Assembly (NCBI RefSeq): GCF_002177135.1
Contig: NZ_MWPH01000002.1
Coordinates: 744,001-808,000 of the forward strand
Direction of reading: 5' to 3'
DNA from: Natronolimnobius baerhuensis
GTDB lineage: Archaea; Halobacteriota; Halobacteria; Halobacteriales; Natrialbaceae
Length of the DNA stretch: 64,000 bases
Under the pieces are notes generated by a model. The model made no database searches. It saw only the letters and a list, made by a program, of their open reading frames with translations, and was not told the DNA's origin. A program made the translations under genes and the position numbers. Position 1 is the first letter of the stretch, and each line of letters opens with the position of its first letter. Of this stretch, positions 1 through 64,000 are shown in pieces.

Positions 1-114
1 AATTATAATACATGTTTTGTCATAACATCAACTAGGGACGGTGAGACGAGAATCGGGGTAGTCGACTGGCAACCCACGCTAACGTGCTATCAGAACACTC
101 GAGACGCCCAGTCG

Positions 115-120
115 AAAAAA
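115..120 (-). terminator. Oligo-T terminator after the GH3 gene
   Basis: A run of six A on the plus strand (six T on the transcribed minus strand) lies 20 bases past the stop codon of the GH3 gene, the usual form of an archaeal terminator. No hairpin is obvious. The remaining bases 1-139 hold no gene that I can support. Confidence 0.4.
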
Positions 121-139
121 CAAACCGCAGTTGGCTGCG

Positions 140-2464
140 TTACTCTGCGTCGACTGCCGAGTCCGTATAGTACGTTCGGGCAGTCTTTGGCACGGTCTTC
201 GTGTCCGTGACCTCGAGGTCCTCGGTCGCCTCGATATCTGTCGCGGAGCTTCCGACGCGAATCTCGTATGGGCCTTCCTCAACAGTGAGGTTCATATCGA
301 GATCGTGGAACGCGAGTTGGGTCGTGTTGAACTCGAAGGTGACGCGTTTGGATTCGCCAGCCTCGAGATCGACGCGTTCGAAGCCGAGCAGTTCCTGCAC
401 CGGACGGGCCTGACTCGGGTTCGCCGCGTGCGTGTAGAGTTGGACGATCTCGGTCCCGGCGCGGTCGCCGGTGTTCGTGACCGTGACGCTCGCAGTAACC
501 GACTCGAGTGGGGTAGTGCTGTCTGCCGACAGCGACAGGTCGCCGTACTCGAACTCGGTGTAGCTCAGCCCGTGGCCGAACGGATACACCGGGTTGCTGT
601 CGGTGTAGACGTAGTCTTTGTTCGCCGTGTTTGCCTTCCGGTTGTAGTAGACCGGGAGCTGGCCGACCGATTTCGGCAGCGAGACAGGCAGTTTTCCTGC
701 AGGGTTGTACTCGCCGAACAGCGTCTCGGCAATTGCTGGTCCACCCTCGTCGCCCGGCAGCCAGGCGTAGAGAATCGCCGGGGCGTCCTCAGCGATGTCC
801 TCGATTGCGTGTGGTCTCCCACTGACAACGACGACGACGACCGGCGTGTCCGTCTCGAGCAATTCGGTAACGAGATCCTCCTGAACGCCAGGAAGCCCGA
901 GATGGGTCATGTCACAGCCTTCGCCGCTGGTTGGGACGCTTGGTTTCTCTTCTTTGTCGGCATCGACGTCCGAGAAGTCGACCGCGGAGCGAGCGCCGAC
1001 GAACGCCAGCGCGACATCAGCATCTTCGGCTGCGTCGGTTGCGGCACTGATCTCGTCCGTCGATGGCCCGGAGATCGTACAGCCCTGCTCGTAGGTCACG
1101 TCAAGCCCGTCTCGGTCCTCGAGTGCGGAAAGTGGCGTGATGGCGTCGGCTTCGTACTCCTCTTCGGGGTAGTGAGCCGCGTAGGCGTAGTCACCCATGA
1201 GCTCTTTCGGATCGTCTGCCTTGGGGCCGACAACGGCGACGGAATCGACATCGAGTGGCAGCAATTCCTCGTCGTTTTTGAGCAGCGTCATGGACTGACG
1301 GGCTGCTTCTCGAGTCACGTCGCGGGCCTCGTCGGTGTGGAATGCGTCCGGGGCCGCGTCGGGGTCGACTCGCTCGTCGTCGAAGACACCTTTGCGGAAC
1401 TTCTCGCGGAGGACACGACGGACTGCCTCGTTGAGCGTCGATTCCGAAAGGTCACCGTCTTCGACGGCGCTGACGAGGTGTTCGCCGTAGTACTCGGTGT
1501 AAGGCAGTTCGACGTCGAGACCGGCCTCAATCGAGGCGACGGCACCTTCCTGTTTCGTGTTGATGGTGCCGTGTTCGGTCTCCAAGTGACGAACGCTGTA
1601 GTAGTCCGAAACAACCGTGCCGTCGAAGCCGAACTCACCACGCAGCAGGTCGGTCAGGAGCCACTCATTGGTCACACACGGAATGCCGTCGATGTCGTGG
1701 TAGGCGTTCATCACCGACTCGGCGTTCGCCTCGCTGATGACGGCCTCGTAGGGGAACAGGTGCGTCTCACGGAGTTCCCGCATGCCGACGTTGAACGAGG
1801 AGCGGTTCTTCCCACCGTCAGTCGCGCCGTGGCCGACGAAGTGTTTGAGCGTCGCAGAGATGCCGTCCGCACGACCGTCGCCCTGCAATCCATCCACGTA
1901 CGCGCGTGCCATCTCGGCGACCATGTACGGATCCTCACCGAAGGTTTCCTCGACGCGACCCCATCGAAGGTCTCGAGCAACGTCGAGCACCGGCGACAGC
2001 GCATGCACCGTCCCGATCCCCTCGAGTTCGCCACGGATCGTCTCGGTGACGGTCTGGAGCAGTGCCGGGTTCCAGGTGCTTGCCATCCCGAGCATCTGCG
2101 GGAAGGTCGTCGCTTCTGGCCCCATGTAGCCGCTGAGACACTCTTCGTGAGGAATTGCCGGAACACCAAGACGCGTCTCAGTCTCGAGGTACTCTTGCAG
2201 TTCGTTCGTGATGCGTGCGGCATCCGCCGGTGCGAGACCGCCCTCGCCACCGATCCGCGTAAGATGGCCGATCCCGTCGCCGAGCCACTCCTCGACGGCG
2301 TCCTCGTCGAGTTCGTCATCGTCGGTCAGAATACGCTCTGCGTTGACCGATCCCAACTGTGCGGCTTTCTCTTCGACCGTCATTTGCTCGAGGAGGTCCT
2401 CGACTCGAGCCGAAACGGACGCTGTTTCATCCCGATACGTCGCGGTAGGCTGTTCGTCTGTCAC
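140..2464 (-). CDS. Glycoside hydrolase family 3 (beta-glucosidase/beta-xylosidase type)
   Basis: 774 aa, full length for GH3 enzymes that release terminal beta-linked glucose or xylose. The N-terminal TIM-barrel carries the KHFVGHG motif near residue 207 and the VVSDYY nucleophile motif with Asp at about 287; the second alpha/beta sandwich domain follows, and a C-terminal fibronectin III-like domain (AGTEIVQLY onwards) closes the protein. No signal peptide or Tat motif is visible, so it should act in the cytoplasm on imported oligosaccharides. The start is GTG at 2464; the family-typical helix (ARVEDLLEQMTVEEKAAQL) begins just inside it, and a TATA-like stretch lies about 25 bases upstream, suggesting a leaderless message. 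It is the first of four glycosidases around a pentose pathway cluster, so beta-xylosidase is as likely as beta-glucosidase; sequence alone does not decide. Confidence 0.9.
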   Translation of the reverse strand: MTDEQPTATYRDETASVSARVEDLLEQMTVEEKAAQLGSVNAERILTDDDELDEDAVEEWLGDGIGHLTRIGGEGGLAPADAARITNELQEYLETETRLGVPAIPHEECLSGYMGPEATTFPQMLGMASTWNPALLQTVTETIRGELEGIGTVHALSPVLDVARDLRWGRVEETFGEDPYMVAEMARAYVDGLQGDGRADGISATLKHFVGHGATDGGKNRSSFNVGMRELRETHLFPYEAVISEANAESVMNAYHDIDGIPCVTNEWLLTDLLRGEFGFDGTVVSDYYSVRHLETEHGTINTKQEGAVASIEAGLDVELPYTEYYGEHLVSAVEDGDLSESTLNEAVRRVLREKFRKGVFDDERVDPDAAPDAFHTDEARDVTREAARQSMTLLKNDEELLPLDVDSVAVVGPKADDPKELMGDYAYAAHYPEEEYEADAITPLSALEDRDGLDVTYEQGCTISGPSTDEISAATDAAEDADVALAFVGARSAVDFSDVDADKEEKPSVPTSGEGCDMTHLGLPGVQEDLVTELLETDTPVVVVVVSGRPHAIEDIAEDAPAILYAWLPGDEGGPAIAETLFGEYNPAGKLPVSLPKSVGQLPVYYNRKANTANKDYVYTDSNPVYPFGHGLSYTEFEYGDLSLSADSTTPLESVTASVTVTNTGDRAGTEIVQLYTHAANPSQARPVQELLGFERVDLEAGESKRVTFEFNTTQLAFHDLDMNLTVEEGPYEIRVGSSATDIEATEDLEVTDTKTVPKTARTYYTDSAVDAE

Positions 2465-2466
2465 AT

Positions 2467-3190
2467 GCTATCCGAAGTGATCGATCATCTTAGTACTTCT
2501 GACAGTGGATTCGCGGAACTGATCGGACACTGCTCACTGGAGTACCCACGGCAGCAAGCAAGTTCTGTTATGCAGACGCCAATCTTCCAGGCGTAAACAG
2601 AGTTCCATATCGGACAATTACGTTCTCTATAAGAGAATTAGATTCAGATTTAGACAGTAATACTGACCTCCTAAGAACGCCATTTTATTACAAGAGTACC
2701 TGTGTAAAGAGGGTGTGGTAAACTCTCGAGAAGGACCGATTAACGTGGAATAGTATCACTAATTGATCGAAGATATACAGAGTACGATGATAAACATAGG
2801 GAGAAAACTATTCTCCATCAAAGAACGCACCCGTACATTGGTTCCACGTCACATGGATGACAGACACACAGCACACGCGAAACAACTGGATTAACACCGA
2901 AGGCTCGAGGAAACCCAGTAATTTCGAATTGGAAACACAACTAATTATAATTATATATGCAGTGTGTATGTTTCGGTAGGTGATGACGACTGTAATTTCA
3001 TTTTCCAGAACTAGTATCCAGCGTTGATCTGATTGAATCTATCCCATTATAATTGCGATAGACTGACAATCACTCTCAGAGACGGGACTCCGAAGGCTGC
3101 TTGCGGTTCAACAGCGACAGTGTTCTGCCAGACTCACCGAAACAGTAATTTTATTAGGGTAGGCAAGCAGTTCAACAGTATCAATAGACC
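2467..3190. other. AT-rich intergenic region between GH3 and permease genes
   Basis: About 720 bases between two divergent genes. The composition is clearly richer in A+T than the flanking genes and several TATA-like stretches occur. An AATTTTATTA stretch near 3147-3156, about 35-45 bases before the permease start codon, is a plausible promoter for it. I see no open frame with a haloarchaeal coding character, no tRNA and no repeat here. Confidence 0.4.
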
Positions 3191-5251
3191 ATGAGTAATT
3201 GGCTCCTCAAGCGAATCGGGCAGAGCATCTTGACGGTTGTCGTGGTGTTCCATCTGACATTCGTCTTGGTTCGGCTTATGCCGTCGGACCCTGTACAGGC
3301 GATGTTTACGCAGATGATGGCGGATAACCCAGACAATCCGGAACAAGCACGCCAGCTCGTCGAACTATATGTAAGTATCAACCCGCAAGACCCACTGTAC
3401 ATACAGTACATCGACTACATGAGCGCCCTCTTCCAGGGCGACCTCGGGTACTCGATGGCTGAGAACACCTCGGTGAATCAGGTTCTCGCCGAGGCAGTCC
3501 CGTGGACGATTTTCTACATGTCCGTGGCGATGGCCATCACGTTCGTGATGAGTATCTGTATCGGCGCGATTATGGCCTACTACGAGGGCACGAAGTTCGA
3601 CACTGCAATGACCGTCGTGGCGGTCGTCGAAAGTTCGACGCCGTACTACGTCGTTGCACTGTTGTTGTTGTTCGGCTTCTCGTACCAGCTTGGCTGGTTC
3701 CCAACCAGCGCCCGATACCCTGGTGGAGCTACTATCGGTCTCAACTCCGAGTTCATTCTCGGTGCGTTCTATCACGCAACGTTACCGATCTTATCAATGG
3801 TCGTTACAGGGGCTGCTGCCTCACTTGAGATGCGGGGGAACTCGATCAGTGTCCTCGGATCCGATCACATCCGGGTTGCCCGCCTGCGCGGACTCCCACC
3901 AATGCGCATCGCACTCCGATACGTCATGCGCAACGCCTTGCTCCCGCTGTACACGGGGCTTCTCCTGCTCGTGGGATTCATGATCGGTGGTTCGATTGTC
4001 CTCGAGGAAATCTTCAATTACCGTGGAATGGGGTGGTATATGTTCGAGGGGGTCAACAACCGTGACTACCCACTGATGGTCGGCGGGTTCATGGTCATCT
4101 GTTTCACCGTCGTCATCATGATGTTCATCGCTGACCTCACGTACAGCAAAATTGACCCGCGTGCGAAAGCCAGCGGGGACAACATGGAAGTGTACGGTAG
4201 CTCGGCCGGTGTCCCACTTCGGACCCAGCTCAAACGCTACATCAAACGGTTGACCAACAGCAGCAACGAGCCTCGAGCAGACGGTGGCACGGCCCCCCAC
4301 GCGCTCTTCGGTGATGATACGGTCGATCAAGTGAGTCGCAAGGAGGTCATGTACCGGAAGTTCGACCGCTCGGTGTACGCACCAGTGAAAATCGTCCTGA
4401 GTGACTGGCGTGGACTCGTCGGCACGATCCTGACGATGTCGTTCATCTTCATGGGTGTCTTCGGGCCGCGGTTCACCCACAGCCCGACTGCTACCTTCGA
4501 CTCGTGGGTTTCACCACTGGATGGCAACCTCGCACACCCACTCGGAACGAGTAACACCGGGATTGACATCCTCTCGCTCATCGTCAACGGAACGACGCCA
4601 GTGCTCATCATGGTTGCAGTCGGTGCAGTTGTTACTGTGACACTCGGTGTCGCCGTCGGGACGGCAGCCGGATTCCGTGGGGGCGCACTCGACCGCGCGC
4701 TCATGACGATTTGTGACATCGTCGTCTCGATCCCAGGTCTCCCACTGATCATTGTCATCGCGGCGATCATTGAGCCGCGTCATCCAGCAATGATTGGTGT
4801 CGTCCTCTCCGTTGCCGCCTGGGGTGGCCTCGGACGGGCGATCCGCTCCGAAGTGCTGAAAGTTCGCAGTCAGGAATACGTCGAGGCGTCCCGCGCAATG
4901 GGTGTCGGGACCGTTGCAATCGTGATCAAGGATATCCTGCCAAACATCTGGCCATACATCCTGATCAACCTCGCCAACCACGGACGGAACATCATCTTCT
5001 CGTCCGTCGCCCTGTACTACCTGGGCTTCCTGCCACGCAGCACCCAGAACTGGGGTGTCCTGCTCGATCAGGCAGAATCGTCTAACGCGCTGTACTCCCT
5101 GGGCCAGGTCCACTACATCCTGGCGCCGATGTTCGTCATCATCCTGTTCTCGATGGGGCTGATCCTCATCGCACAGGCACTTGACCGCATCAGCAACCCA
5201 CGGATCCGCGCCCGTCACGCCAAGTCCGTCGACGACGACGAACCCAAATAA
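3191..5251 (+). CDS. Fused DppB-DppC-type ABC transporter permease
   Basis: 686 aa, about twice the length of a single peptide/nickel/oligosaccharide-class permease. Residues 1 to about 330 are a complete DppB unit: N-terminal LLKRIGQSILTV helix, periplasmic loop with FQGDLGYS, then the inner-membrane permease domain with the EAA-type loop around HIRVARLRGLPP. A hydrophilic linker of roughly 70 residues follows, then a complete DppC unit (DWRGLVG start, HPLGTSNTGID, EAA loop RSQEYVEASRAMGVG). The frame is uninterrupted, so this is a genuine fusion. Each half normally contributes one subunit of a heterodimeric channel, so the fusion should form the whole channel. No ATPase gene is adjacent or anywhere in the window; the family 5 binding protein at 10.9 kb is a candidate partner. 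Xylan-related neighbours suggest oligosaccharide uptake, but peptide uptake cannot be excluded. Confidence 0.9.
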   Translation: MSNWLLKRIGQSILTVVVVFHLTFVLVRLMPSDPVQAMFTQMMADNPDNPEQARQLVELYVSINPQDPLYIQYIDYMSALFQGDLGYSMAENTSVNQVLAEAVPWTIFYMSVAMAITFVMSICIGAIMAYYEGTKFDTAMTVVAVVESSTPYYVVALLLLFGFSYQLGWFPTSARYPGGATIGLNSEFILGAFYHATLPILSMVVTGAAASLEMRGNSISVLGSDHIRVARLRGLPPMRIALRYVMRNALLPLYTGLLLLVGFMIGGSIVLEEIFNYRGMGWYMFEGVNNRDYPLMVGGFMVICFTVVIMMFIADLTYSKIDPRAKASGDNMEVYGSSAGVPLRTQLKRYIKRLTNSSNEPRADGGTAPHALFGDDTVDQVSRKEVMYRKFDRSVYAPVKIVLSDWRGLVGTILTMSFIFMGVFGPRFTHSPTATFDSWVSPLDGNLAHPLGTSNTGIDILSLIVNGTTPVLIMVAVGAVVTVTLGVAVGTAAGFRGGALDRALMTICDIVVSIPGLPLIIVIAAIIEPRHPAMIGVVLSVAAWGGLGRAIRSEVLKVRSQEYVEASRAMGVGTVAIVIKDILPNIWPYILINLANHGRNIIFSSVALYYLGFLPRSTQNWGVLLDQAESSNALYSLGQVHYILAPMFVIILFSMGLILIAQALDRISNPRIRARHAKSVDDDEPK

Positions 5252-5285
5252 CGGCTGACGGCGTTCTCGACTTCGGTTCGATTCA

Positions 5286-5291
5286 TTTTTT
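5286..5291 (+). terminator. Oligo-T terminator after the permease gene
   Basis: Six consecutive T on the plus strand, 35 bases beyond the permease stop codon and before any other gene, consistent with an archaeal oligo-T terminator. Confidence 0.45.
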
Positions 5292-5394
5292 GACGGTCTC
5301 GTTACAGACTCACAGTCTTCCAACCAGTAGCAACACTTCCTCTAAGACGCTCTGCTCGAGACCACGATCTCCGTGCCTGTGAGTTCTCACCGCG

Positions 5395-5400
5395 AAAAAA
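5395..5400 (-). terminator. Oligo-T terminator after the GH4 gene
   Basis: Six A on the plus strand (T on the transcribed minus strand) about 40 bases beyond the GH4 stop codon. Together with the plus-strand T run just upstream it separates two convergent genes. Confidence 0.45.
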
Positions 5401-5437
5401 GAACCGACGGGCCGATTTCTCGAGAGAGTATCGACGC

Positions 5438-6904
5438 TTAGCCCTGATAAGCCTCAGACTCCTCGAGGACGGCCGAGTCTGAGAGGTCCCAGTCCTCGAG
5501 ATATCCTTCCTGCACAGCGACGAGTTCGGCGAACAGTTCTCGCGCTGCTTCGGTCTGGAGCGTGCGGATCTGTTGGTCGATGAGGAAGCCTTCGAATGCG
5601 GCGTCGATATCGCCCTCGCGGGAGGCTTCAATGATGGTCTCAATCGTATCGACGTGGCCCTGAATCAGCGCGCGTACGGGCCGGGGGAAGCCGCCAGCGG
5701 CCATCGGTTTGACCTCGTTCGCTCGCACCGTGGCGTTCGTCTCGACGACGGCGTTTTCCTCGAGGTCGGACACCTGCCCGACGTTCGGGAGGTTGATGTT
5801 CGTCACGTAGGTGTCTCTGCCGACGAGTGCGCGGAGAATATCGACGAATACCTCGTTGGATTCCTCGAGTTCGAACTCCTTGTCGCCCTCGAGCCAGGCT
5901 TCGACGTCGGTCGTCTGGTCGGATTCAGCGGGCGTCCAGTGTTTCGCGCGGTAGTCGCTACCGGTGCGTTTGACGCCCCAGCGGTTGAGTCCCTCCTGGC
6001 CGTTCTGGATGAACGAGGTTGCATATTCAACGAGGTGGCGGTCTCCCGCGGCGGGGAGGACGTCGAACCGACGGAACAGTTCCCAGGTTACCTGCCAGTT
6101 GTCGACGAAGACGCTTTCATCCTCGAGATCGTCCCAGGTAAACTCCTGGTGACCTTCGTCGCCGTCAACCAGGTCCTCGAGGACGGGCCAGAGGTCGACG
6201 CCCTTACAGCGGGCTTCGTCGACCCAGGTGAAGTGGTTGATCCCCTTGACGTTGACCGAGATATCCGAGCGCTCGGCGTCCATATCGAGTTCCTCACGGG
6301 CGTAGCGCGCGAGACGATGGCGGGTGCCAAGCACCTCGTGACAGAGACCGAGCGCGTTGATCTCTGGGAACTCATCGTACAGCGCGCGCGTGACGAAGTG
6401 AACTGGGTTCGTGTAGTTGAACACCCACGCATCGGGGCAGTGCTCGCGGATTGCAGCGGCGAACTTTCGATACAGTGGGACCGTCCGCATTGCCCGGAAG
6501 ATGCCGCCGGGACCGATTGTCGCCGCAACGGCACCGTAGATGCCGTAGTCCTCGGGAATATCGAGGTCGTGGACGAACGTCTCTGCCGGATTGTACTGCG
6601 TCGAGAGAATTACAACATCGGCGCCGGTCAGCGCCGCCTCGAGTGACTCGACGGCCTCGTAGGACCACTCCGAAGTTGGCTCGACATCGGCATCGCTGTG
6701 GACCCAGTTGCCGAATTCGGCGTTTCGCTGTGCGCTTTCGTAGTATTCGTCATACAGTCGGACCTGTCCGTTGAGGTCGGACTGCGCGAGGTCGCGGATC
6801 AGATTCGGTGCCCACTGGCGGCTGCCGCCACCGAGATAGGCAATCGTAATGTCGTCGGGGTCGATTGCCGTTTCCGCTGTGACTGCGTGCACTTGTTGTG
6901 ACAT
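5438..6904 (-). CDS. Glycoside hydrolase family 4 (alpha-galactosidase/alpha-glucuronidase type)
   Basis: 488 aa from the chosen ATG. GH4 enzymes hydrolyse glycosides by an NAD- and metal-dependent redox mechanism. The N-terminal Rossmann motif is IAYLGGGS (residues about 21-28); NYTNPVH near 163-169, Cys188 in GLCHEV and His224 in GINHF match the substrate and metal-binding positions of the family. A longer frame begins 20 codons upstream, but that stretch is not family-like, whereas MSQQVHAV leads directly into the NAD fold. The gene runs divergently from the GH43 gene, 167 bases away. GH4 covers alpha-galactosidases, alpha-glucosidases, 6-phospho-glycosidases and alpha-glucuronidases; in a xylan context removal of galactosyl or glucuronosyl side chains is the most plausible role. 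The substrate is inferred only from neighbours. Confidence 0.88.
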   Translation of the reverse strand: MSQQVHAVTAETAIDPDDITIAYLGGGSRQWAPNLIRDLAQSDLNGQVRLYDEYYESAQRNAEFGNWVHSDADVEPTSEWSYEAVESLEAALTGADVVILSTQYNPAETFVHDLDIPEDYGIYGAVAATIGPGGIFRAMRTVPLYRKFAAAIREHCPDAWVFNYTNPVHFVTRALYDEFPEINALGLCHEVLGTRHRLARYAREELDMDAERSDISVNVKGINHFTWVDEARCKGVDLWPVLEDLVDGDEGHQEFTWDDLEDESVFVDNWQVTWELFRRFDVLPAAGDRHLVEYATSFIQNGQEGLNRWGVKRTGSDYRAKHWTPAESDQTTDVEAWLEGDKEFELEESNEVFVDILRALVGRDTYVTNINLPNVGQVSDLEENAVVETNATVRANEVKPMAAGGFPRPVRALIQGHVDTIETIIEASREGDIDAAFEGFLIDQQIRTLQTEAARELFAELVAVQEGYLEDWDLSDSAVLEESEAYQG

Positions 6905-7041
6905 CGTACGGAGGGAGCGTGAGCCATGCTGATAAATACCGGGGTACGAGTAACATCGCCCCATACTCCCGCGAGCGAGTGTTTTCTTGCTGTTTTGTCG
7001 AATCTGGAATCTGAAACTCGAGGATGCAGTGGATCAGTACG

Positions 7042-7048
7042 CTTATGG
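7042..7048 (+). promoter_or_regulatory. TATA-like box of the GH43 gene
   Basis: CTTATGG centred about 27 bases before the ATG at 7072, the spacing expected for a haloarchaeal leaderless transcript. Confidence 0.45.
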
Positions 7049-7071
7049 AATACTGACTGTGAGGGTCACGC

Positions 7072-8574
7072 ATGCAGTACGAGAATCCAGTACTCCCTGG
7101 GTTTCACCCAGACCCGAGTATCTGCCGCGTTGGCTCTGACTACTACCTCGCGACGAGTTCGTTCGAGTACACACCCGGCATCCCGCTGTATCACAGTGAG
7201 AATCTGGTCGACTGGGATCCAATCGGTCACTGTCTCACTGCCGAGCAACTCGACCTCGAGGATGCAGCGCCCTCGAAAGGTATCTTCGCGCCGACGATTC
7301 GCCATCACGAGGGTACTTTCTACGTGGTGACGACGAACGTTTCGGCGGGCGGACACTTCGTCATCAGTGCGGATGAGCCAACCGGCGAGTGGGCCGATCC
7401 GCTCTGGATCGATGCGCCGGGAATCGATCCGGACCTGTTCTGGGACGACGACGGCACCGCCTACTTCACGTACCGCAGCGGCCCCGACGGCATCGAACAG
7501 GCCGAAATCGACCTCGAGACGGGCGAACTCGGCGAGTCCACACAGCTCTGTCGGCGTCTCGTCTCGGACTACACCGAAGCGCCACACCTCTACGAAGTCG
7601 ATGGCACCTACTACCTGATCGTCGCGGAAGGTGGCACCCACACCCGGCACATGGTCTGTGCGGCCCGCGCTGACGATCCAACAGGACCGTTCGAACCCTG
7701 CCCCGACAATCCGATTCTGAGCCACCGCAGCGTCAGCGGTGCGTACAACCCAATCCAAGCAATCGGCCACGCCGACCTCGTCGAAGCCCACGACGGCTCG
7801 TGGTGGCTCGTCTGTCTCGGCATCCGCAAACACAGCGGCCACCCCGGCTGGCACCACCTCGGGCGCGAAACGTTCCTCGCCCCCGTCACCTGGGAGGACG
7901 GCTGGCCAGTCGTCAACGACGGCGAGCCACTCGAGGCCGAGATGTCCGTTCCCGACACGGCCCTCGAGACGGGCGAGACCCAGTCCTGGGAGACAACAGC
8001 GCCGTTCGACGGCGACGAACTCGGCCCGCTCTGGAACTATCGCTACGCACCCGAAACTGACCGGTACGTCCTCGAAGACGGATCGCTCACGCTCCATGGC
8101 GGTCCCGCATCGCTCGATGACCGCGAATCGACGTTTGTCGGCCGCCGCCAGCAACACTTCGACTGTCAGGTCGAAACCGAACTCGTGTTTGACCCGGACG
8201 CAGACGACGAAGCCGGCCTCACAGCGATGTACGACGAATCCCATCACCACGAGATCGGCCTGACGCGCCGAGATGGCGAGCGTGTCGTTGTCTGCCGGGC
8301 AACGGTTGGTGACATAAGTGAACAACTCGGTTCCGTTCGCGTCCCAGAGGGGACAGTGACCCTCCGCCTCGAGGCCACACAGGACGAGTATCGCTGGACC
8401 GTCGAGACGCCGTCCGGAACCGAACACCTTGCGACGACCGTTCCGAAGTACCTCGCGACAGAGGTCGCGGGCGGCTTTACTGGGGTCTATTTCGGACTGT
8501 ATGCGACAGGCAACGGATCTGCATGTAAGCGGGGCGCTCGGTTCGACTCGTTTGCGTATCGCTCACTGGAATAA
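7072..8574 (+). CDS. Glycoside hydrolase family 43 beta-xylosidase
   Basis: 500 aa, the usual size for two-domain GH43 beta-xylosidases that release xylose (some also arabinose) from xylo-oligosaccharides by inversion. The five-bladed propeller begins at once: NPVLPGFHPDPS with the general-base Asp at 14, a DPDLFWDDDG segment near 119-128 holding the pKa-modulating Asp, and TEAPH with the acid Glu near 169. From about residue 310 a beta-sandwich typical of the GH43 C-terminal xylosidase domain follows (FVGRRQQHFD, EAGLTAMYDE). There is no signal peptide, so the enzyme should be cytoplasmic. The start is supported by the TATA-like box 27 bases upstream and by the motif sitting close to the N terminus. 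This is the clearest indicator that the island concerns xylan-type substrates. Confidence 0.92.
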   Translation: MQYENPVLPGFHPDPSICRVGSDYYLATSSFEYTPGIPLYHSENLVDWDPIGHCLTAEQLDLEDAAPSKGIFAPTIRHHEGTFYVVTTNVSAGGHFVISADEPTGEWADPLWIDAPGIDPDLFWDDDGTAYFTYRSGPDGIEQAEIDLETGELGESTQLCRRLVSDYTEAPHLYEVDGTYYLIVAEGGTHTRHMVCAARADDPTGPFEPCPDNPILSHRSVSGAYNPIQAIGHADLVEAHDGSWWLVCLGIRKHSGHPGWHHLGRETFLAPVTWEDGWPVVNDGEPLEAEMSVPDTALETGETQSWETTAPFDGDELGPLWNYRYAPETDRYVLEDGSLTLHGGPASLDDRESTFVGRRQQHFDCQVETELVFDPDADDEAGLTAMYDESHHHEIGLTRRDGERVVVCRATVGDISEQLGSVRVPEGTVTLRLEATQDEYRWTVETPSGTEHLATTVPKYLATEVAGGFTGVYFGLYATGNGSACKRGARFDSFAYRSLE

Positions 8575-8610
8575 CGAGCCACGAAAAGCCACATAGCGGA
8601 AACCGGCGTT

Positions 8611-9069
8611 TCAGTCGGTGACAACCGAGACGATCCCATCGAAGTTGAGGATAACACCCTGTGCGGTATCCCCGAAAATCGCCTTCCCGGTCGGCGAGCG
8701 CTGTCGACCGGCGATGAAGATGTGATCACAGTCGTACTCGGTTGCTGCAGCGACGATCCGCTGGGCTTCCGGTTCGCCATCGAGAACGACACAGATCGGC
8801 TCGTACTCGACCTCGAGTCCATCGAGTTCCTCTTTGGCGATATCTCGAGCGAACTGCCGGCCGCTTTCGTTGATATCCATCGCGGGATACGACGTGCCTT
8901 CGACGTCGGCAATCGTCGACATCGTCTCGAGGTCAGCCTCGTACTCGTCTTTATCCATCGTCACGAGCAAGACGAGCGAGCCGTCGACGCCGGCTGCGAG
9001 CTCACCCGCTTCTCGAACTAATCGTCTGGCACCATCCGCTGAGTCGACTACAACGAGTGCGCGATCCAT
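8611..9069 (-). CDS. Universal stress protein (UspA family)
   Basis: 152 aa, one UspA-like alpha/beta domain. It begins MDRALVVVDSADGARRL, the usual first strand and helix, and ends with IFIAGRQRSPTGKAIFGDT followed by IVSVVTD, corresponding to the nucleotide-binding loop and last strand. The G-x2-G-x9-G-S/T loop is imperfect (Gly, then Arg in place of the second Gly), so ATP binding is uncertain. It sits between the GH43 gene (convergent) and the aldehyde dehydrogenase (same strand, 95 bases away), with no clear functional link to either. Such proteins are numerous in haloarchaea and their individual roles are mostly unknown. Confidence 0.85.
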   Translation of the reverse strand: MDRALVVVDSADGARRLVREAGELAAGVDGSLVLLVTMDKDEYEADLETMSTIADVEGTSYPAMDINESGRQFARDIAKEELDGLEVEYEPICVVLDGEPEAQRIVAAATEYDCDHIFIAGRQRSPTGKAIFGDTAQGVILNFDGIVSVVTD

Positions 9070-9164
9070 ACCTCACCCTCTCACTCACTCAAAATAAACA
9101 TTGTCCCGCGTCTTACCGATTGTTGCGTCAACTGCTGCGATACAGCCGAAACGGTGGGTGTGCC

Positions 9165-10601
9165 TTAGAAGCTGTCGTAGACGGTCTTTTCGATGGTGTA
9201 GAAGTCGATGCCTGCGTCGCCTTGCTCGCGCCAGGTCTCACTCGAGGACTGTTTGAAGCCACCGAATGGGACGTGGAGTTCGAGGCCGGTCGTCTTGTCG
9301 TTGATCTTCGCGACACCGGCTTCGATCTCGTCGACGAAGCGCTCGGCTTCCGTGTGGTCGTTCGTTACGATACTCGAGGACAGCCCGTAATCGACGTCGT
9401 TTGCCGTCTCGAGGGCCTCCTCGAAGTCCTCGACTTCGATGACGGCGAGCACTGGCCCGAAGACTTCCTCTTGGGCGATACGATAGTCGTTATCGACGTC
9501 AGTAAACACGGTTGGCTCGACGAAGTGGCCCTCGTCGAATTCGTCGGGTTGGCCGCCGCCGGTTGCGAGCGTTGCGCCTTCGTTTTCAGCGACTTCGATA
9601 TAGTCGAGTGTGCCCTCGAGTTCCCTCTCGTTGACCTGTGGGCCCATGTCGGAGTCCTCGCCGGGGCCGATCTCGATGGATTCGGCTTCTGCGACGATGG
9701 CGTCGACGAACTCGTCGTAGACATCGGTATGGACGACTGCGCGCGAGGTTGCGGTACAGGACTGGCCGGTGGTTCCGAACGCGCCGTTGGCGATGATTCC
9801 GGCAGCCTCCTCGACGTCTGCGGTGTCGCTGACGACCGTTGGGTTCTTCCCGCCGAGTTCGGTCTGGACGCGCTTGCCGTCGTCCGTCGCTTTGTCGTAG
9901 ATCATGTGGCCAACCTGCCCAGAGCCAGTAAAGGACACGGCATCGACGTCGTCGTGGACGACGAGTTCGTTCCCGACCGTGCTACCGGGGCCGACGACGA
10001 CGTTTGCGACGCCGTCAGGGAGGCCGGCCTCGTCGAGCGCTTTGAAGATCTCGAGGGCGACGCCGGGTGCGACCTTTGCGGGCTTGAGGACGAGCGTGTT
10101 CCCCGTCGCAAGTGCAGGTGCGACTTTCCAGGCCGGAATCGCGATTGGGTAGTTCCACGGCGTGATCAGTGCGGCGACACCGACTGGTTCGTTTTTCGTG
10201 TAGAGATTCGTTCGTGGGCCGCTTGCGCTTTTGACCGAGCCACCCATATCGCGGGTTTTCTCGGCGTAGTAGTAGAAGATATCAATCGCACGCTGGACCT
10301 CGCCGCCGGCTTCGGCCTGGGTTTTGCCCTCCTCGGCGATCAACAGGTCGGTAATCTCGTCTTTTCGATCCGCAAGAATCGTTGCTGCCTCGCGCAGGAT
10401 GGCCCCACGCTGTGGCGCTGGCGTGTTTGCCCACTCGTCTTCGGCGGCCGAAGCGGCCTCGACGGCGGCAGTTGCATCGTCGACATCCGCTTCATGATAC
10501 GTTGCGACCGTTTCGGACGGTGCTGCCGGATTCGCCGTCTCGAAGGTTTCGTCGCTCTCGGTCCACTCTCCGTCAATGTAGTTGTAGTACTCCGCGGCCA
10601 T
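9165..10601 (-). CDS. xacF: Aldehyde dehydrogenase, probable 2,5-dioxopentanoate (alpha-ketoglutarate semialdehyde) dehydrogenase
   Basis: 478 aa NAD(P)-dependent aldehyde dehydrogenase. Catalytic residues are present: Asn150 in TPWNYP, Glu248 in ELGGKNP and Cys282 in GQSCTATSR; the C terminus has the substrate-domain motif PFGGFKQSS. In Haloferax volcanii the last step of oxidative pentose breakdown, oxidation of 2,5-dioxopentanoate to 2-oxoglutarate, is done by an enzyme of this family (XacF). The assignment here leans on the nearby FAH-family dehydratase, lactonase and IclR genes. An open frame extends 70 codons upstream, but MAAEYYNYIDGEW is the family-typical start. The gene is divergent from the binding-protein gene at 10.86 kb. 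A general aldehyde dehydrogenase with another substrate remains possible. Confidence 0.8.
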   Translation of the reverse strand: MAAEYYNYIDGEWTESDETFETANPAAPSETVATYHEADVDDATAAVEAASAAEDEWANTPAPQRGAILREAATILADRKDEITDLLIAEEGKTQAEAGGEVQRAIDIFYYYAEKTRDMGGSVKSASGPRTNLYTKNEPVGVAALITPWNYPIAIPAWKVAPALATGNTLVLKPAKVAPGVALEIFKALDEAGLPDGVANVVVGPGSTVGNELVVHDDVDAVSFTGSGQVGHMIYDKATDDGKRVQTELGGKNPTVVSDTADVEEAAGIIANGAFGTTGQSCTATSRAVVHTDVYDEFVDAIVAEAESIEIGPGEDSDMGPQVNERELEGTLDYIEVAENEGATLATGGGQPDEFDEGHFVEPTVFTDVDNDYRIAQEEVFGPVLAVIEVEDFEEALETANDVDYGLSSSIVTNDHTEAERFVDEIEAGVAKINDKTTGLELHVPFGGFKQSSSETWREQGDAGIDFYTIEKTVYDSF

Positions 10602-10823
10602 AGCTGAACTATCGGCGTGTAGGTATACGATTCTTGTGATTAGGACCAATATCGTTCCGACAGCCACGGACGGCAGCGAGTTGGCTGATGCTGCCCGACA
10701 GTCAGCGTGTCGACTCCCTGTCCGGTCGAAACGCGTCGCTGACTGTTGGCCGGTCGTATGCGGTAATAGGGTAGTGTTCCCTCCGTCGCCTGTCGGTTTC
10801 GAGACACACACTCGAGGGATCCG

Positions 10824-10833
10824 AATAATTTAT
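10824..10833 (+). promoter_or_regulatory. TATA-like box of the solute-binding protein gene
   Basis: An AATAATTTA stretch about 30 bases before the ATG at 10861, which would place transcription a few bases before that codon and so favours it over the ATG at 10843. Confidence 0.4.
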
Positions 10834-10860
10834 CACCCATGATTGTTTCTCCACAGACGA

Positions 10861-12741
10861 ATGTCAAAGAGTGACAATCGAATCCGGACTCTGTCGTCTC
10901 GGAATGGAACGGATAAGAACAAGTACACTCAGTTTATGTCGCGGCGACAAATGCTGGCCGCACAAGGGGCTGTGGGTGCCGCTGCATTAGCTGGCTGTAT
11001 GGGTGGCGACAGCGATGAAGACCTGCTCGAGGGCACTGGTCTGGAACCGGTTCTCGACGATGTCGATTACAACGAGGACTACGAGGACGAGTTCGAAGTC
11101 CTGTATCCATCGGCAGATCTCAACCCGGTCGATGATGACTATATTTTCAATCCGTACCATCCGCGGTGGAACGCCGGCGACCTCGGACAGGAGTTCGGTT
11201 TCGAATACCTCGCGGTGTATCACACCGAACGCGGCGAGTACGTGCCACGAATCGCCGAGGACTGGTCAATTGACCCTGACACGCTCCGAACCGAAGTCAC
11301 CCTCTCGGAGGACTACGGCTGGTCGACAGGCGAATCCATCACCGCACATGACTTCGTCACGGGGTACAAGATAGATGGATACATGGGTCTCGGAATGGAG
11401 AACTTCGTCGATATCGAGACCGGAGTCTATGCCGAGGACGACTATACGCTCGTCATTGAACCTCGAGACGAGTATACTGACATGGAAGAGGAGTTGTGGG
11501 TCGGCGAATGGGCCGAGATGATCCTGCAGGTCTCCGAGGCCCAGTACGGCCACTTCGTCGAGGAGTTCGAAGACGCAACGACCGATGAGGAGATCGAAAG
11601 CGTTCAACAGAGTCTGCTGGAGTACGACGTCAGTTGGGACGAAGTCCTGTATTCTGGCCCCTGGATCTTCGTCGAGGCGAACGAGGAGTTCGCCGATCAG
11701 ATTCCGAATCCAGAACACCCAATCGCACAAGACTGGGAGTTTTTCCAGCGGATTGGCATCTACGTGGACGAAGAGGGAATCCAATCCGGTGAAGTCGACT
11801 GGGGAGACGACAGTCCGGACCTCGACGACGTCCCCAGTATGTACGGCGAAGGACCGTTGCCGTACGACGGACAGTCGTTTGCACTGATCTTCGGGACCGA
11901 AGACGAGTACATCCGCGACTATCCCGAAGTGCGCCAGGCTATCGCCCATGCCATCGACATTCCATTCCTCACTGAGACCGCCGCCACGGAAGGGACAGGG
12001 TACGACGAGTACTCCACCGGAATCGACTCCCTCTACGTCGAGGACTACGTCGAAACGGACGCCCTCGAGGCAATGTCGAACTACGGGCCAGAAGATACCG
12101 ACAGAGCCGCGGAACTGCTCGAGGATGTTGGTTTTGAACACGACGGCGACGAGTGGCTGACTCCTGACGGCGACACGTGGACGCTCAACTTCCCAGTCGG
12201 TGATTGGTTCGATACTCACTCGGAGATGATCTCCAACAACCTCTCCGAGTTCGGCATCGACATGGACTTCTACGTCGAGGAATTCCCAACGTGGCAGGCA
12301 GAAACCCAACAGAACCACGACTACGACATGACCGTCCACCTCAACTACGGGATGGCCCGTGACTACCACCCATACGCCGACTTCGATGCGGTGTTCAACG
12401 ACAACAACATGGGTCTGTTCACCGAGCGAACTGGCATGATCGAGGAGGAAGTCGAAGTGCCTGAAGTTGGAAACCCCGACGGCGACATGGTCACGTTCGA
12501 CATTCCCGAGGAACTCGAAGCAATGTCGACGGCCGATTCCGAGGAGGAAGTCATCTCGCATGCGACGAACCTCGCCTGGGTTCACAATCAGTTGCTGCCA
12601 GCCGCCGTCTGCTTCCCCTGGGGCGGCGGACACTACTGGGTCAACACCGAAGACTGGGACTTCGACGTCGAGAGCGACGACTGGCTGACCTCGAATCGCC
12701 TCACCCACTACCTGCTCCAGAACGGACTCGAGCGAGTCTGA
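10861..12741 (+). CDS. ABC transporter solute-binding lipoprotein, family 5 (peptide/oligosaccharide)
   Basis: 626 aa from the ATG at 10861 (an ATG at 10936 gives 601 aa and cannot be excluded). The N terminus has a twin-arginine and lipobox arrangement: SRRQMLAAQGAVGAAALAGC, which predicts Tat export and lipid anchoring at the Cys. The mature protein is very acidic and follows the DppA/OppA-type family 5 layout: WNPYHPRWNA-like ligand-lobe start (FNPYHPRW), ESITAHDFV, EVRQAIAHAIDI and a repeat of the first lobe at the end. Family 5 binding proteins carry peptides, nickel or, in several thermophiles, xylo- and cello-oligosaccharides. The fused permease at 3.2 kb belongs to the same transporter class. 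The intervening genes and lack of ATPases mean the pairing is inferred. Confidence 0.88.
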   Translation: MSKSDNRIRTLSSRNGTDKNKYTQFMSRRQMLAAQGAVGAAALAGCMGGDSDEDLLEGTGLEPVLDDVDYNEDYEDEFEVLYPSADLNPVDDDYIFNPYHPRWNAGDLGQEFGFEYLAVYHTERGEYVPRIAEDWSIDPDTLRTEVTLSEDYGWSTGESITAHDFVTGYKIDGYMGLGMENFVDIETGVYAEDDYTLVIEPRDEYTDMEEELWVGEWAEMILQVSEAQYGHFVEEFEDATTDEEIESVQQSLLEYDVSWDEVLYSGPWIFVEANEEFADQIPNPEHPIAQDWEFFQRIGIYVDEEGIQSGEVDWGDDSPDLDDVPSMYGEGPLPYDGQSFALIFGTEDEYIRDYPEVRQAIAHAIDIPFLTETAATEGTGYDEYSTGIDSLYVEDYVETDALEAMSNYGPEDTDRAAELLEDVGFEHDGDEWLTPDGDTWTLNFPVGDWFDTHSEMISNNLSEFGIDMDFYVEEFPTWQAETQQNHDYDMTVHLNYGMARDYHPYADFDAVFNDNNMGLFTERTGMIEEEVEVPEVGNPDGDMVTFDIPEELEAMSTADSEEEVISHATNLAWVHNQLLPAAVCFPWGGGHYWVNTEDWDFDVESDDWLTSNRLTHYLLQNGLERV

Positions 12742-12797
12742 TCTCACACTGGCTGGGTCGTCTGAGCGCTGTCTCATACTGCCGGACAAAACGAGCG

Positions 12798-12833
12798 ACA
12801 GATTTTCGACCGAACGGCTGGTCGAAAATCTGT
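12798..12833. terminator. Perfect 14-bp hairpin after the binding-protein gene
   Basis: Bases 12798-12811 (ACAGATTTTCGACC) are the exact reverse complement of 12820-12833, separated by an 8-base loop. It lies about 57 bases past the stop codon of the binding-protein gene. A terminator or transcript-stabilising stem is plausible; no T run follows, so it could also be a remnant repeat. Confidence 0.5.
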
Positions 12834-12900
12834 ACTGACTGTTGTTCGGTAGGATCACTCTCTGCTCGCTGAGAAGCGAGCGTTCCATTTTCACTGTCAG

Positions 12901-13116
12901 TTATAGTAGCCAACCAAAGTCAGTGCACACCCATTCACACGGCGGGAGCGCGGTTCGGAGCGAACAAAGTGCGCGAGAATCGCGGAAACACGAATAGTGC
13001 GAGACCAGCGGTCTCGCATACCATGCGAACGGCGCTTCGCGCCGTGAGCAGACGGAGAGCGAAGCGAGCCGTGAGCTGTGCGATTGATGTGTAAACCGCT
13101 TCAGATGTTACTATAA
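12901..13116. mobile_element. Putative MITE-like element with 8-bp terminal inverted repeats and internal hairpins
   Basis: TTATAGTA at 12901-12908 is matched by its reverse complement at 13109-13116, bounding 216 bases without coding character. Inside are a perfect 9-bp stem with 3-base loop (12998-13018), a 7-bp stem with TTC loop (13029-13045) and a direct repeat of GCCGTGAGC (13041-13049, 13069-13077). No target-site duplication is evident. Small, non-coding, hairpin-rich elements with short inverted ends are common in haloarchaea, but the class is inferred; multicopy status in the genome would be needed. The right end supplies the ACTATAAAAC stretch that looks like the TATA box of the FAH-family gene. 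Confidence 0.4.
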
Positions 13117-13119
13117 AAC
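13110..13119 (+). promoter_or_regulatory. TATA-like box of the FAH-family gene, overlapping the right end of the putative MITE
   Basis: ACTATAAAAC lies about 40 bases before the ATG at 13154, giving a predicted leader of roughly 14 bases. Its first half is the right terminal repeat of the hairpin-rich segment 12901-13116. Confidence 0.45.
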
Positions 13120-13153
13120 TAAGGTCATTGATCGAGAAGAAGGCTATCAGAAC

Positions 13154-14026
13154 ATGCGCTACTACCAGCTTCGCGAGGAGGGAACACCACATCTCGCTGT
13201 TGAAACTGACGAGACACTATACGATCTCACAGCTGCGCGACCACAACTCCAGACATTTGAGGGACTTCTCGAGACTGCGGCGATCACGGATGACGCCATC
13301 GAGACGCTCACCGAGGGATTGCTCGAGGACGCAGCGGTTCGTTCGATGGACGTCCTCGAGAACGGAGCCGTCACAGCGCCGATTTCCTCAGGCGAGATTT
13401 GGGCTGCGGGTGTCACCTATCGAATCAGCGAAGAAGCCCGCCAGGCTGAGAGCGAGACACCGGATATGTACATCGACGTCTACGAGAGCGACCGCCCGGA
13501 AGTCTTTTTCAAAGCAACGCCGGAGCGAACCGTTGGACCGAAAGCGCCAGTCGGGATTCGCGCTGACTCCGAATGGGACGTCCCAGAGCCGGAACTCGGT
13601 GTCGTGCTTGCTGGCGAAGACATCGTCGGCTACACTGTCGGGAACGACATGAGTAGTCGCTCGATAGAAGGGGAAAACCCACTGTATCTCCCACAGGCGA
13701 AAGTCTACGACAAGTGCTGTGCAATCGGCCCTGGCATTCGTTCGGCTGACTCTATCGAGGACCCACACGACCTCGAGATGTGGATGACGATCAGCCGCGA
13801 CGGCGAGGTGCTGTACGACGACTCGACGAACACCGGCAAGATGGTCCGATCCGTCGAGGAACTCGTTGACTGCTATACGGCACACAACGCCGTTCCAGAT
13901 GTCTCCGTCCTGCTGACCGGCACCTCGCTCGTTCCCGACGAGGACTTTACACTCGAGGAAGGCGACGAAATCGAAATCGGGCTCGAGGATATCGGGACGC
14001 TCTCGAACACCGTTGTTGAGGTCTGA
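13154..14026 (+). CDS. xacE: Fumarylacetoacetate hydrolase-family protein, probable 2-keto-3-deoxypentonate dehydratase
   Basis: 290 aa with the FAH catalytic domain in its C-terminal two thirds. Metal-binding positions are visible: Glu145 and Glu147 in EPELGVVL and Asp165 in GNDMSSRS, followed by Lys184 in QAKVYDK. In Haloferax volcanii and in Sulfolobus a FAH-family enzyme dehydrates 2-keto-3-deoxyxylonate or -arabinoate to 2,5-dioxopentanoate, the step before the aldehyde dehydrogenase found at 9.2 kb. The family also includes acylpyruvate hydrolases and catechol-pathway enzymes, so the specific reaction rests on context: an IclR regulator begins 170 bases downstream on the same strand, and lactonase and glycosidase genes are close. 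The N-terminal about 75 residues form a small domain common to these dehydratases. Confidence 0.82.
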   Translation: MRYYQLREEGTPHLAVETDETLYDLTAARPQLQTFEGLLETAAITDDAIETLTEGLLEDAAVRSMDVLENGAVTAPISSGEIWAAGVTYRISEEARQAESETPDMYIDVYESDRPEVFFKATPERTVGPKAPVGIRADSEWDVPEPELGVVLAGEDIVGYTVGNDMSSRSIEGENPLYLPQAKVYDKCCAIGPGIRSADSIEDPHDLEMWMTISRDGEVLYDDSTNTGKMVRSVEELVDCYTAHNAVPDVSVLLTGTSLVPDEDFTLEEGDEIEIGLEDIGTLSNTVVEV

Positions 14027-14162
14027 GCGACGCACTGTTGGACTCTGAGGGAGGACACAGTCGCCGAGACCTACAACTGAATTTCGTCTACGAGTAGTCT
14101 TGTTCTGCGCTATCTCCACGTAGTGGTTGTAAAGGAAACGCAATTCGCCAGCACAGAACAAT

Positions 14163-14170
14163 CTATATGT
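14163..14170 (+). promoter_or_regulatory. TATA-like box of the IclR gene
   Basis: CTATATGT centred about 27 bases before the ATG at 14194. The spacing points to a leaderless message from that codon and argues against the in-frame ATGs at 14167 and 14182, the first of which lies inside the box. Confidence 0.45.
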
Positions 14171-14193
14171 GTGTTCAAACCATGCATACGCGT

Positions 14194-14955
14194 ATGCCAG
14201 AACCGAAACATCCCGTCCGGACGGTCGACAGAACCTTCGAGATTCTTGAAATTATCCAAGAACTCGATGGAGCCGGAATCTCCGAGATCGCCGAACAGGT
14301 CGATATCGGCAAGAGCGCAGTCCACAACCACCTGACGACGCTCGCCAATCGCGAGTACGTCGACAAAGACGGCGACGAGTACCACATTGGTCTCTCGTTT
14401 CTGGGGCTTGGCGCGTACGCACGCAACCGCACGCCAATCTACGATACGGCCCAGAAGGAAGTCGATAAACTGGCCGATGAAACCGGCGAACTCGTCAATT
14501 TACTCGTCGAGAAAAACGGTCGTGGCATCTATCTCTACCAGGCGAAAGGAGAGAACGCGGTCGAACTTGACACCCACGAAGGCAAGCGCGTCCCGCTTCA
14601 CTGTACGGGACTCGGGAAGGCAATTCTTGGCTTCCGACCGGACGAACAGGTCGAGCAAATCGTCGAGGAGTACGGACTGCCACCGGTGACGAACAAGACG
14701 ATTACGGACCGAGAGGAGTTCTTCGCCGAACTTGAGGAGGTCCACCAACAGCGTTACGCTGTCGACCGCGAGGAACGACTCAACGGACTGCGATGTATCG
14801 CGGCACCGATCACGGACGACAACGACGAGAGTATCGCTGCCGTCAGCGTCTCCTGTCCCGTCCACCGCGTCGGTGACGAACGGTTCTACGACGACCTGCC
14901 AGAGGCAGTCCTCGGGACCGCGAACGTCATCGAACTCGAGCACAACTACTCCTGA
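14194..14955 (+). CDS. xacR: IclR-family transcriptional regulator, XacR-like
   Basis: 253 aa. The N-terminal winged helix-turn-helix is typical of IclR: VRTVDRTFEILEIIQ, GISEIAEQVDIGKSAVHNHL, then LANREYVDKDGDEY as the wing. The rest is the IclR effector-binding domain (HEGKRVPLHCTGLGKAI, RYAVDREERLNGLRCIAAP, SVSCPVHRV). The pentose pathway genes of Haloferax volcanii are activated by an IclR protein (XacR), and this gene follows the FAH-family dehydratase on the same strand, so a role as pentose-responsive regulator of the island is likely. The ATG at 14194 was chosen because MPEPKHPVRT leads straight into the first helix and the spacing to the TATA-like box fits. Orthology to XacR is not proven by sequence here. 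Confidence 0.82.
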   Translation: MPEPKHPVRTVDRTFEILEIIQELDGAGISEIAEQVDIGKSAVHNHLTTLANREYVDKDGDEYHIGLSFLGLGAYARNRTPIYDTAQKEVDKLADETGELVNLLVEKNGRGIYLYQAKGENAVELDTHEGKRVPLHCTGLGKAILGFRPDEQVEQIVEEYGLPPVTNKTITDREEFFAELEEVHQQRYAVDREERLNGLRCIAAPITDDNDESIAAVSVSCPVHRVGDERFYDDLPEAVLGTANVIELEHNYS

Positions 14956-15174
14956 TCGGAGTGCTGGTTTTCAGTGGGCAGGCAGTTTGGCCAGTGAGGG
15001 GACGGTGTGGAACACGATTCAATTTTGCTTGCCAGACAGGCGGTACTCGAGAACGCGATCACAGCAATACTCGACCGAGGGCGGGCGAGTACATCACTCT
15101 CGAGACGGGTTCTCTCCTGTCGGGTGCCAGCCAGTCTATGAGTGAGATCCGGACAGACACTCCATGAAAGGAAC

Positions 15175-15200
15175 AATTATAGTGTGTGTTGATAACACGC
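15175..15200 (+). promoter_or_regulatory. TATA-like box and palindromic site before the second GH4 gene
   Basis: AATTATAG at 15175-15182 lies 27 bases before the ATG at 15205, again the leaderless spacing. Between them is an imperfect palindrome, GTGTT-GAT-AACAC (15186-15198, with one more G/C pair outside a T/G pair). Its position over the predicted transcription start suits an operator, but the binding protein is unknown. Confidence 0.4.
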
Positions 15201-15204
15201 ATCT

Positions 15205-16539
15205 ATGGTGAACGTCGCGTTTATCGGCGCTGGTAGTCTCACATTCACGCAAACGCTCGTTCGGGATATCCTCTCGTTTGCCGAGTTACAGGAAACGACG
15301 GTCGCATTGATGGATATCGACGCTGAGCGCCTCGAACGAATCGAGGCTGCGACGAACGCGCTGATCGATGAACATGACCTCCCTGCAACGGTTGAGGCAA
15401 CGACTGACCGACGTGAGGCACTAACCGATGCAGACTACGTCATCACGACGATTCAGGTCGGTGGCGTCAAACCGGTCGAACACGAAGTCGAAATCCCACA
15501 GCGCTACGGCATCAACCAGTCCGTCGGCGACACGCTCGGCCCCGGCGGCGTTTTCCGGGCACAGCGGACAATTCCGACGATGCTCGAGATTGCCCGCGAC
15601 ATGGAAGAGCTGTGCCCCGACGCACCGCTCTTACAGCACACCAACCCGATGGCGATGGTCTGTTGGGCGCTCGAGCGCGAAACGGAAATTGACGTCTACG
15701 GAATCTGTCACAGTGTTCGCGGGACGGCACACGACATTGCGAACTACGTCGACGTCCCCGTCGAGGACCTCGAGTACTGGGTCGCCGGTATCAACCACAT
15801 GGCCTGGTTCCTCAACCTCGAATACGAGGGAGAAGACCTCTATCCCGACCTCTACGAGGCGATGGACGACGACGAAATCTACGCCGAAGACGTCGTTCGC
15901 TTCGACGTGATGGATCACTTCGGCGCGTTCATCACCGAGTCGAGTCACCACCTGAGCGAGTACTTGCCGTACTTCCGACATACACAGGACGAGATCGACC
16001 ATCTCGTCGAGCGGAGTGCCTACGATCCCGACGAAACCGAGTTCGAATACTCGCCCGTGTGTTGGATGCCGACCGGCGAGTACCTCGAGCACTGGCGCGC
16101 ACGGGATCCAGCCGACGCATTCGACCTCGACGAGATCGATCTCTCGCTCGAGCGCTCGGGCGAGTACGCCGCCCGAATTATCCACTCCATTGAGACGGAC
16201 GAAGTGCGCCGGATGAATCTCAACGTGCCGAACGACGGCCGACTGATCACGAACCTGCCCGACGATGCGCTCGTCGAGGTGCCATGTCTCGTCGATGGAA
16301 CCGGGGTTCGCCCCTGCAGCGTCGGTAATCTCCCGCCGCAGTTGGCCGCGCTCAATCGCACGAACGTCAACGTACAATCGCTGGCCGTCGACGCCGCTGT
16401 TGGGGCTGACGAGGACGCGCTGCGGCGTGCGGTCAAACTCGATCCGCTGACCAGCGCTGTCTGTACGCTCGAGGAAACCGACGACCTGGTCGACGACCTA
16501 CTCGAGGCGAACGCCGAGTACCTGCCAGCGTTTGAGTGA
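15205..16539 (+). CDS. Glycoside hydrolase family 4, alpha-galactosidase (MelA)-like
   Basis: 444 aa. NAD-binding start VAFIGAGSLTFTQTLVRDIL, GDTLGPGGVFRAQRTIP, QHTNPMAMVCWAL, then CHSVRGT with the metal-binding Cys and AGINHMAWF with the metal-binding His. The closely spaced motifs and length match the MelA/alpha-galactosidase branch of GH4, which also includes alpha-glucuronidases, more closely than the 488-aa GH4 at 5.4 kb does. It would use NAD and a divalent metal in the cytoplasm. The gene has its own promoter-like sequence and runs convergently with the lactonase gene, whose stop codon is 24 bases away. Two divergent GH4 enzymes in one island suggest two different alpha-linked side groups as substrates. 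Confidence 0.88.
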   Translation: MVNVAFIGAGSLTFTQTLVRDILSFAELQETTVALMDIDAERLERIEAATNALIDEHDLPATVEATTDRREALTDADYVITTIQVGGVKPVEHEVEIPQRYGINQSVGDTLGPGGVFRAQRTIPTMLEIARDMEELCPDAPLLQHTNPMAMVCWALERETEIDVYGICHSVRGTAHDIANYVDVPVEDLEYWVAGINHMAWFLNLEYEGEDLYPDLYEAMDDDEIYAEDVVRFDVMDHFGAFITESSHHLSEYLPYFRHTQDEIDHLVERSAYDPDETEFEYSPVCWMPTGEYLEHWRARDPADAFDLDEIDLSLERSGEYAARIIHSIETDEVRRMNLNVPNDGRLITNLPDDALVEVPCLVDGTGVRPCSVGNLPPQLAALNRTNVNVQSLAVDAAVGADEDALRRAVKLDPLTSAVCTLEETDDLVDDLLEANAEYLPAFE

Positions 16540-16562
16540 ACGCGAAAAATCGAGTTCGACTA

Positions 16563-17435
16563 TTACTCGAGGCTGATACGCGAGCGGAACTCGGGGACGC
16601 CACTGGGGCCGACATCAGGGACGCGGAACAGAGCACCTGCGCCGTCGCCTTCCGCCTCGCGGTCGTTGTCAGTGAGTGCAGTCGTCAGGTACAGGTCTTC
16701 GTACGCCGGTCCGCCGAAGGTCGCCGAGGATACTTTCCGTGCTGGGAGATCGATCTCCTCGAGCACCTCGCCGTCGGGGCTGTAGCGGACGACGCGGCCG
16801 CCGTCCCAGCGGGCCGACCAGATATCGCCGGTTTCGTCGACGGTCATTCCATCCGGAATGCCGTCGTCGGTCGGCACGTCGACGAACGACCGCTGGTTCG
16901 ACAGTTCGCCGGTCTCGCGGTCGTAATCGAACGCGTAGATGACGTGTTCCTCGGATTCGGTGAAGTAGAACGTCTCGAGGTCGTCGGTAAAGCCCATGCC
17001 GTTGGGGATGTCGACGTCTTCGACGACGAGCGTCACGCTGCCGTCGGGGTCGAGGCGATAGAGGTCGCCGAGTTCGTCCTCGCCGGGCATCGTCCCGCAG
17101 AAAACGCGGCCTTCGGGGTCGGCGATGACGTCGTTAAAGCGGGTGTCGGCGTCGTCGACTTCGGCGACCGGTTCGGCCTCGTCCGCGCCGGGCTCGAGGC
17201 GGCTGACGGTGCCGTGGGTGAACAACAAGAGCGCGCCGTCTTCTTCGATGGTGTAGCCGCCGAGAGGCGCCCCAGCAGTTTCGTAGACGAGGTCGTACTC
17301 GTCGGTCTCGGGATCGTACGCAAAGAGCTTGCCGTTGGGGATGTCGACCCAGTACACCAGTTCTTCCTCGGGATGCCACAGCGGCCCTTCGCCGGTGTGA
17401 GCGGTCGTGTCCGCGACGCGTTCGTAGCGTGTCAT
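16563..17435 (-). CDS. xacC: SMP-30/gluconolactonase-family lactonase, probable pentonolactonase
   Basis: 290 aa six-bladed propeller of the SMP-30/gluconolactonase/LRE family. Metal-site residues are in place: Glu in EGPLWH near residue 17, Asn in TRFNDVIADPEG, Asn in DIPNGMGF and Asp in IPDGMTVDETGDIW. These enzymes open sugar lactones; in Haloferax volcanii the xylono/arabinono-1,4-lactone produced by pentose dehydrogenase is opened by an enzyme of this family (XacC). Together with the FAH-family and aldehyde dehydrogenase genes this fits the second step of the oxidative pentose route. The frame extends 20 codons upstream, but MTRYERVADTTAHTGEG is the family-typical start. A gluconolactonase acting on hexonolactones is an alternative. 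Confidence 0.82.
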   Translation of the reverse strand: MTRYERVADTTAHTGEGPLWHPEEELVYWVDIPNGKLFAYDPETDEYDLVYETAGAPLGGYTIEEDGALLLFTHGTVSRLEPGADEAEPVAEVDDADTRFNDVIADPEGRVFCGTMPGEDELGDLYRLDPDGSVTLVVEDVDIPNGMGFTDDLETFYFTESEEHVIYAFDYDRETGELSNQRSFVDVPTDDGIPDGMTVDETGDIWSARWDGGRVVRYSPDGEVLEEIDLPARKVSSATFGGPAYEDLYLTTALTDNDREAEGDGAGALFRVPDVGPSGVPEFRSRISLE

Positions 17436-17857
17436 AGCTAATCGTTCCGCGCGTCCGTACTTGAATCTAGTTTTCCTGTCGTCTCGAGCGGACACTCCCT
17501 GTTACAACTCGAGGAGGAATCAATCCGTAACCTCTCGAGTTCACAGGTATTTTGTTCAGTGATATAGTTGGGTCTTCAAGGACGAACTCGAGAGGGAACG
17601 TCTCTTCTTCCAGACACCCAGATACAAACAAATAGGAGTATATAGTAGATATATTTGAATTAGTGGGGTAATAGGGGCAATTACGCCCTTTACCAATTCT
17701 TTTCTCTCCGAATGTCAACCACCAACTGTTCTGTCAAACATCATAGTTTATCTCCTACCTATTCGAAGTATAGCTACACAATCTCTTATTTAGACAGAGA
17801 CGATCACTGGAGAGCTATCGAACAAAAAGAGCGAGTCAGTGATCGTCGACGACGGGA
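17436..17857. other. Intergenic region, no gene seen
   Basis: About 420 bases between the lactonase start and the end of the epimerase gene. The middle part (17600-17800) is AT-rich. No coding frame with matching composition, RNA gene or repeat could be supported. Confidence 0.4.
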
Positions 17858-18847
17858 CTACAGCGTGTCCAAAATCCCAAGCACGCGCTCTTCGGCATCT
17901 CGATCCGGCCCATTCTCGAGGCCGTCACGATCACTCTCGAGGTGATCCTCGACGGTGCGTGCCATCGCCTCCTCGAGCGGAGTCGATTCCCAGCCGAGGG
18001 CCTCGAGTTTGGCTGTCGACAGGATGTGCGGGTAGTCCCGATAGAGAACGTAGTCGTCGGGCGAGATCCCGCCAGCCTCGAGTTCGCGTGGGCCAGCGTG
18101 GACGACGTCGACGCTCGTGTCTAACTGGGCAGCGATCAGTTCGAGCATCTCCTCAAGCGTAACGAGTCGCTGGTCGCCGGTGTTGTACACCTCGCCGGGG
18201 TCGCCGCGTTCGGCAATGATTCGCAGCGCGCTCGCAACGTCCTCGACGTAGACACGGTGCCAGACGTTCGTGCCGTCGCCCGGGATGACAACGCGGTCGA
18301 AGCGATTAACGCGGTCGATCCAGAAATCCAGCCGTTCGGAGTAGTCGTGTGGCCCGTAGACGATTGGCGGGCGAACGGCCATCGCGTTGACCCCCTCACC
18401 TGCTGCGGCGGCGATTGCGCGGTCTCCCTCGGCTTTGCGCTTGCCGTAGGTCGCCTGTGAGTCGTCGGTCGCTTCCTCGGTCGTACAGGACTCGAGTGGC
18501 GTCTCGTCTTCGCGTTTTGGGATCTCCTCGCGCCCGTAGGCCGCGCCGCTCGAGATGTAGACATAGGCCTCGCAGTCGGCGAAAATCGTCGTCGCCGCGC
18601 GAACATCTCGCGGGTAGTAGGCGACACAGTCGAAGACAGCATCCGGGTCAGCGGTCATCGCCGCGGCCTCGAGTGCGGAGTCGTTCGTCCGGTCGCCTTC
18701 GATATGGCCGACGCGGTCGTCGTCCGCGAACGGATTGTCGTGGTTCCCGCGATTGAAGATCGTTACGTCGTAGTCGGCCTCGAGTAATTCGGAGACGAGA
18801 TGGCGACCAATAAAGCGCGTGCCGCCGATAACGAGTGCGCTGTCCAT
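17858..18847 (-). CDS. NAD-dependent epimerase/dehydratase (extended SDR)
   Basis: 329 aa. The Rossmann motif GGTRFIGRHL is at residues 8-17, ISSGAAYG holds the conserved Ser, and YGKRK matches the YxxxK catalytic pair. VRPPIVYGPHD and WHRVYVEDVASA are typical of sugar-nucleotide epimerases and related reductases. An upstream open stretch of 23 codons was dropped because MDSALVIGGTRF is the expected start. It lies between the pentose cluster and glutamate synthase, alone on its strand segment with its own flanks, so the context gives no substrate. A haloarchaeal epimerase or reductase of unknown substrate is the safest call. Confidence 0.82.
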   Translation of the reverse strand: MDSALVIGGTRFIGRHLVSELLEADYDVTIFNRGNHDNPFADDDRVGHIEGDRTNDSALEAAAMTADPDAVFDCVAYYPRDVRAATTIFADCEAYVYISSGAAYGREEIPKREDETPLESCTTEEATDDSQATYGKRKAEGDRAIAAAAGEGVNAMAVRPPIVYGPHDYSERLDFWIDRVNRFDRVVIPGDGTNVWHRVYVEDVASALRIIAERGDPGEVYNTGDQRLVTLEEMLELIAAQLDTSVDVVHAGPRELEAGGISPDDYVLYRDYPHILSTAKLEALGWESTPLEEAMARTVEDHLESDRDGLENGPDRDAEERVLGILDTL

Positions 18848-18978
18848 ACTCGCTCGTCGTCGCTGTGGGGGAAAACGATGACGATGGCACTGCCACAATA
18901 GATCGAACGCAATCAACAGTCTCCTCGTAGGTACCTCAGATCACTCAAAAAAGCGCGTGAGCGTGTGACTGTCGTGGC

Positions 18979-21900
18979 TTAGTCGTCGCTCGCCGCGTAA
19001 CTGGTCGAGTCAGCCTCGACGACGGATTCTGGGACACCGGGCAGTTCCTCGCGAACGTCGTCGCTTCCCTGCTCGGTGATCGCTTCGTAGTACGCTTCCG
19101 GCATGACCTTCACGAACGCCTCGAGTGCCTGCTCCCAGTTTGCGAGCAGTTCCTGCCCGCGGTCGGAGTCCGTGTAGGCGACGTGGTTCTCGACGAGTCG
19201 GCGCAGCATTGCTTCGTCTGCGTCCTCGAGTTCGTCGTGCAGCGAGACCATTCCCGTGTTCGCCTTCGCCTCGAGTTCGTTCTCGGGGTCGTAGACGTAG
19301 GCGACGCCGCCGGACATCCCCGCGGCAAAGTTCGTGCCCGTCTCGCCGAGGACGGCGACGACACCGCCAGTCATGTACTCACAACCGTGGTCGCCGACGC
19401 CCTCGATGACGGCTTTCGCACCGGAGTTCCGAACGGCGAATCGCTCGCCCGCGACGCCGTTGACGTACAGTTGGCCGTCAGTCGCGCCGTAGAGCGCCAC
19501 GTTGCCGATGGCGACGTTTTCGGTCGGATCGTAGGCGGCCGCCTCAGGCGTTCGGATCGCGAGTTTGCCACCCGAGAGGCCTTTTCCGACGTAGTCGTTC
19601 GCGCTGCCCTCGAGGTGCATCGAGACACCGCTTGCGAGGAACGCGCCAAAGCTCTGTCCTGCGGTTCCCTCGAGGTCGACCGTAATGGTGTCCTCGGGGA
19701 GGCCGGGTTCGCCGTAGCGGCTGGTGATACGGTTCGAGAGCATCGCGCCGACGGTCCGGTCAACGTTCGACACCTCGGTCTCGAGGGTGACCGGTTCCTC
19801 GGTCTCGATGGCGTCTGCTGCAGCCTCGATCAGGTCGCGGTCGAGTTGGTCCTCGAGTTCGTGATCCTGGTCTCGGATCTTGCGCCGGACGTCACCGCCG
19901 GGGTCGGCGATGACGGCAGAGAGGTCGACCGTGCGCGCTTTCGGATGCTCGATATCGTCGCGCTGGTCCAGCACTTCGACGTGGCCGATCATCTCGTCAA
20001 TAGTTTCGAAGCCGAGTTCGGCCATGATCTCGCGCAGTTCCTGTGCGATAAACGTCATGTAGTTGATGACGTGTTCGGGTTCGCCGGGGAACCGTTTCCG
20101 GAGGTCCTCGCGCTGGGTCGCGACACCAACTGGGCAGGTGTTTTTGTGACACTGCCGGGCCATCACACAACCCGATGTGACGAGCGAGGCAGTCCCGAAG
20201 ATGTACTCCTCGGCACCCAGCAGTGCGGCGACGGCGACGTCGCGGCCGGTCTTCATGCCACCGTCTGCGGAGACACGGATACGGTCGCGAAGCCCGGTCT
20301 GACAGAGCATCTGGTTCGCTTCGGCGAGGCCGAGTTCCCAGGGGAGGCCGGCGCTCTTGATCGAGGTTCGGGGTGAGGCACCCGTCCCGCCGGAGTGACC
20401 CGAAATGTGGACCACGTCGGCGTTTGCTTTCGCGACGCCGGCGGCAACCGTACCGATGCCGGCCTCGGAGACGAGTTTGACGTTGATGTCTGCCTCCTCG
20501 TTCGCCGCCTTCAGGTCGAAGATCAGCTGTTTGAGGTCCTCGATGGAGTAGATGTCGTGCAGTGGCGGTGGCGAGATGAGGCCGACGCCCGGCGTCGATT
20601 TGCGGACGTGAGCAATCATCTCGTTTACCTTCTCACCGGGAAGATGGCCACCTTCGCCGGGCTTGCTTCCTTGGGCCATCTTGATCTGGAGTTCGTCCGC
20701 ACTCGAGAGGTAGGTACTCGTGACGCCGAAGCGGCCCGAGGCCACCTGTTTGACGTTACACTCCTTTTCGGTGCCAAAGCGTTCCGGTGGCTCGCCACCC
20801 TCGCCCGAGTTGGATTTGCCGCCGATGCGGTTCATCGCAATCGAGTTGTTTTCGTGTGCTTCCGGGGAGAGCGAGCCGAGACTCATCGCGGCCGTCGAGA
20901 AGCGCTCGACGATGTCTTTGATCGGCTCGACATCGTCGACTGGGATCGACTCGCGGTCCGAATCGAACTCGAGGAGGCCACGAAGGGTCTGGAGATTCTG
21001 TTGCTGATCGTTGATCAGTTCGGCGAACTCCTGATAGCGCTCGTAGTCGTTCGCACGGACGGCCTGCTGGAGCGTGCCGACGGTGTCCGGGTTCCACTGG
21101 TGGTGAATCCCATCAGAGCGGTGTTCGAACTCGCCGTGGCGGTCGAGCGTCGGTTTCTCTTCGGTATCGACGAACGCCTGCTGGTGACGTTCGCGAACGT
21201 CTTCTTCGATCTCAGCGAGGCCGATTCCCTCCGTGCGGTTCTCGGTTCCCTCGAAGTATTCTGCGACGAGACCCGAGTCAAGCCCGACAGCTTCGAAGAT
21301 CTGGGCACCCTGGTAGCTCTCGACGGTCGAAATCCCCATCTTGGCCATGATCTTCAACAGGCCGTCTTCGACAGCGCCGACATAGGCGTCGATAGCGACC
21401 TCGGTTTCGGCCCCGTCGGGACCGGCGGTGATGTCGTCGATTGTCTGGTACGCCAGGTACGGGTTGACTGCGCCCGCGCCGTAGCCAACGAGGGTCGCGA
21501 AATGATGGACCGTGCGCGGGTCTGCGGATTCGACGACCAGTCCGACGTGATTTCGCAGGCCGTTTCGGACGAGGTGATGATGGATACCACCCGTCGCGAG
21601 CAGACTCGGGATCGCTGCGCGATCCTCGTCGACGCCGCGGTCAGAGAGGACGATCACGTCATGGCCGCCGTCTTCGATAGCCTCGACGACGTCCTCGCGG
21701 ACGCGCTCGAGTGCGGCCTCGAGATCCGAGCCGAGTTCCTCGCTGGTTGGCTCGTAGGTGATATCGATGGTCGCGGCGGTGATGCCGTTTGCATCGCACT
21801 CCCGAATGGACTCGAGTTCACCGTCGGTCAGGATGGGTGAGTCAAGGACGAGTTGGCGGGCATGCTCGGGCGATTCGGTGAGCAGGTTGCGCTGGAAGCC

Positions 21901-23544
21901 GAGTCGAGACTCCATCGACGTGACGAGTTCCTCGCGGATGTAGTCGAGCGGCGGGTTCGTCACCTGCGCGAACAGCTGTCTAAAGTACGAGAACAGGGGT
22001 CGGTTAAACTCCGTCAGCACCGACAGCGGCGTGTCATCGCCCATCGAGCCGACGGGGTCTTTCCCCTTCGTCGTCATCGGCTCGATCATGTTCTCGAGTT
22101 CGTCGTGCGTGTAGCCAAACGCCGTCTGCTGGTCACGCAGATTCTCAACCGACTGCTGGGGGGCACTCGAGTCGGTCGTCCGTACGTCCTCGAGTGAGAC
22201 CTGTTCTTCGGCGACCCACTCGCCGTAGCGGTCGTCGGTGAGGTCGTCGAAGACCTCGTCGTCCGGAATCACGCGCCCTTCCTCGGGGTCGGCGAGGAAC
22301 AGTTGACCGGGCTGGAGTCGACCGCGCTCTTCGATATCTTCTGGATCTGGCTCGAGCGCGCCGGCCTCGCTTGCCATGATGAGTTTGTTGTCGGTCGTCA
22401 CGTCGTACCGACACGGGCGCAGGCCGTTGCGGTCGAGAACAGCACCGACGCGTTCGCCGTCGGTTGCCGCGACGAGTGCGGGGCCGTCCCACGGCTCGAC
22501 GAGCGAGGCGTGAAAGTCGTACCAGTCCTTTCGGTCTGGGTCCATCGCATCGTTGCCGCGCCAGGCTTCGGGGACGAGCATTCGCAGCGCGTGTTCGAGG
22601 TCCCGTCCGTCCTGCATCAAGAGTTCGAGGGCGTTGTCGACGCTTGCGGTATCGGATTGCTCCGGATCGTCGATGATCGGCTTGACGGCCTCGAGGTCGG
22701 AGAGCACCTCGCTCTCGATGTCAGTCTCGCGGGCGCGCATCCAGTTGATGTTGCCCTGAATCGTGTTGAACTCGCCGTTGTGGATGATGTTCCGGTATGG
22801 GTGGGCGAGGTGCCAGGCTCCGAGCGTGTTCGTCGAGAAGCGCTCGTGAACCATGACGAAGTTCGATTCGACGCGTTCATCGGTCAGATCAGGGTAGTAG
22901 GACGGAACCTGTTCCCCCTTGAGCAGGCCCTTGTAGACGAGCGTCTTCGAGTCGAGCGAGACGACGTAGAACCGTTCTTTGTTGTCGATGTCGGCACCTT
23001 CGACGGCGTTCTCGAGTGCGCGTCGAGCGACGTACAGTCGTCGGTCGAAATCGTCCTCGGAGAGGTCGTCGCCGTCCGCCGGTGCGACGACAAGCTGTCG
23101 AACGTCCGGTTCGGAGTCGACCGCCGTCGCGCCGAGATCCTCGTTTTCCGTGGGGACGTCTCGCCACTCGAGGACTTCGAGATCGTACGTCTCGAGGGTC
23201 GATTCAGCAAGATCGACGAGTTCTGTGCGGGCCGTCTCGTCTTGTGGCAAAAAGAGCGATCCGACGGCGTAGGTATCCGGCAGGGACGTCTCGAGAACAT
23301 CTGCGAAGAACGCGTGTGGCGTCTGCAGCATGATTCCGGCTCCGTCGCCGGTGTTTTTCTCCGCGCCTGTGGTTCCGCGGTGTTCGAGATTCTTGAGTAG
23401 ATCGAGACCGTCAGCGACGACGCTGTGTCCAGATCCCCCATCGAGATCCATGACGACGCCGACGCCGCAGTTCGACCGTTCGTCCTCGGGGTCGGCAAGC
23501 CCCGGGGAACGCTCGGTGGATGACGCTCCGTGTGGCTGTGACAT
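18979..23544 (-). CDS. gltB: Glutamate synthase, large subunit
   Basis: 1521 aa, normal length for the alpha subunit or the ferredoxin-dependent form, which makes two glutamates from glutamine and 2-oxoglutarate. A propeptide of about 25 residues precedes Cys26 in SNCGVGVV, which becomes the N-terminal nucleophile of the class II glutaminase domain. The FMN synthase domain follows (AAMSLGSLSPEAHE, KSNSGEGGE, HISGHSGGTGASP), then the 3Fe-4S ligands in CVMARQCHKNTCPVGVA, and the C-terminal right-handed helix with repeated G-x-x-x-G turns (GATDGQLYVNG, GVGDHGCEYMTGG). No gltD-like small subunit is adjacent, so a ferredoxin-dependent reaction or a distant small subunit is likely. It provides nitrogen assimilation together with glutamine synthetase encoded elsewhere. 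Confidence 0.96.
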   Translation of the reverse strand: MSQPHGASSTERSPGLADPEDERSNCGVGVVMDLDGGSGHSVVADGLDLLKNLEHRGTTGAEKNTGDGAGIMLQTPHAFFADVLETSLPDTYAVGSLFLPQDETARTELVDLAESTLETYDLEVLEWRDVPTENEDLGATAVDSEPDVRQLVVAPADGDDLSEDDFDRRLYVARRALENAVEGADIDNKERFYVVSLDSKTLVYKGLLKGEQVPSYYPDLTDERVESNFVMVHERFSTNTLGAWHLAHPYRNIIHNGEFNTIQGNINWMRARETDIESEVLSDLEAVKPIIDDPEQSDTASVDNALELLMQDGRDLEHALRMLVPEAWRGNDAMDPDRKDWYDFHASLVEPWDGPALVAATDGERVGAVLDRNGLRPCRYDVTTDNKLIMASEAGALEPDPEDIEERGRLQPGQLFLADPEEGRVIPDDEVFDDLTDDRYGEWVAEEQVSLEDVRTTDSSAPQQSVENLRDQQTAFGYTHDELENMIEPMTTKGKDPVGSMGDDTPLSVLTEFNRPLFSYFRQLFAQVTNPPLDYIREELVTSMESRLGFQRNLLTESPEHARQLVLDSPILTDGELESIRECDANGITAATIDITYEPTSEELGSDLEAALERVREDVVEAIEDGGHDVIVLSDRGVDEDRAAIPSLLATGGIHHHLVRNGLRNHVGLVVESADPRTVHHFATLVGYGAGAVNPYLAYQTIDDITAGPDGAETEVAIDAYVGAVEDGLLKIMAKMGISTVESYQGAQIFEAVGLDSGLVAEYFEGTENRTEGIGLAEIEEDVRERHQQAFVDTEEKPTLDRHGEFEHRSDGIHHQWNPDTVGTLQQAVRANDYERYQEFAELINDQQQNLQTLRGLLEFDSDRESIPVDDVEPIKDIVERFSTAAMSLGSLSPEAHENNSIAMNRIGGKSNSGEGGEPPERFGTEKECNVKQVASGRFGVTSTYLSSADELQIKMAQGSKPGEGGHLPGEKVNEMIAHVRKSTPGVGLISPPPLHDIYSIEDLKQLIFDLKAANEEADINVKLVSEAGIGTVAAGVAKANADVVHISGHSGGTGASPRTSIKSAGLPWELGLAEANQMLCQTGLRDRIRVSADGGMKTGRDVAVAALLGAEEYIFGTASLVTSGCVMARQCHKNTCPVGVATQREDLRKRFPGEPEHVINYMTFIAQELREIMAELGFETIDEMIGHVEVLDQRDDIEHPKARTVDLSAVIADPGGDVRRKIRDQDHELEDQLDRDLIEAAADAIETEEPVTLETEVSNVDRTVGAMLSNRITSRYGEPGLPEDTITVDLEGTAGQSFGAFLASGVSMHLEGSANDYVGKGLSGGKLAIRTPEAAAYDPTENVAIGNVALYGATDGQLYVNGVAGERFAVRNSGAKAVIEGVGDHGCEYMTGGVVAVLGETGTNFAAGMSGGVAYVYDPENELEAKANTGMVSLHDELEDADEAMLRRLVENHVAYTDSDRGQELLANWEQALEAFVKVMPEAYYEAITEQGSDDVREELPGVPESVVEADSTSYAASDD

Positions 23545-24053
23545 ACCATCACTTGCGAGAACACCTATATGAGGCTACCCCATAATGACTAAGTGTATTA
23601 TAGACACATATTAACGTATATAATGCATATGCAGACAATTTATATTCATGGATGATTACGTTTACAGTGGCGTACCACTCGAGCGCATTCTTGGATACGA
23701 CAGGGCAATCTCGAGTGGCGTCGCTACGAACGTCTACAAAACTCGGCGACTCGACTGCGTTTACCGCTCAGAAAAGGTATTGTCAGAGGCACGTAGTGTT
23801 CACCCACCAAAGTGAACACCACAGCTATACATTCATCTCCATTGGTAAGGAATCTCGGGCTAAAGAGTTAGGTCACACCAATCGACACGACCGCTGGTGA
23901 TAACGGGTACTTGGTTCTCGAGGGTTCTACGTTCCGTTTCGGTCTCAGACGCCCATACGTGCTCGTGGGACAACCACTCAATCAGGTGACAGCGTCGGGC
24001 GATAGCAAAATGGAACCGCCGACTCGCTGTCTGCAATCGAACCGAGAGTCCGA
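23545..24053. other. Intergenic region with an 8-bp interrupted palindrome
   Basis: About 510 bases between gltB and proS. The first 100 bases are very AT-rich (several TATA-like stretches around 23600-23645) and should hold the gltB promoter. GTGTTCAC at 23796-23803 and its reverse complement at 23812-23819, with an 8-base spacer, form a possible operator. A short open frame on the plus strand (82 codons) lacks haloarchaeal coding character and I do not call it a gene. Confidence 0.4.
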
Positions 24054-25535
24054 TCAGTAACTTTTCGCGAAGTACGCGATTTCGTCTGCTGGATCGCCAC
24101 AGACACCACACTCGTCGTGGTCGGGTTCAGGAACCTCGCCCGATGATTCGCCGCCTTCGTCCTCGAGTGGTTGCATGACGATTTCGGCGGCAATCTTCTC
24201 TTTGATGACTTCCTCGCAGGCCTCGTCACCGCACCACGGCGTTTTCACGTAGCCGCCGTGCTGGCCAATCGTCCCGAGAATCTCCTCGGGGCTGTGGGCT
24301 TCGCGAATGTTCTCCTCGAGATTTGTCTCGGCCGTCTCGTACAGTTTGTCGAAGATTTCTGCGAGATGGTCGTCGACGGCGTCGACGATTTCGTCGCGGT
24401 CCTCGACGGATTCGTCGTTGTCAGGCCGGTGGACGAGCGTGACTTCCTCGTCTTCGACCTCGTAGGGACCGATTTCGAGGCGCAACGGGACGCCGTTCAA
24501 CTCGTGTTCGTTGAACTTGAAGCCGGGGTTGCGCTCGTCGCGGTCGTCGAGTTCGACGCGGAAGCCAGCCTCCTCGAGGTCGTCGGCGATGGACTGGGAG
24601 TACTCGAGGACGTCCTCCTTCGTATCTTCCTGCCAGATGGGGACGATGACGACCTGCGTGGGCGCGATGGTTGGCGGGAGCACGAGTCCCTGATCGTCCG
24701 AGTGGGTCATGATGAGTGCGCCGAGTGCGCGCCAGGAGAGGCCCCACGAGGTAGTGTAGGCCGTCTGCTCCTCCTCGTCCTCGTCGACGAAGGTGATGTC
24801 GAACGCCTCGGCGAAGCTCTGGCCGAGGTGGTGGCTGGTGCCGCCCTGGACGGACTTGCCGTCAGGCATGAGCGCCTCGACGGTCGTCGTCGTGTCCGCG
24901 CCGGGGAACTTGTCGTGGTCTGGCTTCTTGCCGCGCAGGACCGGGATCGCGAGCACCTCCTCGTAGACCTTCTCGTACTGGCCGAGACGGGTCCAGACCT
25001 CCGACCACGCGCCCTCGTCGCTCGCGTGGGCAGTGTGGCCTTCCTGCCACATGAATTCCTTCGTTCGGAAGAAGGGCTTGGTCTCGGTGGCCTCCCACCG
25101 AACCACCGAACACCACTGGTTCAGCCGCAGCGGCAGGTCGCGGTGGCTGCGCGTCCAGTCGGCCATAAACGGCGCGATGATCGACTCACTCGTCGGCCGG
25201 ACGGCGAGTCGCTCCTCGAGTTCGTCGTGGCCGCCCTGGGTCACCCAGGCGACTTCGGGATCGAAGCCTTCGACGATGTCCTTCTCGCGCTCGAGGAAGG
25301 ACTCGGGGATGAACATCGGGAAGTAGACGTTGTCGACGCCGGTTTCCTTGAACCAGCCGTCGAGGGCGTCCTGAATGCGTTCCCAGAGTGCATAGCCGCG
25401 CGGCTTCGTGACGATAAAGCCGCCCATTGGCGCGTAATCGGCGATGTCGGCCTTCTGGACGACTTCGGCGTACCAGTCGCCGGGTTTGTGCGATTTCGAC
25501 TCGGTGATCCCGAGTTCCTGACTCTCGTCGCTCAT
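24054..25535 (-). CDS. proS: Prolyl-tRNA synthetase (archaeal/eukaryotic type)
   Basis: 493 aa, the length of archaeal-type ProRS without the bacterial editing insert. Class II motifs appear in order: GFIVTKPRGYALWERI before motif 1, VRWEATETKPFFRTKEFMWQEGHTAH for motif 2, and SWGLSWRALGALIMTHSDDQGLVLPP for motif 3. The anticodon-binding domain follows, and the C-terminal zinc-type domain has CGDEACEEV and CGVCGDPADEIAYFAKSY, ending in the conserved Tyr. An upstream open stretch of 44 codons is not part of the family; MSDESQELGITESKSHKPGDWYAE gives the expected start. It charges tRNA-Pro in the cytoplasm and stands alone in its transcription unit. Confidence 0.96.
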   Translation of the reverse strand: MSDESQELGITESKSHKPGDWYAEVVQKADIADYAPMGGFIVTKPRGYALWERIQDALDGWFKETGVDNVYFPMFIPESFLEREKDIVEGFDPEVAWVTQGGHDELEERLAVRPTSESIIAPFMADWTRSHRDLPLRLNQWCSVVRWEATETKPFFRTKEFMWQEGHTAHASDEGAWSEVWTRLGQYEKVYEEVLAIPVLRGKKPDHDKFPGADTTTTVEALMPDGKSVQGGTSHHLGQSFAEAFDITFVDEDEEEQTAYTTSWGLSWRALGALIMTHSDDQGLVLPPTIAPTQVVIVPIWQEDTKEDVLEYSQSIADDLEEAGFRVELDDRDERNPGFKFNEHELNGVPLRLEIGPYEVEDEEVTLVHRPDNDESVEDRDEIVDAVDDHLAEIFDKLYETAETNLEENIREAHSPEEILGTIGQHGGYVKTPWCGDEACEEVIKEKIAAEIVMQPLEDEGGESSGEVPEPDHDECGVCGDPADEIAYFAKSY

Positions 25536-25849
25536 ACATCGACTCACTGCCACCGCGGGCTTAAACGATACGAAGGGCCGACGCGCCTCGAGGTCAGCCG
25601 GCTCGATCTCAAGGCCGACTTCCTCGCGCTTCCCGGACGGCACACTCTCGCGGCGTTTCTCGATCAACAGGGCCTCATCGGCTCTGCTGTCGGGGTCCGC
25701 CGAGTCGGCAGCAGCATCGGGGCTCGAGCGCAGCGGAAAACAGAGCGTCGCCTCGATCTGGTATGGTGATTCGAGTGGACGACAATAAGAGCCAGCGTTC
25801 GGTGCGCTATCGTTTGTGGAGTATCCGGGTGGTGCCCCCTACAACCCCG

Positions 25850-28800
25850 TCAGTCCTCCTCCAACGCTCGTGACTCGAGGCCGGAGACATCGCCGTACTC
25901 GTCGGGTGCACAGCCGAGCGAGCGATGCGGGCAGTGCTGGCAGTGTGGGCCAGGATTTGTCTCGAGGCTCGGATCGTCGACGGCGGTGAGCGTCTCGCGG
26001 ACGGTCGTCCACGTGGGCAGTTCGTCGGGGTCGAACAGCACCACGCGCGGCCCGTCCGTCTCGCCGACGTAGACGTAGCCAACTGCGGCAACCGGCTCGT
26101 CGAAGCGCTGCTCGCAGGCTCGAGCGTACAGCGAGAGCTGGACCGCGTCTGCGGGGTCGATTCGGTCGGCCGTCGCCTTGTAATCGAGCACGGCGAGCCC
26201 GCCCGCCCACTGCGTGGCCTGCTCGCCAGTCGCGCCCGCCTCGGATGGCAGCCGGCGAATTGAGTCGATGTAGCCGATGACGTCGCCGTCGACGCCGTCG
26301 ACCGCCGACAGCGAGAACGGCACCTCCGCCGCGAGGTGGTCCCAGTCCGCGACCGGCTGTTCGAAGCCGGGTGCGTCCGCCTCGAAGTAGCGCTCGATAC
26401 ACGCGTGGACGGCCTCGCGATGCTCGAGCAGGTCCCGTGCGGTGAGGTGGCGAGTTGCGGCGTCGGTCCACGCCGACTGCGTGTGATAGTCGCGATAGAA
26501 CGCCTCCTCGGCGACATCGTGGAAGACGGTGCCAACGAGTCTGGAGTCGCCGCTCGAGTGGGTCACTGAGTCCTGGACACTGGACAGCGAACGCGCCTGC
26601 GGGTCGTCGAGCGCCCGCACGACGTGGTCGAGATAGTGCTTTCGCGGGCAGCTCTCGTAGGTGTCCATCGCGCTGTAGCTGTGGCGCATCGCGACGGGGA
26701 GTTCGGTCGCACTCGAGAGCGCCTCGACCGGGAATCGGACGGTGTCAGGCGACAACGCGCCGGCTCGGCGGCCATAGGGCAGCGCATTCTCGAGAGCGGG
26801 TTCGTCGCCGTAGCTGGCCGCATCGGCCGCCGGGAGTAGGGTTCCAGAGCGCAGGAGTCGCCCGAGTTCGTGGACGGTATTGATTGCGTCACGGGTCTCA
26901 AGCGGCTCGACTGTTCGGTCGTCGTAGTCGGCGTAGTAGGTGATCGAACCCGGCGTCACGTCGGCGGCGTGTGCGAGGTCGTCCGTCCGGTCGACGACGG
27001 TCTCGGGATAGGTCGCTCGAACTCGCTCGAAGCTCTCGCACAGCGACGCCCACAGGTCCATGCGTTGGCCGGCGGTCGACCACTCGATGTCGTCCGCGAG
27101 ACAGGCGTCCGCCCTCGAGACGCCCAGTTCCGTCTCGTCGCCGTCGTACTCGTAGTCCGAGCCGAAGACGAACAGGTGATTCTCCGCCCGCGTCAGCGCG
27201 ACGTGGAGCACGCGCCACTCCTCCGCGACCGTCTCGCTCGCGAGGTCGGCACACAGCGGCGACTCGATGTCGTCCGCGAGCGTCGCGGCGAGCAGCCGTT
27301 CTCGAGCCCGTCTGGCGTAGTCGCCGTCGACACACCACTCCTCGTCCGAGAGATAGGGAACGAGCACGGTATCGAACTCGAGGCCCTTCGCCTGGTGGAC
27401 GGTCATCACGTCCACCGAGTCGGTCGAGTGGGTGCCGCGGGTCCGCTCGCTGCCGCCGCCACGGAGCGCTCCCTCGAGGGCGTCGACGAACGCCGCCGTG
27501 AGCGTACTGACGACGGATTCGGGGTCGTAGGCCTCGACGAATCGGTCGAGCCGGTCGAGTTGGGCGCGCTCGTCACTCGTGAGGAACCACTCGAGGCGAG
27601 TCAGTTCGCGGAATCGGCGGATGAACCCCGACAGCGGGTAGACGTTGCGCAGACGCTCGAGGGATGCGAGGTGTTCGCGCGCCTGCTCGAGTTGGGCTGG
27701 GTTCTCGAGGGTCTCCGGGTCGACATCGAAGACCGCATCGTAGAGCGATCCGTCCCGGCGCTGGAGCGTCTGGAGGTCGGTCTCGCCCAGTCGGTAGCGA
27801 TAGAGCAACACCCGTCGAAGGTGGGCGTCGGCGTCGCGGTCGACGAGCACGCGCAAATACGACAGCAGCGTCTGGATCCCGGGCGAAATCTCACCGCGGG
27901 GCGACCCCGAAATTTCGTAGGGGATCTGGCGCTCGCGCAACTCCTCGGCGATGGCCTGTGCGTGGCGATTCGTGCGGACGATCACCGCGAGATCCTCGAG
28001 GCTGCGCTGTGGGACGTTCTCGGCAGCGCCGTTGAGCAGCCTCGAGACGGTCGTCCCGACCTGGCTGGCCGTCGATTCCGGAATCTCGTCGCTCTCGATT
28101 TTGACGACGCGGTCGGAGAGCGTCTCGTCGGCTGCGTACTCGCCAGTCTCGCGCCCGACCTCGCGCAGCGTCTTCGAGGATTGGGGACCGTACTCGCAGT
28201 GATTCGTCAAGTCGAGAATCTCTTGGCGCGACCGGAAGTTGAGTTCGAGTGCAATCGCCTCGTGATCGTCGTACTGCGTCTCGAGGCGGTCCAGTCCCTC
28301 GCGGTCGGTACCGCGCCAGCCGTAGATCGCCTGATCTTTGTCACCGATGGCGAGCAGGTTCGGCCGGTCCGGGCCGCTCGTCAGTTCGGTGATCAACGAG
28401 AACTGCGTCTCGTCGGTGTCCTGAAACTCGTCGCAGTAGACCTGCGTCCACTGGCCGGTGATCTCGTCGGCAATCGCCTCGTCCTCGAGGAGGGTCGTCG
28501 CCGTCCGGACCAGTTCGTCGAAATCGAGCGCCCGCTGTTCCTCGAGGGCGTCGTGGTAATCCGCATACACCGCCGCGTAATGGCGAGCGAGCCGAAGGAA
28601 CTCGACGTAGTGTTTCAGCCGCCCGAACGGGCTCTGCTCGAGGCGATTCGTCTGCTGTCGCCAGATTTCGTTGCCAAACAGCGCCCGCGGGAGCTGTTTC
28701 GTGGTGGGGTCCTCGAGCGAGAGCGCCTCGATGGTGTTCGTCACACACTGCTGGAGCACCCGCAGATACTGGGCGACGTCGTCAACGACCGCGTCCTCGC

Positions 28801-29560
28801 GGAACGCTTCGGGCGACTCCGCGACCTTCTCGCGGCAGTACTCGAGGAGTTTGCCGTAGCCGACGAGTGCCTCCTGGGCCGACTCGAGGTGACTCTCTTG
28901 TGAGAAGAATCGGAGCGCTTCGTTGTCGAAGGAGAGGTCGCCGGCCCGCTGCTCGAGCCAGAGGACGAACTCGGTACAGAGTTCGATTGTTCGAACGTCG
29001 GGCAGGCCCGCCTCGAGATGGGCCGGCGTCACGTCCTCCTGGCTCATCCGCCGGATGAAGTCGTCGACGGCGCTCGTGAGATCCGTCCTCGAGCCGTCGT
29101 GGGCCGTTGCGGCCGCGAAGTCGTAGTCGTTCGTCGCGAGGAGTCGGCCGACGATTCGGCGGCGTTTGCGCTCGGTGACGACGTCGAACTCCGGCGAGTA
29201 GCCGAGGTAGTAGGCGTACTCACGAACGAGGCGATGGCAGAACGAGTGGTAGGTGTAGACATCGATAGCCGCCGCGGTCTCGGGGTCGAGTCGCTCGGCG
29301 ACGGCGTCGCGGATGCTCCCTGCGGCCTCGTTCGCGAACGTCAACACGAGGATGTCATCCGGGTCGACCGCGCCGGACTCGATGGCGTGCTCGATGCGCA
29401 ACAGCATCGTCGTCGTTTTGCCGGTCCCTGCCCCTGCGTCGACCGAGATACAGGCCGCGTTGCTCTCGATGACCGCCGGCTGGTTTCCTTTCGGCTCGAG
29501 GTCGTCGCGGATCTTGGCGTCCTCGAGACGCCCACCTCCGGTTTCATCCGGTTCACCCAT
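25850..29560 (-). CDS. UvrD/AddA-type DNA helicase with C-terminal Fe-S RecB-family nuclease domain
   Basis: 1236 aa from the ATG at 29560. SF1A helicase motifs are complete: Walker A GAGTGKT at about 43-49, CDEFQDTDETQF (II), GDKDQAIYGWRG (III), LELNFRSRQEI (IV), TVHQAKGLEFD (V) and LHVALTRAENHL (VI). The last 220 residues form a PD-(D/E)XK nuclease: CPRKHYLDHV (first cluster Cys), GTVFHDVAEEA (catalytic His), GYIDSI (Asp), AVLDYKAT (Asp-Tyr-Lys), QLSLYARAC, and finally HCQHCPHRSLGC, giving four Cys for a 4Fe-4S cluster as in AddB and Cas4. It overlaps the upstream nuclease-fold gene by 8 bases. The architecture equals AddA plus an Fe-S nuclease; double-strand break end processing is the likely role. 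An open stretch of 23 codons before MGEPDE was not used. Confidence 0.92.
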   Translation of the reverse strand: MGEPDETGGGRLEDAKIRDDLEPKGNQPAVIESNAACISVDAGAGTGKTTTMLLRIEHAIESGAVDPDDILVLTFANEAAGSIRDAVAERLDPETAAAIDVYTYHSFCHRLVREYAYYLGYSPEFDVVTERKRRRIVGRLLATNDYDFAAATAHDGSRTDLTSAVDDFIRRMSQEDVTPAHLEAGLPDVRTIELCTEFVLWLEQRAGDLSFDNEALRFFSQESHLESAQEALVGYGKLLEYCREKVAESPEAFREDAVVDDVAQYLRVLQQCVTNTIEALSLEDPTTKQLPRALFGNEIWRQQTNRLEQSPFGRLKHYVEFLRLARHYAAVYADYHDALEEQRALDFDELVRTATTLLEDEAIADEITGQWTQVYCDEFQDTDETQFSLITELTSGPDRPNLLAIGDKDQAIYGWRGTDREGLDRLETQYDDHEAIALELNFRSRQEILDLTNHCEYGPQSSKTLREVGRETGEYAADETLSDRVVKIESDEIPESTASQVGTTVSRLLNGAAENVPQRSLEDLAVIVRTNRHAQAIAEELRERQIPYEISGSPRGEISPGIQTLLSYLRVLVDRDADAHLRRVLLYRYRLGETDLQTLQRRDGSLYDAVFDVDPETLENPAQLEQAREHLASLERLRNVYPLSGFIRRFRELTRLEWFLTSDERAQLDRLDRFVEAYDPESVVSTLTAAFVDALEGALRGGGSERTRGTHSTDSVDVMTVHQAKGLEFDTVLVPYLSDEEWCVDGDYARRARERLLAATLADDIESPLCADLASETVAEEWRVLHVALTRAENHLFVFGSDYEYDGDETELGVSRADACLADDIEWSTAGQRMDLWASLCESFERVRATYPETVVDRTDDLAHAADVTPGSITYYADYDDRTVEPLETRDAINTVHELGRLLRSGTLLPAADAASYGDEPALENALPYGRRAGALSPDTVRFPVEALSSATELPVAMRHSYSAMDTYESCPRKHYLDHVVRALDDPQARSLSSVQDSVTHSSGDSRLVGTVFHDVAEEAFYRDYHTQSAWTDAATRHLTARDLLEHREAVHACIERYFEADAPGFEQPVADWDHLAAEVPFSLSAVDGVDGDVIGYIDSIRRLPSEAGATGEQATQWAGGLAVLDYKATADRIDPADAVQLSLYARACEQRFDEPVAAVGYVYVGETDGPRVVLFDPDELPTWTTVRETLTAVDDPSLETNPGPHCQHCPHRSLGCAPDEYGDVSGLESRALEED

Positions 29561-30626
29561 CGAATCGTACCTCCTCGGCGATGTACTCCTGACAGCAGGC
29601 GGTGTAGGCACAGTCCGGACAGGACTCACTCGCGATGCGATCCCAGCGGTCGGACGGGTCGAACGCGCCCGAGACGAGCCGGGACGCGAGCGATTCGAGG
29701 CGGCTATCGACGGTTGTGTTTCGGTGTTCGAGTGTCATGCCGAAGGTGTGATGATCGACGTAGGCGTCGGTGAGGTCGACCGGCTCGAGGCTCGTCTCGA
29801 CCGTTTCTCGCACCCAGTTGACCGACGTGTGTTCGCGGTCGGCGAGTGGAATCTGGACGTAGCGACAGGTTCGATCCTCGAGGCCGAGTCGGTCACACAG
29901 CGAGCGGAGGCCGGCGAGGACGACGCTGGTTTCGAACAGCGCGCCGATTGGATCGGGGTCGAACGTCTCCATCTCGGGATCGAAGTGATCGACGAACGAT
30001 TCGGCGACGCGCTCCCAGTCGTCGCGATACCGCAGGAAGCCAAGCGGCCGAACCGAGGGCACGAACCGGACGCCGACGACCGACGAGCCGTCGCCGTAAA
30101 CGTAATCGACAGTCGCCTCGAGCGTGGCCGTCTCCTGTAATTGCTCGCCGAAAGAGACCGAACTCGAGAGCGTGAGATCCGGGCCGACGAGATCCGCGAG
30201 CGGGTCGGCCTCCTTGTCAGTCGCGGCGAGCAGCTGACGCAGGCCGGCGGCGTGGGTGGGGCCGACCGCCTCGACGTAGGCCTCGACCGTGGCCTCGAGC
30301 ACCTGCCGTTCGTGGCGACGCTGTGCGCGCGAGTGAAATCGCTCGTCGTGGCGCTCCCAGCGCGTGGCGAGTGCCTCGAGCGCGCGGTCGGCGAGCGTCT
30401 CCCGGTCGATCTCGCCCGTTTGTTGGGCAGTCTGCTCGAGCGTCGTACAGAGTGCGCGCCGGAGGAGGGCGACGCGCTCGTCGGGGCCGTCGTCGTCGCT
30501 GTCGTCGAAGCCGTGGACGTGGGCGAACTCGTACCGGCGGGGACAGTGGAGATACGTGCGAAGGCCGTCGGCCGACAGCGTTGCCGGCGTGGTTCCGTCT
30601 TCGTCCGAATCTGCGTTCTCAGTCAT
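29553..30626 (-). CDS. RecB/Cas4-like Fe-S nuclease-fold protein, catalytic motif apparently degenerate
   Basis: 357 aa. The cluster ligands of Fe-S RecB-family nucleases are visible: Cys in TYLHCPRRYEF near residue 30 and CPDCAYTACCQEY near the C terminus. The nuclease core is less clear: ATVDYVYGDGS keeps the Asp of the GxxD strand, but the strand that should carry (D/E)-x-K reads VVGVRFVPSVRP, with no acidic-x-Lys. It may therefore be a structural Fe-S subunit rather than an active nuclease. Its start overlaps the end of the upstream helicase-like gene by 8 bases (30619-30626) and its end overlaps the downstream helicase start by 8 bases, so the three proteins are probably translated together and form one complex. 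The longer open frame upstream lies inside the preceding gene and was rejected. Confidence 0.8.
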   Translation of the reverse strand: MTENADSDEDGTTPATLSADGLRTYLHCPRRYEFAHVHGFDDSDDDGPDERVALLRRALCTTLEQTAQQTGEIDRETLADRALEALATRWERHDERFHSRAQRRHERQVLEATVEAYVEAVGPTHAAGLRQLLAATDKEADPLADLVGPDLTLSSSVSFGEQLQETATLEATVDYVYGDGSSVVGVRFVPSVRPLGFLRYRDDWERVAESFVDHFDPEMETFDPDPIGALFETSVVLAGLRSLCDRLGLEDRTCRYVQIPLADREHTSVNWVRETVETSLEPVDLTDAYVDHHTFGMTLEHRNTTVDSRLESLASRLVSGAFDPSDRWDRIASESCPDCAYTACCQEYIAEEVRFDG

Positions 30627-32910
30627 TCCGAACCACCTCCCCGGCCGCGAACTCGAACTGCGAGCGGACGGCATCCGCGAGGTCGTCGTCGATATCGCCC
30701 GTCTCGAGGACGACGGCGATCTCCTCGAACAGTTCTTCCGTTTCGGCCAGATCGGCGTTTCCACCCGTACTCGCCTCCCGAAGGACGCGCTCGAGTTCGG
30801 CACGGGGCTGGTCGAGCAGCGTCTCGAGGGCGTTCGTCTTCCCGTGAATCGCCGCGCCCGTGTGTGCGTCGACGGCCTCGAGAACGAGGCTCGGAACCGA
30901 CTCGAGCAGTTTGAGATAGCGCGAGTCGTCGTAGGTTCGACGCAGGCCGCCGGCCCCGCGTTCGTACGAACAGCAGTACAGGTGGCTCGTCGCCGCGCGG
31001 GTTCCGAGCGCGAGTCGTCGCCGCGCTCGCTGGGCGTGATACGTCTCGAAGGGGTCGCCAGCGATTCGGTCCGCGACCGGCGTCGGCTGGCCGTCCTCGA
31101 GCGGGCCGAACGTGGACTCGATGGTCGCCGAATCGGGTGCGGTGACCGCCGGGTACGCCTCCAGTTCGCGGAGCCACGCGCTCGGAAACAGCTGTGTGAG
31201 GAACTGCTCGCCTGGATACGTGTTGTCGATCAGATCCAGCAGGAAGACCGTCTCGTAGGTGTCGTATTTGAGGTCGTCGACTGGACAGACCGTCACTCCG
31301 CCGGTCGGCGGCTGTGTCTCGACAGCGTGGACGTAGGGCGCGTCGTACTGGATCGTCCGGCGCAGCATCCGATTCAACCCATCCCAGTCCGGGCCGACGA
31401 GGTCGGTCTCCTCGACGAACGCCGCAATCTCGAGGACGCGACGCACACTGGCGTACTGCTCGCGGGCGTCGACCCAGTCCTCGTCTGCGGCGATACGCCC
31501 TTTCAGATCGGTGCGGACGATCCACTCGGCCAGCGACTGGGAGACGCTCGCGTCGGTACAGTCCTCGAGCAGCGTCGGTGAAAACTCGGGCACGCGAGCG
31601 CGAAGGCGCTCGAGCGAGGTGGTGTAGCGCTGACTCGAGTGGTCGTGTCGCTGCTCGCTCTCTGCGGGTTCGGGACCGCCACGAGCGCGCTCGCGCTGGA
31701 CGGTGACGAACGCGTAAAGTTCGTTCACTGCCGGATCCTCCGCGAGCGAGGGCGTCCCAATCGTCGCCGTCGGCACGCCAGCGTCGCGAAGCCGGCGTCG
31801 CGTCTCGGGCACGCGCTCGATTCCGGGGACTGCAACCGCGAACGCGTCGAACCCCCAGTCGTGGCGACCCGCGAGCGACTGGATCTCCGTTGCGACCGCC
31901 CGAACCTGTTCGCGGGACGTGCCCGCTCGAATGCGACGCGCTCGAGCGACCGGCTCGGAGTCCGGTGAGTCGTCCACCGAATCGGCCGGTGGCGTCTCCC
32001 CCGTCGCAAGAACCCGCGTAATCGCGCGATGGGGTGGCTCGGCACTCATCTCGGCGTCCTCGAGTGCGGCCGGCTCGAGCGCCTCGACCTCGAGTCCGGG
32101 ACCGACGTGGTCGTCGATCCGCCCCGGCTCGACGCGCGTTCGCTCGACGCTCGCGTGGTGCTCGCCGAAACAGACGAGTTCTGCGTCACCGGAAATCGCC
32201 GCGAGATACCAGCGGTCGAGCTGTCGGTACTCCTCGAACTCGACTGCAAGCACCGCATCGTAGGACGACGTAACTCGATCCCGGAGTCCGTCGGCGTTGT
32301 CCTCGAGTAACTCGACTGCCCGGGGAATCACGTCGGCCCGCTCGACGTAGCCGCGGTCTTCGAGTTCCGCGTGAAACCGGTCGTTCATCGCGTACAGAAA
32401 CTCGAGACACTCGCGTGGCTCACTGGGAGTCTGCGGGGCCGTCTCCGCACCGTCCTCGAACCCGGCGAGTCGACGCCGCTGGCGCGTCGCCTCGAGCAGC
32501 AGTTGCCCCACGTCGCGGGCGAAACTCTCGTGGGCCGACGCCCGCTCGAGATAGGCGGGCACGTCACGGCTCGCGCCGTCGATCACCAGCGAAATCAGTT
32601 CGATTCGCTCTTCGTACTCGAGGCGGTCGAGCGTCGGGTCGTACGCCTCGAGCGTCTTCGAGGCGTGTTCGGGCAGCGACTCGAGACGTGGCGACTGGGG
32701 CGTGCCGTCGGTCAGTTCGACGGCTGCAAGCGCCTCTCGAAGGGACTCGAGACCCGACGGATGGCGCTTGAGCACCAGGACATTTCGCGGGCCGTACTCA
32801 CCGGCCAGTCGCGCGTATCGGCGAGCGACTGCCGCGAGGAGCGTTGGTCCCGGAACGGGTTCAGTGAGGAGGGTACAGGTCCCATCGAGACCGCCAGTCG
32901 GAGGCGACAT
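30619..32910 (-). CDS. AddB-like inactivated helicase subunit
   Basis: 763 aa, first gene of the three-gene operon. The N terminus has a strand-loop-helix where a P-loop would be (TEPVPGPTLLAAVARRYARL), but without the G-K-[T/S] of Walker A. Later segments resemble a UvrD-like scaffold: RADVIPRAVELLEDN, AVLAVEFEEYRQLDRWYLAAI (degenerate motif II), VRAVATEIQSL with AVAVPGIERVPETRRRLRDAGVP, and CPVDDLKYDTYETVFLLDLIDNTYPG matching the motif V region of AddB/RecC-like proteins, then RARRRLALGTRAATSHLYCC for motif VI. No nuclease motifs are seen. The architecture matches an AddB or RecC-type non-ATPase subunit. The family name is inferred from layout and operon context. Confidence 0.72.
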   Translation of the reverse strand: MSPPTGGLDGTCTLLTEPVPGPTLLAAVARRYARLAGEYGPRNVLVLKRHPSGLESLREALAAVELTDGTPQSPRLESLPEHASKTLEAYDPTLDRLEYEERIELISLVIDGASRDVPAYLERASAHESFARDVGQLLLEATRQRRRLAGFEDGAETAPQTPSEPRECLEFLYAMNDRFHAELEDRGYVERADVIPRAVELLEDNADGLRDRVTSSYDAVLAVEFEEYRQLDRWYLAAISGDAELVCFGEHHASVERTRVEPGRIDDHVGPGLEVEALEPAALEDAEMSAEPPHRAITRVLATGETPPADSVDDSPDSEPVARARRIRAGTSREQVRAVATEIQSLAGRHDWGFDAFAVAVPGIERVPETRRRLRDAGVPTATIGTPSLAEDPAVNELYAFVTVQRERARGGPEPAESEQRHDHSSQRYTTSLERLRARVPEFSPTLLEDCTDASVSQSLAEWIVRTDLKGRIAADEDWVDAREQYASVRRVLEIAAFVEETDLVGPDWDGLNRMLRRTIQYDAPYVHAVETQPPTGGVTVCPVDDLKYDTYETVFLLDLIDNTYPGEQFLTQLFPSAWLRELEAYPAVTAPDSATIESTFGPLEDGQPTPVADRIAGDPFETYHAQRARRRLALGTRAATSHLYCCSYERGAGGLRRTYDDSRYLKLLESVPSLVLEAVDAHTGAAIHGKTNALETLLDQPRAELERVLREASTGGNADLAETEELFEEIAVVLETGDIDDDLADAVRSQFEFAAGEVVRND

Positions 32911-33022
32911 CAGTATGACTCTCTTCTAGGCCAGTTCGTACATAAATGTGCGCCGCACGACGAAACCGGCCCGCCGTGCCATCTTCGCCAATTCTTAGTA
33001 CTCCTACGCGCCATGTGAACGT

Positions 33023-33427
33023 ATGGAAGACATCTTCGTTGCACGAGTTATGTCCGCCTCGCTCGAGACCGTCACGTCCGACACCCTCGTCGAGGATGCC
33101 GGCCAGGTAATGCTCGAGAAAGACATCGGCTCCGTCGTCGTCATCGCCGAAGACAACGAACTCGAGGGAATCCTGACGACGACGGACTTCGTCGATATCG
33201 TCGCACAGAGTCATCCGAAAGCCGAGACGACAGTCGAACGCTACATGACCGAAGACGTTGTCACGGTTTCGGCACAGGATAGCATCCGTGATGCGGCCGA
33301 TCTGATGGTCGAACACGGCTTCAAGCACCTGCCGGTCGTCGACGAGGACGAGGGAGTCATCGGCATGATTACGACGACCGATCTGGCGTCGTACGTCTCG
33401 CGCATTCAGTCGCCAAGCCCCGAGTAA
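33023..33427 (+). CDS. Tandem CBS-domain protein
   Basis: 134 aa consisting of two CBS domains, residues about 1-60 and 70-130. The first has ARVMSASLETVTSDTLVEDAG and VVVIAEDNELEGILTTTDF; the second has YMTEDVVTVSAQDSIRDAADLM and HLPVVDEDEGVIGMITTTDL. Such stand-alone pairs bind adenine nucleotides or related ligands and often act as energy sensors, but the partner is not evident from the neighbours. It starts 112 bases from the divergent AddB-like gene. Confidence 0.9.
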   Translation: MEDIFVARVMSASLETVTSDTLVEDAGQVMLEKDIGSVVVIAEDNELEGILTTTDFVDIVAQSHPKAETTVERYMTEDVVTVSAQDSIRDAADLMVEHGFKHLPVVDEDEGVIGMITTTDLASYVSRIQSPSPE

Positions 33428-33476
33428 CGAAGCCCAACTGGGACGATAGCGTTGCGTTCAAACGGCTCTTCTCGCG

Positions 33477-33857
33477 TCACTCCATCTCGTCGCCCTCGGT
33501 ATCGGTCATCCAGCGAACGGTCTCGTCCAGTCGATCCCGAAGCGTCCGCGCCTCGGCCGGCGTCAGTTCGACATCGGCGTGTCCCGCCCCGTAGTCACTC
33601 GCCATCACATCGATACTCAGGCCGATCCGCGTACTGTCCGCCGACACCGGTCTGACCGCAATATCCGCTCGATTCGGATACTCTCGGGGCGGGCCGATCT
33701 CGAGGTCCTCCTCGCCGCGACTGACCCCGATCCGAACTCGCTCCGCCCACTCGAGGTCGAACGAATCCGTCGGGTCGTCATCGGCATCAGAAACGCCCTC
33801 GAGATGTGATCCATCTCCTCGATCCCGCTCCTCGAGTTGATCAGTATCGTCAGCCAT
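33477..33857 (-). CDS. Hypothetical acidic haloarchaeal protein
   Basis: 126 aa, strongly acidic, with a disordered N-terminal about 35 residues (MADDTDQLEERDRGDG) and a compact C-terminal part ending in ELTPAEARTLRDRLDETVRW. That ending resembles the helix closing small regulatory or ligand-binding domains in other haloarchaeal orphans. It is convergent with the CBS gene and divergent from the 110-aa orphan next door. I do not recognise a family. Confidence 0.6.
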   Translation of the reverse strand: MADDTDQLEERDRGDGSHLEGVSDADDDPTDSFDLEWAERVRIGVSRGEEDLEIGPPREYPNRADIAVRPVSADSTRIGLSIDVMASDYGAGHADVELTPAEARTLRDRLDETVRWMTDTEGDEME

Positions 33858-33967
33858 ATGCTCTCTGCTAGCTAGCCACTCACTTGGCTGTTCGTATCAC
33901 TAGCCCAAGATGAGCGCTCGGCCATCAGGAAGCTTATGCCGATTCGGTCGCCAGCACTCGCCAGTCT

Positions 33968-34300
33968 ATGAGTAACCAGCCGCCGTCCCCGCCCTCCCCC
34001 TCCGGACCGTCGCCCGCGATGCCGAGCGAACCCACGACCGACACTGACGAGCAGGTGCTCGTGACGACAACCCAACTCGAGGCCGCACTCGAGTCCCACC
34101 TCTCCGTCTCGCTCGGCTCCGATACGCTCGAGACAGTGTTAGTCGAACTCGACCGCGCCGGCTACGTCGAGTGGATCGCGATTACGGACACCGGCGACTA
34201 CGTCTGGGACCTCGCTGACTCGCCTGAACAGATTAGTGAGGCGATTGCGACCGGCATTGCGAATCGACTCGAGGGCTGGGTTCGCTCGCAGCTCCGATAA
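33968..34300 (+). CDS. Hypothetical protein, possible winged-helix fold
   Basis: 110 aa. A Pro/Ser-rich N terminus (PPSPPSPSGPSP) is followed by VLVTTTQLEAALESHLSV, then SDTLETVLVELDRAGYVEWIAITDTGDYVWDL, which reads like a helix-turn-helix with a beta wing (LDRAGYVEW resembling the last helix and wing of MarR/ArsR-like folds). The C terminus is helical. The fold is only a suggestion from pattern; no function can be named. It is convergent with the truncated Orc1/Cdc6 gene. Confidence 0.55.
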   Translation: MSNQPPSPPSPSGPSPAMPSEPTTDTDEQVLVTTTQLEAALESHLSVSLGSDTLETVLVELDRAGYVEWIAITDTGDYVWDLADSPEQISEAIATGIANRLEGWVRSQLR

Positions 34301-34393
34301 GTGGCTATTTGTGTACTCGAGTGAATTCGAGGAGCAACCGGCTGTACACAGCGAACTCGACGCGACGAAGTTGATAACTCCATCCTCGAGTTT

Positions 34394-35056
34394 CTACACG
34401 AACTCGAGATCGGCGATGTATTCGACGACGTCCAGGGCGATCACGCCGGGTCGGAGTCCGGCGCTGATTCGTGCCAGGAGGATGTCGATGAGTTCGTCGT
34501 GCGTGTACTTCAACAAGCGAAGCGTCTCCGCACTCGAGAAGCGAGATTTCACGCGGCCGTTTAGCTGGTGATTCGCGAAAAAGTCGTCTTCGTCAATCGT
34601 AATCGCAATGATCGTCACGTTCGGCAGGTCACCCAGCCCGAGCAGCAGGGTTTCGTCCTCGAGGACGTCGACCTCGTCGAGAATCGCGACGATGTGGTCG
34701 TCGGTATTCCGAAACTCGTCGATAAACCGCCCTGCGCCGGTGCCGTCTCTCGAGAGGTGGTTCCCGATCCCCGAGTCTTGGGCGAGGCCGTGCAAGACGT
34801 CAGTCTTCGCCGAGCCCGACATGCAGTTCCAGTACGCACGCCGCACACCGAACGATTCCTGTCGTAGCTTCCGCACGACGTACTTCGCGAGCGTGGTCTT
34901 TCCTGAGCCCGAGGGTCCGAAAATCAGCGTGTGGTCGCTGCTATGTCCGTTCGTAATCGGGTCCAACACTGCAGCGATTTGGCTGATTTGCCCGTCTCGG
35001 TGCTCGAGATCCTGGGGTAAATAGGTCGTCTCGAGGGCTCGAGCGTCCGTGATCAT
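34394..35056 (-). pseudogene. Truncated Orc1/Cdc6-type AAA+ ATPase
   Basis: 220 aa, against about 400 for a full haloarchaeal Orc1/Cdc6 initiator. It has the initiator-type start RALETTYLPQDLEHRDGQI, Walker A GPSGSGKTT, Walker B VAILDEVDVL, sensor 1 with TIIAITIDED and the start of the lid (DELIDILLARISAG, VVEYIADL), then stops. The C-terminal lid helices and the winged helix that binds origin DNA are missing, and none of the three frames beyond the stop restores them. It is either a decayed copy or a short ATPase-only paralogue. ATG at 35056 is chosen because the upstream 24 codons are not family-like. Its position at the edge of a small-gene island supports an element remnant. Confidence 0.7.
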
Positions 35057-35228
35057 ACATAGCCTGCAGTAACACTCAGGTAATAAAACTAGATGGTCAA
35101 GAAAGGTTCTGTGGGCTGGTATGCACAAATCTATCTGTATAATCAGAAGGAAGAGAGCATGAGACGTTTTCTATGACACGCTCAAATTTGGGAAATAATA
35201 GAATTATTTGGCAGAGAGGTTGAGAGAG

Positions 35229-35762
35229 TTAGGGCGCCATCTCGACAAAGTCGTCGTAGAAGTCGAAGTCCTCAGAAGTCACCGTAGTTTCAGTATCATC
35301 ATCATCAATGATGGCAACAGCAGTTACTGTTCCATTGAAGACAGCATCACTGTCAACAAATTCACTGTCATCAGGATCGTCGGTTCCAGCGACGAAATCG
35401 TTATCACTGTTACTGACACCATCCTGTTCTGAATAGTCGAATTCAATTAAGCTCCCGACTTCATCAATTTCATGAACATCTCCCTGCTCATCGCCGGGGA
35501 CATCACTCCTGATCTCAATCCTATCGGCGTTGCCCATAGAAGTAACTGACGCCACTACATTATGCTCAGTCTCGTCAACTTCAAGCGAGACACCCGCTTG
35601 TGCTTCTTCACCTACGGAACCACCAAGATCTAACACGAACGCCGCGATCACGGCCGCGAGAATGACTGTTATCGCGACCATGAGGATTACCCCAATCACC
35701 GGTGAAACAGCACGCTCCTCCTCACTACCTACCAAGATGTTCTTATATTTTCCAATGTTCAT
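35229..35762 (-). CDS. Archaeal type IV pilin (DUF1628 class), second of a tandem pair
   Basis: 177 aa. The class III prepilin start [20 protein letters not shown] is followed by the hydrophobic domain [18 protein letters not shown], almost identical to the H-domain of haloarchaeal adhesion pilins. Cleavage by the archaeal prepilin peptidase would fall before the Ala-Val-Ser-Pro stretch or just upstream. The rest is an exposed acidic beta-rich domain ending in [15 protein letters not shown]. Its start codon overlaps the stop of the upstream paralogue by 4 bases. Assembly in the membrane needs PilB/PilC, which are not in this window. Base composition is clearly more AT-rich than in the core genes nearby. 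Confidence 0.88.
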
Positions 35763-36205
35763 GGCGAATAGCCTTCAAAATCGAAGTCGGCACTTCCAAC
35801 CTGCGTTTCAGTACCGTCATCTGTGATAATGGCAACAGCAGTTACAGTACCAGAAACATCGGCTTCATTCTCAAGACCATCATCAGGTTCTAATGTGAGA
35901 GTTTCACCCGCTTCTATTAGATGGTCGCCACTATAATCGACGTTTTCTCCTCGTACGTCGATTTCATCGGAGTTTCCCATTGAAGTGACCTGGATTTGAA
36001 TCTTATGATCAGACTCATCTACCTCAATCGATACACCAGCCTGTGCTTCTTCACCTATAGATCCACCAAGATCCAGCACGAACGCCGCAATCACAGCCGC
36101 GAGAATGACGGTTATCGCGACCATCAAGATCACGCCGATAACTGGCGATACTGCCCGTTCCTCATCGTTGCCGATGAGTTTCTTACCGTATTTTTCGATA
36201 TCCAT
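35759..36205 (-). CDS. Archaeal type IV pilin (DUF1628 class), first of a tandem pair
   Basis: 148 aa from the ATG at 36205 (a GTG three codons upstream is possible). N terminus [20 protein letters not shown] and the H-domain are nearly the same as in the downstream paralogue; similarity continues through [19 protein letters not shown] and then fades, so the two arose by tandem duplication with divergence of the exposed domain. The pair overlaps as ATGA and is probably one operon. Adhesion or surface-pilus subunit is the expected role, by comparison with haloarchaeal PilA-type pilins. Confidence 0.88.
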
Positions 36206-36493
36206 TGTATGCACGCACCCCTGAACGGTCGGAAGAGTTATTTCTCGAGGTCTGAAACCCGAGAGTGACGCCAGTGGGGGATTGAAACCGCAGCCCCTGT
36301 GCGTCCTCTTCCTTTCCGTTTCCTTTGGTGCTGATACGTACCAGACAACCGGGAATACTTATAGATAAGGGATCGTGTCTGTCTGGATATCTGAAAACGC
36401 TTTCACCAATGATAATCAGGCGTGGGTAGAACACCTACAGCACCCGCTTGAAGCAGCGCAGTCTTGCGATTTCATAGTTTGGCGTCTCTGGAG

Positions 36494-36502
36494 AAATTAT
36501 TA
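36494..36502 (+). promoter_or_regulatory. TATA-like box of the orphan gene at 36528
   Basis: AAATTATTA centred about 30 bases before the ATG at 36528. It supports that codon and rejects the 51 codons of open frame upstream of it. Confidence 0.45.
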
Positions 36503-36527
36503 TTGCCCTTCGAAAAAAGAATTTGAT

Positions 36528-37337
36528 ATGAACGACCAGGATGGGCTGGTGGATCGGCGCGCGCTGGCGCGCACCTACGACGGTGGGGCATACGAGGACG
36601 GGTGGGCCGCCGTGCTCGACTACCAGGCGGTGATGCGCTACGCCAGCGAACACCCAACCAAAGGCTCCTACGCCGTCTCGAGTGCGTTGGAAATTCCTCG
36701 CAGCCGAATCCGGCCGTGGATCGACGGGGACAGCCGACCAGACGCAGTCCGGGCGCTCGAGGCCGCAGAGAAATACGGCTGGCTCGAGGCCACCTACGGT
36801 GATACGGAGTTCGTCGTTCTCAATACGCTCGCCGCGAACGTCTTTTCCGGCGGATCGATCACTACCGAGAACTACCAGCCGTCGTTCGCACTGAACATCA
36901 ACGGCGAAGACTCGCACGTGATCGACGTCCTGGACGCCGCCGATCTCGACTACCAGCTCGCCCATCGTGATGACGACGGCCGCGCAACTGAGGTTCGCCC
37001 CTCCGAAGACGACCCCGTTCTCGGTCGGGTGCTCACAGTTCTCGGTGCGCCAGTCGGCCCAAAGGCTCACGTCGATGACTTCTCGCTGCCGTGGTATCTC
37101 GAGGATGCACCGCACGAAACCCGCAAGATGTTCGTACTCGCGTACGTCGCAAATCGAACCTTGCACCAGCCAACCAAGCGAACCGTCCAAATTCAAGAAG
37201 AGCAGCCCCAGTCCTACCGCGACGAGTTAGCGGCACTTATCCAAGATGTCGCCGGAGAACGAGTTACGTCGGGCGAGCGCATGGTGACGATCTCGGCCGA
37301 TGCCGCCAGGTCACTCGGAATCCGACCACGGAACTGA
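36528..37337 (+). CDS. Haloarchaeal protein of unknown function with HTH-like and LAGLIDADG-like segments
   Basis: 269 aa. The N-terminal half contains VLDYQAVMRYASEHPTKGSY, then AVSSALEIPRSRIRPWIDG and RALEAAEKYGWL, which reads like a helix-turn-helix. The middle LNTLAANVFSGGSITTENY and PSFALN resembles the first helix and strand of a LAGLIDADG half-domain, where an acidic residue follows the helix, but here the usual catalytic acid is replaced (FSGGS). A helical C terminus follows. I recognise the general type as an orphan recurring in haloarchaeal genomes, not a named function. Regulator and degenerate homing-endonuclease fold are both possible. The last 27 bases overlap, tail to tail, the AbrB-like gene on the other strand. 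Confidence 0.65.
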   Translation: MNDQDGLVDRRALARTYDGGAYEDGWAAVLDYQAVMRYASEHPTKGSYAVSSALEIPRSRIRPWIDGDSRPDAVRALEAAEKYGWLEATYGDTEFVVLNTLAANVFSGGSITTENYQPSFALNINGEDSHVIDVLDAADLDYQLAHRDDDGRATEVRPSEDDPVLGRVLTVLGAPVGPKAHVDDFSLPWYLEDAPHETRKMFVLAYVANRTLHQPTKRTVQIQEEQPQSYRDELAALIQDVAGERVTSGERMVTISADAARSLGIRPRN

Positions 37338-37544
37338 CCACCGTCGGGCCGGACTCTTCGCCCGCCGCCACATATCGAGCAATTTCAGCGTCCACGTTCC
37401 ATCACCTTCGTATTTGACATGGGCGTGATGTTCGCCCTCGAGCGTCCCGTCGTCGTCCAGGAGTTCCTCGAGTTGAAGATCGTCTTTTGGAAGGGTAACT
37501 CCGGTCGATCCACCGCCGACGTGTTGCAGTTTTCGAATGGCCAT
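37311..37544 (-). CDS. Small AbrB/MazE-like protein
   Basis: 77 aa. MAIRKLQHVGGGSTGVTLPKDDL is the swapped-hairpin start seen in AbrB/SpoVT- and MazE-type DNA-binding proteins, in which GSTGVTLPK forms the DNA-contacting loop. EGEHHAHVKYEGDGTWTLKL adds beta strands. Such proteins act as transition regulators or antitoxins; no toxin gene is directly adjacent. Its 3' end overlaps that of the orphan gene by 27 bases, convergent. Confidence 0.6.
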   Translation of the reverse strand: MAIRKLQHVGGGSTGVTLPKDDLQLEELLDDDGTLEGEHHAHVKYEGDGTWTLKLLDMWRRAKSPARRWSVPWSDSE

Positions 37545-37719
37545 ATTCGGCGGGCAACCTACTACCTATTGTAGTTAACGACTATCCAAATAGCTGAGAT
37601 ATTAGATGGGGCGGATTGACCGCTTCCTCGTTGCAAATGGCAACGAGAGACTACATGTTCGGGAATATCAACCAGATATAACGGCGCGCGAGGCGCGTAC
37701 GCACTCGGGGTGAGTCGGC

Positions 37720-37986
37720 GTGCTCGCTGACCAACTCCGCTATCTCTCAGGAGTCGGTCGATTCGGTCTCGTCAGGGTAGCCTACGAACTTCGCCGCGAT
37801 TACGAGCGCGGTGTCTTCTCGAGGCAGACGGTCACGATGGTCGGCTGCCTTCTCGCCGGTGGCCCGATCTTGCTCTATACCGGCGCAGTTGGGCTGACGA
37901 TTGTGTCGGTCGGGCTCGCAGCCTGGATGACCTACACAGTCGCTCGAGCAGATCGGCGCTGGCGAGCCCACCACCCAGACCCATGA
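37720..37986 (+). CDS. Small two-helix membrane protein
   Basis: 88 aa with a GTG start. A basic N terminus (VRVAYELRRDYERG) precedes two predicted membrane helices, VTMVGCLLAGGPILLYTGAV and LTIVSVGLAAWMTYTVA, and a basic tail. It overlaps the following nuclease-like gene by 4 bases (ATGA), so they are likely co-translated. No family is recognised; the pairing of a small membrane protein with a nuclease-fold protein is notable. Confidence 0.6.
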   Translation: MLADQLRYLSGVGRFGLVRVAYELRRDYERGVFSRQTVTMVGCLLAGGPILLYTGAVGLTIVSVGLAAWMTYTVARADRRWRAHHPDP

Positions 37987-38366
37987 ATCGGAGCAAGCGA
38001 GCGAATCACTTCGGGACGATCTGCGAGAAGCGCATGGCGCGGAAACGTCGGTTCAAACTCGCCCGCTGCAGCTGGCACGATGCGACGTTCCAGAACGGCA
38101 CACCCGTCGAGATTAAGAGCACCATGCTCGAGCACAGCAACGGTCAGCCGGGGAATTTCAAGGTCTATCGGGCCTATCACGACAAGCTACGGCGAAACGA
38201 CGGCTGGTACTGTTTCGTCGTCTACCGGCCACACGGCCGCTCGGGGTTGACTGTCGTCAAAGACAAAATGGTTCGAGCGTGCGATCTCCCGCTGCTCCGG
38301 TGGCACGGGGGCGGCGATCACCGCGACACCGAGCAGGCGAAAATCGCAATCGGCGACGTCTTCTGA
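37983..38366 (+). CDS. Small PD-(D/E)XK nuclease-like protein (Holliday-resolvase-like)
   Basis: 127 aa. Layout is that of archaeal resolvase and RE-fold nucleases: helix 1 with a Glu (HFGTICEKRMARKR), then WHDATFQNGTPVEIKST, giving Asp, nine residues, and the E-x-K of the active site. The following YHDKLRRNDGWYCFVVYRP is a conserved strand region. It overlaps the small membrane protein gene upstream by 4 bases. A distantly similar protein is encoded convergently at 38557-38949. A function in DNA cleavage of an integrated element is plausible; specificity is unknown. Confidence 0.65.
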   Translation: MNRSKRANHFGTICEKRMARKRRFKLARCSWHDATFQNGTPVEIKSTMLEHSNGQPGNFKVYRAYHDKLRRNDGWYCFVVYRPHGRSGLTVVKDKMVRACDLPLLRWHGGGDHRDTEQAKIAIGDVF

Positions 38367-38367
38367 G

Positions 38368-38472
38368 TCAGTCGTCTTCGCCGTCTTCGTCGTCGCTATC
38401 CTCCTCGAGTTCAGAAATTGCTTCCTCGACGTCTTCTGGAGTGGCTTCATCAATCCCCATCTTGTCACCCAT
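38368..38472 (-). CDS. Tiny acidic protein (34 aa)
   Basis: Reads MGDKMGIDEATPEDVEEAIS and then an acidic tail ending GEDD. It has a clean start, haloarchaeal composition and no competing frame, and it fills the space between two convergent nuclease-like genes. Upstream, an ATTTAAAAC-like stretch and a 6-bp interrupted palindrome (TGTTCT at 38493-38498, AGAACA at 38504-38509) could serve as promoter and operator. No function is known. The second Met gives a 30-aa alternative. Confidence 0.5.
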   Translation of the reverse strand: MGDKMGIDEATPEDVEEAISELEEDSDDEDGEDD

Positions 38473-38556
38473 ATTCTATTAGTGGTTTTAAATGTTCTTG
38501 ATTAGAACAGCAATTGCGTTTTGAACGGTTCCATAGTCCGGTGCCTTCGCGTCGAT

Positions 38557-38949
38557 CTACTCCCGGTCGACCGTCACCGTCTGGTCGACCTCGAAACTCG
38601 TCACTCGAGTACTGAGCGTCTCGGCCATCTCCTGGCGCTGCTCGTGCGTGAGGTCGTCGCGCTCGAGGACGACGAGAACGTACCAGCCATTCGCGTCGAC
38701 CAGGCGCTCGTGGTTCTCGCGCCGAATCCACCACCGACCGGCGCGGCGGTCGTACGTTTCGTAGCAGGATTTGGCTTCGGCGACCTCGCCAGCCGTCGCG
38801 ATCACGCCGACCTGCTCGCCGATCACGTCCTGAACAAACTCGAGATCGTGCCATTCGGCACGGTCGTCGTCGACGCGCTCGAGCGGCCATCGGTCGCAGG
38901 CGGCTGTCTCAACGAAGTGACCGCGTTCGCGGTTCTCGGCGACTGTCAT
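38557..38949 (-). CDS. PD-(D/E)XK-like nuclease, distant paralogue of the 127-aa protein
   Basis: 130 aa. ATAGEVAEAKSCYETYDRR contains Glu-x-Lys in the same setting as the protein at 37983-38366, followed by RRAGRWWIRRENHERL and NGWYVLVVLERDDL, matching that protein's layout (His, Leu, then Gly-Trp-Tyr plus a hydrophobic strand). The C terminus LSTRVTSFEVDQTVTV is a beta hairpin. Its start codon overlaps the stop of the upstream zinc-ribbon gene by 4 bases. Nuclease function is inferred from the residue pattern only. Confidence 0.6.
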   Translation of the reverse strand: MTVAENRERGHFVETAACDRWPLERVDDDRAEWHDLEFVQDVIGEQVGVIATAGEVAEAKSCYETYDRRAGRWWIRRENHERLVDANGWYVLVVLERDDLTHEQRQEMAETLSTRVTSFEVDQTVTVDRE

Positions 38950-39179
38950 CGGTCACCGTCACCTCGGGAAAGCCGATCAGCGAGTGAGCGCCACGTTCCG
39001 CGAAGACGGTCCCGCCGAGTCACCTGCCAGGAATTATCGGTCTCAATATCATCGTATCGGAGCGGCAGTCGCGGGCAGTCGTGCCCCTCAAGACACTCGT
39101 CGTGTTTCCAGCCGACCCAGATCACGCACTGTGGGCAGTACCACGGCGATTCCGTTCGGTCCCGACCGTTGCGACTCAT
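38946..39179 (-). CDS. Small zinc-ribbon protein
   Basis: 77 aa. WYCPQCVIWVGWKHDEC and GHDCPRL provide four Cys with spacing suited to one zinc site; the remainder is basic and helical. It overlaps its neighbours on both sides as ATGA. No specific family is recognised; such proteins are usual in haloarchaeal viruses and plasmids. Confidence 0.6.
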   Translation of the reverse strand: MSRNGRDRTESPWYCPQCVIWVGWKHDECLEGHDCPRLPLRYDDIETDNSWQVTRRDRLRGTWRSLADRLSRGDGDR

Positions 39180-39514
39180 CGGGAATCACCGTCCGATTTG
39201 ACTGTTTCGCGGTCGGCCAACCGAATCGCCGCAATACCGTGCTCGACACTACACGCGGTGATCGTCGCTGTGAACTGTATCCCAGGTGTCTCGACGGTCA
39301 CACGCTTGCACCGCCAGATGCCAGTGAAATCGAATCCCTCGCTGACCGCAGCCGCAACCTCAACGTGCACGATCACATCGTCGTCGATCCGATCAATCTG
39401 GAACGCAGGGACTCGAGCACCATCGATTCGAACTGGAACGTGCTGCTCGCTCGAGTCGGTGCCACCGTCGGTTCGAATCTCGCTATCGTCGTCGGAACCG
39501 TGATCAGTATCCAG
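39176..39514 (-). CDS. Hypothetical protein, start unresolved
   Basis: The 3' part is supported by a 4-base overlap (ATGA) with the zinc-ribbon gene and by haloarchaeal character of DDDVIVHVEVAAAVSEGFDF and CKRVTVETPGIQFTATI. There is no ATG in frame near the TATA-like stretch at 39526-39537; the frame only reaches an ATG at 39835 through AT-rich sequence that looks non-coding and overlaps a plus-strand gene. A rare start codon near 39514 is assumed, giving about 112 aa. Beta-rich; function unknown. Confidence 0.45.
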   Translation of the reverse strand: MDTDHGSDDDSEIRTDGGTDSSEQHVPVRIDGARVPAFQIDRIDDDVIVHVEVAAAVSEGFDFTGIWRCKRVTVETPGIQFTATITACSVEHGIAAIRLADRETVKSDGDSR

Positions 39515-39578
39515 CTGTAGTGAGCGGATATATATTTCACAAGAGAAATCACTATGGGAAAAACGATTGTAACAAAAG

Positions 39579-39761
39579 ATGGCTGCAACCTCACCAGAAG
39601 ACGAGATCGAAATGTCGATAGAATTGCCAGAGCCGCTTACTGGAGTGAAACTTCTACTCTTTGGACTCCAGCTATCAATAATAGGAATCGCGGTATCGGA
39701 ATTGTCGATACTGATTCCAATCGGCCTATTCGTTTCTGTGATTGGCCTTTCAGCAGAATAA
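39579..39761 (+). CDS. Small membrane protein (60 aa)
   Basis: MAATSPEDEIEMSIELPEPL is followed by two hydrophobic stretches, VKLLLFGLQLSIIGIAV and LSILIPIGLFVSVIGLS, which look like two membrane helices. A TATATAT stretch about 45 bases upstream could be shared with the divergent neighbour. It is the only plus-strand gene inside an otherwise minus-strand cassette. AT-rich compared with surroundings. Function unknown. Confidence 0.5.
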   Translation: MAATSPEDEIEMSIELPEPLTGVKLLLFGLQLSIIGIAVSELSILIPIGLFVSVIGLSAE

Positions 39762-39776
39762 TCGAAAAGGGATCGC

Positions 39777-39932
39777 TCAGTACCGTACTGTAGCGTGGCC
39801 ACCGTCTGCCCGAACTTCCCGTTCCTCGAGCGCACGACGAACGTCGACGTCGCTCGCTTGGTGGGCTGGATGGGCGATGGGCGTTCGACTCCAGACGTGA
39901 TACAGGCGACTGGCCCGGACGAACTCAGACAT
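39777..39932 (-). CDS. Small hypothetical protein (51 aa)
   Basis: Starts MSEFVRASRLYHVWSRTPIA and ends GGHATVRY. It overlaps the upstream zinc-finger gene by 8 bases, the pattern used throughout this cassette, and has coding-like composition. No family is recognised. HPAHQASDVDVRRALEEREV resembles a short helical segment. Confidence 0.45.
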   Translation of the reverse strand: MSEFVRASRLYHVWSRTPIAHPAHQASDVDVRRALEEREVRADGGHATVRY

Positions 39933-40155
39933 CGGACTCACCCCCTTGGTGGCCGTTGGCCGTCTCTGGGTCTGGAATCTCGAGCGCTTTCCCAGCTGCA
40001 GATCCTCGAGTCAGTCGGCGGTAGGAATCGCAGTCAGGGCAGCGGTGAACCCGGTTCTGATTGTCACCGTAGACACGGCTGAATTGGTCGCTGACGTGAT
40101 TCCCGCAGTTCTGACACGTCGACAGAGTGAGTGACACACCGAAGGTGGTACTCAC
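39925..40155 (-). CDS. Small haloarchaeal zinc-finger protein (CxxC...CxxC)
   Basis: 76 aa from a GTG at 40155; a GTG further in is also possible. TCQNCGNHVSDQFSRVYGDN then VHRCPDCDSYRRL gives two CxxC pairs about 23 residues apart, a layout that recurs as very small proteins in haloarchaeal genomes and haloviruses (the DUF7563-like type, from memory). It probably binds one zinc. It is first in a chain of overlapping small genes that continues to lower coordinates. Confidence 0.6.
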   Translation of the reverse strand: MSTTFGVSLTLSTCQNCGNHVSDQFSRVYGDNQNRVHRCPDCDSYRRLTRGSAAGKALEIPDPETANGHQGGESDV

Positions 40156-40332
40156 GCCGACCACCCCCGTTTTCCTTCGAAATAATCGCCGGACGGCGTA
40201 CACCCGGATTCGAAGCCGTTTGTCCTTCGATTTTCAAAGGGGGTTTGTACGCGCGTCTGTTCGGTGCATAATTCAGTGTCAGTCGCGACAGACGCGACTA
40301 ACTGGACACTTCGAGACGTGTCAAAAGTCGAA

Positions 40333-40348
40333 TGGACTCGCTGGGATT
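40333..40348 (-). repeat. Partial tRNA-Ala 3' end copy (16 nt)
   Basis: TGGACTCGCTGGGATT is identical to the acceptor and T-stem end of tRNA-Ala at 40551-40566. The following bases diverge. It is one of two extra copies and is probably an old attachment-site remnant. Confidence 0.55.
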
Positions 40349-40417
40349 GAGTAAACCCGAAGGGTTTGCGATGTTCGGCGAGTTCACTGATCGAGGTGAG
40401 CAAAACGAACCGAGAGA

Positions 40418-40443
40418 AGTGGACTCGCTGGGATTTGAACCCA
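40418..40443 (-). repeat. Partial tRNA-Ala 3' end copy (26 nt), attachment-site-like
   Basis: Twenty-six bases identical to 40549-40574, covering the 3' acceptor strand and most of the T arm of tRNA-Ala(CGC) plus two bases beyond. Duplication of a tRNA 3' end is the classical product of integration by tyrosine recombinases. The copy has the same orientation as the tRNA. No integrase gene is found in the window, so the element is incomplete or has decayed. Confidence 0.65.
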
Positions 40444-40550
40444 AGGGAAGACGGTTGCTCGCTTCGCTCGCACTGCGACTTCCAGGGCTTCAAAACCCAA
40501 CTTCGACGACTATTTGCACCGCTCGAGAACGTGCTCGCGGCGCAAAATAG

Positions 40551-40622
40551 TGGACTCGCTGGGATTTGAACCCAGGGCCTCTTCCTTGCGAAGGAAGCGA
40601 TCTACCACTGATCTACGAGCCC
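40551..40622 (-). tRNA. tRNA-Ala(CGC)
   Basis: 72-nt cloverleaf on the minus strand. Acceptor GGGCTCG pairs with CGAGTCC (one G-U), discriminator A; D arm GATC-AGTGGTA-GATC; anticodon stem CTTCC/GGAAG with loop TTCGCAA, anticodon CGC; T arm CTGGG-TTCAAAT-CCCAG. No intron and no encoded CCA. Its 3' end faces the small-gene cassette and two partial repeats, making it a likely integration target. Confidence 0.95.
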
Positions 40623-40699
40623 GCAGCTGATTCTAACCGGCGGTATCTATTTGTAGCTTGTGTTTCGCCAGCACAGCGTGAGAATCGCTTCGCGTCGGC

Positions 40700-41365
40700 T
40701 CAGGGTGTTGGCTGGCTGGGTGCAGATTGCGTGCCATCGTTGAGTACTCGAGCGCGGCCAGCGAGGAGTCCGAGCAGGAAGCCAGTGAAGTGTGCGATGA
40801 GTGCGACACCGGGTGCTGCAGTTGCGAGGGTGATTGCGATTGCAAAGCCGAGAAAGACGACCCAGGCGAGCCACTGCGGGAGCTGTATTACGGAGGCGAT
40901 GCCTGAGGAGAAGCGGTTGCCAGCGAGCAGATAGCCCATGAGTGCGAACACGGCACCACTCGCACCGAGGACGCCACCAGTTGCCGGAAACGTCGGGATG
41001 GCAACGACCGGTAGCAGCGCTGCAACGACGGATGAAACGACCGCGAGCAGTGCTGACACTACGATTTCGGAGATGCCAGCGAGTGCGCCCATGACGAGGA
41101 AAAACACGTGAAATCGAATACGCGTCGTCGCTCGAGCGATGGGCCAGCCGAAGATGACGAGTGCGATACTGTTCGAGAGGAGGTGGCCGACATTGCCATG
41201 GGCGTAGACGCTCGTCACGACCGTCCAGGGACGGTCTGCAATCGGTGGCGAGAGGACGAACAACGTTCCCATGAGCCCGACAGCTTCGGCAATCCACTGG
41301 CTGATAAAGACAACGACAAAAATGAGCAGTAATTCGAAGACCGGGCTGGGAGCACGCTCCGACAT
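40700..41365 (-). CDS. Rhomboid-family intramembrane serine protease
   Basis: 221 aa, six predicted membrane helices. Ser136 in GASGAVFALMGY and His192 in AHFTGFLLG form the catalytic dyad. HGNVGHLLSNSIAL contains the conserved His-Asn region of the second helix. It cleaves membrane proteins within or near their transmembrane segments. Substrates are unknown. It is a single-gene unit between tRNA-Ala and rpsJ. Confidence 0.9.
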   Translation of the reverse strand: MSERAPSPVFELLLIFVVVFISQWIAEAVGLMGTLFVLSPPIADRPWTVVTSVYAHGNVGHLLSNSIALVIFGWPIARATTRIRFHVFFLVMGALAGISEIVVSALLAVVSSVVAALLPVVAIPTFPATGGVLGASGAVFALMGYLLAGNRFSSGIASVIQLPQWLAWVVFLGFAIAITLATAAPGVALIAHFTGFLLGLLAGRARVLNDGTQSAPSQPTP

Positions 41366-41497
41366 AGGATAGCGCTAGCTATGGTGACGAGCTACAAAAG
41401 TGTACTACCGGAGTGAGTGTCGCCACTCGAGTATGACTGACTTGGATCGGTTCAAAAAGGCGTGTTTCTCGAAACGAATCGAAATCGGGGTGAGGAC

Positions 41498-41806
41498 TTA
41501 GTCCTCGAGAACGATCTCGATTGAGACGTCGTTTGGCACCTGAATGCGCATGAGCTGGCGGAGTGCGCGTTCGTCGGCGTCCAGATCGATCAGGCGCTTG
41601 TGGACGCGCATCTCCCAGTGCTCCCACGTCGCGGTGCCTTCGCCGTCAGGCGACTTCCGGGTCGGCACCTCGAGGGTCTTGGTCGGGAGCGGAATCGGAC
41701 CGCTGAGGTTGACGCCGGTGTTGTTCGCAATCTCGCGGACGTCGTCACAGATGTCGTCAAGGTCGTCTGGACTCGTACCAGCGAGTCGAACGCGTGCCTG
41801 CTGCAT
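41498..41806 (-). CDS. rpsJ: 30S ribosomal protein S10
   Basis: 102 aa, [20 protein letters not shown] followed by [20 protein letters not shown] and the C-terminal [13 protein letters not shown]. These are the S10/uS10 signatures. It lies directly after tuf without a gap (stop of tuf is followed at once by the start codon), as in the archaeal str-type operon. Structural component of the small ribosomal subunit. Confidence 0.97.
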
Positions 41807-43069
41807 CTATTTCTCGTTGACCTCGAGAACCTTCCCGGCCGCGATGGTCTGACCCATGTCACGGATTGCGAAGCTCCCGAGTTCTGGAATTTCGCTGGAT
41901 GGCTCGATGCTGAGAGGCTTTTGTGGTCGGATGGTGACCACTGCAGCGTCACCAGACTGGATGAAGTCTGGGTTCTCCTCGGCGACTTCGCCGCTTGCTG
42001 GGTCCATTTTCTTGTCGATGGACTCAATCGTACAGGCGACCTGCGAGGTGTGTGCGTGGAAGACCGGGGTGTAGCCGGCCGTGATCACGGATGGGTGCTG
42101 CATGACGACGACCTGTGCCTGGAACGTCTCGGCGACGCTTGGTGGGTCGTCGGCTGGGCCACAGACGTCACCGCGGCGGATGTCGTCCTTACCGATGCCA
42201 CGGACGTTGAATCCAACGTTGTCACCGGGTTCTGCCTTTGGCACCTCTTCGTGGTGCATTTCGATTGTCTTGACCTCGCCGCCAACGTCGCTTGGCTGGA
42301 AGGAGACGTTGTCGCCGATGTTCATGACACCAGTTTCGATACGTCCGACTGGGACGGTACCGATACCGGAGATCGTGTAGACGTCCTGAATTGGGAGTCG
42401 GAGTGGTGCGTCCGTTGGTGGCTCTGGGGCTGGCAGGCTGTTGAGTGCCTCGAGCAGCGTTTCGCCGTCGTACCACGGCGTCTCGTCGGAGGCTTCGGCG
42501 ATGTTGTCGCCTTCGAACGCCGAGATCGGGATGAACGAGGCGTCCTCGGTGTTGAACTGAACCTGTTTGAGCAGTTGGGTAACCTCTTCGACGACGTCAT
42601 CGTAGGTCGACTCTTTGTAGTCGACGATGTCCATCTTGTTGACGCCAACGATGAGTTCGTCGATACCGAGGGTCCGAGCCAGGAACACGTGCTCCTGGGT
42701 CTGGGGCGCGACACCGTCGTCAGCAGCGACGACGAGGACGGCGTTGTCCGCCTGGGATGCGCCCGTGATCATGTTCTTGACGAAGTCGCGGTGACCAGGA
42801 CAGTCGACGATGGTAAACTCGTACTCGTCGGTCGAGAACTCCTGGTGGGCGATGTCGATGGTGACACCACGCTCTCGCTCTTCGGCGAGGTTGTCCATCA
42901 CGTAGGCGAATTCGAATCCGCCCTTGCCCTTCTCTTCTGCTTCTTCGCGGTGCTGTTCGATAACGTGCTCGGGAACGCTCCCCGTCTCGTAGAGGAGTCG
43001 GCCCACGAGCGTACTTTTGCCGTGGTCAACGTGACCGATAACGGCCAGATTCTGGTGTTGTTCGCTCAT
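41807..43069 (-). CDS. tuf: Translation elongation factor EF-1 alpha (aEF1A)
   Basis: 420 aa. G-domain motifs: [12 protein letters not shown] near residue 12, [12 protein letters not shown] and [10 protein letters not shown]; domains 2 and 3 follow, with [16 protein letters not shown] and [16 protein letters not shown]. It delivers aminoacyl-tRNA to the ribosome with GTP. Lys- and His-rich inserts typical of archaeal EF-1 alpha are short here. It is cotranscribed with rpsJ. Confidence 0.97.
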
Positions 43070-43325
43070 TGTTGTAGCTCACGCGCAAGGCGCTTATATC
43101 GGTCTTGTTCGCCCGTTGCGGTTAAAACCATTTCGAAAGCGTATTCAGATGATCCCGACGCTTGCTTGCGGTTTGTGTAACATCCACACGGTTTTCGAAC
43201 GCACGTCCACCTGCTGTCGTTCGAGACGAATGGGATCACCGTACCGTGACGAACGACTCGAGAGACAAAGCCGTTGTCGAGAATCATCGGCGGGAAATAC
43301 ACGAAACGAAAACAGTCGTCGATTG

Positions 43326-44273
43326 CTACAACTCGGGCAGCCGACCGACGTCTGACAGCACCGCCGTCGCCGTCTCAGGACCGCCAGCACCACGCCCGCT
43401 CGAGTGGAGCGAGCCGGCGTTTTTGGTCTCGATCTGGACGATGTTTCGCGTGCCAGTCACAGCGAGGGCACTATTTTCTGGAACCAGACGCGGCCCGACG
43501 CGGACGCCCTCGCGGGTTGCCTCGCCGATGAGTCGGATTGTCTGACCGTCTTCGGCCGCGAGGTCGAGTGCGCTGCCGGGGACGTTCTGGATGCCGTCGA
43601 CCGTGGCATCCTCGAGTGCGAAACCGCCCTCCGAAAGAACGTTCGCGAGGATAACGAACTTGAGTGCGGCGTCGGTGCCGTCGACGTCGAAGGTCGGATC
43701 GGCTTCCGCGACGCCGAGATCCTGGGCCTCCGCGAGGACGTGTTCGTAATCCAGCCCTTCAGCGGCCATCCGGGTGAGAATGAAGTTCGCGGTGCCGTTC
43801 AAGACGCCGCGAACTGCGGTAACTGCCTGTGGCGTCGAGTCCTCAATCGTCGAAAGCACGGGAATTGCGCCGCCAACGGTCGCTTCGAAGCGGATCGAAC
43901 CGGCGCTGTCAGCCTCGAGCGCGCGCAGTTCTTCGTAGCGTTCGGCGACGGGACCCTTGTTCGCGAGGACGACGTGGCGGTCGGCCTCGAGTGCGCGCTT
44001 GACGTGTGAAAACCCGGGTTCGGCGTCGTCGAGCGTGGTTGGCGTCGCCTCGACGAGCACGTCGTAGTCGGTGTCGAAGACGGTCTCCGGGTCGTCTTCG
44101 CCGACCTGCCCGCCACTGAGTTTCGCCTCGAGCGCGCTGTCGACGTCGATACCCGACGAATCGACCGTGGCACTGCTCGAGTCTGCGAGCGCGACGACCT
44201 CGTGACCGTACTCGCTGGCGAGGTCCGCGACCGAGCGGCCGACATCGCCAGCGCCGAGGATTGCGAGTCGCAT
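43326..44273 (-). CDS. hom: Homoserine dehydrogenase
   Basis: 315 aa, the short form without a regulatory domain. ILGAGDVGRSVADLA is the NAD(P)-binding start, EATPTTLDDAEPG and LANKGPVAERYEEL fall in the dinucleotide-binding half, and GTANFILTRMAAEG with DPTFDVDGTDAALK belong to the catalytic half. It reduces aspartate semialdehyde to homoserine for threonine and methionine synthesis. The ACT-domain gene upstream overlaps its start by one base (TAATG), so the regulatory domain that bacterial enzymes carry in the same chain appears to be a separate subunit. Confidence 0.93.
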   Translation of the reverse strand: MRLAILGAGDVGRSVADLASEYGHEVVALADSSSATVDSSGIDVDSALEAKLSGGQVGEDDPETVFDTDYDVLVEATPTTLDDAEPGFSHVKRALEADRHVVLANKGPVAERYEELRALEADSAGSIRFEATVGGAIPVLSTIEDSTPQAVTAVRGVLNGTANFILTRMAAEGLDYEHVLAEAQDLGVAEADPTFDVDGTDAALKFVILANVLSEGGFALEDATVDGIQNVPGSALDLAAEDGQTIRLIGEATREGVRVGPRLVPENSALAVTGTRNIVQIETKNAGSLHSSGRGAGGPETATAVLSDVGRLPEL

Positions 44274-44890
44274 TAGGCCTCACCTCCGGGGAGTGGCTCG
44301 ACGACGGTAAAGTCCTTGTCGGCACCAATCGAGCGAATCGTTGCGAGCGTATCATCGATGTCGGCAGAGTCGATGGCGAGTCGCACGCGGGCGCTCGAAA
44401 CTGGTTCAGTGCCTTCCGGCGCGGACAGCGAGAGATCGAGAACGGCAGCGCTTGCGTCCTCCTGAATGCGATTGAGCGTATTCGAAAGATCCGTGTCGAT
44501 GAGGTGACCAACCAGCACGACGCTGATCTCTTCACCGTAGCGGTTCGCGCCGGCCTGGATGATGTTTACGCCGGCATCACGAAGCGCCTCGACGATTCCC
44601 TCGAAGCGATCCGGTGGGCACTCGAGGTCGACCTCGACGGGGATGTGCCCGCGCGGGGTCATATTACCACGCTCGTGGTGAATACTCAGTAGATTGCCGC
44701 CGTTGTCAGCGATTGGCGAGAGCGCGCGGAGTAACTCGCCGGGTTCGTCAACTAACTCGAGGCGGACGGTGTACGTTCGAACGCCGCCGTCGGTTTCGGC
44801 TTCTGCGTCGCCGTCTGCGGTGGCGTCGCCGTCAGTTTCGGCGTCACCGTCGACGACTGGCTCATCGACCACAACTGTCACCCCCAGCAT
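44273..44890 (-). CDS. ACT-domain protein, probable regulatory partner of homoserine dehydrogenase
   Basis: 205 aa. After an acidic low-complexity segment (residues about 12-36, DGDAETDGDATADGDAEAET), an ACT domain runs from TYTVRLELVDEPGELLRALSP to VPVEVDLECPP-like strands, and a second half (NIIQAGANRYGEEISVVLVG, VSSARVRLAIDSADID) resembles a degenerate second ACT unit. ACT domains bind amino acids. The start overlaps nothing, and the stop overlaps the homoserine dehydrogenase start, so feedback control by threonine or a similar ligand is a reasonable inference, not shown. Confidence 0.82.
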   Translation of the reverse strand: MLGVTVVVDEPVVDGDAETDGDATADGDAEAETDGGVRTYTVRLELVDEPGELLRALSPIADNGGNLLSIHHERGNMTPRGHIPVEVDLECPPDRFEGIVEALRDAGVNIIQAGANRYGEEISVVLVGHLIDTDLSNTLNRIQEDASAAVLDLSLSAPEGTEPVSSARVRLAIDSADIDDTLATIRSIGADKDFTVVEPLPGGEA

Positions 44891-45056
44891 CGGCTTGTGG
44901 GTGTTTCCACGTCCTCATTGTCACTAACTCCGTAATTGACGCGTAAAAGCATATAGGCGTTCCCAAAACTAACCGGCCCTGTCAACGTGACTCACAACAG
45001 GCAACCCGGTGGCTCTCGAGTCATTCGACACAACGCCAAAATCGGCTGTACCCACA

Positions 45057-45422
45057 CTAGAGGTGGTCTTTCCCCGGATTTGAGGATCCCCAGTCACCGC
45101 GGCCACCTTCAGTTCGGTCAACACCCATGATCGATTCAGGCTGGTCCGGGCCACCGAGGCTGTCTCGAGCGTCCGGTATCCTGACAGTGACCTCGTCGAT
45201 TTCGGGCCACTGAATCAGTGCCGACTCGATATTTCCCGTCGTGACGTCGCCGACTGAGCAGCCTGAACAACCCCCGCCGAGTTCGATGATGACCTCTCCG
45301 CTTTCGGGGTCGGCCTCTCGAACCGCGCTCGTCCCGCCGTGCATCTGGATGATTGGCATCTCACGGCTGAGCCAGGCCTCGACACGCTCGCGCAGCGACG
45401 CATCGTCATCGGAATCAGTCAT
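45057..45422 (-). CDS. NifU-like Fe-S scaffold protein (C-terminal NifU domain)
   Basis: 121 aa. The NifU C-terminal domain covers residues about 10-80, with GGTSAVREADPESGEVIIEL and the cluster ligands GGCSGCSVGD; the tail after SLGGPDQPE is an acidic extension. Proteins of this type assemble or carry 4Fe-4S clusters. It is alone on its strand segment, near genes that need no special clusters, so it is likely a general assembly factor. Confidence 0.88.
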   Translation of the reverse strand: MTDSDDDASLRERVEAWLSREMPIIQMHGGTSAVREADPESGEVIIELGGGCSGCSVGDVTTGNIESALIQWPEIDEVTVRIPDARDSLGGPDQPESIMGVDRTEGGRGDWGSSNPGKDHL

Positions 45423-45596
45423 TGTCTGGCCTAGGGACTCGAGCGCCGAATAGGTTTGGTCCTGCGCTCGCGTCTCCGATGATTAATCGTCCGACGCGCC
45501 CCACCGTGGACGCCTACGGAAAACGAGTTGGGTGTGGGACAGAACGGGCGTGACGTACCGCTACGACAGGCCGAAGGAGGTCACTGCCTTTCGATA

Positions 45597-46241
45597 TTAG
45601 TTCTTACGCGCGCCCTGTGTCCGGTCGGTGCCGTCAGTATCCGTGTCGCTGTCTGCCTCGAGCGGTACATCGTCAGCGTTTGTCTTACTGTCAGCCGTTG
45701 GAAACTCATCGCTGCTGTCGTCCGCCTTCGTCAACTTCTTTGCGAGGAGTTCGGACATCGGATCCAGTGAGACGTAGATCCGTGCAGCAAGGATCGCAAG
45801 CGGCGGCAGCGCAAGCGCGAGGAACACAATATCGTACGTCCAGCCAGCGTTTCCAAGGCCGAGCGGATTCTCGAGTAGCGGGACGAGTAGCTGTGCGAGT
45901 CCGCGGTGGGCAACGAGGACGGCGACCAGCACGATGAACAGGTGTGTAATCGATGCAACGTCGTCGACGACGTTTTCCGGGCCGTCAACCGTCGAGCGAA
46001 CGAGTCCCGCGAGCGCAGGCGCGAGATACAACAGAAGACCAACGACCAGTACAGTCGCGATTGCGCCAACAAGGGCGGCGAACGTCACCGGTGTCCCGGG
46101 GATGAACCGACCAACACCGGGAAGCATCGAGACGAGCCACAGCAACCAGACCAGCGCCACCGTCGCGAGGACGAGCTTTCCGACTGACTGGACGGTATCG
46201 GTATCGACCGCATCGGGGAACGTGAATCGATTGGCAGACAT
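45597..46241 (-). CDS. Haloarchaeal multi-pass membrane protein
   Basis: 214 aa with about four membrane helices: SVGKLVLATVALVWLLWLVS, FAALVGAIATVLVVGLLLYL, THLFIVLVAVLVAHRGLAQL and YDIVFLALALPPLAILAARI, followed by a highly acidic, soluble C terminus. It resembles proteins annotated only as membrane proteins in haloarchaea. No transport or enzyme motif is visible. A TATA-like stretch lies upstream near 46272-46280. Confidence 0.7.
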   Translation of the reverse strand: MSANRFTFPDAVDTDTVQSVGKLVLATVALVWLLWLVSMLPGVGRFIPGTPVTFAALVGAIATVLVVGLLLYLAPALAGLVRSTVDGPENVVDDVASITHLFIVLVAVLVAHRGLAQLLVPLLENPLGLGNAGWTYDIVFLALALPPLAILAARIYVSLDPMSELLAKKLTKADDSSDEFPTADSKTNADDVPLEADSDTDTDGTDRTQGARKN

Positions 46242-46443
46242 GGTGTACTCGCCACTGGGGCCTCCCCCATCATATAAGTCAACTGTCCTTCAACTCTGTT
46301 TGTTTCGTTTTTCGACGTTTTAGGAACTTATCTGCAGTATAAACGCCGACCAGCACACAGCCTGCGCGGAGATCACCCCACTGCGGAGTCGCGAGTCCAG
46401 ACAGAACGGTAGCTCTTTGAGGGCCCCTCTCCACGCTGGGAGT

Positions 46444-46887
46444 ATGACCACGCTCGGACTGGTGGTCGCTGAATTCAACCGGCCGATCACCGAGCAGATG
46501 GAGCAGGCTGCCCTCGAGGCTGCCAGCGACGCCGATGTCGAGGTGTATGAGGTGGTGCACGTCCCAGGCGCGTACGATGCGCCCCTGGCTGCTGACCGAC
46601 TCGCACGCCGCGATGGCGTCGACGCGGTGGTCGTCATCGGGACGGTCATCACCGGCGACACTGACCACGATCAGGTGATCACCGATGCGGCTGCACAGCG
46701 ACTCTCCGATGTCAGTCTCGAGCGTGACACCCCCGTCACGCTCGGCGTGACGGGTCCCGGTATGTCCGCCGCCGAAGCGCGTGAACGCGTCGAGAACGCA
46801 GCGAAAGCCGTTACCGGCGCGATTGACCTTGTAACCGAACTACCGGCTTCCACTCCGGAAACGGAGTCAGATCCAGATCAGCAATGA
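46444..46887 (+). CDS. ribH: 6,7-dimethyl-8-ribityllumazine synthase
   Basis: 147 aa, archaeal-type. LGLVVAEFNRPITEQMEQAA is the first strand and helix, VYEVVHVPGAYDAPLAAD holds the substrate-loop, and TVITGDTDHDQVITDAAA carries the catalytic His region. It condenses a butanone phosphate with the ribitylamino-pyrimidine in riboflavin synthesis. A frame 9 codons longer exists, but MTTLGLVV is the natural start. Its stop overlaps the aminotransferase start by 4 bases (ATGA). Confidence 0.93.
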   Translation: MTTLGLVVAEFNRPITEQMEQAALEAASDADVEVYEVVHVPGAYDAPLAADRLARRDGVDAVVVIGTVITGDTDHDQVITDAAAQRLSDVSLERDTPVTLGVTGPGMSAAEARERVENAAKAVTGAIDLVTELPASTPETESDPDQQ

Positions 46888-48032
46888 CGATGGAATTCAC
46901 CGACCGCCTGACCCGAGTTGAACCGTCTGCAACCCTCGCAATTTCTGCGCTCGCAACCGAACTCGAGAACGACGGCGCGGACGTCGTCGACCTCTCGGTC
47001 GGCGAACCCGACTTCCCGACGCCACAGAACATCATCGACGCCGGTCAGGACGCCATGGACGCCGGCCATACCGGCTACACCACCTCCGCGGGGATCATCG
47101 ACCTGCGCGAAGCGATTTCCGAGAAACTGGCCGACGACGGCCTCGAGCACGGTCCTGACGAAATCATCGTCACGCCCGGCGCGAAACAGGCGCTCTATGA
47201 GATCATCCAAGCCCTAATCAGCGACGGCGACGAGGTCGCCCTCCTCGACCCCGCGTGGGTCTCCTACGAGGCGATGGTCAAAATGGCCGGCGGCGACCTC
47301 ACTCGTGTCGACCTCTCCGAACACGAGTTCCAGCTCGAGCCCGCACTCGACGACCTCGCCGACGCAGTATCGGACGACACCGAACTGCTGATCGTCAACT
47401 CGCCATCGAACCCGACTGGCGCGGTCTACTCCGACGCCGCACTCGAGGGCGTGCGCGATCTGGCTGTCGAACACGACATCACCGTCATCTCCGACGAGAT
47501 TTACAAGGAGATTACCTACGGCGTCGAGCCGACCAGCCTCGGCACCTTCGACGGCATGGCCGACCGCACGATCACCGTCAACGGCTTCTCGAAAGCCTAC
47601 TCGATGACCGGCTGGCGGCTCGGCTACTTCGCCGGCCCCGAAGAACTGATCGACCAAGCCGGCAAACTCCACAGCCACTCGGTCTCCTCTGCAGTGAACT
47701 TCGTCCAGCACGCCGGAATCGAAGCCCTCGAGAACACCGACGACGCCGTCGAGGAAATGACCGAAGCCTTCGCACAGCGACGCGAACTCGTCGTCGACCT
47801 GCTCGCCGAGCACGACGTCGACGTTGCCGTCCCCGAGGGTGCGTTCTACATGATGCTCCCTGTCGACGACGACGATCAGGCCTGGTGTGAAGGCGCAATC
47901 GAAGACGCCCACGTCGCGACCGTCCCGGGTAGTGCGTTCGGAACGCCCGGCTACGCGCGAATCTCGTATGCTGCAAGCGAAGAGCGACTCGAGGAAGGCA
48001 TCGAGCGACTGGCCGACGAAGGCTACCTGTAA
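46884..48032 (+). CDS. Class I/II aminotransferase (aspartate-type)
   Basis: 382 aa, fold type I PLP enzyme. VVDLSVGEPDFPTPQNI near the N terminus, VTPGAKQALYEI, VNSPSNPTGAVYS, SDEIYKEITYG and FSKAYSMTGWRLGYFAG with the PLP-binding Lys are all typical of aspartate/aromatic aminotransferase family I gamma. Substrate range cannot be told; transamination between aspartate, glutamate or aromatic amino acids and 2-oxo acids is expected. It overlaps ribH by 4 bases, so the two are cotranslated although no pathway link is obvious. Confidence 0.92.
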   Translation: MTMEFTDRLTRVEPSATLAISALATELENDGADVVDLSVGEPDFPTPQNIIDAGQDAMDAGHTGYTTSAGIIDLREAISEKLADDGLEHGPDEIIVTPGAKQALYEIIQALISDGDEVALLDPAWVSYEAMVKMAGGDLTRVDLSEHEFQLEPALDDLADAVSDDTELLIVNSPSNPTGAVYSDAALEGVRDLAVEHDITVISDEIYKEITYGVEPTSLGTFDGMADRTITVNGFSKAYSMTGWRLGYFAGPEELIDQAGKLHSHSVSSAVNFVQHAGIEALENTDDAVEEMTEAFAQRRELVVDLLAEHDVDVAVPEGAFYMMLPVDDDDQAWCEGAIEDAHVATVPGSAFGTPGYARISYAASEERLEEGIERLADEGYL

Positions 48033-48116
48033 TCCATTTCCGCTGTTTTCGTTCTGTTCCGAACCCGCTCAGCGATGCATCTCGGATTCGTTCGCGTTCG
48101 AGTTTCGCATCCTCGA

Positions 48117-48125
48117 GTTTATAGC
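48117..48125 (+). promoter_or_regulatory. TATA-like box of the HNH protein gene
   Basis: GTTTATAGC centred 27 bases before the ATG at 48148, consistent with a leaderless transcript starting at that codon and with rejecting the longer upstream frame. Confidence 0.45.
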
Positions 48126-48147
48126 CGATAGCGCGGCCAACGCCCGC

Positions 48148-48897
48148 ATGGACTGCCCGACCTGCGGGAAATCACTCAGTACCGAACAGGGAATGCGCCA
48201 GCACCATACGAAAGTTCACGACGAGTCGCTTCCAAACCGGACCTGTAGTGGTTGTGGGACGGCGTTCTACGATCCGAAAGCGCGCCTCGAGTTCTGTGAC
48301 GACTGTAACCCGAACGCGGGCGAGCACAACGGAAACTGGTCGGATGCAAAAGAATCAGCGGCGTGCAACCGCTGTGGATCGGATTTCGAGTACTATCCGT
48401 CGGACAAGGATGGCGTGTACTGTTCGGACTGTGTCGAGGCGGCACTCGGGTTACTTCCGGAGAATCCATCGGAGAGAGGTGAGCGAGTTACCGTCGAGTG
48501 CGGGCACTGCGGGTCGGAACTCGAGGTTCGTCCCGCAAAACTCGAGCAGCGAGAGCGCGGTTGTTTCTGTACGCTCGAGTGCTACGGCGAGTGGCTCTCG
48601 GAGAACGTCGTCGGTCCCGATCATCACCAGTGGGAAGGCGGCGCCATCGACTACGGCCAGCGCTGGTGGCGAATCCGGCGACAGGCACTCGAGCGCGACG
48701 GCTACGAGTGCCAGCAGTGTGGCGTCGGTGCGGACGAGTTGGGGCAGAATCCGGATGTGCATCATCTCGAGCCCGTTCGGTCGTTCGACCAACCCGCGGA
48801 TGCGCACACGATGGATAACGTCATCACGCTCTGTCGGCGCTGTCATCGCCATGCTGAGGCGGGGTCGATAGCGGTTTCGCCTCGAGACGAAAAGTAA
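48148..48897 (+). CDS. HNH endonuclease-family protein with zinc-finger N terminus
   Basis: 249 aa. Residues 1-30 form a C2H2-like finger (MDCPTCGKS, HHTKVH). Two more CxxC-type zinc sites follow (CSGCGTAFYD with CDDC, CNRCGSDFEYY with CSDC), then CGHCGSELEV and CFCTLECYGEWL. The C-terminal HNH domain has YECQQCGVGA, VHHLEPVRSF (catalytic His pair) and NVITLCRRCHRHA. The layout matches haloarchaeal HNH nucleases whose biological roles are mostly unknown. The upstream frame beyond 48148 lies in the aminotransferase gene and was rejected. Confidence 0.88.
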   Translation: MDCPTCGKSLSTEQGMRQHHTKVHDESLPNRTCSGCGTAFYDPKARLEFCDDCNPNAGEHNGNWSDAKESAACNRCGSDFEYYPSDKDGVYCSDCVEAALGLLPENPSERGERVTVECGHCGSELEVRPAKLEQRERGCFCTLECYGEWLSENVVGPDHHQWEGGAIDYGQRWWRIRRQALERDGYECQQCGVGADELGQNPDVHHLEPVRSFDQPADAHTMDNVITLCRRCHRHAEAGSIAVSPRDEK

Positions 48898-49006
48898 CAC
48901 TATTGTGCGGGGATGCGCTATCTATCGATGACGCCCGACGGAGTCCCGTGGCGGTGAGTAAATCCGATGGATTTACGAACTACACGGGGCTTCAAACGGA
49001 GTGAGA

Positions 49007-49110
49007 AGTCCCGTGGTGTAGTGGCCAATCATATGGGCCTTTGGACGTAATCGGTTTCGGCCGTTTACGGAAGACAGCCCATGACGGCGGTTCGAATCCG
49101 CCCGGGACTA
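49007..49110 (+). tRNA. tRNA-Gln(TTG) with a 31-nt intron
   Basis: Acceptor AGTCCCG pairs with CGGGACT, discriminator A; anticodon stem TGGGC/GCCCA with loop CTTTGGA when spliced, anticodon TTG; T arm GGCGG-TTCGAAT-CCGCC. The intron (49045-49075, or one base later because of a shared A) sits after position 37, the canonical archaeal site, and can be removed at a bulge-helix-bulge. Mature length is 73 nt. The intron position and size agree with what is known for haloarchaeal tRNA-Gln. Confidence 0.95.
49045..49075 (+). other. tRNA-Gln intron (31 nt)
   Basis: 31 bases between positions 37 and 38 of the tRNA. Removing them restores a 7-base anticodon loop and a five-pair stem. The splice point is ambiguous by one base, because an A stands at both ends. 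Confidence 0.9.
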
Positions 49111-49112
49111 TG

Positions 49113-49130
49113 TAAAATATTTTATATTTT
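49113..49130 (+). terminator. AT-rich T-tract after tRNA-Gln
   Basis: AAAATATTTTATATTTT-like sequence begins three bases after the tRNA 3' end. T-rich stretches at this position usually terminate tRNA transcription in archaea. It is also the place where integration sites would lie, but no partial tRNA copy was seen nearby. Confidence 0.45.
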
Positions 49131-49250
49131 CTGAACTAGATAGATCTCCCCTCGAGCAGCAACTGTCCTCGACAAGCCGACCCCAGTACACAAGTAAACT
49201 CGAGTCTGTAAAGTTCGAACCTGCTCGAGATGAGAGAGAATACGAGGTCT

Positions 49251-49763
49251 CTACTGTCGTTTAAGAGTTCTCCGTGCCTGCGCGACGTACGTGTTCGTTT
49301 TCCAACTTCGGGCGTCGCTCATCGTCGATAACAGGGCGGTTGCGTCTGCTGGAGCAAGGTGTTCGTTGCGAACTAATGCGGTCAAGAGCGTCGGTGTTGT
49401 TACGAGTCGAGTATCTGCTAAAGAGGCGTGAATAAGAGCGAGTTTGTTGAATTCGTCACAGAGAAATTGCCTCGCCTCGAGGTTATTGGCCAGTGAAACC
49501 GCGGCGTTCTCGCCATCGTCAAGCGGAAAGTCCTCATCGAGCGTTACGGGTCGTACGTTGAACGCCGACAGACGGTCAAGAACGGCCTGCGAAGCGTTTC
49601 CCGAAGGGTCATCGTACGCTGCAGTTTCTTCTAATTCTGTGACCACCTGTTCGGGGATACAAATCTGGTGGGTGTCAAGAAGAATACTGAGAGGCGTCTG
49701 TGCATGCGCTTCAACGGTTCCAAGACTCACAAGAGCGGAGGTGTCTGCGACGAGTAGCGCCAT
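49251..49763 (-). CDS. PIN-domain protein, probable toxin of a VapBC-like pair
   Basis: 170 aa. The first Asp-containing strand reads MALLVADTSALVSLGTVEAH, followed by VVTELEETAAYDD and DFPLDDGENAAVSLAN, which keep acidic residues of the PIN active site, then QFLCDEFNKLAL. It is longer than typical VapC toxins (about 130), resembling haloarchaeal PIN proteins. It follows the ribbon-helix-helix gene directly (start codon abuts the stop), which supports a toxin-antitoxin pair. RNase activity is expected from the family. Confidence 0.8.
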   Translation of the reverse strand: MALLVADTSALVSLGTVEAHAQTPLSILLDTHQICIPEQVVTELEETAAYDDPSGNASQAVLDRLSAFNVRPVTLDEDFPLDDGENAAVSLANNLEARQFLCDEFNKLALIHASLADTRLVTTPTLLTALVRNEHLAPADATALLSTMSDARSWKTNTYVAQARRTLKRQ

Positions 49764-50081
49764 CTATGAGTTCGCCAACTCCTCTGCAGTCTCGTCGACG
49801 AACTCGTCACGTAATTGGTTCTTTAGGACGCGAAAGTTTGCAGCTTCTTCGTGTCCGACGAGTTCTTTTACTTCTTGAAACGTGATGTCGTCACCATAGT
49901 ATGCCTCCGCAATCTCTTGCTTACTGTCGTCATCGTGAGATGCATCCCGGAGGTACTCACGCAATGCGTTGGTAAGGATGTCTGTGCGGTCAGTCTCGAG
50001 GACGGTTGCGAGTGCATCTGCCCGGTCGACTAACCCCTGGGGAGCACGGAACTGAACCCGCTTTTTGCCTTCGGAACTCAT
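49764..50081 (-). CDS. Ribbon-helix-helix protein, probable antitoxin
   Basis: 105 aa. The N terminus KRVQFRAPQGLVDRADALA then VLETDRTDILTNALREYL is a ribbon-helix-helix (CopG/MetJ-like) DNA-binding unit; the C-terminal half is acidic and helical and would mask the toxin. It precedes the PIN gene with no gap. The chosen ATG follows 53 upstream codons that are not coding-like. Such antitoxins usually repress their own promoter. Confidence 0.8.
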   Translation of the reverse strand: MSSEGKKRVQFRAPQGLVDRADALATVLETDRTDILTNALREYLRDASHDDDSKQEIAEAYYGDDITFQEVKELVGHEEAANFRVLKNQLRDEFVDETAEELANS

Positions 50082-50223
50082 ATGTGTACATTGTGAGTGT
50101 CGTTGGTTAACTCTTTCTACGTGCTTACCCTGTCGGTCACGTAAGAGAACTCGAGCGCACAGAAGTTCAACGACAACAAAGAGCGGGAAACTTATCCGGC
50201 CAGCCACCGGAGTACAAGGGGGT

Positions 50224-51345
50224 ATGAACGATTTACGCACGGGATTGAGTTATGGGGACGTGTTGCTGGTTCCGAATCGCTCGCCGGTCGACAGTCGGAG
50301 CGATGTCGACCTCGAGACGCAGTTGACGCCATCGATTTCGCTCGAGACGCCGCTGGTGTCGGCGGCGATGGATACGGTGACCGAAGCTGAACTTGCACTC
50401 GAACTCTCGAGGGCGGGCGGGATTGGTGTGTTACATCGGTTTCTCACGCCTGCGGAGCAAGCCGAGCAAGTTGGGCAGGTCCGCGCGGCGGGCGAGCAGG
50501 TGGCTGCTGCGGTCGGAATTAACGAAGACTACGTGGCTCGCAGCGAGGCCGTCGTCGAGGCTGGCGTAGACGCGCTCGTTATCGACGTAGCACACGGGCA
50601 CTTAGAGCGGACGCTCGAGGCCGTCGAAACTCTCGCTGGGGCGTTTCCGGACACCGACCTGATCGCGGGCAACGTCGCGACGCCCGCGGGGGTCGAGGAT
50701 CTCGCGGCGGCGGGTGCAGACTGCGTGAAGGTCGGTATCGGCCCCGGTTCGCACTGCACGACGCGGAAGGTGGCGGGGTCGGGCGTGCCGCAGTTGACGG
50801 CCGTCGACGACTGTGCGGACGCGGCCGAGGGCCTCGAGGTCACGATCTGTGCCGACGGCGGCATTCGAACCTCCGGCGACGCGGTCAAGGCGTTGATGGC
50901 GGGCGCGGACACTGTCATGCTCGGCAGTCTCTTCGCCGGGACGGAAGAGGCTCCGGGCGCAGTCGTCGAGGTCGAGGGGACGCGGTACAAACGCTCGAGG
51001 GGGATGGCGACGACGACGGCGGCGAAAAAGCGAGACGACAAGGAGGCGGATGTCCGCGCCGACGAGGGCGTCGAGGCGCTGACGCCGTACAAGGGACCGG
51101 TCGCAGACGTGGTCGGAGAATTCTGTGCCGGGATTCAGTCGGGCCTCTCGTACTGCGGCGGGCACACGATTCCAGCCGCCCGGCAAAAAGCCGAATTCAT
51201 CCGCGTCGCCCCAAGCGCGAAAGCGCGCGAAGGGTATCACGCCGACCAGGACTGGGAGGGCGTCAGCGTCGACAGCGAGGCGGTGTCGGTCGACGTCGAA
51301 TCGGCGGGAACAGACGCCGACGCCGCACTCGAGGGCGACGACTGA
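50224..51345 (+). CDS. guaB: IMP dehydrogenase/GMP reductase family protein without CBS domains
   Basis: 373 aa TIM-barrel. LSYGDVLLVPNRSP, TPLVSAAMDTVTE, GIGPGSHCTTR with Cys178 as catalytic Cys, CADGGIRTSGDAVKAL and MLGSLFAGTEEAPG are conserved family motifs. The CBS pair present in full-length IMP dehydrogenase is absent, as in GMP reductases and some short dehydrogenases. The C-terminal flap reads RADEGVEALTPYKG, without the Arg found at the corresponding place in many IMP dehydrogenases, so GMP reductase is a real alternative. It lies upstream of purK and purE on the same strand, consistent with purine metabolism. The ATG at 50224 gives the normal family start. Confidence 0.8.
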   Translation: MNDLRTGLSYGDVLLVPNRSPVDSRSDVDLETQLTPSISLETPLVSAAMDTVTEAELALELSRAGGIGVLHRFLTPAEQAEQVGQVRAAGEQVAAAVGINEDYVARSEAVVEAGVDALVIDVAHGHLERTLEAVETLAGAFPDTDLIAGNVATPAGVEDLAAAGADCVKVGIGPGSHCTTRKVAGSGVPQLTAVDDCADAAEGLEVTICADGGIRTSGDAVKALMAGADTVMLGSLFAGTEEAPGAVVEVEGTRYKRSRGMATTTAAKKRDDKEADVRADEGVEALTPYKGPVADVVGEFCAGIQSGLSYCGGHTIPAARQKAEFIRVAPSAKAREGYHADQDWEGVSVDSEAVSVDVESAGTDADAALEGDD

Positions 51346-51423
51346 ACGCGAGGCGTCCGGCGGTTTGGAGTCTCGCTGTCCGATTGGGAATGCTTAAACA
51401 GAGACGCCGAGAACGGACGCGCA

Positions 51424-52587
51424 ATGACAACGCTACAGACGCCAGGACCGACGTTGGGCGTCGTTGGCGGGGGACAGCTCGGGCGGATGCTCGCCGAGGC
51501 GGCCGCGCCGCTCGGCGTCGAAGTCGTCGTGCTCGATCCGACGCCGGACTGCCCGGCGGCCCCGGTTGCACGAGACCAGATCGTCGCCGAGTTCGACGAC
51601 GAAGCGGGGATTCGTGAACTCGCACAGCGAGCCGATGCACTCACGTTCGAAATCGAACTCGCGGATCAGGATGTCCTCGAGCGCGTCAGCGAGGACTCGG
51701 GGACACCGGTCCATCCGAAACCTGCGACACTCGAGACGATCCACGACAAACTCGTCCAGAAGCGCGAACTCGAGGCCGCAGGCGTTCCGGTGCCGCCGTT
51801 TCGGGGAGTCGATGACGCCGACGATATCCGCGATGCCATCGAGGACTATGGCGCGCCGGTGATGCTCAAGGCTCGCACGGGCGGCTACGACGGGCGCGGG
51901 AACGTCCCTGTCGAGTCGAAAGCAGCAGCCGAGGAGGCCCTCGAGTCGGTTGCCGGTCCCGCGATGGTCGAGGCGTTCGTCGAGTTCGAGCGCGAGGTGT
52001 CGGTGATCGCCGTGAAAGGCTACGACGAGATCGCGTCGTTCCCAATTGGGGAGAACATCCACGTCGACGAGATTCTGCGGGAGACAGTTGTCCCCGCACG
52101 CTCGAGCGACGCCGCGGCTGAACGCGCCCGCGAAGTCGCGGCGGACGTCCTCGAGGTCATGGATGGCCGTGGCGTGTACGGCATCGAGTTGTTCGAAACG
52201 ACAGACGGCGAGATGCTGTTGAACGAGATCGCCCCGCGCCCGCACAATTCGGGCCACTGGACCATCGAGGGGGCTCACAGTTCGCAGTTCGAACAGCACG
52301 TCCGCGCCGTTCTGGGCTGGCCGCTGGCGGCGACCCAATTGCGGAATCCGACCGTCTCGGTGAACCTGCTGGGCGACGTCAACGAGCCACAGGGCGCGGC
52401 ACTCCACGGTGTCGAACAGATTCACGAGACGCCCGCCGCACACCTGCACTGGTACGGCAAGCGCGAGGCCCGGCCGCTGCGGAAGATGGGTCACGTCACC
52501 GTTTGCGCGCGTGATGACGAGACGACTGTCGAGGAGTTACTCGAGACCGCGCGCAACCTCGAGGAGCGCGTTACCTTCCAGTCCTGA
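51424..52587 (+). CDS. purK: N5-carboxyaminoimidazole ribonucleotide synthase
   Basis: 387 aa ATP-grasp enzyme that carboxylates AIR with bicarbonate and ATP in purine synthesis. LGVVGGGQLGRMLAEAAA is the N-terminal dinucleotide-like fold, VMLKARTGGYDGRGN and VEAFVEFEREVSVI are the ATP-grasp parts, and LLNEIAPRPHNSGHWTIEGA carries metal-binding residues. It is followed after 63 bases by purE, the mutase for its product. Confidence 0.95.
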   Translation: MTTLQTPGPTLGVVGGGQLGRMLAEAAAPLGVEVVVLDPTPDCPAAPVARDQIVAEFDDEAGIRELAQRADALTFEIELADQDVLERVSEDSGTPVHPKPATLETIHDKLVQKRELEAAGVPVPPFRGVDDADDIRDAIEDYGAPVMLKARTGGYDGRGNVPVESKAAAEEALESVAGPAMVEAFVEFEREVSVIAVKGYDEIASFPIGENIHVDEILRETVVPARSSDAAAERAREVAADVLEVMDGRGVYGIELFETTDGEMLLNEIAPRPHNSGHWTIEGAHSSQFEQHVRAVLGWPLAATQLRNPTVSVNLLGDVNEPQGAALHGVEQIHETPAAHLHWYGKREARPLRKMGHVTVCARDDETTVEELLETARNLEERVTFQS

Positions 52588-52650
52588 TCGACTGCTCCGT
52601 TCTCGGGCTGTTACGACCCTTTGAAGTCTGTCGCCCGCACAGCGTTCGGT

Positions 52651-53286
52651 ATGAGCGACACCATTAGCGATCTGATCGACCGCCTGCACCGCGAAGCAGC
52701 CCTCGAGCGTCCCGACGCGGACACACCCGATGTTGGCATCGTGATGGGCAGCGATTCGGACCTCGAGACGATGATGACCGGCGGGAAACGCCGCGGTGCA
52801 TACGACGCGTTCGTCGACGAACTTGGGTTTGCTGAGCAGACCGACTACGAGGACGCGCCCGCAGAGCGCTTTACGTTCGAAACCTACGTCACCTCCGCAC
52901 ACCGCACGCCGGATCTGATGACCGCGTACGCGGAGACGGCCGAAGACCGCGGCCTCGAGGTTATCATCGCGGGCGCGGGCGGGAAGTCCGCAGATCTGCC
53001 GAACATGACGGCGTCGATTGCGTACCCGCTGCCAGTAATTGGCGTCCCAGTTCAGGAGAAGTCAGTCGATAGCGTGATTGGGATGCCAACGGGCGCGCCG
53101 ATGGTCGCCGTCGACGCTGGCAAATCCTTTAATGCGGCATTATCCGCGGCCCAGATTCTCGCTCGCCAGCACGAACCCGTTCGGGAACGACTGGTCGACT
53201 ACCACGAGGCGCTTCGCGAGGACGTTGGTGTCGTATCTCGAGCACTTCACGACGGCGGAACACCGGCGTATCGAGACGAGAACTAG
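52651..53286 (+). CDS. purE: N5-carboxyaminoimidazole ribonucleotide mutase
   Basis: 211 aa, longer than bacterial PurE (about 160). An N-terminal helix of 25 residues precedes GIVMGSDSDLETM; an insert (GGKRRGAYDAFVDELGF) comes before VTSAHRTPDLM, and the substrate loop GAGGKSADLPNMTAS and VPVQEKSVDS are conserved. It converts N5-CAIR to CAIR, the step after PurK. The start was set at the ATG at 52651; ten upstream codons are in frame but lie past the purK stop and a promoter-like region. Confidence 0.93.
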   Translation: MSDTISDLIDRLHREAALERPDADTPDVGIVMGSDSDLETMMTGGKRRGAYDAFVDELGFAEQTDYEDAPAERFTFETYVTSAHRTPDLMTAYAETAEDRGLEVIIAGAGGKSADLPNMTASIAYPLPVIGVPVQEKSVDSVIGMPTGAPMVAVDAGKSFNAALSAAQILARQHEPVRERLVDYHEALREDVGVVSRALHDGGTPAYRDEN

Positions 53287-53662
53287 GTTCGTCGCTGCTC
53301 GAGCAGCACGTCTCGTCTGGGGCGTTTTTGGATGGCCAGTTACGATGCCATATTCTTCCCTACAACAAATTGAGACGCTTCTGAGAAAGTCGCAGTTTCG
53401 CTCGTGGCTGACGACGTATGCGATACGTTCTCGAGCACGAGAGCAGTCCACACAGGCCACTCAGACGTGTTCATCTGATTGTTTCGACTCGAGTAAACCG
53501 AAATTACCTGTTTTTCCAGTATTTGAAGACCTATGCATGATATTAGGATGATTATTCACAAGGTTCTGTGTGTGCTGAATCCTCGGTGTGGCCCGTCGTA
53601 CCCCGGAAATCGAACAATCAACCCTTATGTGCGTGCGGTTTGAACCTCCGAACGTTACGGAG
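53287..53662. other. Intergenic region upstream of the nuo operon
   Basis: About 375 bases. It holds the probable nuoA promoter (a CCTTATG-like box near 53617-53624 and a short leader) and an AT-rich patch around 53530-53580. No further gene could be supported. Confidence 0.4.
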
Positions 53663-54079
53663 ATGAACGACTGGATAGCTATCGGGGCGCTGGCGTTTGT
53701 GGGACTGTTGATACCGCTTGGAATGATGGCGGTATCGTACCTCCTGCGGCCGAGTGTTCCCGAAACGAGTAAACGTGCCACCTACGAGAGTGGCGAAGTT
53801 CCGACCGGCGGAACCCGTGTCCGAGTTAACATCCAGTACTACATGGTTGCGCTTTTGTTCCTCGTTTTCGATATCGAGACCGTCCTGCTGTTCCCGTGGG
53901 CGGTCGTGTATCTGGATGCAGTCGAATCGGATGCCATTTCGCTGTTCGAGATCCTCGGGCCGATGGTCGGATTCGTCGCCATCTTGTTCGTTGGACTCGC
54001 GTGGGCGTGGCGCAACGGCGCAGTACAGTGGGCACAGACACAACAGCAGGTGGACGCCGCCGAACGTAATCGATCATGA
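53663..54079 (+). CDS. nuoA: NADH dehydrogenase-like complex subunit A
   Basis: 138 aa, three membrane helices (WIAIGALAFVGLLIPLGMM, YYMVALLFLVFDIETVLLF, GPMVGFVAILFVGLAWAW). KRATYESGEVPTGGTRVRVN and FDIETVLLFPWAV are the NuoA signatures. First gene of the operon; its stop overlaps the nuoB start by 4 bases. MNDWIAIG is chosen as start because the 25 upstream codons are not conserved. Confidence 0.95.
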   Translation: MNDWIAIGALAFVGLLIPLGMMAVSYLLRPSVPETSKRATYESGEVPTGGTRVRVNIQYYMVALLFLVFDIETVLLFPWAVVYLDAVESDAISLFEILGPMVGFVAILFVGLAWAWRNGAVQWAQTQQQVDAAERNRS

Positions 54080-54783
54080 ATAGCGACGAACCACGGCAAA
54101 CAATTCACGGCAGCACTGCACCGTCGACGGACACCCGCGACGCCCGGATCGGCGAGGGTGTCGACGACCGATTCAACTCGAAACTTCGGGAGGCCTTCGG
54201 CGCGTCGCCGTTTATCCTCACCAAGTTCGACGAGTTCATGAACTGGGTTCGCGGGAACTCAATGTTCATGCTACAGTTCGGGATCGCCTGCTGTAGCATC
54301 GAAATGATTCACACGTACGCGATCAAACACGACGTCGACCGCTACGGGGCCGGTGTCCCTCGCGCCTCGCCGCGACAGGCCGACGTCATGATCGTCCCCG
54401 GCACAATCGTCTCGAAGTTCGGGCCGCGCATGAAGCGCGTCTACGACCAGATGCCCGAACCGAAATTCGTCGTCGGGATGGGATCCTGTACGATCTCTGG
54501 TGGCCCCTTCCAGGAAGGCTACAACGTCGTCAAGGGCGCCGAGGAGATCATCCCAATCGACATCCACGTCCCAGGCTGTCCGCCTCGCCCGGAGGCACTC
54601 GTCTACGGCATCCTCAAACTGCAAGAACGAATCCAGAACGGCGAAGCGTCCCCCGTCGTCGTCAAACCCTACGAACTCGAGGAGTTCGGCGACTTGCCGG
54701 AGGACGAACTCATACAGAAACTCGCAAGCGAGATCGACGAGGATGACCTCGTCATGCGCTACAACTGGGCTGATTCACCATGA
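54076..54783 (+). CDS. nuoB: NADH dehydrogenase-like complex subunit B
   Basis: 235 aa. FGIACCSIEMIHTY, VGMGSCTISGG and DIHVPGCPPRPEAL bring the four Cys that ligate the terminal N2 4Fe-4S cluster. The N-terminal about 50 residues are a haloarchaeal extension with acidic, disordered character. Overlaps both neighbours by 4 bases. Confidence 0.97.
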   Translation: MNSDEPRQTIHGSTAPSTDTRDARIGEGVDDRFNSKLREAFGASPFILTKFDEFMNWVRGNSMFMLQFGIACCSIEMIHTYAIKHDVDRYGAGVPRASPRQADVMIVPGTIVSKFGPRMKRVYDQMPEPKFVVGMGSCTISGGPFQEGYNVVKGAEEIIPIDIHVPGCPPRPEALVYGILKLQERIQNGEASPVVVKPYELEEFGDLPEDELIQKLASEIDEDDLVMRYNWADSP

Positions 54784-56432
54784 GTACCGGCATCGAACGC
54801 CAGACCGGACCAGTCGACGAAGACGCACTCGAGGCGCTGATCGGCGAGCGAGCGATTGGGCGTGACGACCATCTGAACGCGCCGGCGTTCGTCATCAACC
54901 CGGATCAGGTCCAGAGCGTGCTCTCGGATCTCAAAGAGCAGGCTGGCTACGACCACCTCTCGTGTGTCACGGCACAGGACTACGCTGATCGGTACGAGTC
55001 GATCTATCATCTGAAGAAGTACGCCGATCCGACCGACGAGGTCAGCATCGTCGTCCCGACGACGAAGACAGATCCGATCAGCCAAAGTGCCGAACCGGTG
55101 TTCCGGACGGCCGACTGGCACGAACGCGAAGCGTACGATCTGGTCGGCATCGAGTACGACGACCATCCGGATCTGCGCCGCATCCTCTTGCCTGAAACCT
55201 GGCAGGGACACCCGCTTTCTGACGATTACGACCAGACGAAGCCACAGGTCGTTACGCTCTCGGAACACGAGAACCCGATTGCGGCTGACCACCACGATCA
55301 GGAGTCGGATACGATGTTCCTGAACATCGGGCCGCACCACCCGGCGACCCACGGCGTGCTCCACGTCAAAACCGTCCTCGACGGCGAGACAATCGCCCAC
55401 ATCGAGCCGGACATCGGCTACCTCCATCGCTGTGAGGAGCAGATGTGCCAGCAGGGGACCTACCGTCACCAGATCATGCCGTACCCGGACCGCTGGGACT
55501 ACGTCTCGGCCGGCATCCTGAACGAGTGGGCCTACGCACGCGCGGTCGAGGATCTCGCAGACGTCGAGGTCCCCGAATACGCACAGATCATCCGTACCCT
55601 GAGTGCTGAACTGTGTCGGATCGCCTCGCACATGCTCGCGCTCGGGACGTTCGCACTGGACGTCTACGGCGAGTTCACCGCTGTCTTCCAGTACACGTTC
55701 CGCGACCGGGAGGTCGTCCAGGATATTCTCGAGGATCTCACCGGCCAGCGGATGATGTTCAACTACTTCCGCGTCGGTGGGGTCGCCTGGGACCTGCCAG
55801 AACCCCGCGAGGAGTTCTTCGAGAAGACGCGTGACTTCCTCGACGAACTCCCCGCGAAGGTCGCGGAGTACAACGACATGGTCACCTCGAACGAGATCTT
55901 CCAGACCCGGTGTATCGACACCGGCGTGCTGGAACCCGAGGTCGCCAAAAACTACGGCTGTACCGGCCCGGTCGCTCGCGGCTCCGGCGTCGACTACGAC
56001 CTCCGCCGTGACGACCCCTACGGCTACTACGAGGAACTCGAGTGGGACGTTATCACCCGCGATGGCTGTGACAACTACGCTCGCGTCCTCTGTCGCATGG
56101 AAGAGGTCGAAGAGTCGGCCAAAATCATCGAGCAGTGTCTCGACTTGCTCGAGGAGTGGCCTGAAGACGAGCGTGACGTGCAGGCGAACGTGCCGCGCAC
56201 CCTCAAGCCAGACGCTGATACCGAAGTCTATCGTGCAGTCGAGGGTGCAAAGGGTGAACTCGGGATCTATATGCGCTCGGACGGGACGGACAAGCCCGGC
56301 CGATTCAAGATCCGGAGTCCGTGCTTCTCGAACCTCCAGTCGCTGGCGGAGATGTCGACTGGAGAGTACATTCCAGACCTGATCGCCTCGCTCGGCAGCC
56401 TGGATATCGTGCTCGGAGAGGTGGATCGATGA
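54780..56432 (+). CDS. nuoCD: NADH dehydrogenase-like complex fused subunit CD
   Basis: 550 aa. Residues 1 to about 170 are the NuoC (30 kDa) domain, with YDHLSCVTAQDYADRYESIY and FRTADWHEREAYDLVGIEYD; from TMFLNIGPHHPATHG onwards it is NuoD (49 kDa), with DIGYLHRCEEQMC, ELCRIASHMLALG, GCTGPVARGSGVDYD and ASLGSLDIVLGEVDR at the C terminus. The fusion is common in haloarchaea. NuoD builds the quinone-reduction site together with NuoB. Confidence 0.96.
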   Translation: MSTGIERQTGPVDEDALEALIGERAIGRDDHLNAPAFVINPDQVQSVLSDLKEQAGYDHLSCVTAQDYADRYESIYHLKKYADPTDEVSIVVPTTKTDPISQSAEPVFRTADWHEREAYDLVGIEYDDHPDLRRILLPETWQGHPLSDDYDQTKPQVVTLSEHENPIAADHHDQESDTMFLNIGPHHPATHGVLHVKTVLDGETIAHIEPDIGYLHRCEEQMCQQGTYRHQIMPYPDRWDYVSAGILNEWAYARAVEDLADVEVPEYAQIIRTLSAELCRIASHMLALGTFALDVYGEFTAVFQYTFRDREVVQDILEDLTGQRMMFNYFRVGGVAWDLPEPREEFFEKTRDFLDELPAKVAEYNDMVTSNEIFQTRCIDTGVLEPEVAKNYGCTGPVARGSGVDYDLRRDDPYGYYEELEWDVITRDGCDNYARVLCRMEEVEESAKIIEQCLDLLEEWPEDERDVQANVPRTLKPDADTEVYRAVEGAKGELGIYMRSDGTDKPGRFKIRSPCFSNLQSLAEMSTGEYIPDLIASLGSLDIVLGEVDR

Positions 56433-57535
56433 ACGCGGCGACAGCGCTGCCGGTCGTTCCACTGCAAAACGACACGGTGTTGCTGCCTGAACGCCTCGGT
56501 GATCTCACCGGTCTCTCGGAGTTCGGCGTCGCCGGCGAGTTGGTTGCAGCGTTCCTCGCTGCCTTTCTCGTTGGCAATATCATGCTCGCGATGACCGGCG
56601 TCGCCGGGCCGTGGGCAAAACGGAAGATTACGGCCGCCTTTACGGACCGAATTGCGGTTGACCACCTTGGTCCGGCCGGGATCTTCATCATCGTTGCAGA
56701 CGCTGTTCGGCTCCTCTCGAAGGAGATCATTATCCCGGAAGATGCAGATCGGCCAGCCTACGACCTCGCCCCAATCGTCATCGCGGGGTCGGCGCTGCTC
56801 GGCTTTGCCGTGATTCCGATGGGAAGCGGCGTTCATCTTGCGGACCCCGAAGTTGGACTCGCGTTTGTCTTCGCGGTCGCTGGCATCGCCTCAATCGGCC
56901 TGGCGATGGCTGGCTACGCATCCGGGAACAAGTACTCGATGCTCGGTGGCCTGCGCGCGGTCGCACAAAACATCGCCTACGAGATTCCGCTGGTCGTCAC
57001 CGGCCTCTCGGTCGTGCTCTTTGCAGGCTCGCTGCGTATGAGCGAGATCGTCGCCGTCCAGAACGAGACGGTTCTGTTTACGATTCCCGGCCTCGAGTGG
57101 GCGGTGCCAGCGTGGTTCGCCCTCGTCAATCCGTTCGCGTTCGTGCTGTTCCTGATCGCAAACTTCGCGGAAGTCGGCCGGAATCCGTTCGACATGCCCG
57201 AAGCACCGGCGGAACTCATTGCAGGGTATCAGACGGAGTACTCATCTGTGTACTTCGTGCTCGTCTATCTCGGCGAGTTCCTGCATATCTTCCTCGGTGG
57301 GGCGATCATTACGACGATCTTCCTCGGCGGCCCGGCTGGCCCGGGTCCTGAGGCGCTTGGAATCGTCTGGTTCATCCTCAAAATCTGGGCGGTCTTCTTC
57401 CTGACCCAGTGGATGCGCTCGGCGATTCCCCGCGTCCGTATCGACCACCTGATCGAAATCGGCTGGAAGGGACTGCTCGTTCTTTCCTTCGCGAATCTGT
57501 TCCTGACGGCAGCTATCGTCGGGGTGATTGCATGA
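56429..57535 (+). CDS. nuoH: NADH dehydrogenase-like complex subunit H
   Basis: 368 aa with about eight membrane helices. The quinone-site loops are conserved: FPLGP-like region as DHLGPAGIFIIVADAVRLLS, SMLGGLRAVAQNIAYEIPL, FAEVGRNPFDMPEAPAELIA and YQTEYSSVYFVLVYLGEF. It connects the quinone chamber to the antiporter-like subunits. Start and stop overlap neighbours by 4 bases. Confidence 0.95.
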   Translation: MNAATALPVVPLQNDTVLLPERLGDLTGLSEFGVAGELVAAFLAAFLVGNIMLAMTGVAGPWAKRKITAAFTDRIAVDHLGPAGIFIIVADAVRLLSKEIIIPEDADRPAYDLAPIVIAGSALLGFAVIPMGSGVHLADPEVGLAFVFAVAGIASIGLAMAGYASGNKYSMLGGLRAVAQNIAYEIPLVVTGLSVVLFAGSLRMSEIVAVQNETVLFTIPGLEWAVPAWFALVNPFAFVLFLIANFAEVGRNPFDMPEAPAELIAGYQTEYSSVYFVLVYLGEFLHIFLGGAIITTIFLGGPAGPGPEALGIVWFILKIWAVFFLTQWMRSAIPRVRIDHLIEIGWKGLLVLSFANLFLTAAIVGVIA

Positions 57536-57993
57536 TTGGACTCCTCAAATCGATGGCGACGACGATGAAACACGCACTGGATGGCTCTACCTTCACGGTG
57601 GAGTATCCAGACACCGCACCGGACGTTTCGCCGCGCTTTCGCGGCGTCCACAAGTGGAGTCAGGAACGGTGCATCTGGTGTCGTCAGTGTGAGAACGTCT
57701 GTCCGAACGACACGATTCAGATCGTGATGGACGACAAGCGAAACGGCGAACAGTACAACCTCCACATTGGACAGTGCATTTACTGTCGGCTCTGTGAGGA
57801 AGTCTGTCCGACCGATGCCATCCTGCTCACCCAGAACTTCGAGTTCACCGGCGACACCAAACAGGACCTCGTCTACAACAAAGAGCAACTGAAGACGGTT
57901 CCATGGTACAAAGATATCGACCCACTCGAGTCACGCGAACCTGACCGGGGAGCGTGGATCGGCGACGGAGAAGGGGAGGTCGATTATCAGTGA
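57532..57993 (+). CDS. nuoI: NADH dehydrogenase-like complex subunit I
   Basis: 153 aa with two 4Fe-4S motifs, CIWCRQCENVCPND and CIYCRLCEEVCPTD, in the order expected for the N6a and N6b clusters. It passes electrons toward the NuoB cluster. Since NuoE, F and G are missing, the electron donor docking here is unlikely to be the standard NADH module; ferredoxin or another carrier is often proposed for such complexes. Confidence 0.95.
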   Translation: MIGLLKSMATTMKHALDGSTFTVEYPDTAPDVSPRFRGVHKWSQERCIWCRQCENVCPNDTIQIVMDDKRNGEQYNLHIGQCIYCRLCEEVCPTDAILLTQNFEFTGDTKQDLVYNKEQLKTVPWYKDIDPLESREPDRGAWIGDGEGEVDYQ

Positions 57994-58042
57994 TGGGACG
58001 CTCGTTCCCACGGTCAAACGGGCATCTTTGCACACGTCAACA

Positions 58043-58327
58043 ATGACATATGAGCTACTCGCGTTCGCGCTGTTTGCGTCCGTCACGCTCGCCAGCGCGC
58101 TGGGTGTGGTCCTGTTACAGGATCCATGGCACTCGGCGCTCATGCTCGGCGTTGCGCTGATGAGCATCGCGGTTCATTTCGTGATGCTGGCGGCGGAGTT
58201 CGTCGCCATGATGCAGATTCTCGTCTACGTTGGCGGGGTTCTCATCCTCATCACGTTCGCCGTGATGCTCACCCAGCGCGATGAGACGGACGACGGCGTG
58301 GATTCCGATGAGGTGGTACAGACATGA
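58043..58327 (+). CDS. nuoJ1: NADH dehydrogenase-like complex subunit J, N-terminal half
   Basis: 94 aa covering the first three helices of NuoJ: LLAFALFASVTLASALGVVLL, LMLGVALMSIAVHFVMLAAE and MMQILVYVGGVLILITFAVM. The chain stops where bacterial NuoJ continues; the next gene supplies the remainder, overlapping by 4 bases. Split NuoJ is known in haloarchaea. Confidence 0.9.
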   Translation: MTYELLAFALFASVTLASALGVVLLQDPWHSALMLGVALMSIAVHFVMLAAEFVAMMQILVYVGGVLILITFAVMLTQRDETDDGVDSDEVVQT

Positions 58328-58698
58328 CGCGGCGACCGAAGCTTCGACTCGGCTCGACACTTGCACCGGGCATCCTCGCAGTGGGACTGTTCGCGCTGAT
58401 GGCGCTGATCGTTTTGAACACACCATTCGGTACGATGCCCGATGCAGCGTTCGAGGTCGACTCAATCACCGCCGCAATCGGCTACGCGCTGTTCGATCTC
58501 GGGCCGCTGCAGGAAACGGACGGCGTCTCCGGCACCGAGCCGTTCCTCGCTGCGTTCTTGTTGATCGCGCTCACGCTCGATGCGGCACTCGATGCCTCGC
58601 TCGTCCTCGCAAAACGTGAGGAATCGGGCGAGCCGGTTGCCGCCCTTGCAAGTCGTGGCTCCGACGCAGGTGACGCCACGGACGGAGGTGCAGACTGA
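58324..58698 (+). CDS. nuoJ2: NADH dehydrogenase-like complex subunit J, C-terminal half
   Basis: 124 aa with two helices, [20 protein letters not shown] and [20 protein letters not shown], matching the last two helices of NuoJ, followed by a hydrophilic tail. Start overlaps nuoJ1 by 4 bases, stop overlaps nuoK by one base. Confidence 0.85.
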
Positions 58699-59003
58699 TG
58701 ACGGTCGGGATCGAGTACTACGTGCTCCTGTCGATGGCGCTGTTCTCGATTGGCCTCTTTGGCGTCCTAACACGCCGGAACGCACTGTTGTTCCTGATGT
58801 CAGTCGAGCTCATGCTGAACGCGGCGAACATCAATCTGGTCGCCTTTGCGTTCTATCACGGCAATCTGTCGGGGCAGGTGTTTGCGCTGTTTGCGATGGC
58901 GCTTGCTGCCGCGGAGGTTGCGGTTGGACTCGGCATCATCCTGGTGTTGTATCGCAACTTCCGTGACGTCGACGTCACGGTTCCGACGACGATGAGGTGG
59001 TAA
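58698..59003 (+). CDS. nuoK: NADH dehydrogenase-like complex subunit K
   Basis: 101 aa, three helices ([60 protein letters not shown]). The conserved membrane Glu residues are in MSVELML and AAAEVAVG. Part of the proton path. Confidence 0.94.
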
Positions 59004-59004
59004 G

Positions 59005-61056
59005 ATGGAAGGTGTATTTGATTTCGCTCCGGCGATTGCACTGTTCCCGCTCGTGGCGTTCGTCGTCGCGCTGGCCTTTGGCAAGCATATGCCAAAGAAG
59101 GGCGCGCTGGCGGGCATCATCGCGACGGCAGGCTCGCTCGTACTGTCGGTGTTGATGCTTGCGGCCGTCGCGATTGGTGAAGAGGGGTACTATCACGAAA
59201 CGCTCTACGAGTGGACCGCAGGTGAGGCGGCGAGTCAGGTCGGTGCCGAGGGGATTTCGTTCACCTTTGGCATCCTGATCGACCCGCTGGCGGCGTTGAT
59301 GCTCGTCATCGTCTCGCTCGTTGCGTTCCTCGTGCACGTCTTCAGCCTCGGCTACATGAACGACGAGGGCGAAACTGGCCTGCCGCGATACTACGCCGGG
59401 CTCGGCCTCTTTACGTTCAGCATGCTCGCGTTCGTCTACGCGGACAACCTGCTGATGGCCTTCATGTTCTTCGAACTCGTGGGCCTGTGTTCGTTCCTGC
59501 TGATCGGCTTCTGGTTCCGCACGCGCTCGGCCCCGTCGGCCGCGAAGAAGGCGTTTCTGGTCACCCGCTTCGGTGACTACTTCTTCCTGGTTGGGGTCGT
59601 CGCCATCGCAGCCACGTTCGGCACGCTCCAGTTCGCCGGCGACGACTCGTTCGTCGTGGCCGCCCAGACAGCTATCGACGGCGGCGATGAACTGTTCGGC
59701 TTCGACGCCCAGACGTGGGTGACGATCACCGGATTGCTCGTACTGGGTGGTGTGATGGGTAAATCCGCTCAGTTCCCACTGCACACCTGGCTGCCCGACG
59801 CAATGGAAGGTCCAACCACCGTTTCCGCACTGATTCACGCGGCGACGATGGTCGCAGCCGGTGTCTACCTCGTCGCGCGGATGTTCGGCTACTACGCACT
59901 CAGCCCGACAACCCTCGCGATTATCGCGTTCATCGGTGGCTTCACAGCACTGTTCGCCGCCACGATGGGCGTCGTCAAAGACGACATCAAACAGGTACTG
60001 GCGTACTCGACGATTTCCCAGTACGGGTTCATGATGCTCGGTCTCGGCGTCGGCGGCTACGTCGCCGGGGTCTTCCACCTCATGAACCACGCCTTCTTCA
60101 AGGCCTTGCTGTTCCTGGGTGCCGGTGCCGTCATCGTCATCATGCACCACGAACAGGACATGTGGAAGATGGGCGGGCTCAAGGACAAAGCGCCCGTCAC
60201 CTACTACACGTTCCTCGCGGGCGCACTCGCACTCGCGGGCATCATCCCGTTCTCGGGCTTCTGGTCCAAGGACGAAATCCTGTACGACGCCCTGATCGTC
60301 GGCCTCGAAGAACCCGTGATTATGGCCGCCTACGCGATGGGTCTCGTCGCCGTCTTCTTTACCGGCTTCTACACCTTCCGGATGGTCTTCTTGACCTTCC
60401 ACGGTGAGCCGCGATCCGAGACGGCCGAGAACCCACATCCCGTCGGCTGGTCGATCAAAGCACCGCTGATCGTACTTGGCGTCCTCGCGCTCGTCGCGGG
60501 TGCGGCAAACCTCGCGCCGGTCGCTAAACTCGCCAACGTCGACATTACGTTCCTCCAGAGTTGGCTGGAAGGTGGCGTCGGCGACGCGACGTACGCCGCC
60601 TACTCGGAGACACTCTTCAGCGGTGACGATCCGGTCTACAACACCGACTACATCGGCACGGAAGAGACCACGGTCCTGGTCGCGGCTGGGCTCTCCTTGC
60701 TGCTTGCCTTCTCCGGCGCTGGCGTGGCCTGGAAACTCTACAACGTTCCAGAGCCCGTCCGCCACAAAGAGCGACTCGGCAGCGTTCGCGAAACGCTCGA
60801 GTCGAACTACTACCAGGACGAGTACCAGGTCTGGCTCGCAGAGGGCCTGACGTTGCCGCTCGCTCGAGCGGCGGATCGGTTCGACCAGACGGCAATTGAC
60901 GGCGTCGTCAACGGGACGTCGACGGCGAGCCTGCTGGGGAGCGAACGGATGACTCGGTTGCAGACCGGACTCGTGACGAACTACGCGGCCCTGCTCGTAG
61001 CCGGCTTTATCGGCTTACTGCTTCTCCTCGGCATTAGTGGGGGGTGGTTCCTATGA
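59005..61056 (+). CDS. nuoL: NADH dehydrogenase-like complex subunit L
   Basis: 683 aa antiporter-like subunit. LMAFMFFELVGLCSFLLIGF, FPLHTWLPDAMEGPTTVSAL, HAATMVAAGVYLVARM, KDDIKQVLAYSTISQYGFMM and GFWSKDEI are family signatures with the conserved Glu and Lys of the proton channel. The C-terminal part includes the long lateral helix region. Stop overlaps nuoM start. Confidence 0.95.
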   Translation: MEGVFDFAPAIALFPLVAFVVALAFGKHMPKKGALAGIIATAGSLVLSVLMLAAVAIGEEGYYHETLYEWTAGEAASQVGAEGISFTFGILIDPLAALMLVIVSLVAFLVHVFSLGYMNDEGETGLPRYYAGLGLFTFSMLAFVYADNLLMAFMFFELVGLCSFLLIGFWFRTRSAPSAAKKAFLVTRFGDYFFLVGVVAIAATFGTLQFAGDDSFVVAAQTAIDGGDELFGFDAQTWVTITGLLVLGGVMGKSAQFPLHTWLPDAMEGPTTVSALIHAATMVAAGVYLVARMFGYYALSPTTLAIIAFIGGFTALFAATMGVVKDDIKQVLAYSTISQYGFMMLGLGVGGYVAGVFHLMNHAFFKALLFLGAGAVIVIMHHEQDMWKMGGLKDKAPVTYYTFLAGALALAGIIPFSGFWSKDEILYDALIVGLEEPVIMAAYAMGLVAVFFTGFYTFRMVFLTFHGEPRSETAENPHPVGWSIKAPLIVLGVLALVAGAANLAPVAKLANVDITFLQSWLEGGVGDATYAAYSETLFSGDDPVYNTDYIGTEETTVLVAAGLSLLLAFSGAGVAWKLYNVPEPVRHKERLGSVRETLESNYYQDEYQVWLAEGLTLPLARAADRFDQTAIDGVVNGTSTASLLGSERMTRLQTGLVTNYAALLVAGFIGLLLLLGISGGWFL

Positions 61057-62585
61057 TGATTGAAGCACTGATTGGAGTGGCACTACTCGGCGCGCTCGTG
61101 ACGTTCCTCGCGCCGAATCGTATCGCGGGGAAACTAGCGTTTGCGATCAGCCTGGTGCCTGCTGCACTCAGCCTGTGGATGTTCACGGCGTTCGACGGCA
61201 GCGGCAACGCCTTGCTCGATGGCGAACTCGCCTTCGAGTCCCAGTTAGAGTGGATCCAACTCGCGGACTACTCGATTTCGTGGTTCGTCGGGCTGGACGG
61301 CATTAGCCTGCCGCTGGTCGTGCTGACGACGGTGCTGACGTCGCTTGCGATCATGAGTTCGTGGACGCCGATTGACGAGCGCGAATCCCAGTTCTACGGG
61401 CTCGTGCTCTTTATCGAGGCGAATCTGATCGGCGTCTTCACGGCGCTTGACTTCTTCGTCTGGTTCATCTTCTGGGAGGCAGTCCTGATCCCGATGTATC
61501 TGCTGATCGGGATCTGGGGCGGCCCGCGCCGGAAGTACGCGGCGATCAAGTTCTTCGTCTACACGAACGTCGCCTCGCTCGTGATGTTCGGTGCGTTCAT
61601 CGCGCTCGTGTTCGGACTCGACGTCTCGAGCTTTGCGCTGCCGGAGATCACGGATGCGATGCTCAACGGCGGTCCCGATGGCTTCCTCGGCGTTGATGGT
61701 ACGACGCTCGCGTCGGTCGTCTTCGTCGCGATGTTCCTCGGATTCGCCGTGAAGGTGCCAATCGTGCCGTTCCACACCTGGCTGCCTGACGCTCACGTCG
61801 AGGCACCGACGCCCGCGTCGGTGCTGCTTGCCGGTGTGTTGCTGAAGATGGGGACCTACGCACTGCTCCGATTCAACTTCACGATGTTCCCAACGGAGAT
61901 CATCGAACCGTTCGTGATCCCGATTGCCACAATCGCGGTCATCAGCGTCATCTACGGCGCGATGCTCGCACTCGCACAGACGGACCTCAAACGGATCGTC
62001 GCCTACTCCTCCGTGTCGTCGATGGGCTACGTCATCCTCGGCCTGATCGCGTTCACGCAGTTCGGCGTCGGCGGCGCAACGTTCCAGATGGTCTCACACG
62101 GCCTCATTTCGGGGCTGATGTTCATGGCCGTCGGCGTGATCTACAACGCCACCCACACCCGGATGGTCACCGATATGTCCGGGATGGCAGACCGCATGCC
62201 GGTCGCCGTCGGCATCCTCATCGCCGGCGCCTTCGGTTACATGGGACTGCCGCTGATGAGCGGGTTCGCCGCCGAGTACTTCATCTTCTTCGGCGCGTTC
62301 GGCTCGGACCTGCTCACCTACGCGCCGATCTTTACGGCACTGGCGATGTTCGGCATCGTCATCGTCGCTGGCTACCTGCTGTTTGCACTCCAGCGCGCCG
62401 TCTTCGGCCCGTATCACCTAGAAACCGACTACGAAGTCAGTCGCGCCCCACTGCACGATGTCGCCCCGATGTTCGTCTTGCTCGGGCTCATCATCGCCCT
62501 GGGTGTCGCGCCTGATCTGATCTTCGAGATGATTACCGACGCAGTCGATCCGCTCCTCGAGAGCGCAACCGGAGGTGAACTGTAA
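61053..62585 (+). CDS. nuoM: NADH dehydrogenase-like complex subunit M
   Basis: 510 aa. LDGISLPLVVLTTVLTSLAI, FFVWFIFWEAVLIPMYLLIG, VPFHTWLPDAHVEAPTPASV and AQTDLKRIVAYSSVSSMGYV mark NuoM. The start is set at the ATG at 61053, overlapping nuoL by 4 bases. Stop overlaps nuoN by one base. Confidence 0.95.
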   Translation: MMIEALIGVALLGALVTFLAPNRIAGKLAFAISLVPAALSLWMFTAFDGSGNALLDGELAFESQLEWIQLADYSISWFVGLDGISLPLVVLTTVLTSLAIMSSWTPIDERESQFYGLVLFIEANLIGVFTALDFFVWFIFWEAVLIPMYLLIGIWGGPRRKYAAIKFFVYTNVASLVMFGAFIALVFGLDVSSFALPEITDAMLNGGPDGFLGVDGTTLASVVFVAMFLGFAVKVPIVPFHTWLPDAHVEAPTPASVLLAGVLLKMGTYALLRFNFTMFPTEIIEPFVIPIATIAVISVIYGAMLALAQTDLKRIVAYSSVSSMGYVILGLIAFTQFGVGGATFQMVSHGLISGLMFMAVGVIYNATHTRMVTDMSGMADRMPVAVGILIAGAFGYMGLPLMSGFAAEYFIFFGAFGSDLLTYAPIFTALAMFGIVIVAGYLLFALQRAVFGPYHLETDYEVSRAPLHDVAPMFVLLGLIIALGVAPDLIFEMITDAVDPLLESATGGEL

Positions 62586-64000
62586 TGGCGGTGTTCGACC
62601 TGCCCGCGTGGGCCGGCCTCGCACCGGCACTGATCCTCGCAGGGACGGCGATATTCCTGTTCCTCCTCGACAGTCTCTCGCGGCGGTCGATGAGCCGCGA
62701 GATACTCGCGGGAACGGCGACCGCCGGCGCGCTCGCGTCGCTCGGCGTTGCCGTCTGGTTTACCGTCGCCGGCGTCGGCGCGCCCGGCATGGAGAACGGA
62801 CACGGCGTTATCACGCTGTTCGACGGCGGGAACGCCTTCGTCGGCGACGGCCTGTTCGTCGTCGACCAGCTCGCGCTGTTCTTCATGATCATCGTCGCGG
62901 TCGTCACCGCGCTGGTGGCCGTCGCGAGCTACGACTACATGGACGGCCACGCTCACCAGGCAGAGTACTACTCACTGCTGGTGCTTGCGGCGACCGGGAT
63001 GTCGCTGATGGCGGCCGCCAACAGCCTCGTGACGATCTTCATCGCACTCGAGTTGGCGAGCCTGCCGTCGTACGCGCTCGTCTCGATTCTGAAGGACAAT
63101 CGCGGCAGCGTCGAAGGTGGTTTGAAGTACTTCCTGATCGGCGCGGTGTCCTCGGCGATTTTCCTCTACGGAATTTCGCTGGTCTACGGCGCAACCGGCG
63201 TCATGCAACTCGACTTGATTGCCGACGAACTCGCCGGCGGCGACGTTGATCCGTACGGCGGCCTGCTGGGACTTGGTATCCTGATGCTGATCGGTGGCTT
63301 CGCGTTCAAGACCGCGAGCGTTCCGTTCCACTTCTGGGCACCCGAGGCCTACGAGGGCGCGCCGGCACCGATTTCGGCGTTCCTCTCCTCGGCCTCGAAG
63401 GCAGCCGGCTTCGTGATCGCGTTCCGCGTGTTCACGACCGCGTTCCCACTCGAGATCACGGGTGACGTCATCGGTGTCGACTGGACGCTCGCCTTTATCG
63501 TGCTCGCGATTGTGACGATGACAGTCGGGAACTTCGCTGCGGCAACCCAGCAAAACGTCAAGCGGATGCTCGCGTACTCCTCGATTGGCCACGCCGGCTA
63601 CGCCCTGATCGGCCTCGCCGGACTGACGGCCGACGGGGGCGAACTCGTCATGGGTGCGGCAATGATGCACCTGCTGGTCTATGGCTTCATGAACACCGGT
63701 GCATTCCTGTTCGTCGCCCTCGCGGAGTACTGGGGCGTCGGGCGCACGTTCGAGGACTACAACGGCCTCGCACGACAGGCACCACTCGCCTGTGTGGCAC
63801 TGGCCGTGTTCATGTTCAGTCTGGCCGGAATCCCGCCGTTTGGCGGCTTCTGGAGCAAGTACTTCCTCTTTACCGGCGCACTCGAGGCAGGATTGCTCGT
63901 CGTCGCCGCCGCACTGGTGGTCAACAGCGCACTCTCGCTGTACTACTACTCGCGGCTGGTCAAGGCGGTCTGGATCGAAGACCCAGTCGTCGACCGTGAT
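62585..64000 (+). CDS. nuoN: NADH dehydrogenase-like complex subunit N (partial, cut by window end)
   Basis: 472 codons are visible without a stop, running off the window. Start MAVFDLPAWAGLAPALILAG; then FIALELASLPSYALVSILKD, GGLKYFLIGAVSSAIFLYGI, AFKTASVPFHFWAPEAYEGA, KRMLAYSSIGHAGYALIGLA and FGGFWSKYFLF, all NuoN motifs. Last subunit of the antiporter-like trio. Confidence 0.95.
   Translation, partial: MAVFDLPAWAGLAPALILAGTAIFLFLLDSLSRRSMSREILAGTATAGALASLGVAVWFTVAGVGAPGMENGHGVITLFDGGNAFVGDGLFVVDQLALFFMIIVAVVTALVAVASYDYMDGHAHQAEYYSLLVLAATGMSLMAAANSLVTIFIALELASLPSYALVSILKDNRGSVEGGLKYFLIGAVSSAIFLYGISLVYGATGVMQLDLIADELAGGDVDPYGGLLGLGILMLIGGFAFKTASVPFHFWAPEAYEGAPAPISAFLSSASKAAGFVIAFRVFTTAFPLEITGDVIGVDWTLAFIVLAIVTMTVGNFAAATQQNVKRMLAYSSIGHAGYALIGLAGLTADGGELVMGAAMMHLLVYGFMNTGAFLFVALAEYWGVGRTFEDYNGLARQAPLACVALAVFMFSLAGIPPFGGFWSKYFLFTGALEAGLLVVAAALVVNSALSLYYYSRLVKAVWIEDPVVDRD

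Follow-up and report, generated by a model that had tools for sequence, protein, structure and literature searches.

Organization of the locus

The DNA analysed here, a window of 64,000 nucleotides from a haloarchaeal genome of 3.9 Mb (G000) whose relatives are Natrialbaceae, carries three minus-strand genes that, as judged from its open reading frames, are transcribed in the order B, N, A. Gene B (30619..32910) codes for an AddB/RecC-like inactivated SF1 helicase of 763 residues, gene N (29553..30626) for a stand-alone Fe-S PD-(D/E)XK domain of 357 residues, and gene A (25850..29560) for a helicase of the UvrD/AddA/RecB type, 1236 residues long, with a Fe-S PD-(D/E)XK nuclease of its own. The stop of B overlaps the start of N by 8 bases (ATGACTGA, 30619..30626, minus strand), and so does the stop of N with the start of A (ATGGGTGA, 29553..29560, minus strand), as an earlier note on this DNA had described. 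At both junctions GGAGGT lies a few bases upstream of the start of the following gene. A frame or annotation artefact was rejected in view of the overlaps, the ribosome-binding sites and the conservation of the genes.

Upstream of B, and divergent from it, is a CBS-domain gene (33023..33427, plus strand; PF00571, E=1e-28), which lies outside the machine and serves as a landmark of the chromosomal site at which the Natrialbaceae form is fixed; the downstream neighbour of the operon is the gene for prolyl-tRNA synthetase (proS). With proS and the CBS gene as neighbours, no third helicase or RecD homolog was found in the operon, and the genome has one copy of B-N-A. Elsewhere in the window, a short ORF for an Orc1/Cdc6-like ATPase (34394-35128, 244 residues), apparently truncated at its C-terminus, is adjoined by two overlapping type IV pilin-like ORFs (35229-35762 and 35759-36214).

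Protein A has an intact motor and an intact nuclease motif

The description of A as a complete UvrD/AddA-type helicase with its own Fe-S nuclease was borne out, with matches of the helicase core to PF00580 (E=3e-53) and of the C-terminal region to PDDEXK_1 (E=3e-18). The Walker A motif AGTGKT (residues 44-49; 29414..29431), including K48, and the Walker B or motif II sequence DEFQD (28418..28432) are followed by the first putative Fe-S ligand, Cys971 (26648..26650), the nuclease motif D1126-Y-K1128 (26177..26185) and the C-terminal three ligands, Cys1207, Cys1210 and Cys1217 (25910..25942), all on the minus strand. K48, DEFQD, these four cysteines, H1014, D1099, D1126 and K1128 are invariant across 39 relatives, the nuclease motif being found in 39/39. 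The helicase core is nearer to PcrA/UvrD than to AddA, and A scores 135 bits against the TIGR02785 cut-off of 708, far below all of the curated AddA/RecB cut-offs; methanogen AddA proteins, at 321 to 342 bits, likewise fall under the TIGR02785 cut-off. Matches of A to GajB in PADLOC were discounted, as they reflect the shared UvrD core only. The best sequence match of the nuclease domain in the PDB is mycobacterial AdnA, with which it has at least a C-x2-C in common. The earlier note had taken it as a departure from AddAB that the helicase itself bears a Fe-S nuclease; that domain is present in A, but the arrangement is not unprecedented, as both the AdnA match and the known UvrD-Cas4 fusions (PMC5704561) indicate. 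Among methanogen-type genomes, four loci (L072-L075) encode a UvrD helicase of about 1020 residues that stands alone and bears a Fe-S nuclease at its C-terminus, and in one of them (L074) a 1101-residue SNF2-like helicase follows.

Protein B resembles the helicase half of AddB

Protein B gave no meaningful match in Pfam or NCBIfam, and searches of the PDB with single sequences of B and N returned nothing useful; it was profiles and structures that succeeded. No Walker A motif is present at the N-terminus of B: the strand-loop-helix at the expected position (TLLTEPVPGPTLLAAV; 32821..32868, minus strand) has no GxGKT, and a P-loop was found in none of 41 aligned relatives. The sole GxxxxGKT-like match in the protein, at residue 685, was judged to be due to chance, and motif II reads VEFEE, as against DEFQD.

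A 41-member profile of B found AddB (3u44_B) as its best match in the PDB (E=3.6e-9). Compared by hhalign with unsplit methanogen AddB, B aligned over 503 columns, at residues 20-607 (prob 98.4%, E=5e-15), whereas the match to AddA from the same methanogen operons was weaker (E=2e-7). The AlphaFold model (pLDDT 81.6) matches UvrD helicases (family E=5e-22) and AddB; among the matches listed for the model, the query TM-score is highest for AddB (0.60). The profile and the model together indicate that B is an inactivated AddB-type helicase, matching the helicase half of AddB. The earlier note was right to call this protein AddB-like and to find no Walker A in it; of the relatives that it had proposed to compare by profile, AddB was matched by B and RecC was not (hhalign prob 1.5%, no significant match to E. 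coli RecC, entered as a single sequence).

Protein N keeps the Fe-S ligands and has no D/E-x-K

Protein N matches PDDEXK_1 (PF12705, E=4e-8), a domain also matched in 39/40 of its relatives. The solved structure that best matches its AlphaFold model (pLDDT 85.9) is AddB (4cej_B, prob 1.00, E=1.9e-4). In the profile comparison with AddB, which the earlier note had suggested, N aligned with residues 738-792, the start of the nuclease domain (prob 45%, E=2e-4), and the split therefore falls at the boundary between the helicase and nuclease parts of AddB. N is, however, no closer to AddB than to the nuclease of A itself (E=6e-7), and it could for this reason derive from another Cas4-like gene. By these comparisons, N is the weakest link in the reading of B and N as a split AddB.

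The four cysteines expected to bind a cluster, Cys28 (30543..30545) and the C-terminal Cys336, Cys339 and Cys345 (29592..29621; both on the minus strand), are invariant in 40/40 relatives, as are H125, D174 and P324. At the active site D174 is kept, but D-Y-K has become R-F-V (DYVYGDGSSVVGVRFV; 30060..30107, minus strand), in alignment with ADNVIRTDDGLHVFDYK of the sister clade described below. No D/E-x-K triplet occurs anywhere in the 357 residues of N, which speaks against an alignment error that merely masks the active site. The claim that this protein has Fe-S cysteines and a lost E/D-x-K was confirmed, and the loss is lineage-wide.

Decay of N into a pseudogene was also rejected. When the window is compared with its nearest relative, N has a dN/dS of 0.12, A one of 0.11 and B one of 0.21; within the clade with the altered motif the values for N rise to 0.46 in distant pairs, still below 1. 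The predicted dead N is, by these ratios, under purifying selection.

Two clades that differ in the state of N

Protein B is present in 54 of 145 haloarchaeal genomes and in 32/36 of those from the Natrialbaceae. In the phylum, of which 393 genomes were covered, no full B was found outside haloarchaea; methanogens had either an ordinary AddAB, with AddB unsplit, or single proteins of the UvrD-Cas4 type. In a scan of 84,980 species genomes the best 80 loci were all haloarchaeal. B, N and A stand in this order on one strand, with B and N as separate genes, in all 61 haloarchaeal loci compared, so the arrangement is not due to chance.

In the same 61 loci, the D-x-K of N is lost in 30/30 members of one clade, which takes in the window and nearly all Natrialbaceae, and is intact in 31/31 members of its sister clade; we refer to these as the dead and active clades. 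The catalytic strand reads ADNVIRTDDGLHVFDYK in the active clade and VDYVYGDGSSVVGVRFVP, or equivalents without D-x-K, in that of the window. A second count, of named loci, comprised 48 dead and 31 active loci and partly overlaps the first set. In a tree built from the concatenated A and B of 59 loci, a single change of catalytic state is seen. A tree of B rooted on AddB also has one change, with weak support for a root placed between the two clades. Since D-Y-K is retained both in unsplit methanogen AddB and in the nuclease of A itself, an active ancestor is most likely; the likely direction, from active to dead, follows from parsimony on these sequences. The earlier note would have given up its view had the catalytic site of the 357-residue protein proved intact. 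An intact form does exist, in the sister clade, and the window's N is still without D/E-x-K; the loss is thus an event that can be dated on the tree rather than an error of alignment.

The divergent CBS gene adjoins the dead form in 40/46 Natrialbaceae loci and the active form in 0/31. The dead form occupies a fixed chromosomal site; the distribution of the active form among haloarchaeal families is patchy. In Natribaculum breve the two forms occur together on a single chromosome (L147, L179), and one copy of B-N-A lies on a plasmid (L175). In one active-clade copy (L045, 5508-7160) gene A is truncated or broken in frame, and B and N stay open. In five methanogen genomes (G147, G174, G338, G286 and G396; L076-L080) genes for AddB and AddA are adjacent, in the classical archaeal AddAB arrangement; the unsplit AddB has the four Fe-S cysteines, and AddA is without them.

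The active form and Argonaute

Haloarchaeal Argonaute-AgaP (APAP), a long-A Argonaute with the PLD protein AgaP, is known as a defence system (PMC11442185). In the portion of that report available to us, a helicase gene is mentioned near some Argonaute-AgaP copies and is not described as a three-gene unit of the AddAB type. A full-length Argonaute and an AgaP-like PLD gene stand directly before B-N-A, on the same strand, in 8/31 named active loci and in 0/48 dead loci (Fisher p=3e-4, uncorrected for kinship). An AgaP-like gene or remnant lies nearby in 13/31 active loci and in 0/48 dead loci. In one locus with Argonaute and AgaP before the operon, the PLD gene stops about 5 bases ahead of the start codon of B. 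On the tree, Argonaute switches between present and absent seven times.

A one-strand unit of five genes, Argonaute, AgaP (PLD), B, N and A, was read in Natribaculum breve (L048; G136:C1), and the same was observed in L039, L047, L051, L089, L090, L091, L160, L161, L163, L166, L171, L172, L174 and L179. Where five-gene loci were read far enough upstream, a divergent ATPase of the AAA_14/DUF4143 type lies beyond Argonaute. A subset of active loci (L042, L044, L049, L158, L167 and L175) is without Argonaute. Beyond A they have a protein with an Argonaute-like, OB-like N-terminal stretch and a part that reads like a DEDD-type exonuclease, which in L042 lies about 6470-7597 bases after the start of B, on the opposite strand; an AgaP-like PLD gene comes next in most.

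It is possible that Argonaute, AgaP, B, N and A form a partner machine for Argonaute. Another proposal, that B-N-A is primarily a defence against mobile elements and that any role in repair is secondary, would fit the patchy occurrence of the active clade, the eight loci behind Argonaute-AgaP and the plasmid-borne copy; yet we regard it as somewhat unlikely, since the clade of the window is fixed in the chromosome next to the CBS gene, is near-universal in the Natrialbaceae and has no Argonaute neighbour in any of 48 loci. For the window's own copy a defence-island setting was rejected, because no Argonaute was found anywhere in its genome and the site beside the CBS gene is fixed.

A probable split AddB in a proposed three-subunit helicase-nuclease

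The earlier note had proposed a three-gene AddAB-like complex. The homology on which this depended was borne out by the hhalign and structure matches and can now be sharpened: on the simplest reading of the sequences and models, B and N together are a split AddB. We consider it likely that B-N-A is a three-subunit helicase-nuclease of the AddAB/RecBCD type, in which A provides the motor and an active nuclease, B an inactivated scaffold and N the split-off nuclease of AddB. AddAB has one motor and two nucleases, of which that of AddA cuts the 3' strand and that of AddB the 5' strand; the inactivated helicase of AddB scans for Chi (PMC4824097). By analogy, A would be the single motor, presumably of 3'-5' polarity, with an active nuclease as in RecB or AddA; B would be the inactivated helicase scaffold, the part which, in AddB and RecC, serves to thread and scan the 3' strand; and N would be the AddB nuclease domain turned into a separate gene. 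In the active clade N would cut one strand and A the other, as in AddAB. In the window's clade, N lost D-x-K once and, with the Fe-S ligands kept, would act as an iron-staple or DNA-end-binding part that guides a strand, leaving A as the only cutter, as in RecBCD with its dead RecC nuclease domain. The Fe-S cluster of AddB is required to bind broken ends (Yeeles 2009, as cited in PMC4176176), and the inactivated nuclease domain of RecC forms a hoop for single-stranded DNA (PMC1185551).

We consider it unlikely that the three genes were assembled by convergence, a UvrD-Cas4 fusion (A) having been joined by a dead helicase paralogue (B) and a protein of the Cas4 type (N), without any particular line of descent from AddAB. 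The nearness of A's core to PcrA/UvrD and of N to A's nuclease would suit such an origin, and UvrD-Cas4 fusions have a wide distribution among bacteria and mesophilic archaea (PMC5704561), with methanogen examples in L072-L075. However, B is clearly nearer to AddB than to AddA, with AddB as its top PDB profile match, and B and N jointly reproduce both halves of AddB in order. That the window's N still cuts by means of migrated or alternative catalytic residues is highly improbable: migrated lysine and acidic residues are known in PD-(D/E)XK enzymes, and the invariant H125 and D174 and the purifying selection on N would be in keeping with such a site, but N has no D/E-x-K at all, and in almost all of the Natrialbaceae clade its motif strand has given way to G-V-R-F-V-P, a conserved hydrophobic/basic sequence.

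Comparison with known systems

The predicted three-subunit machine shares with AddAB one active SF1A motor with a C-terminal nuclease and an AddB-type inactivated helicase, Walker A and B in one subunit only (intact in A; no Walker A in any relative of B), and a Fe-S PD-(D/E)XK domain with one N-terminal and three C-terminal cysteines. The inactivated SF1 helicase and the Fe-S nuclease follow each other in the same order, on two polypeptides here; AddB is one polypeptide, whereas B and N are separate genes in every locus compared. A's nuclease has its own Fe-S site, unlike methanogen AddA. AddAB has two active nuclease sites, and the motifs predict the same for the active clade and a dead N for that of the window. 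Because the window's clade has neither a single-chain AddB nor two active sites, we class its B-N-A as of the AddAB/RecBCD kind and not as AddAB.

With RecBCD it shares one active RecB-like nuclease and a RecC/AddB-like part whose one nuclease domain is dead and whose helicase domains are inactivated too. RecBCD differs in having RecD, of which the B-N-A operon has no homolog; in B-N-A the Fe-S ligands are kept, the dead domain is a separate protein, and B is not detectably similar to RecC by profile. The RecC-type state of B and N, with dead helicase and dead nuclease, most likely arose by convergence. RecBCD has been proposed by Rigden to have passed through an AddAB-like stage before the RecC nuclease was inactivated (PMC1185551), and this step seems to have been repeated independently within one archaeal class. 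As close relatives survive in both states, sometimes in one genome as in Natribaculum breve, the consequence of losing an AddB-type nuclease is directly testable.

A link between AddAB/RecBCD and Argonaute has been suspected in bacteria (PMC10269773), and the active form beside Argonaute would be a natural setting for it. APAP itself is related to B-N-A by position, directly upstream of the active-clade operon in several genomes and absent from that of the window. Tentatively, and with the balance somewhat against it, we propose that the active form of the haloarchaeal split AddAB is a dedicated partner of a DNA-guided Argonaute, in an Ago-AgaP-B-N-A operon, which would make or supply guide DNA and unwind targets, and that in one lineage the machine, without Argonaute, became fixed at one place in the chromosome and lost one of its nucleases, in a repeat of the proposed transition from AddAB to RecBCD. 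In the literature searched, largely outside subscription journals and preprints, we found no AddAB or AddB tied to haloarchaea in this sense. As far as these searches show, what is new is an AddB in two pieces, the occurrence together of active and dead states in which the cluster ligands are kept, and the position of the active form behind Argonaute-AgaP.

In mycobacterial AdnAB, which supplies the PDB sequence that best matches the nuclease domain of A (C-x2-C at least in common), AdnA and AdnB each have a helicase and a nuclease, whereas B lacks both a Walker A and a nuclease, and N is a protein of its own. UvrD-Cas4 fusions of the pfam12705 branch have the architecture of A, a UvrD helicase fused to a Fe-S Cas4-like nuclease, but stand alone or in restriction-modification loci (PMC5704561), with no AddB-like partner or separate N.

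HerA-NurA is likewise an archaeal helicase-nuclease for end resection, with motor and nuclease families unrelated to those of B-N-A. The likely job of B-N-A would be to process double-strand ends for recombination and to degrade foreign linear DNA, alongside HerA-NurA. The earlier interpretation, partly supported overall, had placed it next to or instead of that system. With NurA taken as a proxy for the pair, its presence in 140/141 haloarchaea and in the window's genome argues against replacement and indicates that B-N-A works in addition to HerA-NurA.
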